From NCBI GenBank assembly GCA_030612265.1, contig JAUWOE010000015.1:1-32180 (forward strand): a DNA stretch of 32,180 nt, read 5' to 3'. The stretch's first letter is position 1. Every line of letters starts with the position of its first letter. The position numbers and the translations under genes were made by a program. A model generated the notes under the pieces. It worked only from the letters and a program-made list of their open reading frames with translations. It searched no databases and was not told the DNA's origin. Origin of the DNA: Promethearchaeum sp. (GTDB taxonomy: Archaea > Asgardarchaeota > Lokiarchaeia > Sigyniarchaeales > Promethearchaeaceae). This document shows, in pieces, positions 1-32,180 of the stretch.

Positions 1-510
1 CTAGCTGATGAACCTTCAGGAAATATCGATTCTATTAGTGCAGACCATGTTATGGATATTTTTAAAGATTTCATAAAAAATAATCCAGAAAAATCGATCA
101 TTATCGTGACTCATAATCCGAACTTAAGAAAAATTGCAGATAGAACATTAATTATTAAAGATGGTATGATTATCCGTGAGTTAGGTAAACTTCAAACAAA
201 TAAACCAGAATTAAGTTTCAGCAAGGATGAAGGACTCCAAGAGTTGGATAAAATCATCCAATATAATAAAGATAAGGATCAGGTTCAGAATATTTTAGAT
301 CCTAAAATGAGATATGTTGAATATAAAAATTTAAAGAATTGCCCAAATTGCAAATCGCTTAATATAATGAAAAAATTTGATCAAGAAGAAGGCAACTTTA
401 AACTTAAAAACGGTCAATTAATTACAAGAGTTTCAATTTTCTGCCAGGATTGCTTTCAATTAAGTTATATAAGCGCCAGTTTGTTTGATGTTCAGAAAAA
501 GCTGATCTAA
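1..510 (+). CDS. ABC transporter ATP-binding protein, C-terminal part (5' truncated by window), with C-terminal zinc-ribbon-like extension
   Basis: The frame is open from base 1: LADEPSGNIDSISADHVMDIF (Walker B/D-loop), then IIIVTHNPNLRKIADRTLIIKDGMI (H-loop). The tail has CPNC ... CQDC. Confidence 0.88.
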   Translation, partial: LADEPSGNIDSISADHVMDIFKDFIKNNPEKSIIIVTHNPNLRKIADRTLIIKDGMIIRELGKLQTNKPELSFSKDEGLQELDKIIQYNKDKDQVQNILDPKMRYVEYKNLKNCPNCKSLNIMKKFDQEEGNFKLKNGQLITRVSIFCQDCFQLSYISASLFDVQKKLI

Positions 511-525
511 TCTAAATGTTTTTTT

Positions 526-1419
526 TTATAAATTTAAAGCTATAAGATGAATTTTAATAATATTTAATGGGACTTTTAAACAAAATATAAGATCTCGTTT
601 AAGAGTTTTTCGTAATTCTAAAAATCTTTGAATGAAATCCACTTCTATTCCATGTTTTTGAATTTTTTTTAAAATTTTTGATAATGAGTTGATTTCTTTA
701 TTCTCATAAAAATCACAACTTCTAATGCTCCATTTTATTGCTTCTAACATATATTTAGAATTTTTTTTATTTAAGGGTAAAAGGAAAAGAGTTCCTAAAC
801 TCATTATTAAGTTTAGAATAAGAGATTTTATTAATTGTGATTTTGAATAGGTTTTTTCAAGCGGTTGAAGGTGAATATCTTCATTTTGAGCTTGATATAA
901 GACAGTAGTTCCCCGTTTCATCGAATCAAGAACTATTTTATGGGGTGCTAATAAATACGTTAAAACTGGATTAGTTGAAAAAATTTTACTAAAATTATTT
1001 CTATTCCAATTTGAAATTTTCGCCAAAAAGATACTACAGAACATGCCCGTGCTCTTTTCAATAATATGAAGTATTCTTGCATGCCAAGTATTACTATAAT
1101 TACGATATCTATGTTTTATTACAATCCCGGTCAGGAACGGTTTAGTTTCTTTAATTCTTCGGTCATTTACAGAGTCATTAACAAGCACCATTAAATCAAC
1201 GTCAGAGATTTTCGTATTTTGTGAGTTTGATGCTGATCCAAAAAGCATTACAGCATGGATAGAATTCCTTCCTAACAGTACTTCTGTAGTTCCAACTATT
1301 TCTCGAATATAAGATTGAATTTTTTGAGATAAATGCGAAATATGAAGGTATGAAACTACACTTTCATCAAGAATTTGAAAAGTTTCTCGAAAAAGAAGTT
1401 TCACAGATGATTTCGACAT
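526..1419 (-). CDS. nucleotidyltransferase-domain protein
   Basis: 297-aa ORF with the NTase signature LFGSASNSQNTKISDVDLMVLVND (GS...DxD) and a hydrophobic segment SLILNLIMSLGTLFLLPL. Confidence 0.7.
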   Translation of the reverse strand: MSKSSVKLLFRETFQILDESVVSYLHISHLSQKIQSYIREIVGTTEVLLGRNSIHAVMLFGSASNSQNTKISDVDLMVLVNDSVNDRRIKETKPFLTGIVIKHRYRNYSNTWHARILHIIEKSTGMFCSIFLAKISNWNRNNFSKIFSTNPVLTYLLAPHKIVLDSMKRGTTVLYQAQNEDIHLQPLEKTYSKSQLIKSLILNLIMSLGTLFLLPLNKKNSKYMLEAIKWSIRSCDFYENKEINSLSKILKKIQKHGIEVDFIQRFLELRKTLKRDLIFCLKVPLNIIKIHLIALNL

Positions 1420-1451
1420 TATTTTTTATAATAATTTAGAATTAAAAAATC

Positions 1452-3524
1452 TTATTGCACTTTTCCCAATCGAAAAGCGGCTTTAAATCCATCTCTAACT
1501 GCCTCTAATATTGTTCCAACTTTTCGAGAATCACCAATAAATTTCATTTCGGGAATTTTTTTATCATTGGATTTTTGTTGAAATAAAATTTTAAAAGAAT
1601 CCGCAAGATTCCTGTTGGATTTAACCCCAGTTGCTAAAATGAAAGTATCTACATTTTCAACAATATCTTCATCACTATATTCTTCAGATCGACTTTTAAA
1701 ATAAACTGTACGATTCGCAAACCTTGTAACTTGGATGTTTGTGATGACATTCACATTTAACATCTTAAGTTCATCCAAAAATACCCATTTTGTTGATTTT
1801 CCGATGCTGGTTCCAATTTTCGGAAGATATTCTAAAAGATAGACTTCTCGATCTCCTCGAAATGTTCGTTTCATTGCATTTTCGATTGTTAAACCCTTAT
1901 AAAAAGCCAAGAATCGAGCGATCTCTGGATTCATTGCCCCTCTTTTTGCCGCCCATAATGCAGTTTCGACTCCTGTTGCTGATGCCCCAATCACAACTAC
2001 CTTCTTACCCACTAAGCAATTCCCTGCTAAAGCTTCGTCAGCAAAACATATATTACAATTAAGAGAACCATCAATACCTTCGATTTTTGGAATTTTAAAA
2101 TGAACTCCCGTAGCAAAAAAGATAACATCAGGATTTTCTTTTAATATAAGTTCGGGAGTAACAGTAATACCTGTTTTATACGATATATCTGATAATTTAA
2201 ACTGATTTTGGTAGAAATCAATAATATTATTTAATTCTTCCCGACCCTGTGGAACGCGACCTACTTTAATTTGACCCCCTAACTCATTATCTCTTTCATA
2301 GAGAGTCACTTTATGCCCCAATTTTATTGCTGTTAAAGCAGCTTCCATTCCTGCAGGTCCTCCTCCAACAATTAAAACCTTTTTTTGAAAATCTGCTTTT
2401 TTTGGTGTTTTATATTTCAGTTCATATCCAGCTAACGGATTAATCGCGCATCTTACTAATTGCATTTTAAAAACCGAATCGAAACACCCTTGATTGCACC
2501 CAACACAAGTTCTAATTTCATCTAATTTATTCTGTTCAACTTTTAACACAAAATCAGGATCCGCAATTAAAGGTCGACCGAAACATACAGCATCACAATA
2601 GAAATCTTGTAATAAATTTTCTGCTAATTCTGCTTTATTAATTCTATTACTCGCAAATACTGGGGCTTTTACAACAGATTTAATTTCCTTTGCTAAATAT
2701 GCAAATGTTGTTCTTGGAGTTTCCATAGGTATTTGCGGAACACGAGTTTCATGCCATCCGCCTGTAACATTGAAATACTGAATACCCTCATTTTCATATG
2801 CAATAGCAACCTTCTTTTTTTCCTTATATGTATTACTTCCCGGAACAAAATCATCACCCGAAAAACGACAACCAATGATCATTTTATTTCCTACTTTTTC
2901 TTTTAATTTACGGATTAGTTCTAAAGGAAATGTCATTCTTTCTTCTAAAGTTTGCCCGCCATAGCGATCTGTTCGCTTATTTTTTAAGGGACTTAAAAAT
3001 TGATCTATTAAATAGCCAGCGCTACTTAAGATTTCTATACCGTCAAACCCTGCATCTTGAGCTCGTATAGCGGCTTGAACAATTCGATCTTGAACATCTT
3101 GAATTTCTGAAAGACTTAAAGCGCGAGGAGTCTCATGAGTAAAACGAGAATAAACTGCTGACGATGAAATGGATTGTTCTCCAATTAATTTGCTGAATGC
3201 ATAACCTCCTGCATGATATAGTTGTGCAATAACTTTTGCACCTTCATTGTGGATTGATTCAACCAATTTTCGCATTCCGGGAATAAACTTATTATCGTAT
3301 AGCGAAATCATTGTAGGTCCGCCCGTTCCCAGTTTAGAAACACCTATGCCTCCAATTATTATTAATCCTACTCTAGCGGCAGCGCGTGCTCTATAAAATT
3401 CGATTAATTGCTCAGTTACAAAACCATTTTCTGCTGCACCTAGATGCATTGCGGGCATAACAGTTCTATTTCTTAATTGTAATCCTCCAATTTCAAAAGT
3501 TTCCATCAATTTTAAAAACTTCAT
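1452..3524 (-). CDS. NADH:flavin oxidoreductase / 2,4-dienoyl-CoA reductase-like (OYE barrel + 4Fe-4S + FAD/NAD(P) domain)
   Basis: N-terminal OYE-like start (LRNRTVMPAMH...), FeS motif CVGCNQGCFDSVFKMQLVRCAINP, then dinucleotide motifs KVLIVGGGPAGMEAALTA and KKVVVIGASATGVETA. Confidence 0.92.
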   Translation of the reverse strand: MKFLKLMETFEIGGLQLRNRTVMPAMHLGAAENGFVTEQLIEFYRARAAARVGLIIIGGIGVSKLGTGGPTMISLYDNKFIPGMRKLVESIHNEGAKVIAQLYHAGGYAFSKLIGEQSISSSAVYSRFTHETPRALSLSEIQDVQDRIVQAAIRAQDAGFDGIEILSSAGYLIDQFLSPLKNKRTDRYGGQTLEERMTFPLELIRKLKEKVGNKMIIGCRFSGDDFVPGSNTYKEKKKVAIAYENEGIQYFNVTGGWHETRVPQIPMETPRTTFAYLAKEIKSVVKAPVFASNRINKAELAENLLQDFYCDAVCFGRPLIADPDFVLKVEQNKLDEIRTCVGCNQGCFDSVFKMQLVRCAINPLAGYELKYKTPKKADFQKKVLIVGGGPAGMEAALTAIKLGHKVTLYERDNELGGQIKVGRVPQGREELNNIIDFYQNQFKLSDISYKTGITVTPELILKENPDVIFFATGVHFKIPKIEGIDGSLNCNICFADEALAGNCLVGKKVVVIGASATGVETALWAAKRGAMNPEIARFLAFYKGLTIENAMKRTFRGDREVYLLEYLPKIGTSIGKSTKWVFLDELKMLNVNVITNIQVTRFANRTVYFKSRSEEYSDEDIVENVDTFILATGVKSNRNLADSFKILFQQKSNDKKIPEMKFIGDSRKVGTILEAVRDGFKAAFRLGKVQ

Positions 3525-3597
3525 TAAGAAGTAAAGTAAAATATCGTAAAAAAGAAATTTGGTTATTTTAATTAGGTATTCGATTTTAAGAAAAATA

Positions 3598-4515
3598 ATG
3601 AATACAAAATTAGAAACTTTAGTTCAAGATTTCAAGAAGGGAATTAAACCACAAGGGGAGATCATTAATAATATTCTTTATCGCCCTCTTTCATATCCCA
3701 TGGTACATCTTTCAGCAAAACTCAAACTCACACCAAATTTTATAACATTCATATCATTTCTGTGTTCAATAATATCTGCAATTTTCTTTGGATTAGGACG
3801 GGTGTATTTAGGAACACTTTTCTTCTTTTTACGACATTATTTTGATTGTGTAGATGGTGCCTTAGCCCGAATGACGAATAATTTTTCTAAGTTTGGCGCG
3901 ATGTTCGATGCTATAGGAGATGGAGTGGGAGTGTTGATTGTAATGGTAGCAATAACAATCGAGCAATATCTCCGACTAGGAACGAGTCTTGTATTCATTT
4001 ATTTAGGATTGGCTCTTATTTCAAATTTTATCGGTTTATTTTACCATAATAGTGTTAAATCTCGATATTTTAAACACCTAAGAGCAGGACAACAGAGCGA
4101 AAAATTATCATCTAAAACAAAACATAATAGTTTGGTTAATTTCTTTGGCTTCGATAGTGAATCGGAAGTGAAACTCAAATTTATCGAAAAAATTATCAAA
4201 AAAATGGCTCCGTTTCCAAATATCGAGAATCTTATGATTCGTAATTCTGATAACCAAGAAATGACTATGGATGAGAAGCAACAACTATTCAAAGAATCTT
4301 TTTCTTTTCTTCCATTATTATGGTCTTTAATGGCAGGTGCCTCTCAAATAACTGCGATTACAATTGTTGCGTTATTCAACCGATTGGATGATGTATTATG
4401 GATTGTTCTCATCATCGGATGGAATTTACTAGCACTTCCGCTATCTTTAATCCATTACTATACTATTAAGAGGTTTAATGCAAACATTTTGGATCCAAAT
4501 TTTCCCAAAAATTGA
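3598..4515 (+). CDS. CDP-alcohol phosphatidyltransferase family membrane protein
   Basis: Complete motif DCVDGALARMTNNFSKFGAMFDAIGD (D-x2-DG-x2-AR-x8-G-x3-D-x3-D) and several TM helices. The ORF track begins at 3559 with TTG; the ATG at 3598 looks more likely. Confidence 0.9.
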   Translation: MNTKLETLVQDFKKGIKPQGEIINNILYRPLSYPMVHLSAKLKLTPNFITFISFLCSIISAIFFGLGRVYLGTLFFFLRHYFDCVDGALARMTNNFSKFGAMFDAIGDGVGVLIVMVAITIEQYLRLGTSLVFIYLGLALISNFIGLFYHNSVKSRYFKHLRAGQQSEKLSSKTKHNSLVNFFGFDSESEVKLKFIEKIIKKMAPFPNIENLMIRNSDNQEMTMDEKQQLFKESFSFLPLLWSLMAGASQITAITIVALFNRLDDVLWIVLIIGWNLLALPLSLIHYYTIKRFNANILDPNFPKN

Positions 4516-4539
4516 ACTCCCTCAGTGAAAAAAATATTA

Positions 4540-5661
4540 TTAGAAAAAAAGATTTGTAAAATCGAAGATTTTTGTGAAAATTTCAACTAAGTTATTAATA
4601 AGTCTTGCTCCATCATAATATTCGATAAAAGAATATTCATCACCGAGGATTTTAACTTTTGAAGCTATTTCTTTCCAATCTTGTTCTAAAACATTTCCTT
4701 TTTTCCTTGAATCCTGAATTATTTTCATAATTTCTGGATTCATACCTACGGGAGATTCGCGTTTTACAACATTTTTCTTAAGTTGTTTTAGTAATTCATC
4801 GTAAATTTCCTGTAAAGTAGTGAAATAATTTACCAGATAATCATTAATTTCAATGTCTTGGATAAATTCATGTAAATTATATATAATTTCAGCTACATCT
4901 TTTAGATTATCCCCGACATCTTCGATAAATTTGGCTAATAACCTTAAGTCAACTAATTTTTTATGATTAAAATGTAGAGGTTTTGAAATTTGTGCATTAT
5001 CGAAGATTGTTCGAATTTGTCTTACTATGAAAAAGTAGTATCTATCAATTTTCATATCTTGTTCTTTTATATTAGTAAGATTTTGGTATTTTTTTTCCTT
5101 TATTGCAGTAAGGATATCATCTATCATCCATAATAATTTACTAAAAGATTCTTTTAGGTACTGTGGGATTCTTTCTTCAATTATATTTTCAGGTGTTTCA
5201 GTTAGCGCATTTTCAATATATAATTTATAATTTGATTCCCTGTTTAAATTCCAATTTAATAGCAATCTTTCGAGTATATCCTCTATTTGATCAATAAATA
5301 CCCTTGGTATTTGTTTTTGGCTTAAAATTTCTAACTTTGTAGCTCCATTCATATAATAACTAATTAATATCATTTGAATGGCTTTATCTTTAATAAAATT
5401 TGGATTTTGCTTTAAATAATCATCTAATACTATTGTAAACTCTCTTCTTTTCTCTTGTTCTTTTACTTTTTCGGGATATATTGATAGAGAACCGTCTGCA
5501 TTTTCATAAATATTTACCGTAGGACCGTTCTCTAAATCTTGATTAGATTTGGATGATAATTTTCCTCGAATTAAATGATTCTTCTTAATCCAGTGAACAG
5601 GGAGAGTTATTGCATAACTATATTTAGCAAATGATTGTATTTTTCTCTTATGAATTTCCAT
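4540..5661 (-). CDS. AbrB-like N-terminal domain plus PhoU-like domain protein (phosphate uptake regulator family)
   Basis: N-terminus MEIHKRKIQSFAKYSYAITLPVHWIKKNHL resembles the SpoVT/AbrB swapped-hairpin start of archaeal PhoU proteins. The rest is helical, with PhoU-like segments such as LAKFIEDVGDNLKDVAEIIYNL. Confidence 0.75.
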   Translation of the reverse strand: MEIHKRKIQSFAKYSYAITLPVHWIKKNHLIRGKLSSKSNQDLENGPTVNIYENADGSLSIYPEKVKEQEKRREFTIVLDDYLKQNPNFIKDKAIQMILISYYMNGATKLEILSQKQIPRVFIDQIEDILERLLLNWNLNRESNYKLYIENALTETPENIIEERIPQYLKESFSKLLWMIDDILTAIKEKKYQNLTNIKEQDMKIDRYYFFIVRQIRTIFDNAQISKPLHFNHKKLVDLRLLAKFIEDVGDNLKDVAEIIYNLHEFIQDIEINDYLVNYFTTLQEIYDELLKQLKKNVVKRESPVGMNPEIMKIIQDSRKKGNVLEQDWKEIASKVKILGDEYSFIEYYDGARLINNLVEIFTKIFDFTNLFF

Positions 5662-5714
5662 TATTATAATAATATATACTTTGATTCCTAAAAAATATTC
5701 TAATATAATACAAT

Positions 5715-6638
5715 TTATAATGAAATATTTTTTTTGATGATATTAAAGAAATAATCATTTTCTCCCCATATAGATCCTATAATTAATGGGTTTTTCGAGT
5801 ATAAAGCAGTTTCCACTACCCCTTCTGATGAAAAATTAGTAGTTTTAAGAGAAAAATTTGTTTGCATTTCCTTTTCTTCTATATTGACAATTGGTTCAAA
5901 GAACGAGAAATCAGAAAGACCACGGTTTTTATTTTCCATATATCTTTTTGATTCAAGTTTATACATAAATTTTAGATTGTTTGAATTGTAAGTGTGAATT
6001 TTTTCAAGTAGACTTTGTGAATAATCCTTAGATTCAATAGAACAGAATATGATCCCTCCAAAAAATGTTTTTTTCTGACTTTTCATTTCTATTTCTAATG
6101 AGTTCAGAACAAATGCAAGGTCATCTCTTTTTAATTGGACCATTATATTAATTTCTGATTTAAAAGGGGTTAATGTATGGTTTCTCGAGATTTTATTTAA
6201 AAAATTCTTAATGAATTTGGGTGTATGTTCAGGAGTTTTGAACTCTTGTTTTATATCTTTTTCATCTTTCTTATCTTTTTTATTATGCTTTTCAAATCTT
6301 TTTACAATATCCAACAACGAATAATAAGATTCTTTTTGTTTCTCGAGTTTTTCACTTGAATTGGCAATAATAGAATCTAATTTATTTTGAAAAGTTTTCT
6401 TATCAACAATAGAATAATATTTAATACAAGAAATTACTCTACATCTAATCCAACCTTTATTTACTAAGAATTTTAATTCTTTTAATATCCTGAAGAAATT
6501 TATAATTGGATATCTACCTATATTTTTACTGATTACTATAGCAGATTTCTCTTCTTGAAGAAAATAAATGATCTTGATTTTAATTTGATTTAGACCAAAT
6601 AATAGTAATTTATTTTCAAATTCATCTATTTCTTTCAT
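5715..6638 (-). CDS. hypothetical protein with possible N-terminal winged-helix (TrmB-like) domain
   Basis: 307-aa ORF. The N-terminal pattern LLLFGLNQIKIKIIYFLQEEKSAIVISKNIGRYPIINFFRILKELKFLVNKGWI is wHTH-like. The C-terminus was not recognised. Confidence 0.55.
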   Translation of the reverse strand: MKEIDEFENKLLLFGLNQIKIKIIYFLQEEKSAIVISKNIGRYPIINFFRILKELKFLVNKGWIRCRVISCIKYYSIVDKKTFQNKLDSIIANSSEKLEKQKESYYSLLDIVKRFEKHNKKDKKDEKDIKQEFKTPEHTPKFIKNFLNKISRNHTLTPFKSEINIMVQLKRDDLAFVLNSLEIEMKSQKKTFFGGIIFCSIESKDYSQSLLEKIHTYNSNNLKFMYKLESKRYMENKNRGLSDFSFFEPIVNIEEKEMQTNFSLKTTNFSSEGVVETALYSKNPLIIGSIWGENDYFFNIIKKNISL

Positions 6639-6679
6639 ATTTTGATTACTTTTTGGTTATTTTAAAATTTTGTCAGAAT

Positions 6680-7612
6680 TCACTTCGAGCACCATTTTTT
6701 TTTAGACATACTGAGTGTTTGAAGTTTAGGATCAATTTTTTGGCGAGATACTTCATCCACCGATCTGTGCACAGATTTTCGGTGCATTTCCAAATCTTTT
6801 CGTGCATCTTTAACGTTTTCAAAGAAATTATCTTTTCCTACTCCCACAATTATCATTATTGGGAAAATTATTAATTCACTATGCTTGAAAATAGGTATAA
6901 TCCATTGTAAAGCCACTGCACAATCAGAAGGACCTTTCTCTGTATAATTTCTTAGTGAAAGTTGGTTATTTTTAAAGATAAAAATGTCTTGTGGGGAATT
7001 ACATTCAAAATTATCGGGTTTTTTATCATAACTTGAACCAATTCCTGCAAATATGCTTTTTTCTAAACCCTTTTCATTATCATATTGGTAAATAATGTTT
7101 GCTTTAGAATTATATTTGGCTATGTCATTTAAATACGATTCTGGACCATATATATCAAAATCATAAAACTGATAGAAATTGAAATTCTTAATTGTTTTAT
7201 CAGTCAAATTTCTAAATGTATAAAATATGAAGAAATATGGCTTATATTTAAATCGATAAACATCAACGTATTCAATAATTCTTTGAATTTCCTTCTCTTT
7301 TTGTATGCTTTCAGGAAATGAAAAAGAATATGTAAATCTTGATACTGAACTATTCATGCTTGATCTTGCATTGATCATTGCAAATTTGGAATCCTTAATA
7401 CCCGATTCAGAATGATAAGAATTTTCAGTACTTTTAAGCAGAACGGGTTTGTTTTCATATTCAAAGTATATACTAGCACCGTTTAAATAAGGTTGAGGCA
7501 AATCAAGAATCTTAAATCCTTTGTATTCGATTGTCTTTATACCGTAACCAAAACTGTAGCCTCTTTCTTGACAGTTTATGCATATTGTCTCGTAATCTAT
7601 AAAAATATCCAT
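6680..7612 (-). CDS. hypothetical protein, beta-rich, no recognised domain
   Basis: 310-aa ORF of coding-like composition in a co-oriented cluster; no family motif recognised. Confidence 0.65.
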   Translation of the reverse strand: MDIFIDYETICINCQERGYSFGYGIKTIEYKGFKILDLPQPYLNGASIYFEYENKPVLLKSTENSYHSESGIKDSKFAMINARSSMNSSVSRFTYSFSFPESIQKEKEIQRIIEYVDVYRFKYKPYFFIFYTFRNLTDKTIKNFNFYQFYDFDIYGPESYLNDIAKYNSKANIIYQYDNEKGLEKSIFAGIGSSYDKKPDNFECNSPQDIFIFKNNQLSLRNYTEKGPSDCAVALQWIIPIFKHSELIIFPIMIIVGVGKDNFFENVKDARKDLEMHRKSVHRSVDEVSRQKIDPKLQTLSMSKKKWCSK

Positions 7613-7650
7613 TGAAATTGTTATCTCGCTTAATTTTTAAATTATATCAT

Positions 7651-8622
7651 CTAATACTGTTCTAAAAATTTTAAAGCTGCATACTTAAAAGCACCTATTA
7701 CGTTATTTCCCGTTTTTGCTGAACAAAGTAAATATGGACAAGACAATTCTTCTGCTTTTTGCTTTATTTCCTCTAAAGTTACTTCAGAATTATCTAAATC
7801 AGTTTTATTTGCAATTAGTATAAACGAAAGCTGTTGACTAGAATTATCCAGATCTTCTATCCAACGTTGGATTTTAGCAAAAGTGCTTTTCCGTGTAATA
7901 TCGAACACTAAAAATACAAAATTGGCTCCTTGGTAAAATCTTTTTCTGTATGGTGCCGTTTCTTGAGCCTGTCCGCCAATATCCCAAATAGATTCGTTTA
8001 TAATACAATTCTTGTTGATAATTACTTCTTTTCGTGATATATCTACTCCAATGGTGCTTACATAACCGTTTTCAGCAAATTTATTATCGACAAATCTACG
8101 GATTAAGGATGTTTTTCCAACCCCTGGAGCACCTAAAACTATTACTTTTACAGAAAAATTGCCTTCTGGTAATTTACCTTCACGCATATTTGATAAAATA
8201 GGAATAATTGGAGGTATATCCAAGTTTATCAGTTCTTCTCCTTCGAGAATTAATTTTATTTTATTAGCAACATGACTGCCGAACACCTTTAGGCTGTTGT
8301 CACTTATGAATTTATCTGCAATTACAGTGAGAATTGCTTCAAGACCTGCTGTGGCGAATAAGTACTTGTTTTCATCAACTAAGGTAACATTAACAAAATT
8401 TGTTGCGGCTCCGAAATCCTTCTTAATTCTTTCAATAAAAGAATCAAAGGTTGCAGTCACCGTTCCAATTTTATCATCTTCTTTATCCATACCCTTAATT
8501 TTACTGAAAATAATTAATCCATTTCTATCAACAATTGCTGCAGCTTGGATTTCTTCTAATGAGTTTAAAAGATTCGAAATTAATTCATTAAATTTGTCGG
8601 TTATTCCCATCCATGTTTTCAC
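7651..8622 (-). CDS. Roadblock/LC7 domain fused to Ras-superfamily small GTPase
   Basis: The N-terminal ~130 aa are Roadblock-like (IQAAAIVDRNGLIIFS ... LFATAGLEAILTVIAD). The C-terminal G domain has G1 GAPGVGKTS, G2 STIG, G3 WDIGGQ, G4 NKTD and G5 SAK. Confidence 0.92.
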   Translation of the reverse strand: MKTWMGITDKFNELISNLLNSLEEIQAAAIVDRNGLIIFSKIKGMDKEDDKIGTVTATFDSFIERIKKDFGAATNFVNVTLVDENKYLFATAGLEAILTVIADKFISDNSLKVFGSHVANKIKLILEGEELINLDIPPIIPILSNMREGKLPEGNFSVKVIVLGAPGVGKTSLIRRFVDNKFAENGYVSTIGVDISRKEVIINKNCIINESIWDIGGQAQETAPYRKRFYQGANFVFLVFDITRKSTFAKIQRWIEDLDNSSQQLSFILIANKTDLDNSEVTLEEIKQKAEELSCPYLLCSAKTGNNVIGAFKYAALKFLEQY

Positions 8623-8668
8623 TTAATCCAATTTCTAAAATCCTTTCAGTATATAAAACTCTTTCTTA

Positions 8669-10819
8669 TTAATTTTCACGATTTTTTAAATAATATTGGG
8701 GGACTGTAGGCTTAAGTAGATATTTCTTTCTGAAATATTTAAGTAATGAAGTAAATAATTCGTAAGGTTTAAGTAAATATGAAAAGAAATTAGCTAATAC
8801 TAATGAAAATCGATTTGAAGTGTCTTTTGCATCAACGGTTTGATTCATTAATCGACCTATTAATTTCTTATCATCGATCTTTTTTATCTCTTCACTAAGG
8901 CCATTTCTATCAAATCCTTGTTGATATTTATTTGCTTTAAATGGGGATCTAAAATCTCGATAAGTGTGAAGAAACCATCCTGAGATATAGGGTTTTGCAT
9001 TTAAGATTCGTATAATATATGAAATAATTAACATTTGATATGTTTCTGAATAAAGTTTTTTAGATCTCTCTGTTCCTTTCTTAGATTCAACTCCAAATTT
9101 TGAAATTATCAGTGGGAAATTACGGTTACTGTAATAGATCATATCTAAAATGAAATTGAATATTGAAATAAATTTATAATTTTTTCCTAAAGAAAGAGAA
9201 ACACAGCTAAGATCGCAATTTGTATGTTTTCTCAACGGATCTATTAAGTAACGATTTGTTTCATAAGTAACTAGTCGTGTAGAATCGATTTTTTTTGCAA
9301 AACTTACTAATCGCTTCAATAATCTTCTACATTCTAAACGTTCTACTGGAAGATCACTTCCTATAGACCATATTATTACCGATGGATGATTAAAATCACG
9401 TCTTATAAGCGTTTGTATATAATTTGAAGCGAGTAAATTAGTTTTCTGGTTTTTAAAATTTGAAAGAGAATATATTGGAATATCTTCATATATGAGTAAT
9501 CCTTCTTCATCTGCTATATTCATTAAGTTTTCATCATGTGGGCTGATTGTCCTTATAGCATTAAATCCCATGGTTTTAATAGCAATAATATCTTTTCTTC
9601 TCTCTGAAATTGATATATTTTGCCCGACTGATATTGATTCTTCTCGTAAGGAAATCCCTTTTAAACAAATTGGTCGATTATTTAGATATATATGGTTTGA
9701 TTTTATATCTATTTTCCGAAATCCAAATCGAATATGCTTGTCTTCATCAATACCATTTAATCGCAATATTATTTCATACAAGTCAGGAGACTCTGGGCTC
9801 CATAAAGAAGGATTTTGAATGGTAATTGTAAAAAGATTGTTAAGATCAACAATTTTTTTCATTGGTTTGATAATATTATTGAATTCATTAACATTATCTT
9901 TACATTGATTTAAGTTTGACTTCTCTTCAATATTACCAAGATTTACATTTTGTTCTATAGAATATTGAGTAAAAATTGGGTCTGAATCAATATTTTCTTC
10001 TGGAATTTGTTGAATATCGGAAATATCTGCAAAATATTTTTCAATTTCTGTAAATTCATGAGATATATGTTTTAGAGGTGGCGAAGGTTCAGGATTAATA
10101 TACTGTGCTCCAGTTTGAATTAAAACCTTATTATATTGAGGCGTTCCTGCAAAAAAATGACCTAAGTAATAAATTTCATATTCAATTTCAGGTTCAATCT
10201 GCTCTAAATAACATCTATCGAGATATTCTTGCGGATTTTTTATTGAATATTCCAATTTAATGAGGGCAGAATCTAATTTTTTATCTTTAAATTCTGTATT
10301 TACTTTGATTTTATAAACTCGCGTTTTTTCCAATAATATAATACGAACATCACGAAAAATGCCCCCCCAATTAAATAACTGGCATCGATTTGATGGCAAA
10401 CTGTCTTTTTGAAGAGAGGGATTAATCCTAACTGCTAAATTGTTTGTAGTTCTTAAAGATAGTATCCTAGGAGAAAACTTAAACCGAAATGGTATACTCC
10501 CTCCTTCATGAGTACCCAATTTATAACCATTAATCCAAATTTCTGTTAGATAATTTGAACCATCAAATTCTATTGAATACTCGTGAGACATAGGGCGATA
10601 AGGGATATTTGGGAGTTCTAAGAAATACCATACAATTCCATTATATTTATCCAAACCTTTCAACATGTTAAAATTGGATGGAACTTGTATGATCTCTCCA
10701 TTTTCTTTATTATCCTTATTATTTTGAAACCATTTAGGGGAATACCATTCATTTTTTATTCCATTATCCGATTCATCTATAAAGAAGAACCATTTCCCAT
10801 TTAGTTCAATATTCACCAT
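8669..10819 (-). CDS. glycoside hydrolase family 2-like protein, probably catalytically altered
   Basis: GH2 features include VPSNFN, a jelly-roll region (EIWINGYKLGTHEGGSIPFRF) and RRDFNHPSVIIWSIGSD (cf. RDxNHPSVxxWSxxNE). The usual (S/T)E(F/Y)G segment reads ISKFG. Confidence 0.85.
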   Translation of the reverse strand: MVNIELNGKWFFFIDESDNGIKNEWYSPKWFQNNKDNKENGEIIQVPSNFNMLKGLDKYNGIVWYFLELPNIPYRPMSHEYSIEFDGSNYLTEIWINGYKLGTHEGGSIPFRFKFSPRILSLRTTNNLAVRINPSLQKDSLPSNRCQLFNWGGIFRDVRIILLEKTRVYKIKVNTEFKDKKLDSALIKLEYSIKNPQEYLDRCYLEQIEPEIEYEIYYLGHFFAGTPQYNKVLIQTGAQYINPEPSPPLKHISHEFTEIEKYFADISDIQQIPEENIDSDPIFTQYSIEQNVNLGNIEEKSNLNQCKDNVNEFNNIIKPMKKIVDLNNLFTITIQNPSLWSPESPDLYEIILRLNGIDEDKHIRFGFRKIDIKSNHIYLNNRPICLKGISLREESISVGQNISISERRKDIIAIKTMGFNAIRTISPHDENLMNIADEEGLLIYEDIPIYSLSNFKNQKTNLLASNYIQTLIRRDFNHPSVIIWSIGSDLPVERLECRRLLKRLVSFAKKIDSTRLVTYETNRYLIDPLRKHTNCDLSCVSLSLGKNYKFISIFNFILDMIYYSNRNFPLIISKFGVESKKGTERSKKLYSETYQMLIISYIIRILNAKPYISGWFLHTYRDFRSPFKANKYQQGFDRNGLSEEIKKIDDKKLIGRLMNQTVDAKDTSNRFSLVLANFFSYLLKPYELFTSLLKYFRKKYLLKPTVPQYYLKNREN

Positions 10820-10896
10820 GAATCGATTCCTTTAATTAAAGACTTAAAGATATCCTTAATAAAATATGAAAAAAAGAAATATATTAAAATATGGGT

Positions 10897-12762
10897 CTAT
10901 TCCGTGTTTGTTTGTTCTTCCTGTTCTTCCTCATTTGCACTTTCTTCAGGTTCTTGTGCTGCATCTGATGGTGGAATAGGTGGAATATAGTCTGGAAGAT
11001 CACCAAACAACACTTGAGACATGAGTAATCCTTCTTTTGATGGCATTTTAATAGCTTGCTGAATCAAAAATTTAGCAGAATCATCATTTAATTCAAATTT
11101 AAACATAATATTCTCGTTTTGTTCTAACAGTGATTTATATTTATTTCCTCCAGTCCCTTCAGGTACGATTAGAATTCCGTAATTGATTTGTTTCGTAGTT
11201 ATTGCATCTGCTAGACGTTTAGTCGCGTAAAATGCAGCTACGCCTCCGCTTTTATCAAAGGTTTTAACTGAAGGTACTTCAATACCATATTTATTTCCAT
11301 TGAATTCTATCATCCCAGCTAAGGAGTAAGACCGTTTTCCCACTAAGAATTTAAAATCCAAATTAATTTTGATATCCTTATGGTATTTTTCTCCTAATAC
11401 TTTTATAGATTTTAAAGCAGCACCCGCCACACTCGCTGGATTCGCTTCAATCGTATAATCTTCATCATCCATCATTTCTTCAATTTTGTCCAAAATGGAT
11501 TTATCATGAACTTCAGGCGCACCTGGTTTGACAGTAGCTGTGGTTGAAGCTAATGTAATACCCACGGGTAAAGATTCTTTCATAACTTCTTCCAAAGGCA
11601 TCTCATCATAGACTAATTTATCAACGAAAATTCTTATAAGTTTAATTATACTTCGCTGATTTCCATCCGTTTTAGCATAAATTGCTTTTAAAACTTCTTC
11701 ATTTAGGGGAAATAAAGGATAAATTGGAGGATTAAGGTTATTTTGAGACCAGAAATATTCCATAGATTTTGCAAAATAAAGTAACAAATCATCAAATTTA
11801 AAATATTCAAGTTCTCTTTCTTGTTCCATACGCGATTTCATTGCCTGATCTGCTGTTTCTAAAATTCTGGGCCAAATTTCCTTTAACACTGCAATTACTA
11901 TAACAACGTTTTGAATTTCATTATACAATCTTTTTAATACTTCTAAGAACTTAGTCTCTGCCTCAGGTCCATGCATTCTGTAAGGGCTTTCTATCTCATC
12001 GAAATACAATATTACAGTCTTTCCTGCATTTTCACAAATCAGTTTTATCATTGCAAGACAAATATCATCGCTTTCAATAACACTTGATATTCCAAGGGAA
12101 GTTAATTCATCTAAATCCATTGTTTCTCCCAATAACCATCTTTCAGCTTTAGAAGATCTTTCTTTGTCCATTGTGTAAATGCAAAGACATTTTACGCAAT
12201 CCGAAAAGATTCCTGGGTATTCTCTAATCCCATTTGATATTGTTACTTCTAAATCTTGACCTCCGAACAAACCCAGCTTCTTCTTCTTTAAGCCACCCCA
12301 TTTGTCGACTAATTTCTCGGCAACAGCCTTTATTATGGAAGTGCTTAATTCATCTAAAAGGCAAGTATAGACATGAAGTAGAATTCTTGAGGCTGCCGGA
12401 GGACTAGGAACATAGACAATCGTCCAATCAGATGGAATATTTGCAGGAATCTCTTCTTCTTCTTCAATCTGATCGGTTTTTGAAATAAGCATTTTCCGTT
12501 CCATATTTTTATAAGCCCAATATGCATGAGTCTTTCCCGAACCGGCAGAGCCTATTATCGGAATGAGTCTTGTAGAATGATCTGATTTAGTTTGACTTAT
12601 GGCACGAAACATAAATCTGTCTATTTTCGCTCTAGGACCCGGAATATCCACAACATCTTGCATTGATCCTCTGGCTACAAATCTGTCGAAAGGTGTTGTT
12701 CCAACCCGTAACACGTCAATATAGAGATCCTTTTCTTCATCTGACATCTGTTGAAATACCAT
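10897..12762 (-). CDS. AAA+/P-loop ATPase with uncharacterised C-terminal domain
   Basis: Walker A GSAGSGKT, Walker B VILYFDEIES, acidic C-terminal tail. A GGAG ribosome-binding-like motif and a TATATAAAT-like box lie upstream of the start. Confidence 0.85.
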   Translation of the reverse strand: MVFQQMSDEEKDLYIDVLRVGTTPFDRFVARGSMQDVVDIPGPRAKIDRFMFRAISQTKSDHSTRLIPIIGSAGSGKTHAYWAYKNMERKMLISKTDQIEEEEEIPANIPSDWTIVYVPSPPAASRILLHVYTCLLDELSTSIIKAVAEKLVDKWGGLKKKKLGLFGGQDLEVTISNGIREYPGIFSDCVKCLCIYTMDKERSSKAERWLLGETMDLDELTSLGISSVIESDDICLAMIKLICENAGKTVILYFDEIESPYRMHGPEAETKFLEVLKRLYNEIQNVVIVIAVLKEIWPRILETADQAMKSRMEQERELEYFKFDDLLLYFAKSMEYFWSQNNLNPPIYPLFPLNEEVLKAIYAKTDGNQRSIIKLIRIFVDKLVYDEMPLEEVMKESLPVGITLASTTATVKPGAPEVHDKSILDKIEEMMDDEDYTIEANPASVAGAALKSIKVLGEKYHKDIKINLDFKFLVGKRSYSLAGMIEFNGNKYGIEVPSVKTFDKSGGVAAFYATKRLADAITTKQINYGILIVPEGTGGNKYKSLLEQNENIMFKFELNDDSAKFLIQQAIKMPSKEGLLMSQVLFGDLPDYIPPIPPSDAAQEPEESANEEEQEEQTNTE

Positions 12763-12798
12763 TTTTTGTAATCTCCGTGTGATAATTTTTTCTTACTA

Positions 12799-12809
12799 TT
12801 TATATAAGT
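12799..12809 (-). promoter_or_regulatory. candidate archaeal TATA box upstream of the AAA+ ATPase gene
   Basis: The minus-strand sequence reads cttatataaat about 40 nt upstream of the ATG. AT-rich background limits certainty. Confidence 0.3.
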
Positions 12810-12926
12810 TATTAATAAGATTGATATCTTTTAAAAACTCGTATAGAAAACACTGAATCATATTCTGAGAATATTGAAATTAGTATTAATAGAGATTTTA
12901 TATTATTATTGAATATAATAATTGTA

Positions 12927-13601
12927 ATGGTTGATAAAAAGAAGAAAAAAAACTTTGATGATGAAGATAATCCTTTTGGAGATGATTTTTTTAAAATATT
13001 GAACGATCAAATGAGAAGGATTTTTGAACACCAGTTTCCTGGAGTAATGCCCCCGAATTTTGATCCTAATAATAAGGTTTTTCAAAAGATGTTTCATGAA
13101 ATCCTGAAAAAAATGAATTTGGATCCTGAAATGATCAAAAATATGGATCCTAAAGACCTTCAAGATATGTTAAAGAATAATCCTATGGCTTTTGGAAGCC
13201 CTTATGTTTTCGGTATGAATATGCGGATTTCTCCAGATGGAAAACCTATTATGGATAGCTTTGGCAGTACACAACCAAAAAATAAAGATTCAGAAGAATT
13301 CAAAAGTGAAAGGGATCCTATGGTTGATATTTATGAAGAAGAAGGTAAAATTGTAGTTGTTTGTGAAGTTCCGGGTGTCACAAAATCTCAAATTGAATTA
13401 AAAGCATCCCCCAATGAGCTTGAAATTTTAGCTGAAGCCCCCGAAAAAGGCCCTCGACAAAGAAAATACCATAAAATTATTGCGCTACCTGCTGAAATAA
13501 ATCCCGATGTAGCAAAAGCGAGATATATGAACGGAATTTTGGAAGTCAAACTCGAAAAAATTGAACAAAAATCTTCAAAGAAGAAAATTAATATTGAATA
13601 A
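12927..13601 (+). CDS. Hsp20/alpha-crystallin family small heat shock protein with long N-terminal extension
   Basis: C-terminal ACD: DPMVDIYEEEGKIVVVCEVPGVTKSQIELKASPNELEILAEAPEKGPRQRKYHKIIALPAEINPDVAKARYMNGILEVKLEK. The ORF track starts at 12909 with TTG; the ATG is at 12927. Confidence 0.88.
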   Translation: MVDKKKKKNFDDEDNPFGDDFFKILNDQMRRIFEHQFPGVMPPNFDPNNKVFQKMFHEILKKMNLDPEMIKNMDPKDLQDMLKNNPMAFGSPYVFGMNMRISPDGKPIMDSFGSTQPKNKDSEEFKSERDPMVDIYEEEGKIVVVCEVPGVTKSQIELKASPNELEILAEAPEKGPRQRKYHKIIALPAEINPDVAKARYMNGILEVKLEKIEQKSSKKKINIE

Positions 13602-13623
13602 CGTTATTTGTTTTAATATAGTT

Positions 13624-14076
13624 TTATTTTTCATCCGTTAATGGATTTTTGGATATTTCTAATATAATACAAGCCAGTTCCTTCTTTAAACGGAAATATT
13701 CTGTTAAAGATTTTTCTTTAGTCATTTTGGGATATCTCCGTTTGAGGGCAGAATCTCTTCTATTACATCCACTTCTCCGCATACAACAATAACTTAATGA
13801 ACCGAAACAGCATTCATCATCAAACCATTTATGTTTTTCTGAGAATTCTTCCTTAACTTTAATAAATTCATTAGGAGTCATACCAATTTCTTTGAGTTTT
13901 GTATCTCTTAGGCATTTATAACCGAATGTTAGTGAAGATCCTGGTTTACAACAAAATGTTAATGCTCGAATATCTCCGCCCATACAAATGGGGACAGGGG
14001 CATTTTCCCAAGAGGGTGTGTTTCGTAAGAATTTTTTATCAATATTTTCGATTTTGATAGTGTCCATATCCTTCAA
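13624..14076 (-). CDS. cysteine-rich protein, possibly methanogenesis marker 9-type Cys-rich domain
   Basis: 150 aa with 10 Cys, including three CC pairs (CMGGDIRALTFCC, DDECCFGSLSYCC). Family assignment is from memory of the pattern only. Confidence 0.6.
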   Translation of the reverse strand: MKDMDTIKIENIDKKFLRNTPSWENAPVPICMGGDIRALTFCCKPGSSLTFGYKCLRDTKLKEIGMTPNEFIKVKEEFSEKHKWFDDECCFGSLSYCCMRRSGCNRRDSALKRRYPKMTKEKSLTEYFRLKKELACIILEISKNPLTDEK

Positions 14077-14137
14077 TTATTGAAAATTTTTTATTAATGT
14101 TATAAGTTTTCAAAAATTCAATTAATCTTTATATATC

Positions 14138-14149
14138 TATAGTACTATA
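14138..14149. promoter_or_regulatory. 12-bp perfect palindrome TATAGTACTATA, candidate operator of the VapBC module
   Basis: Perfect dyad 9 nt before the vapB-like ATG, directly downstream of a TTTATATA-like box (about 14129-14136). Confidence 0.35.
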
Positions 14150-14157
14150 ATTTATAT

Positions 14158-14361
14158 ATGTCAACTACAATCCAGATAAAAAAAAAAACTCTTTCTAAAT
14201 TAAAAAAATTAAAGGATGAAAAAAAAGTCAACAGCTATGATGAGGTTATTGAATCCTTGATTCAAAATGAGTTAAATTTACCAAAAAGTCTCCTTGGTTT
14301 TATGAAACAAAGAACTTCTTCATTCATCAAGGATCCTGAGGACAAGGATCATGAAATTTAA
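14158..14361 (+). CDS. VapB-type antitoxin
   Basis: Small 67-aa protein (MSTTIQIKKKTLSKLKKLKDEKKVNSYDEVIESLI) immediately upstream of, and overlapping by 11 nt, a PIN-domain ORF. Confidence 0.75.
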   Translation: MSTTIQIKKKTLSKLKKLKDEKKVNSYDEVIESLIQNELNLPKSLLGFMKQRTSSFIKDPEDKDHEI

Positions 14362-15730
14362 ATACATTCTAGATTCTTTTGCTTGGGTTGAGTATGCAAT
14401 AGGTTCATTTATGGGTGAATTTGTGGATTTTTTGTTGAATAAAGCGGAATGCTTTACCCCTTCAATAGTGATTGCTGAATTATCATATAAATTTCATCGA
14501 GAAAACAAATTAAAAGATTGGGGGCTATTATACAAATTTATTAAAAATTCAACTCAGATTTTACCTCTTAGTGAAATGCTTGCTTTTCAAAGTGGTCATC
14601 AAAAAACAAAACTCCGAGAAAAACAACTCCCTGGAGAACAAAAAGTTGGACTTGCTGATGCCATTATTTATCAAACATCTTTAAATCATGAAGCTAAGTT
14701 AGTGAGTGGGGATAAACATTTTAAAAATATAAAAAATGTGGTCTATTTGAAGAATAAAATCAAAATTAAGCAAGAAATGAAAAAAATTAACAAATCTGAG
14801 TCTAAAAACAATCAATTAGTTTTTGATAATATAATCCTAAAAAAAATTGATAAGTGCAAAAAAGAATTTATTTTTATGCTTAAAATTGTTCGAATTAATT
14901 TAGAAACTAAAAACATTATCATAGAACCCGTTGAAAAAAGGCATTCCTATGAATTCTATGGTGGGCGATCCTTATCTGCAAAAATAATGTTAGATGAAGT
15001 AAATCCAAAAGTAGACCCATTATCAAAGGATAATAAATTAATATTTGCTTCGGGTTTGTTGGGGGGGACATTTGCTCCAAATTCAGGTAGATTTTCAATC
15101 GGAAGTAAAAGTCCACTTACTAAAGGAATAAAAGAAGCTAATGTTGGGGGATTAGCGCCTACTCTTTTATGTAGAACCGGTATAAAAGCATTAATTTTTG
15201 AAGGAAAAGCCTCAAATTGGCAAATTTTAAAAATCGAAGATGATAAAATCGAATTAGTAGATGCCGATCCTTATGTTGGAATGAATAATTATGAATTAGA
15301 TATTAAACTTTCTAAGAAATTTGGAAGCAAGATTGGTGTCTTTAGCATCGGAATTGCCAGGGAAAAACAATTAAAAGCAGCTTCCATTGCATCAATGGAT
15401 CTTGAAGGTTATCCTTCGCGACATGCGGGAAGAGGGGGTTTAGGTGCTGTTATGGGCTCAAAAAAGTTGAAAGCGGTAATTATTTCCCCCCCAAAAATAA
15501 ACCAAATTAGTTATCATGATAAAAAATCTTTCCAACAAGTTGCATTAAAGTGGGGAAAAAATCTTCAAGAAACAAAAAAAGGGTTCTCCAAATTTGGAAC
15601 ATTAATGGGATTAATGACAATGGATAGTGTGCATGGTCTGCCAACTCAGAATTTTCGGAGTGGTTCCTTTAAAGATGCAGATAAAATCTCGGGAGAAGCT
15701 TTACATCAATATCTTTTAAAAAATAATTGA
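14351..15730 (+). CDS. single ORF: VapC-type PIN domain (about aa 1-135) joined in frame to the N-terminal half of an aldehyde ferredoxin oxidoreductase (from about aa 176)
   Basis: PIN acidic residues are retained: YILDSFAW, IAELSYKF, GLADAIIY, SGDKHF. The AOR part begins MLKIVRINLETKNIIIEPV...FYGGRSLSAKIML...SGLLGGTFAPNSGRFSIGSKSPLT. No stop lies between them. Confidence 0.85.
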   Translation: MKFKYILDSFAWVEYAIGSFMGEFVDFLLNKAECFTPSIVIAELSYKFHRENKLKDWGLLYKFIKNSTQILPLSEMLAFQSGHQKTKLREKQLPGEQKVGLADAIIYQTSLNHEAKLVSGDKHFKNIKNVVYLKNKIKIKQEMKKINKSESKNNQLVFDNIILKKIDKCKKEFIFMLKIVRINLETKNIIIEPVEKRHSYEFYGGRSLSAKIMLDEVNPKVDPLSKDNKLIFASGLLGGTFAPNSGRFSIGSKSPLTKGIKEANVGGLAPTLLCRTGIKALIFEGKASNWQILKIEDDKIELVDADPYVGMNNYELDIKLSKKFGSKIGVFSIGIAREKQLKAASIASMDLEGYPSRHAGRGGLGAVMGSKKLKAVIISPPKINQISYHDKKSFQQVALKWGKNLQETKKGFSKFGTLMGLMTMDSVHGLPTQNFRSGSFKDADKISGEALHQYLLKNN

Positions 15731-16591
15731 AAATTTAGCGTTTCTTGCAGCCCAGGATGCATGATTCGTTGTTCAAATATTGTATTTGATAAAGATGGAA
15801 AGCATATTACATCGAGTTTAGAATATGAAACTGTTGCCCTAAATGGATCCAATTTACTAATCAACGATCTCGAAAAACTGGCAATTATTGATCATGTTTG
15901 TGATGATTTTGGTTTGGATACAATTGAAGTTGGTAACGCACTGGCAGTTTTTATGGAAACTGGGATTATAAAGTGGGGTGATGCAGATGGTTGTATTGCT
16001 TTACTTAATGCAATAAAAAATGATGATAATAATTCTTTAATTCTTGGAAATGGTGCTGTTCAAGTAGGATCTGCTTTAAATATTTCCCGAGTCGCACATG
16101 TTAAAGGTCAAGGGTTACCTGGTTATGATCCTCGTACATTTAAAGGAATGGGGGTGACTTTTGTAACAAGTCCGATGGGTGCTGATCATACCGCTGGAGC
16201 AGCTATTGTTAATAGAACACCTGATTCGGATCTTGATTATGGAAAGCTGCATACTCCTAAAAATAAATTAGAATTATCAAAAAGGCTGCAAATTTTTACA
16301 ATGATCCTTGATTCCATGGGACAATGTTATTTCATCGGTCCAAATATTGAAAATATGTCAAAATTAGCCAAAATGTTGAACGCTCGGTATGAATGGGATT
16401 TAAAAACAGAAGATTTGGTAGAAATGGGAAAAAAATGGTTGAAAATTGAACGTGACTTTAACATAAATGCTGATTTGGATGCTACTGATGATTTACCGAT
16501 GTTTATGAAGAAAGAAAATCTTATAGATCTGCCAGATCGATCGTGGGATATTGATCCAAAAGAAATATCATCCTTTTGGAAGAAATTATAA
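14876..16591 (+). pseudogene. aldehyde ferredoxin oxidoreductase family (AOR) gene interrupted by in-frame TGA at 15728-15730
   Basis: 14351-15730 and 15761-16591 are in the same frame. Read through the TGA the sequence is GEALHQYLLKNN*KFSVSCSPGCMIRCSNIV, continuing the family homology. The distal Cys (LDSMGQC) is also present. Confidence 0.7.
15761..16591 (+). CDS. C-terminal fragment of aldehyde ferredoxin oxidoreductase (ORF-track segment downstream of the TGA)
   Basis: MIRCSNIVFDKDGKH ... GQGLPGYDPRTFKGMGVTFVTSPMGADHTAG is typical of AOR domains 2/3. The ORF-track Met lies inside the Cys motif, so it is unlikely to be a genuine start. Confidence 0.85.
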   Translation: MIRCSNIVFDKDGKHITSSLEYETVALNGSNLLINDLEKLAIIDHVCDDFGLDTIEVGNALAVFMETGIIKWGDADGCIALLNAIKNDDNNSLILGNGAVQVGSALNISRVAHVKGQGLPGYDPRTFKGMGVTFVTSPMGADHTAGAAIVNRTPDSDLDYGKLHTPKNKLELSKRLQIFTMILDSMGQCYFIGPNIENMSKLAKMLNARYEWDLKTEDLVEMGKKWLKIERDFNINADLDATDDLPMFMKKENLIDLPDRSWDIDPKEISSFWKKL

Positions 16592-16643
16592 TTCCATGTT
16601 TTTTGAGAAATTTTTTTAGGTTCATACTCTAAGATATATTAAT

Positions 16644-17384
16644 ATGGTCTCTACTGTAATATTACAAGTCTATTTGATATATGGTTTGATTTTTATAATG
16701 TTTTCTTACTTCGCTATTAAAGCATTAATTAGAAATCGTAGTAGGATATCCATTACTTTGTCACTTGTATTCATTATACCTGCATTAGGAATATTGACAA
16801 ATATTCTATACAGAACTATCGATACTTACGAATTTAACATAATTGGAAATAAAATTACAATCGTTTTATCTTGTTTGGGATTAATTAATATATATTTCTT
16901 CGTTGAATTGGTTAGCAAATCGCAAGTCAGTTTCAAATTATGGAAACAGATAACAATGTTTGTTATTTACGCTGCTTTGTTATCAGTATTGTTCTTTATT
17001 CCGAATGGGGTGGAGTTTGAATATGATGGAGTTCCGGGGATTGAAGGATATAAGAATCGGGATTTAATTGATTTAGATTTAGGAGTTCCTGTCTGGACAA
17101 CAACCTTCTTTTTGTATGGATTGATCCTTTCTCAAGCTGTCATAATATGGTTGATTTTTATCATTGTTAAACAATATAAAGAATTTGGTAAAGACAGCAT
17201 ATATGGGAGAAAATACATCCAAACTGTTATCGGAATGATTTTAATGGATATTGTTATTGTTGGGAGTTTTGTATTTAATTGGTTAAATACTCCGATAGGG
17301 CGAACAATTAATTTAGTAGCGGGTATTTTTATTTTTCCGGCGGCTATTTTACTTTATTTAGGTTTAAGACAAGAAAAAGAGTAG
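16644..17384 (+). CDS. polytopic membrane protein of unknown function (about 7 TM)
   Basis: 246-aa ORF dominated by hydrophobic helices; no recognised motif. Confidence 0.65.
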   Translation: MVSTVILQVYLIYGLIFIMFSYFAIKALIRNRSRISITLSLVFIIPALGILTNILYRTIDTYEFNIIGNKITIVLSCLGLINIYFFVELVSKSQVSFKLWKQITMFVIYAALLSVLFFIPNGVEFEYDGVPGIEGYKNRDLIDLDLGVPVWTTTFFLYGLILSQAVIIWLIFIIVKQYKEFGKDSIYGRKYIQTVIGMILMDIVIVGSFVFNWLNTPIGRTINLVAGIFIFPAAILLYLGLRQEKE

Positions 17385-17431
17385 AATTTTTTTTTTTATT
17401 TAAATTAAAGGAAAAAAATATACAAAAAAAG

Positions 17432-20400
17432 CTATATATCTGGCATTAAATTAAGAAGTGTTGCAATAACTTCCCCTATTTCAGTTAGAGAATTGTCTTC
17501 ATTTATCATTTCCTTTGAATGAAGTGAAGTAATAATAGGAACCACAATCGCAATTTTAGTATTTTTCTTCAAGTGTTTTTCATCTAGTGGTCCATTTTTA
17601 TAAATCTCTTTTAGAACTAGCCTTTCATCCTTACTTAACGGATCTATCATTGGTTTAAACTGTTCGATAAGATATTGTGTTCTAGGATTTACTGCAAAAA
17701 CAATTTGCTCCTTTCTTAATTTTTCAACTACATTAAAAGTATCAACTTCCTTTCTGCCATAACCAGCCATTCTCACAATCATTTCTCTTACACGGAATGC
17801 ATTATTGAAAGATGATTCAGCTTCCTTTAACACTAACGCAGATGTAGATTTCTTTTTAACAGTACCCAAATAGTCCTTAGCTTTTGAAGGAATCACATTG
17901 TGTGGATAGAGTAAATCTGCAAATAGAATTTTCTCAATTAATTCTAAAATTGGTTCAGGGCTTGGGATCTTACCAGAGAAATGTTCTAAAGTAGATAAAT
18001 ATTCCCTTTCAAATTCTGCATTGAATTGTCTAATTTTGGAACGTAAGGTCGGACTCGCAGATTTCAATAATAAAACGGCAGTTCTAACATAGTATCCTTC
18101 AATTACCACGATTTTAAATTGTTGGTATGAAAGTTCTTCCAGTCCAGTTTTTTCATCACCTTGCGAAACAAATGCTTTTTGTTGAGATTTTAGTACTTTA
18201 TGACCAATCTCCTTACCGAAGGTTGATATCGCTGATAAAAATCCACTAATTAATGTTGAATCAATTGGAAGTTCAGTGAAAGTTTGTGAAAATATACTGG
18301 TGCTTGTTTCCTTATGTATAATCAAAACATACTGCATATTTTCAATATCTCCAAATCTTCGATGAATATCCAATAAAGCTTGTCTCTGTCGATTACGCTT
18401 AGGAACTACATAACCCCGATAAATACTTAATGAAAGAACAGTTGCAATTCCTAAACCGATTAATATTGCTTGAATATTCTTAACTATTAATATCCCATAA
18501 TTTATAACACTAACATTATAGTAAATATCACTATCAGAAGAACTCACTCCTGCAAATATTCCAGAGCTTAGGAAAACAATTTCAACAGTATATTCACCAG
18601 TGTCTTCAAATTGAATTGCTTTTTCTGCAATTCCTTCCAAATTTGTGACAGCAGTATAATTTGCTATTATATTCGATTCAATATCTCTAACTATGAAAAA
18701 TATATTTTTTCCCTCAATGATTTCATTACTTTCAGTCGTGAGCTTAACTGAAAATGTGAATTCACCTGCAAATTTTTGTTGAAATGTATCGGATAACATT
18801 GTTAATTGAGTAACCATTTGGGGTAGAATTGGTAAGTTCAAATGATAAACAAAACCTGCAATTCTATTTGTTCCTGCAAATGAAATTGTAATATTTAACA
18901 GATTTCCAGATTCTAAAGGAATAGTATAAGCAATTTCAGCATTCGCATTTTCATCGAAGAATTCAGAATAAACGTAATGACCATTTTCAGAATCATAAAT
19001 TATATCAAATGGAATACCATAAAAAGTCTCGTTAGTTGATGAATTCACAAAATCTGCAGAGATAATTAATTGGATCTCTTGCCCAATTCGAAAAGTATCA
19101 GATGAAACACTAACATCTAAAATACTTTCCCATTTGGGTAAAATATCTAAGGTTATACTCTTGTTTGCATAATCTACTTTAGAAGTTCCTGCGTATTCTA
19201 TAAGAAATGTGATATTTTTGAAACCATCTGCAATTTCAGATATATAATATACTAAAGAACCATTTTGATTTACAGTAATCTGTTGAATAAATGCCGGATT
19301 TTGATAATTCTCGTCGTACCAAGATGTTAGCGTTAAATAAATCCCCGAATATTGGGTATATTCGGTAATATTAATTGAACCGAAAATATCTGCATCATAG
19401 CCAACCTGCATCTCAGATGAAGCACTAACATTTACAGAACATTCCCATTTTGATGATATATTTAAAGTTAATTCTTCACTTTCATATGCTACAGTAGAGG
19501 TTCCTGCGTAATCCATAAAAAATGTTATGTTATCGTGTCCATCTTCAAGTTCAGAGATATAATAGCTTAAAATACCGTTTTGATTTACAGCAAGCTGTTG
19601 AATAAATGTGGGATTTTGATAATTACCATCGTACCATGAGATCAACGTTAGATATATTCCTGAATATTGTGAGACATCTGTAATATTAATGGTTCCTAAT
19701 ATAGTTATATTATATCCAACACGTAATTCAGATGTATAATTTAACAACAAATCAACCGGTATCTTTCCCAATACAGTTTTTGAAACATAATTTGTGCAGC
19801 TCTTTACCGTGCTATTACCATTGTAAGTCGCGTTTATCTCAATTAATTTACCTGCATAATTATAAGGGATAATTTGTGAAAATGTGACTATTCCATTTGA
19901 ATCTGTTGTTTCTACAATATTAAATTCGTCTCCGTCTTCATAATTTATGGATATGAATATATCAGAATCAGGAATTGATGAATTATCAATCATCATTAAA
20001 TTAACTTGAATATCCAATGATGACCCTATCCGAATATTCTCGGGTATATTTAAGGAAATTTTTGTTGTGTTTTTGGAAAAGATTTCTAATCCATAATGGA
20101 CCCATGAAGCATTAGCACAATTTATTTTTGAAGCATTGACCGTAAAATTATAAAGACCAGGTAGAACATAATCGGTTTCAGTTTCAAATTCGATTTCTGC
20201 ATAATAAACTCCTGAAAAGATAAATGTAAAATTTCCAGATAGTGCAATTGTACTTCCATTTAATAATGCCCAAGTTAAGTTTGCATCATTTAAAGGTAGA
20301 TGATTATTTGGATCCAGAACATTTAGATAATTTGCATAGAATTCAAAACTTCCGCCTTCATATAGCTCCGCACTTATACTTGATGCATCAATATCAGTCA

Positions 20401-23400
20401 GAATTGGGAGAATTTCTGTTGTTACTTCTATATACGTTGAATCATAACCATCAACTGAGGCAGAAATTGTAAGAGTATAATTGAACTGTACCGAACCTGT
20501 AGCATTTAATCCAGTTGCATCAATGGTTATATTATAAAGACCTTTGTCTTCGGCATTTTGTGTTTCTCGATATATTTCATCACCGTAAAAGACATTATCA
20601 GTTCCATTGAATTTACCAGATACTATTGCATTTTCAAGAGGAGCTTGATTCGAATTATTAGTTATACTAACTTGAATAACTGAAAGTGAAGTGTCATTAA
20701 CATAGGGTAAATTATCAGAATTCATATAAGCAGAATAAATTGTAGTATTCGTTGCACCTGAAGTAATATTTAAATCAATTGGAAATCCAGTCAAGTTAAT
20801 CCAAGAATCCAATCTCTGATCATCGAAGAAAGGTTTTTCGATCATTATATAAACGAAATAGTTTTCAACAGGAACAGACCGTGTTTTAAAACGTAGAGTA
20901 TAATTACCTTCCGCATTGAATGCTGGATCCTCATAGATATCATCTATTAAATATTGATACGGTGGCCAATCAGTCCCCCATTTATTATCTGATAGATCTC
21001 TATAAAGCGTAATATAATTTTCAGCAAAAGATATAGCTCCATCAGATTGTGAAAAATTTAAGTAAAATTCACCAAGATCACCTGAATTAATTTCTCCAGG
21101 TTCATATATTAATGTAGCAGCCGAGGTCCGCCACACTTCAAAATACGAAGTTTTGATTCCAACTCGTAAAGTTTGATTACTTTCATCATTTGTATCATTC
21201 CATATTCCTAAAATTTGATAATTACCAACACCCATAGAATCGTTTACTGTCCAAGGCATTGTTAAATTATCCGTTTCAGTTGGAAAATATTTTGGAAAAT
21301 TATATATCCATGAACCAGAAGCATTTCTAACGCTTACATTATAATGACCTGGGATACCAAGAAAACTACTTTGATTAGCTATAATATTTGTTTGATTAGT
21401 ATCATAGAATTTAGTTGATGTACTAGATTGATGTTCAATTTCTAAATTACTTAAATAATTTGGAGATGTAAATGATAAAACCCAAGTACCGTTTATCAAT
21501 GAGCCAGGATATTGAGGGCTATCTGTTGAGGCATTAGCAATAGTAAAATTTTGATAATTTCCTGAATTTGCCGTCCCGTTTGAGCGAATTCCCGTAGCGT
21601 AATTTGGATTGAGCCTTCCTAAAGGATCCCAACCTCCAGTCCAATTCCAATCTAATGAATCCTTCCCCAGATTATCCCAAGCGGGGAGATCAATTATTGT
21701 AAAATTATATCCTATAGGAATATAATTTTCATAGGGTTCATCTCTTAATTGGTCAAATGTATTAGTATTATCGAAGGTTACGTTCCAATGAATCCTGTCG
21801 ATTGGGTTATCATCAACATTTGTTAGGTAATAACTGGCTTCTGCATTATTTTCCCTTAATCTATCTATATACATCAAACTCTCGAATTCTAGTTTTGAAC
21901 TATTGTAATTTGTATTGGTTACATTAAAAGCTAAAGTAAAACTGTTGGTGGTATCATTATAGGGATCTGTGGTAATAAATTCAAAATCTGTTTGATCATT
22001 CCATTTAGTTCCATTCCATCTTTGAAGCCCTGCTATTGATAAATCATCGACTTTATATATTGGTTTTAATGTTAGATCATCGAACTTAACAAGAAAAGTC
22101 TCTTTACATGTTTTAAATGGATTTAAGTTTATCATCCCGATTGAGAAAATAATTGAATCATTAGAATTTAGAATATTTTTAAATCGGGAAGTTATATCAA
22201 ATTGAAAATTAATAGGATCATCAGATTCCGCTGTAAAATTATCATTTAACCAAATTAGTGGGTAAAAAATTTCTTCACCTGTGCCTTTGTCTCCAAGATA
22301 TACAAATAGTAACCAATATTCCAGATCTTCTGGTGATTTGAAATTTTCTACAGTGCATTCAAAACCAAATTCTCCAATTTTATATTGATCTTCTTCAATC
22401 GCTCTGATTGCTATTAAATCAAAAATTACTCTCACCTCATCATCAGTTTCGTTTATATTTGCCATCCAAATCCCAAAATCCAACGCATGATTAGTAATAT
22501 TTAGATTTAAATTGTCTGTTATATCAAATATTCGATACACAAAATCATGCGTTTCAATTTTAGAAGTTTCATTATCATATTCAATAGCTGTAGCGGAGGC
22601 ATTTTCGTATTCATTTCCAAAAGTATCTTTTCTTCCATCGACATAGTTATCATCAATTCGACAAATCACAGCAAAATCATCATCTACTTCATATCCAAGG
22701 TTTTCCACTCTCCACCCGACAATTAACTCTACTTTTTTGGGTATAAATGAGGTTTCCCAACCAAAATTTGTTTCCCACGCAATGGAAGGATTTCCTAAAG
22801 TATATTGGCTCGTCCCTGCTTTAATATAAGCTTGTAAATTACCAACATTCCACTGAAGATCAACAGTAGCAGTATCGGTTATTCCTCCATAAGGATTATT
22901 ATAATTCTTTTCCCATCCGGGATCTTCATCAAACTCTTCCCATATTGGATGTTGAGTATCTCCTTGATATACGAAGTCGGTTTCCCAAATAGAATGTTCA
23001 TTGCTTGGTTTGTCAATTTCTTGATACCACTGTGAATAAGCTTGATATGGAACCGAAGGATTTGCCGGTTCTCCATCTCCCATAATAACTAGTTCTTCGC
23101 TGTCAATATAATTTATAAAACCAAAACTTAAAGGATCTTGATATTTATAATAATTCGAAAAGTGGTTCCAAGGACCACCATCAGTAATATAATTATCATC
23201 CAACAGTTCGTGACTCTTATATAATGCAGAAATATTTACATATTCATGATTGAAATCCCATCCGTTTGGAACTTCAAGAGTCATATTTTCATTATCAATA
23301 TCAAGAATAGTTTTTTGATTATGTAGCGGATCAACAAATGGTGCTTGACTGATTATCGATTCTGAAACGTTGAATTGAGAAACATTATTTCCAATAATTG

Positions 23401-23611
23401 TGATAGGATCAATTATAGGTACAGATTCTTCTTGAGTTTGTGGTGAAATTGAAAAATCTTGAATTTCTGAATTTTCATTTGAAATAAAATCATCATTTGA
23501 TATATTTTGAACACTTCCCAGATTAGAATAGCTGTTCAATGGCAAGAAACCGAATAAGAATATGAGAACTGTCAAAGTTTTCATGAGTTGTTTAATTTTT
23601 TTATTTTTCAT
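17432..23611 (-). CDS. giant surface-anchored protein: signal peptide, about 1680-aa Ig-like/beta-rich ectodomain, one TM, cytoplasmic longin/roadblock-like domain and winged-helix-like C-terminus
   Basis: N-terminal signal MKNKKIKQLMKTLTVLIFLFGFLPLNSYS; ectodomain rich in N-x-S/T; TM NIQAILIGLGIATVLSLSIY followed by VVPKRNRQRQ. The cytoplasmic part includes MQYVLIIHKETSTSIFSQTF...LISGFLSAISTFGKEIG...YQQFKIVVIEGYYVRTAVLLL...FEREYLSTLEHFSG and LSKDERLVLKEIYKNGPLDEKHLKKNTKIAIVVPIITSLHSKEMI. Confidence 0.85.
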   Translation of the reverse strand: MKNKKIKQLMKTLTVLIFLFGFLPLNSYSNLGSVQNISNDDFISNENSEIQDFSISPQTQEESVPIIDPITIIGNNVSQFNVSESIISQAPFVDPLHNQKTILDIDNENMTLEVPNGWDFNHEYVNISALYKSHELLDDNYITDGGPWNHFSNYYKYQDPLSFGFINYIDSEELVIMGDGEPANPSVPYQAYSQWYQEIDKPSNEHSIWETDFVYQGDTQHPIWEEFDEDPGWEKNYNNPYGGITDTATVDLQWNVGNLQAYIKAGTSQYTLGNPSIAWETNFGWETSFIPKKVELIVGWRVENLGYEVDDDFAVICRIDDNYVDGRKDTFGNEYENASATAIEYDNETSKIETHDFVYRIFDITDNLNLNITNHALDFGIWMANINETDDEVRVIFDLIAIRAIEEDQYKIGEFGFECTVENFKSPEDLEYWLLFVYLGDKGTGEEIFYPLIWLNDNFTAESDDPINFQFDITSRFKNILNSNDSIIFSIGMINLNPFKTCKETFLVKFDDLTLKPIYKVDDLSIAGLQRWNGTKWNDQTDFEFITTDPYNDTTNSFTLAFNVTNTNYNSSKLEFESLMYIDRLRENNAEASYYLTNVDDNPIDRIHWNVTFDNTNTFDQLRDEPYENYIPIGYNFTIIDLPAWDNLGKDSLDWNWTGGWDPLGRLNPNYATGIRSNGTANSGNYQNFTIANASTDSPQYPGSLINGTWVLSFTSPNYLSNLEIEHQSSTSTKFYDTNQTNIIANQSSFLGIPGHYNVSVRNASGSWIYNFPKYFPTETDNLTMPWTVNDSMGVGNYQILGIWNDTNDESNQTLRVGIKTSYFEVWRTSAATLIYEPGEINSGDLGEFYLNFSQSDGAISFAENYITLYRDLSDNKWGTDWPPYQYLIDDIYEDPAFNAEGNYTLRFKTRSVPVENYFVYIMIEKPFFDDQRLDSWINLTGFPIDLNITSGATNTTIYSAYMNSDNLPYVNDTSLSVIQVSITNNSNQAPLENAIVSGKFNGTDNVFYGDEIYRETQNAEDKGLYNITIDATGLNATGSVQFNYTLTISASVDGYDSTYIEVTTEILPILTDIDASSISAELYEGGSFEFYANYLNVLDPNNHLPLNDANLTWALLNGSTIALSGNFTFIFSGVYYAEIEFETETDYVLPGLYNFTVNASKINCANASWVHYGLEIFSKNTTKISLNIPENIRIGSSLDIQVNLMMIDNSSIPDSDIFISINYEDGDEFNIVETTDSNGIVTFSQIIPYNYAGKLIEINATYNGNSTVKSCTNYVSKTVLGKIPVDLLLNYTSELRVGYNITILGTINITDVSQYSGIYLTLISWYDGNYQNPTFIQQLAVNQNGILSYYISELEDGHDNITFFMDYAGTSTVAYESEELTLNISSKWECSVNVSASSEMQVGYDADIFGSINITEYTQYSGIYLTLTSWYDENYQNPAFIQQITVNQNGSLVYYISEIADGFKNITFLIEYAGTSKVDYANKSITLDILPKWESILDVSVSSDTFRIGQEIQLIISADFVNSSTNETFYGIPFDIIYDSENGHYVYSEFFDENANAEIAYTIPLESGNLLNITISFAGTNRIAGFVYHLNLPILPQMVTQLTMLSDTFQQKFAGEFTFSVKLTTESNEIIEGKNIFFIVRDIESNIIANYTAVTNLEGIAEKAIQFEDTGEYTVEIVFLSSGIFAGVSSSDSDIYYNVSVINYGILIVKNIQAILIGLGIATVLSLSIYRGYVVPKRNRQRQALLDIHRRFGDIENMQYVLIIHKETSTSIFSQTFTELPIDSTLISGFLSAISTFGKEIGHKVLKSQQKAFVSQGDEKTGLEELSYQQFKIVVIEGYYVRTAVLLLKSASPTLRSKIRQFNAEFEREYLSTLEHFSGKIPSPEPILELIEKILFADLLYPHNVIPSKAKDYLGTVKKKSTSALVLKEAESSFNNAFRVREMIVRMAGYGRKEVDTFNVVEKLRKEQIVFAVNPRTQYLIEQFKPMIDPLSKDERLVLKEIYKNGPLDEKHLKKNTKIAIVVPIITSLHSKEMINEDNSLTEIGEVIATLLNLMPDI
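19130..19755 (-). repeat. tandem intragenic repeat, about 315 bp (105 aa) period, two clear copies
   Basis: The protein units SGIYLTLISWYDGNYQNPTFIQQLAVNQNGILSYYISELEDGHDNITFFMDYAGTSTVAYES and SGIYLTLTSWYDENYQNPAFIQQITVNQNGSLVYYISEIADGFKNITFLIEYAGTSKVDYAN match. At DNA level tgttgaataaatg.. at 19281 recurs at 19596. Confidence 0.9.
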
Positions 23612-23830
23612 TATTGATTATTCCCCTTTATCGATATCAAATTGATTCAAAATGCCTTTTTAAATAAATTTTCAAATCAATTTCTGATAAAAAAAATTCT
23701 ATATAATATATGCAGATTTTTAATCAATTAAATTTATAGGAATTTTTAATTAGAGACATTTTGAATTGACAACAAGATATTAAAATAATGTAAAGTAAAA
23801 TTGAAAAACTGCTAAAAATTCATTTCAATA

Positions 23831-24520
23831 ATGGAGAATTACAAGAAAGAATTCATTAGTTTCATGATTGAATCTGGGGTGTTATTATTTGGAGATTTTA
23901 TAACAAAAAGTGGGCGAAAAACACCCTTTTTTATAAATACGGGGAATTACAACACAGGAAACCAAATGAAGAAGCTTGGAAATTTTTACGCAGCTGCCAT
24001 AAATGCGAATTTCAGTATTGAAGAAGTTCAAGTATTATTCGGTCCTGCATACAAAGGAATTCCTCTAACTATAACAACTTCTATTGCGTTAGGAAATGAA
24101 TTTAATAGTGATGTCTCTTTTTGCTTTAACAGAAAAGAATCCAAACTTCATGGTGAAAGAGGAGAATTTATTGGAAAGAAATTGGAAAATGGAGATAAAA
24201 TAATTATTGTAGAAGACGTTATAACTTCAGGTATTTCTGTTCGTCAATCTATTTCAATGTTAAATAAAGCTGCGTTTGTTCATATTATTGGATTGGTAGT
24301 ATCTGTTGATCGAATGGAAAAAGGTCTCACTGAAAAGAATGCTCTGAAAGAATTGCGAGATCAATACAATTTTAAGACATGCGCAATAGTTACCCTTGAT
24401 GAAATTATTGAATTTCTTCATAATAAAGAAATTAATGGCAAAGTATACATTGATGATGAAATGAAGGGCAAAATTGATGAATATAGGGCAAAATACGGTG
24501 TAAATGATGAAGAAACCTAA
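23831..24520 (+). CDS. pyrE: orotate phosphoribosyltransferase
   Basis: LFGPAYKGIPLTITTSIAL, FNRKESKLHGERGEFIG and the PRPP motif KIIIVEDVITSGISVR. Confidence 0.9.
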   Translation: MENYKKEFISFMIESGVLLFGDFITKSGRKTPFFINTGNYNTGNQMKKLGNFYAAAINANFSIEEVQVLFGPAYKGIPLTITTSIALGNEFNSDVSFCFNRKESKLHGERGEFIGKKLENGDKIIIVEDVITSGISVRQSISMLNKAAFVHIIGLVVSVDRMEKGLTEKNALKELRDQYNFKTCAIVTLDEIIEFLHNKEINGKVYIDDEMKGKIDEYRAKYGVNDEET

Positions 24521-25169
24521 GATAAATATCTCAAAGAAACAAAAAAAAGAAGCAATTATTGCATTGGTGATGATTGTAGTAGCTGTCGGAGGAACTTTTG
24601 GTTTTCTAGGAATTTTAAGACTGAGCTTACAAACGGAGCATCCTCTGGTTGTAGTAATTTCACCATCAATGGAACCCACTATTGAAATTGGAGACCTATT
24701 GGTTATTCAGGGTGTAAATGCTTCTGAAATTGAAATTGGAGATATAATTCTCTTCGATTCCTTTGGATTATGGTCTAAGCCGGTGGTAAACGAACCTATT
24801 GTTCATAGGGTTGTAAATAGAACTTACATTGATTCCGAGAAAAGATGGTATTTTTATACCTTAGGGGATAATAATCACGGCGATATTGACCCTCCCGATG
24901 GTAATGTCACCGAAATCCCCGTTCCTGAAGAGAGAGTTTTTGGAATTGTGATAAAAATTATTCCAAATATAGGAAAAGTTAAAATATGGATGGATGAGAT
25001 TCCTGGTTTATCTACGATAATTCTGGTAGGGTTGAGCATCGCGTTATTAATATCGATAGTTTGGGATTTAACCCATCCTGAAAAAGATGAAGAAAAAATA
25101 GAAGAAGAATTAGAAGACACAGCAAATATTGAACCTGATGCAAAGTCAGAGGTTGATTTAGGAATTTAA
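24504..25169 (+). CDS. signal peptidase I, archaeal/eukaryotic SEC11-like type
   Basis: N-terminal TM, VVISPSMEPTIEIGDLLVI (catalytic Ser), PIVHRVV (His in place of bacterial Lys), YTLGDNNHGDID, and a C-terminal second TM with acidic tail. Confidence 0.9.
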   Translation: MMKKPKINISKKQKKEAIIALVMIVVAVGGTFGFLGILRLSLQTEHPLVVVISPSMEPTIEIGDLLVIQGVNASEIEIGDIILFDSFGLWSKPVVNEPIVHRVVNRTYIDSEKRWYFYTLGDNNHGDIDPPDGNVTEIPVPEERVFGIVIKIIPNIGKVKIWMDEIPGLSTIILVGLSIALLISIVWDLTHPEKDEEKIEEELEDTANIEPDAKSEVDLGI

Positions 25170-26050
25170 TTTTCTAATTGCTCTAAGAAAAAAGTTGTAA
25201 TTTTTTTTGCTATTTCTTTTCCTTGAACATCCAATGTCATACTATGATCAGAATCATTAAACCACGCAATTTCTACACTTCCAATGGTTTTTTCTTTAAT
25301 AATTTCAGGTACAACGGGATCAATTGCACTATCATTCTTAGAATGACATACCAATATAGGACATTTTATTTTATTCAGATTATTTTGCACGTTTTTTGCT
25401 AGTTTTCGCAATTCATTAGCCGATTTAAAACTCTCAAATGAATATTCCTCATTGAAAAAACTTTGATTCGTCTTTTTCTTGCGGAAAATATTCATAAATC
25501 CTAAAAGAGGACCGATAATGTTAACAAAGGGGGGTAGTTTAATTGCAGGAGCAGTTACTGCACAAGCATCCACAAGTCCTTCGGAAGCTGCATAGATTGC
25601 TAATGCACCGCCCATAGATTGTCCATAGATGAATACTTTTTGATAAAATTTCCGAGCTTGTGTAATTTCGCGTCGAACTGCAGAGATCCAGTCTGTATAT
25701 TTAATTTTAGATAAATTTTCCTTAGCTACAATATTATCTTTAAATCCATGACCTGGCAATAAAGGTCCTGCAGAATCTATGCCATTTTGAAAAATAGCAT
25801 CTCCTACCGGTTTTGATTCATAAGTTGTAGCCGTCCACCCATGAAGGCAAATTACAATTGATTTATCTTTATTTTTCATATTTTCATTTTTTAACCAGAA
25901 AGAATTTGAATATCGAAGAAGTGTTTGGTTAGTACTCCCAATTTTACCATCAAATGCTGACAACCAAAACACATTTTGCATATTGGAATATAGGTAAATT
26001 TCCCTATATTCTTTTATTATCTTAAAACAGTCGAAAATAATAAAAAACAT
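25166..26050 (-). CDS. alpha/beta hydrolase (esterase/lipase-like)
   Basis: CLHGWTATTYESKPVG, LPGHGF, nucleophile elbow YGQSMGGALA, late CHSKNDSAIDP and DSDHSMTLD. The start may be the internal Met at about 25984. Confidence 0.88.
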   Translation of the reverse strand: MFFIIFDCFKIIKEYREIYLYSNMQNVFWLSAFDGKIGSTNQTLLRYSNSFWLKNENMKNKDKSIVICLHGWTATTYESKPVGDAIFQNGIDSAGPLLPGHGFKDNIVAKENLSKIKYTDWISAVRREITQARKFYQKVFIYGQSMGGALAIYAASEGLVDACAVTAPAIKLPPFVNIIGPLLGFMNIFRKKKTNQSFFNEEYSFESFKSANELRKLAKNVQNNLNKIKCPILVCHSKNDSAIDPVVPEIIKEKTIGSVEIAWFNDSDHSMTLDVQGKEIAKKITTFFLEQLEN

Positions 26051-26092
26051 AAAAAAAAATTTACAAAATTGGTAATAAAAAAAAACTGAAAA

Positions 26093-28921
26093 TTATTTCT
26101 TAGTCTTTTCTTTTTTCAATTTTTTTTTAAATTTCAATTTTTCTTTAATATTCCATCCTTTGATTTTAGTGGAAATTAATTCCCTTTTATCATAGAGAAT
26201 GAATCCCACGGATAAGGCTGCTACTACCGATAGTACTCCAACTGCAATGGTTAGATTTCGAATATGTTTGTCCTTATCAATTCCAAGTTCTACTCGAACA
26301 TATATTTTTAATCCCGGTTCTATTGCATCTAACTTTATAAAAATTCTCATAGGTTCTTCAAATTGAAATTGATACGTTGTGTTGATTACAAAAAATCCAA
26401 GATGATCGGGAAATTTTTCATGAGATCCAATTCCATCTGACGCAAATAAATCTGCATATAAAAGTACAATATCACTTTGATTGCAACTGAATTCAATATC
26501 ATATATTTTATCCGGTTCTAGATCCAAATAATAATACTCATAGAATTCAGAAGAATTTTGCATCTCTTCATAATATACATAATTCTCATATACCAAATGA
26601 GGCAAAGTATGATTTGCTGCAATTTCATCAATTTCAATTAAATTTATAGGAGAAAACTCTATCTGTTCTACCACCATCGAGAAATTTTGATAAAGAAGAT
26701 TTTCATCAGTTTTATAAATTATATAGCTCTTGTTTCCTTCCTGCACAAAGGGGTTGTATTTTAGCTCAGTTTTTACAAAATCATTATAAATTTCAGGATT
26801 TACAGAATATCCGACAAAGGTATAAATCGAATTTGGATAGAAAATATCTATTGCAGGAGTACTATAGGTATATGAAACATCACTTTGAATATTCCATAAT
26901 AATTGACCAGAATCTGTATTATCCACTTGTGTCCATAAATCATCCAAATTTCCGCTGAAATCATCAAAAAAGACCGTGGTTGTCTGGTTTGAAACCTTCA
27001 CATTGTCAAAGATTGGTCCGCTTTTTGTTTTTCTAATATTGGATGTCATATTCAGAATAATTTGTAAGGATGAGTCTGAATTGGCACTAATATCAAGTAC
27101 TTTTGTATCAAGCTCTTCCGATCCAGTAAAACTCGCAATTTCTGTTAGGTCAGTACTATTTTGAATGTAGATATATAAGAAATCCCCATCATCCCATATG
27201 TTAAAACTTAATTCAAATTCTAAGGTAATAGTGCCATCTAATTCAAGAGTACTGAAGGAATTGGAAATCAGTGAGTTATTCATATTATCTTGGTAATTAT
27301 TATCAACGTCTCGGCAGTATAGTCTTTTATTCACATCGATCAAGGATGTAGTGGATTGAAGGCTCCATTCATATTGAGTGAAATTAGTAAATGTGAATTC
27401 ACGAACTTGGAAAATTTCATGATTATCAAAGGGTATGCCGTTTGAGCTACCTATATCAATCTGTGTACCGTTAGTAAATTCACTAACGTTTTTAATGTTA
27501 ATTACAATCTCACAATTCAGATTTGAAGAAGCAAAAGTGGTTTGAGCATTTATTATAAGACCCAAATAGTGTGTTCCGTCTATATCACTAACTGCTTGAC
27601 TTGGGATTCCGTGCTCTGCCCACCAATAATGCATCTGTGTAAAATTCGATTGAATAAAAGTATCTTGAAAATTTCTGAATTCCGAATTTACTGATGATGC
27701 GAAAAATGTTGCAGTTTCTGATTGATTATCTCCATAAGAATTTAAAGTAAAAATTGAAGGATTTGTTCTGCCAATTGCATAAAATTCAACCGAAATATCC
27801 CAGAATGCCAATGTAGCTGTGTTGGAATTCCCAAAAGAAATATCAAAATATTCTGACTCATTTAAGGATAGAACTCTCCAAGCTTTGTTTTCTCCTCCAA
27901 CAACAAATTCCACATTTGAATTTTCTAAAATACTGGTGTCATATGATAAAGTGGAATCAATGATAGATGTAAAATTCCAACTTAGTTGAACTTCCCCCAA
28001 ATTTGAATTTATAATGATACCTGGACTACTCGATCCATCCAACTTTAGATTCTCAAACTCTGGAACGAAAACGTTGTTATACTGAGAGTCAAAGACATCT
28101 GTGCGTCGAATGATGTTTCCTGATAGATCTTTCTGCCAACGTATCATTGTGATTGAGTCAGTGACACCAAAACTCTCGTTTAATATGTTTTTAGTTAAAT
28201 CTACTTGATTTTCTGTTGATATATCTAAAATCACACTACTTTCAGATGGTATTGTTGATGAAATTTGCAGATCATCGGAAGAATATTGAACATCAAGGAA
28301 AGGATTTTCAAGATCAACTTCTGCAGATTCTATTTCTAGAGTATTATCAAGAGCATCCGTTGTTTCAGTCAAGGTTACTAACCAAGTGACGTTTAATATC
28401 TGTGGATCAATGGTGTCAGTTAAATAAAGGAGAAATTCCTTAGTTTCTCCAGAAGATACAAATATTCCATTGGAAACTTGATTAGAAAATCCAATATCAT
28501 CCCATTTGTCGTAATCATCCCACATCGGGACTCCTGCAACCTGTAAAAGTTCATCAGAATAATCAGAATTTGATTCTTGAGTTACATAATCTGTAGATGT
28601 AAGATTAGTTGCTAAACACACTTCAAAATCTGCTGAACCATTATTAATAACAGAAAAATTATACATCATGTCATTATTCAAAGTAAAAGGTGATTGCTCA
28701 AATCCATTTATGGGATATTCATTTAGGTTAAAAGACCAACTTGTGGGTCCATCTAAGGCACCACTTGGAACTATTTGACCATTTTCTTCTGAAAGAATCT
28801 CATTTGATTCAATATTAGGGTGTGAAAGGTCTTCGGGTGCTAAATTTAGAAACATTGCTGGTAAATTTAGAAAGAGAAACATTAAAAGTATAAATTGTTT
28901 CTTATTTTGAATTATTATCAT
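26093..28921 (-). CDS. surface-anchored protein: signal peptide, large beta-rich ectodomain, C-terminal TM and Lys-rich cytoplasmic tail
   Basis: N-terminal hydrophobic FILLMFLFLNLPAMFLNL; C-terminal TM NLTIAVGVLSVVAALSVGFILY followed by KLKFKKKLKKEKTKK; many N-x-S/T sequons. Confidence 0.75.
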   Translation of the reverse strand: MIIIQNKKQFILLMFLFLNLPAMFLNLAPEDLSHPNIESNEILSEENGQIVPSGALDGPTSWSFNLNEYPINGFEQSPFTLNNDMMYNFSVINNGSADFEVCLATNLTSTDYVTQESNSDYSDELLQVAGVPMWDDYDKWDDIGFSNQVSNGIFVSSGETKEFLLYLTDTIDPQILNVTWLVTLTETTDALDNTLEIESAEVDLENPFLDVQYSSDDLQISSTIPSESSVILDISTENQVDLTKNILNESFGVTDSITMIRWQKDLSGNIIRRTDVFDSQYNNVFVPEFENLKLDGSSSPGIIINSNLGEVQLSWNFTSIIDSTLSYDTSILENSNVEFVVGGENKAWRVLSLNESEYFDISFGNSNTATLAFWDISVEFYAIGRTNPSIFTLNSYGDNQSETATFFASSVNSEFRNFQDTFIQSNFTQMHYWWAEHGIPSQAVSDIDGTHYLGLIINAQTTFASSNLNCEIVINIKNVSEFTNGTQIDIGSSNGIPFDNHEIFQVREFTFTNFTQYEWSLQSTTSLIDVNKRLYCRDVDNNYQDNMNNSLISNSFSTLELDGTITLEFELSFNIWDDGDFLYIYIQNSTDLTEIASFTGSEELDTKVLDISANSDSSLQIILNMTSNIRKTKSGPIFDNVKVSNQTTTVFFDDFSGNLDDLWTQVDNTDSGQLLWNIQSDVSYTYSTPAIDIFYPNSIYTFVGYSVNPEIYNDFVKTELKYNPFVQEGNKSYIIYKTDENLLYQNFSMVVEQIEFSPINLIEIDEIAANHTLPHLVYENYVYYEEMQNSSEFYEYYYLDLEPDKIYDIEFSCNQSDIVLLYADLFASDGIGSHEKFPDHLGFFVINTTYQFQFEEPMRIFIKLDAIEPGLKIYVRVELGIDKDKHIRNLTIAVGVLSVVAALSVGFILYDKRELISTKIKGWNIKEKLKFKKKLKKEKTKK

Positions 28922-29074
28922 TATTTTTTCACCAATATATAGGTAATTCTATTATTTGAAAGACATATATTTAAAGAAATTGGGATGATTTTACCCCTAA
29001 TTAAAATAAATCATTTTTCTTATCGGAGTTTATATCAACACATTTTTTTAGTCCTTCTTAATTAGAATTTTATA

Positions 29075-30001
29075 ATGGGAAAAAAAAAGCTAAGAAAAAA
29101 TAAATACATCCCTAATTTAGCAGAATTTTATTTCAAACCAGATTATAACTGGTCAATTGAAGAAGCTAAAATGCTATTTGATAATAATGAAAATGAAAAT
29201 GAAAATTTTGATAAAATATTCTATAGAGATTGTGTTGTGGGAATACAGGAACTTAAAGCAGAATCTATAGATTTAATTATTGCTGATCCCCCTTTTGGAC
29301 TTGATTTCACAGGAAAAGAATCACTTTACAATCGAAATTCCGATTATGTAGTTGAAGGATATCAAGAAATTAAAATTGGAGATTATCAAAGTTTCACATC
29401 AAGATGGATCCAAGAAATTCCCCGCATCCTAAAACCTCATGGTTCTGCATATATCTTCTCTGGGTGGACAAATTTACTTCCAATTTTGCAATCTATTGAA
29501 GATTCTGGATTAATATTAAGGAATCATCTTATTTGGCAGTATAATTTTGCTGTTTTTACCAAGCGAAAATTTGCTACAAGTCATTATCATATTTTATATG
29601 TTGTAAAAGATGAGAAAAAAGTGTTTTTTAATCGAATTAAGCACTATGAAACGGATACTTGGACAATTTCAAGAAAATACAAACCTAATCAAAGAAAGAA
29701 TGGAACCAAATTACCTGATGAGTTGGTTCGTAAATGTGTTAATTATAGCAGTAAACCGGGAGATTTGGTCTTGGATCCTTTTACCGGTAATGCTACAACT
29801 CAAATTGCAGCCAAAAGTGAATATCGTCATTACATTGGGTTTGAGCTTAATAAACAATTAAAAGAGACAATTGATACTAATCTTGCAAGTGTTAATGTAG
29901 GCGAAAATTATATTCCATATCAAGAAAGGCTCTCTTCAATTGAAGAATTGGCTAAGCAATATCCTAACGCGTATAATATTTATAAAAAGAGATTAAAATA
30001 A
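29075..30001 (+). CDS. site-specific DNA methyltransferase (N4-cytosine/N6-adenine, beta-type motif order)
   Basis: Motif IV LIIADPPFGLDF precedes motif I-like VLDPFTGNATTQIAAKSEYRHYIGFELN. Confidence 0.88.
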   Translation: MGKKKLRKNKYIPNLAEFYFKPDYNWSIEEAKMLFDNNENENENFDKIFYRDCVVGIQELKAESIDLIIADPPFGLDFTGKESLYNRNSDYVVEGYQEIKIGDYQSFTSRWIQEIPRILKPHGSAYIFSGWTNLLPILQSIEDSGLILRNHLIWQYNFAVFTKRKFATSHYHILYVVKDEKKVFFNRIKHYETDTWTISRKYKPNQRKNGTKLPDELVRKCVNYSSKPGDLVLDPFTGNATTQIAAKSEYRHYIGFELNKQLKETIDTNLASVNVGENYIPYQERLSSIEELAKQYPNAYNIYKKRLK

Positions 30002-30014
30002 GATTAAAATATAT

Positions 30015-31268
30015 CTAACCATTCATTGTAGTGGCTTTTTTAATTAGAATTGCAATTGACACTCCAATAATTAAGATCCCTGCCCCAATTACAAATGGAT
30101 TGCTAAAAAAAGTCTCTTTGCTTGAAAATTTCTTAAAAAAATCTAATTCTGGATTATAAGTTTCATAAATAAATTGCAAAACTGTCCTTCCCGTTATTTT
30201 CAAGCTATCTTGTGAAATATTATCAATATTATCTGCTGTAGTATGGTGATAAGGCCAACCACAAGTCAAATCATCAAAATCTATTATTAAGTCCAAAGTT
30301 GGAATTCCTTCTTGAGCAAATGGAACATGATCATCTTCAATGTTATGTTCAGCATCTTCTAAAGGAAATGTAGATTCATAACCCAACGAATGACCTATCT
30401 CAAATACTGTTTGACGAAGTTCATCACTATCATGAATTTCATGTATGAATTTAAGATTATCTCCACCAACCATATCTAATAAAATAAATGAATTAATAGA
30501 TTCTAGGGATTGTGTTTTTCTAAAATAAACATCTGGTTGGTTTTTCATTTCATTTATCATCCATTTGCTTCCTTCACACCAATCCCATCCATTTATTCCA
30601 GAATTTCCTTGATCTTCAGCGTCAAAAAAAACAAACCAAAAAGAAATATTCCAGTTAATTTTTGATGCTGCTAATACACGTGCCATTTCCATCAACACAG
30701 CAACACCACTACCACCATCATTTGCACCCAATATTGGCGTATCACGTAAAGAAGTATCTAAATCTTTTTCAGCAATAGCTCGAGAATCATAATGAGCTGC
30801 AAATACTGCAATTTGAGACATATTTGGGTTTACACGGCTAATTACATTACGACAAGAAACATCATCAACAGTAAAATTATAGATTTCAGATTCACTATAA
30901 TTTTGCATTTGATTATTAATCCAGTTGGCACATTCAAGATTTTCATTTGTGCCAGGTATTCTATAACCAAAATCCAATTGTGTTTGAATATTATTATAAG
31001 CATATGTGGGATTAAATTGATCCGCTAAAGTTGTGTTCAAACCCAGTTGACTATTTAATGGTATATATTCTGGAATTTGTAAAGACGTTTCACTTGGGGA
31101 TATTATTATAATAGGCATACCTAAACTGACAAAAATTATAGAACTAATGAGGAAAAATCTAATAAAATTAATCAATTTTTTCTTCATATTTAATTTTAAG
31201 AAGGAAAAGCATTTTTTATTTTTCATTTTGAGGTCTTTTCTTAAGAAAAAATTATTAATTCCACTCAC
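30015..31268 (-). CDS. membrane-anchored M28 family peptidase, glutaminyl-cyclase-like subgroup
   Basis: VFAAHYDSR, ILGANDGGSGVAVLMEMAR, FVFFDAEDQG...WDWCEGSKWM, DDHVPFAQEGIPTLDLI, WPYHHTTADNIDNIS; N- and C-terminal hydrophobic helices. Confidence 0.88.
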   Translation of the reverse strand: MSGINNFFLRKDLKMKNKKCFSFLKLNMKKKLINFIRFFLISSIIFVSLGMPIIIISPSETSLQIPEYIPLNSQLGLNTTLADQFNPTYAYNNIQTQLDFGYRIPGTNENLECANWINNQMQNYSESEIYNFTVDDVSCRNVISRVNPNMSQIAVFAAHYDSRAIAEKDLDTSLRDTPILGANDGGSGVAVLMEMARVLAASKINWNISFWFVFFDAEDQGNSGINGWDWCEGSKWMINEMKNQPDVYFRKTQSLESINSFILLDMVGGDNLKFIHEIHDSDELRQTVFEIGHSLGYESTFPLEDAEHNIEDDHVPFAQEGIPTLDLIIDFDDLTCGWPYHHTTADNIDNISQDSLKITGRTVLQFIYETYNPELDFFKKFSSKETFFSNPFVIGAGILIIGVSIAILIKKATTMNG

Positions 31269-31891
31269 TTAGGAATAAAATCTAATTAAAAATTAAAAAA
31301 AAATAAATTAGAGTTAAGTTATGATTGGTAAATTAGACACTACGCGGAGAATATTTATTAAAAAAATTAATAAATGCACTGAATTAAATTCAATTTATTC
31401 TATGGCTAATTCGATCGAAAACCTAACTCTAATATATTTACGAATTTTAAATATTTAAACCTATCTGTCATTTCCTTTCAGTAATGATTATATTGTACAA
31501 TAAATATGACCATGTATTTTACTACAGTAAGAATAATTATAATATATTTCGATTAGAGATTTAATTTTAAAGAAAAAAATGAATAAGCCCGTATTTTTGG
31601 AAATTTTTTCTTCAATTTTAAGGATGAACCTTTCAAATAAACACCGACATCATTCTGAATTTATTAACGTGGCAATAATTTTTTTCAGATATAAGAAAAA
31701 ATCATAAACTTTCTTCGGATATTATTATTTTCTATGCAAATTGATCATAGATTTCCTGAAGCCACTTAAAGTTTGTTTTAAATATTTTCATTATATTGAA
31801 ATTTTTATCCGTTAAATTTTAAGATAATAGAAAAAAATCCCTTATTATTTATATGTGAGACAATTTGGGAATTGTTAATTCTTCTAAAGGC

Positions 31892-31943
31892 ACAATATTT
31901 TTTGATCAATTCTCTTCACAAAAACAATATTTTTCGATCAATT
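31892..31943. repeat. short imperfect direct repeat acaatatttttt/cgatcaatt, 32-bp spacing
   Basis: acaatattttttgatcaatt at 31892 and acaatatttttcgatcaatt at 31924. Confidence 0.5.
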
Positions 31944-32048
31944 TGATGTTTGAAATATAAATTTTTATAGTGTATTTCATTTTTATCGGCCTCTATCGAA
32001 AATTAAAAATGATAATCTAAGACCTCGTAATAAATGGGGAAAAAAAAC

Positions 32049-32180
32049 TTAATCTCTTCCCAAAAGATTCTTGTGTTTAAATCGGATTAAATCGGCTCTC
32101 TCTTGAACCGAAGGCTTTAAATTCTTGAACTTCTTCCTATTTATTATGAGTTCTGCAATTTCGAAGAATAAATTTAGAGA
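32049..32180 (-). CDS. 3' end of a truncated protein-coding gene (hypothetical)
   Basis: The minus-strand frame is open from the window edge: SLNLFFEIAELIINRKKFKNLKPSVQERADLIRFKHKNLLGRD*. Composition is protein-like. It is absent from the ORF track because it lacks a start. Confidence 0.6.
   Translation of the reverse strand, partial: SLNLFFEIAELIINRKKFKNLKPSVQERADLIRFKHKNLLGRD

Follow-up and report, generated by a model that had tools for sequence, protein, structure and literature searches.

The window, a single contig of 32,180 nucleotides from the 3.77-Mb genome of an Asgard archaeon (Promethearchaeum sp.), contains on its minus strand a receptor-like ORF that starts with ATG and runs uninterrupted through 2059 codons (Table 1). 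The nearest named relative, Candidatus Prometheoarchaeum sp. CSMAG_2396 (L036), carries an ortholog whose tail is 93% identical, and 13 further full-length orthologs (35–47% identity) are present in other Lokiarchaeia. In a search of 59 relatives, about a dozen full-length orthologs were recovered as ORFs of ~1900–1960 aa. The existence of these orthologs identifies the ORF as a real conserved gene and rules out a spurious or chance reading frame. The ORF of the original prediction, including its signal-peptide-like N-terminus and single transmembrane (TM) helix, was confirmed by both sequence reading and orthologs. A neighbouring gene (26093–28921) encodes a 942-aa surface protein with only a short basic tail.

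Table 1. Features of the receptor-like ORF (window coordinates; residues of the 2059-aa protein).
Feature	Residues	Coordinates	Strand	Basis
Whole receptor-like ORF	1–2059	17432..23611	(-)	2059 aa; orthologs
Signal peptide-like N-terminus (basic, then hydrophobic)	1–30	23522..23611	(-)	Sequence; orthologs equally hydrophobic N-terminally
Head, predicted tandem jelly-roll β-sandwiches	60–660	21632..23434	(-)	AF2 pLDDT 71; Foldseek
Membrane-proximal stalk, predicted Ig/macroglobulin-like repeats	930–1706	18494..20824	(-)	Pfam Big_1, MG4 in orthologs
Tandem duplicate of one Ig-like domain	1282–1386 + 1387–1491	19139..19768	(-)	71% DNA identity
TM helix	1707–1731	18419..18493	(-)	Followed by basic stop-transfer VVPKRNRQRQ
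TM-proximal cytoplasmic helix, near-invariant Asp1755	1738–1758	18338..18400	(-)	AF2; Asp in 97% of 98 receptors
Predicted longin-fold domain, ββ-α-βββ-αα	1759–1901	17909..18337	(-)	AF2, Foldseek, conservation
Winged-helix-like segment 1	1923–1973	17693..17845	(-)	AF2 secondary structure; alignments
Winged-helix-like segment 2	1994–2055	17447..17632	(-)	AF2; weak profile matches

The encoded protein is firmly identified as a type I single-pass surface protein with its tail inside, consisting of a signal peptide, an ectodomain of ~1675 aa, one TM helix and a cytoplasmic tail of 328 aa. It contains 66 N-X-S/T sequons before the TM helix (26.7±4.4 SD expected from composition-preserving shuffles) and none after it, and the 15 residues directly following the helix are strongly basic. 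The excess of sequons outside was likewise seen in 24 relatives. When sequons were pooled over 98 distinct receptors of the family, 3.82 per 100 aa were found outside vs 0.51 inside, and the net charge of these receptors was +4.4 after the TM helix vs −1.2 before it. Sequons and charge rule out an inverted topology, and the segment that had been claimed to be cytoplasmic is placed on the inner side of the membrane.

The ectodomain had been described as Ig-like. This held for its membrane-proximal half, the stalk, which is predicted to be Ig-like, but not for the head, which is predicted to consist of jelly-roll β-sandwiches. Foldseek matches for the AlphaFold2 (AF2) model of the head included reelin repeats, CBM22 tandems and PNGase F, with low TM-scores, so the jelly-roll assignment is limited to fold class. 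The head is private to the full-length orthologs, as a profile search with residues 60–600 gave no match elsewhere; segments of the stalk are partly common to other receptor groups. The profile of the whole ectodomain found no match among the sequences of solved structures. None of the 11 aligned orthologs, sister species included, has the extra Ig-like copy within residues 1282–1491, and this tandem duplication is therefore private to the window's genome among the 12 compared.

The tail was modelled with AF2 from an alignment of 49 rows (relatives), which yielded a mean pLDDT of 87.4 and a pTM of 0.76. The predicted elements (model numbering) are E28–35, E41–46, H54–76, E95–98, E101–107, E111–117, H123–139 and H154–165, and the TM-proximal helix (7–27) precedes this longin order. 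The hallmark family motif, L[IV]SGFLxAIxxF, lies in helix 54–76, and the domain also contains the near-invariant Arg1843. The best solved structures found by Foldseek were, in order, AP-2 sigma (E = 3.5e-4), TRAPP Trs23 (8e-4), sedlin (9e-4) and AP-1 sigma, followed by the MK-D1 roadblock, Fuzzy-Inturned, MglB and Bet5 (TM-score 0.63 by target length). Foldseek probability was 1.00 for AP-2 sigma, TRAPP Trs23/Bet5, sedlin, the MK-D1 roadblock and MglB, and nearly all structures among the matches listed belong to the longin/roadblock superfamily. The E-values of the top matches (3.5e-4 to 6e-3) are modest, probably because the chain carries further domains. On the basis of the model, we confidently predict that the tail contains a longin-fold domain, in agreement with the longin/roadblock-type tail that had been proposed.

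No Pfam or NCBIfam model matched the tail, Pfam Robl_LC7 included, and among the 49 relatives there was no consistent match to the described longin sequence families of Pfam. Single-sequence and profile searches against the sequences of solved structures revealed no convincing homolog; YttP (E = 0.0025) was rejected, the match covering a helical stretch only. The Pfam clathrin-adaptor small-chain family had no match in the window's genome, a result that carries no information because the control genomes gave no match either. Four relatives (L003, L054, L104 and L111) start directly at strand 1, without the N-terminal helix. This helix thus appears to lie outside the fold core, which makes the longin label preferable; a strict roadblock label is not supported.

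The C-terminal winged-helix-like region of the original prediction (segment 2) is backed by predicted secondary structure (three helices and a wing in the AF2 model) and by weak profile matches (E = 0.03–0.5), the best of them to the winged helices of CheF and BLM. It is confined to the full-length ortholog group. An additional winged-helix-like segment (segment 1), not included in the earlier description, follows the longin domain and precedes segment 2. It found no match among the sequences of solved structures, and alignments suggest that it likely has a counterpart in the shorter-tailed receptors.

Analysis of the distribution of the tail revealed matches in each of the 59 relatives searched, comprising the full-length orthologs and many shorter-tailed relatives (ORFs of at least 1100 aa). 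A scan across 85,462 species genomes, restricted to proteins that contain the motif L[IV]SGFL[SQT]A[IM][ST], returned 77 loci, all but three of them Asgard-titled. Two of the exceptions are in one Bathyarchaeota-titled bin, whose genome falls in the window's order, and the third, on a Phycisphaerae-titled contig, is taken to be a binning error. In a phylum-wide sample, the tail domain was present in 141 of 148 Asgard genomes, many of which have at least 10 copies.

The 98 distinct receptors fall into 39 groups at 55% tail identity. In all of them, one TM helix and one type of longin tail stand behind varied ectodomains, 253–3266 aa in length (a range that includes some receptors clipped by contig ends). 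In most receptors the tail is only ~230 aa long and the last winged helix is absent. Several relatives carry PCI/winged-helix arrays, and fusions of related domains to GTPase-like, HerA-ATPase or roadblock domains also occur. The receptor architecture is real, and it is both conserved and widespread.

Two charged positions distinguish the receptors. Asp24 (model numbering), at the end of the TM-proximal helix, is near-invariant (Table 1), and position 112, in strand 5, is occupied by Arg (87%) or Lys (9%) in 96% of the receptors. Both charges occur jointly in 106 of 115 receptors vs 11 of 57 family ORFs of other kinds; the 11 include several receptor fragments at contig ends. Such a pattern is expected of a contact relaying TM-helix position to the longin core, although shared ancestry rather than contact may account for the pair. 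A role of Arg1843 as an arginine finger is not supported by its position, since in the AF2 model it sits in strand β-5, outside any loop, whereas the finger of NPRL2 is on a loop. Neither a catalytic arginine nor a GEF residue was identified in the tail.

Several observations favour a link to GTPases. Dimers of longin/roadblock domains are well known as GTPase platforms (PMC10933270, PMC8213707, PMC8534245). Within the family, ORFs of 298–315 aa and 871 aa contain a longin domain fused to a P-loop GTPase-like domain, and in a Jordarchaeum protein it is fused to a roadblock. The genome carrying the window has 52 Ras-family matches. Against such a link, longin domains without GTPase regulation are found in AP sigma subunits and longin SNAREs, and the relatives fused to GTPase-like or HerA domains are distant ones. 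One GTPase gene (7651–8622), encoding a roadblock-Ras fusion, lies ~9 kb from the receptor gene with unrelated genes between them. Synteny with this GTPase is not kept in the orthologs, which have hardly any common neighbours beyond the sister species. With no conserved gene order, this GTPase is unsupported as a partner by gene order.

GTPase genes occupied 7 of the 167 slots immediately flanking receptor genes (−1/+1), which is no enrichment vs 68 of the 1505 ORFs of these loci. Since this neighbour rate equals the background, an operon with a GTPase was rejected as a general feature. Immediate same-strand GTPase neighbours, not above background, were observed in five receptor groups (L043; L068 and L080; L112 and L133; L136; L137). 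In one receptor group, a conserved Arf-like GTPase gene is located ~2.8–4.4 kb downstream, which may be ordinary synteny. A similar absence of operons has been reported for MK-D1, along with the remark that gene order does not allow partners to be matched (PMC10933270).

The best-supported reading, in which we have moderate confidence, is that the protein is a GTPase-coupled receptor of a large Asgard family. The architecture of the receptor originally proposed stood, in both fold and topology; its coupling to small GTPases is something that we infer, and gene order lends it no support. The glycosylated ectodomain, with its predicted jelly-roll head and Ig-like stalk, would bind a polymer, a surface or a partner cell, and this binding or clustering outside would pair or re-orient the longin domains at the membrane. 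The re-orientation might be relayed through the TM-proximal helix by a putative Asp1755-to-Arg1843 coupling. The longin pair could then hold or regulate a Ras/Rab/Arf-like GTPase at that membrane patch, by analogy with the longin/roadblock dimers of TRAPP, GATOR1, C9orf72-SMCR8 and MglB; the output may be GEF-like, GAP-like or recruitment. More tentatively, the phylum-wide family, with dozens of ectodomains on one tail, may pass outside contact directly to Ras/Rab/Arf-like GTPases of the plasma membrane.

The protein might also be a structural surface protein or adhesin, whose signal-free tail would anchor a glycosylated coat to the cytoskeleton or to trafficking or ESCRT machinery. The absence of an ordered S-layer and the complex surface densities of Asgard cells (PMC9834061), the pairing of Asgard multidomain longin proteins with ESCRT- and adaptin-type domains (PMC11188069), and the PCI/winged-helix arrays of several relatives are consistent with such a role. 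However, orthologs agree more closely in the tail than in the ectodomain (mostly 30–50% vs mostly 15–45% identity per 100-residue block, sister species excluded), and this tail recurs with ectodomains that are unrelated, suggesting a specific output; in addition, the neighbouring 942-aa surface protein manages with a short basic tail. We consider an adhesin unlikely.

It is improbable that the protein is a cargo or sorting receptor, directed to protrusions or vesicles by a longin domain resembling that of adaptor sigma/mu subunits or SNAREs. The structural matches do include AP-2 sigma and AP-1/AP-3/COPI subunits, and in longin SNAREs, too, a longin domain is joined to a single TM helix, but no SNARE motif was recognised after the longin domain by sequence reading or Pfam. 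Moreover, Asgard archaea have no established trafficking vesicles, and the presence of longin domains is not in itself evidence of trafficking (PMC4917890). A transcription regulator tethered to the membrane in the manner of ToxR/CadC, in which winged helices would bind DNA and the longin domain would act as a sensor-dimeriser, is very improbable: the tail does have two winged-helix-like segments, with CheF and BLM as weak best matches, but most receptors (~230-aa tail) lack the last one, and the longin-adjacent winged helices of relatives match protein-binding modules, namely families of the PCI and UFM1-ligase type.

A GTPase-coupled receptor family would bear on a standing question, namely what controls the eukaryote-like small GTPases that Asgard archaea encode in very large numbers, along with longin/roadblock domains. 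By joining a surface ectodomain to a longin platform, the family provides a concrete list of candidate upstream GTPase inputs. Cryo-ET of Lokiarchaeum has shown numerous surface proteins without assignment (PMC9834061). If the proposed coupling is true, receptor-to-GTPase coupling would predate eukaryotes, with this family as a prokaryotic forerunner of GTPase signalling under receptor control.

Receptors of the ectodomain-TM-longin type were not found described in the literature searched, which comprised open-access papers and a minority of preprints; provisionally, the architecture appears undescribed, its parts being already known. The available text of two reports (PMC4917890, PMC10933270) describes 41 longin-domain proteins of Lokiarchaeum, five of them fused to Arf-like GTPases, and a longin model of MK-D1. 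These proteins share the fold and the phylum with the receptors, and some are joined to small GTPases; as described there, however, they are soluble or GTPase-fused, and none has a signal peptide, a giant glycosylated ectodomain and a TM helix ahead of the longin domain. Asgard ESCRT longin/Vps28-C/adaptin-appendage proteins (PMC11188069) likewise combine longin, Ig-like and winged-helix/PCI modules, whereas no ESCRT or adaptin domain of Pfam was matched in the 2059-aa protein.

NPRL2/NPRL3 (GATOR1), FLCN-FNIP and C9orf72-SMCR8 also have a longin domain followed by further domains and regulate GTPases by a longin pair (PMC8213707, PMC8534245), a likeness to the receptor tail at the fold level. 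These longin GAPs differ in being cytosolic and nutrient-sensing, with an arginine finger on a loop, none being identified in the receptor tail. MglB and the MK-D1 roadblock are GTPase platforms of related fold by Foldseek, but the N-terminal helix of roadblock proteins is structural, whereas its equivalent in the receptor is TM-proximal and is absent from several soluble relatives. The TRAPP subunits Bet5/TRAPPC1, Trs23/TRAPPC4 and sedlin share the core fold with the receptor tail, but are soluble members of a complex, with about 12–15% identity and no ectodomain. Plexins, single-pass proteins with a large β-rich ectodomain and a GTPase-regulating inner domain of a different fold, offer a functional analogy.

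Features of the window outside the receptor gene (forward-strand coordinates)
Feature	Size	Position	Strand
Unannotated ORF	307 aa	5715-6638	-
Unannotated ORF	310 aa	6680-7612	-
Aldehyde ferredoxin oxidoreductase reading frame		14351-16591	+
Second surface protein	942 aa	26093-28921	-

The roadblock-Ras GTPase fusion gene is directly adjoined by the two unannotated ORFs, neither of which has matches in Pfam or NCBIfam. Comparison with the same two databases also gave no matches for the second surface protein, which is composed of a signal peptide, one TM segment and a short basic tail, and lacks the longin tail of the receptor. The aldehyde ferredoxin oxidoreductase frame, which has a PIN domain at its N-terminus, is broken by a single in-frame TGA (15728-15730); the same frame then resumes, with the Cys-rich motif CSPGCMIRC shortly after this codon. 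This TGA may encode selenocysteine, or it may be a stop that arose recently.

Relatives of the receptor's longin-type domain were found at loci in other genomes (L numbers). In approximately ten species (L053, L055, L062, L065, L066, L069, L072, L093, L116 and L121), the gene of a related receptor is followed, about 2.8-4.4 kb downstream and on the opposite strand, by an Arf-like GTPase gene, an arrangement that may reflect functional linkage or plain synteny.

The longin-type domain also occurs in other architectures. Heimdall/Hodarchaeota proteins of 863-886 aa carry it fused to a HerA-like ATPase (L076, L077, L079, L084, L086, L090-L092, L094, L095 and L100), often adjoined on the opposite strand by a second longin-like ORF of about 850 aa. 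In the 871-aa proteins of L109 and L110 (9941-12556), a longin domain is accompanied by domains resembling a P-loop GTPase and a nitrilase and by a region that looks like helical repeats; a Ras-like GTPase gene lies directly upstream. One protein from Helarchaeota (L085, 5364-8423) unites an FG-GAP/BBSome-like propeller, winged helices, a longin domain and a zinc ribbon.
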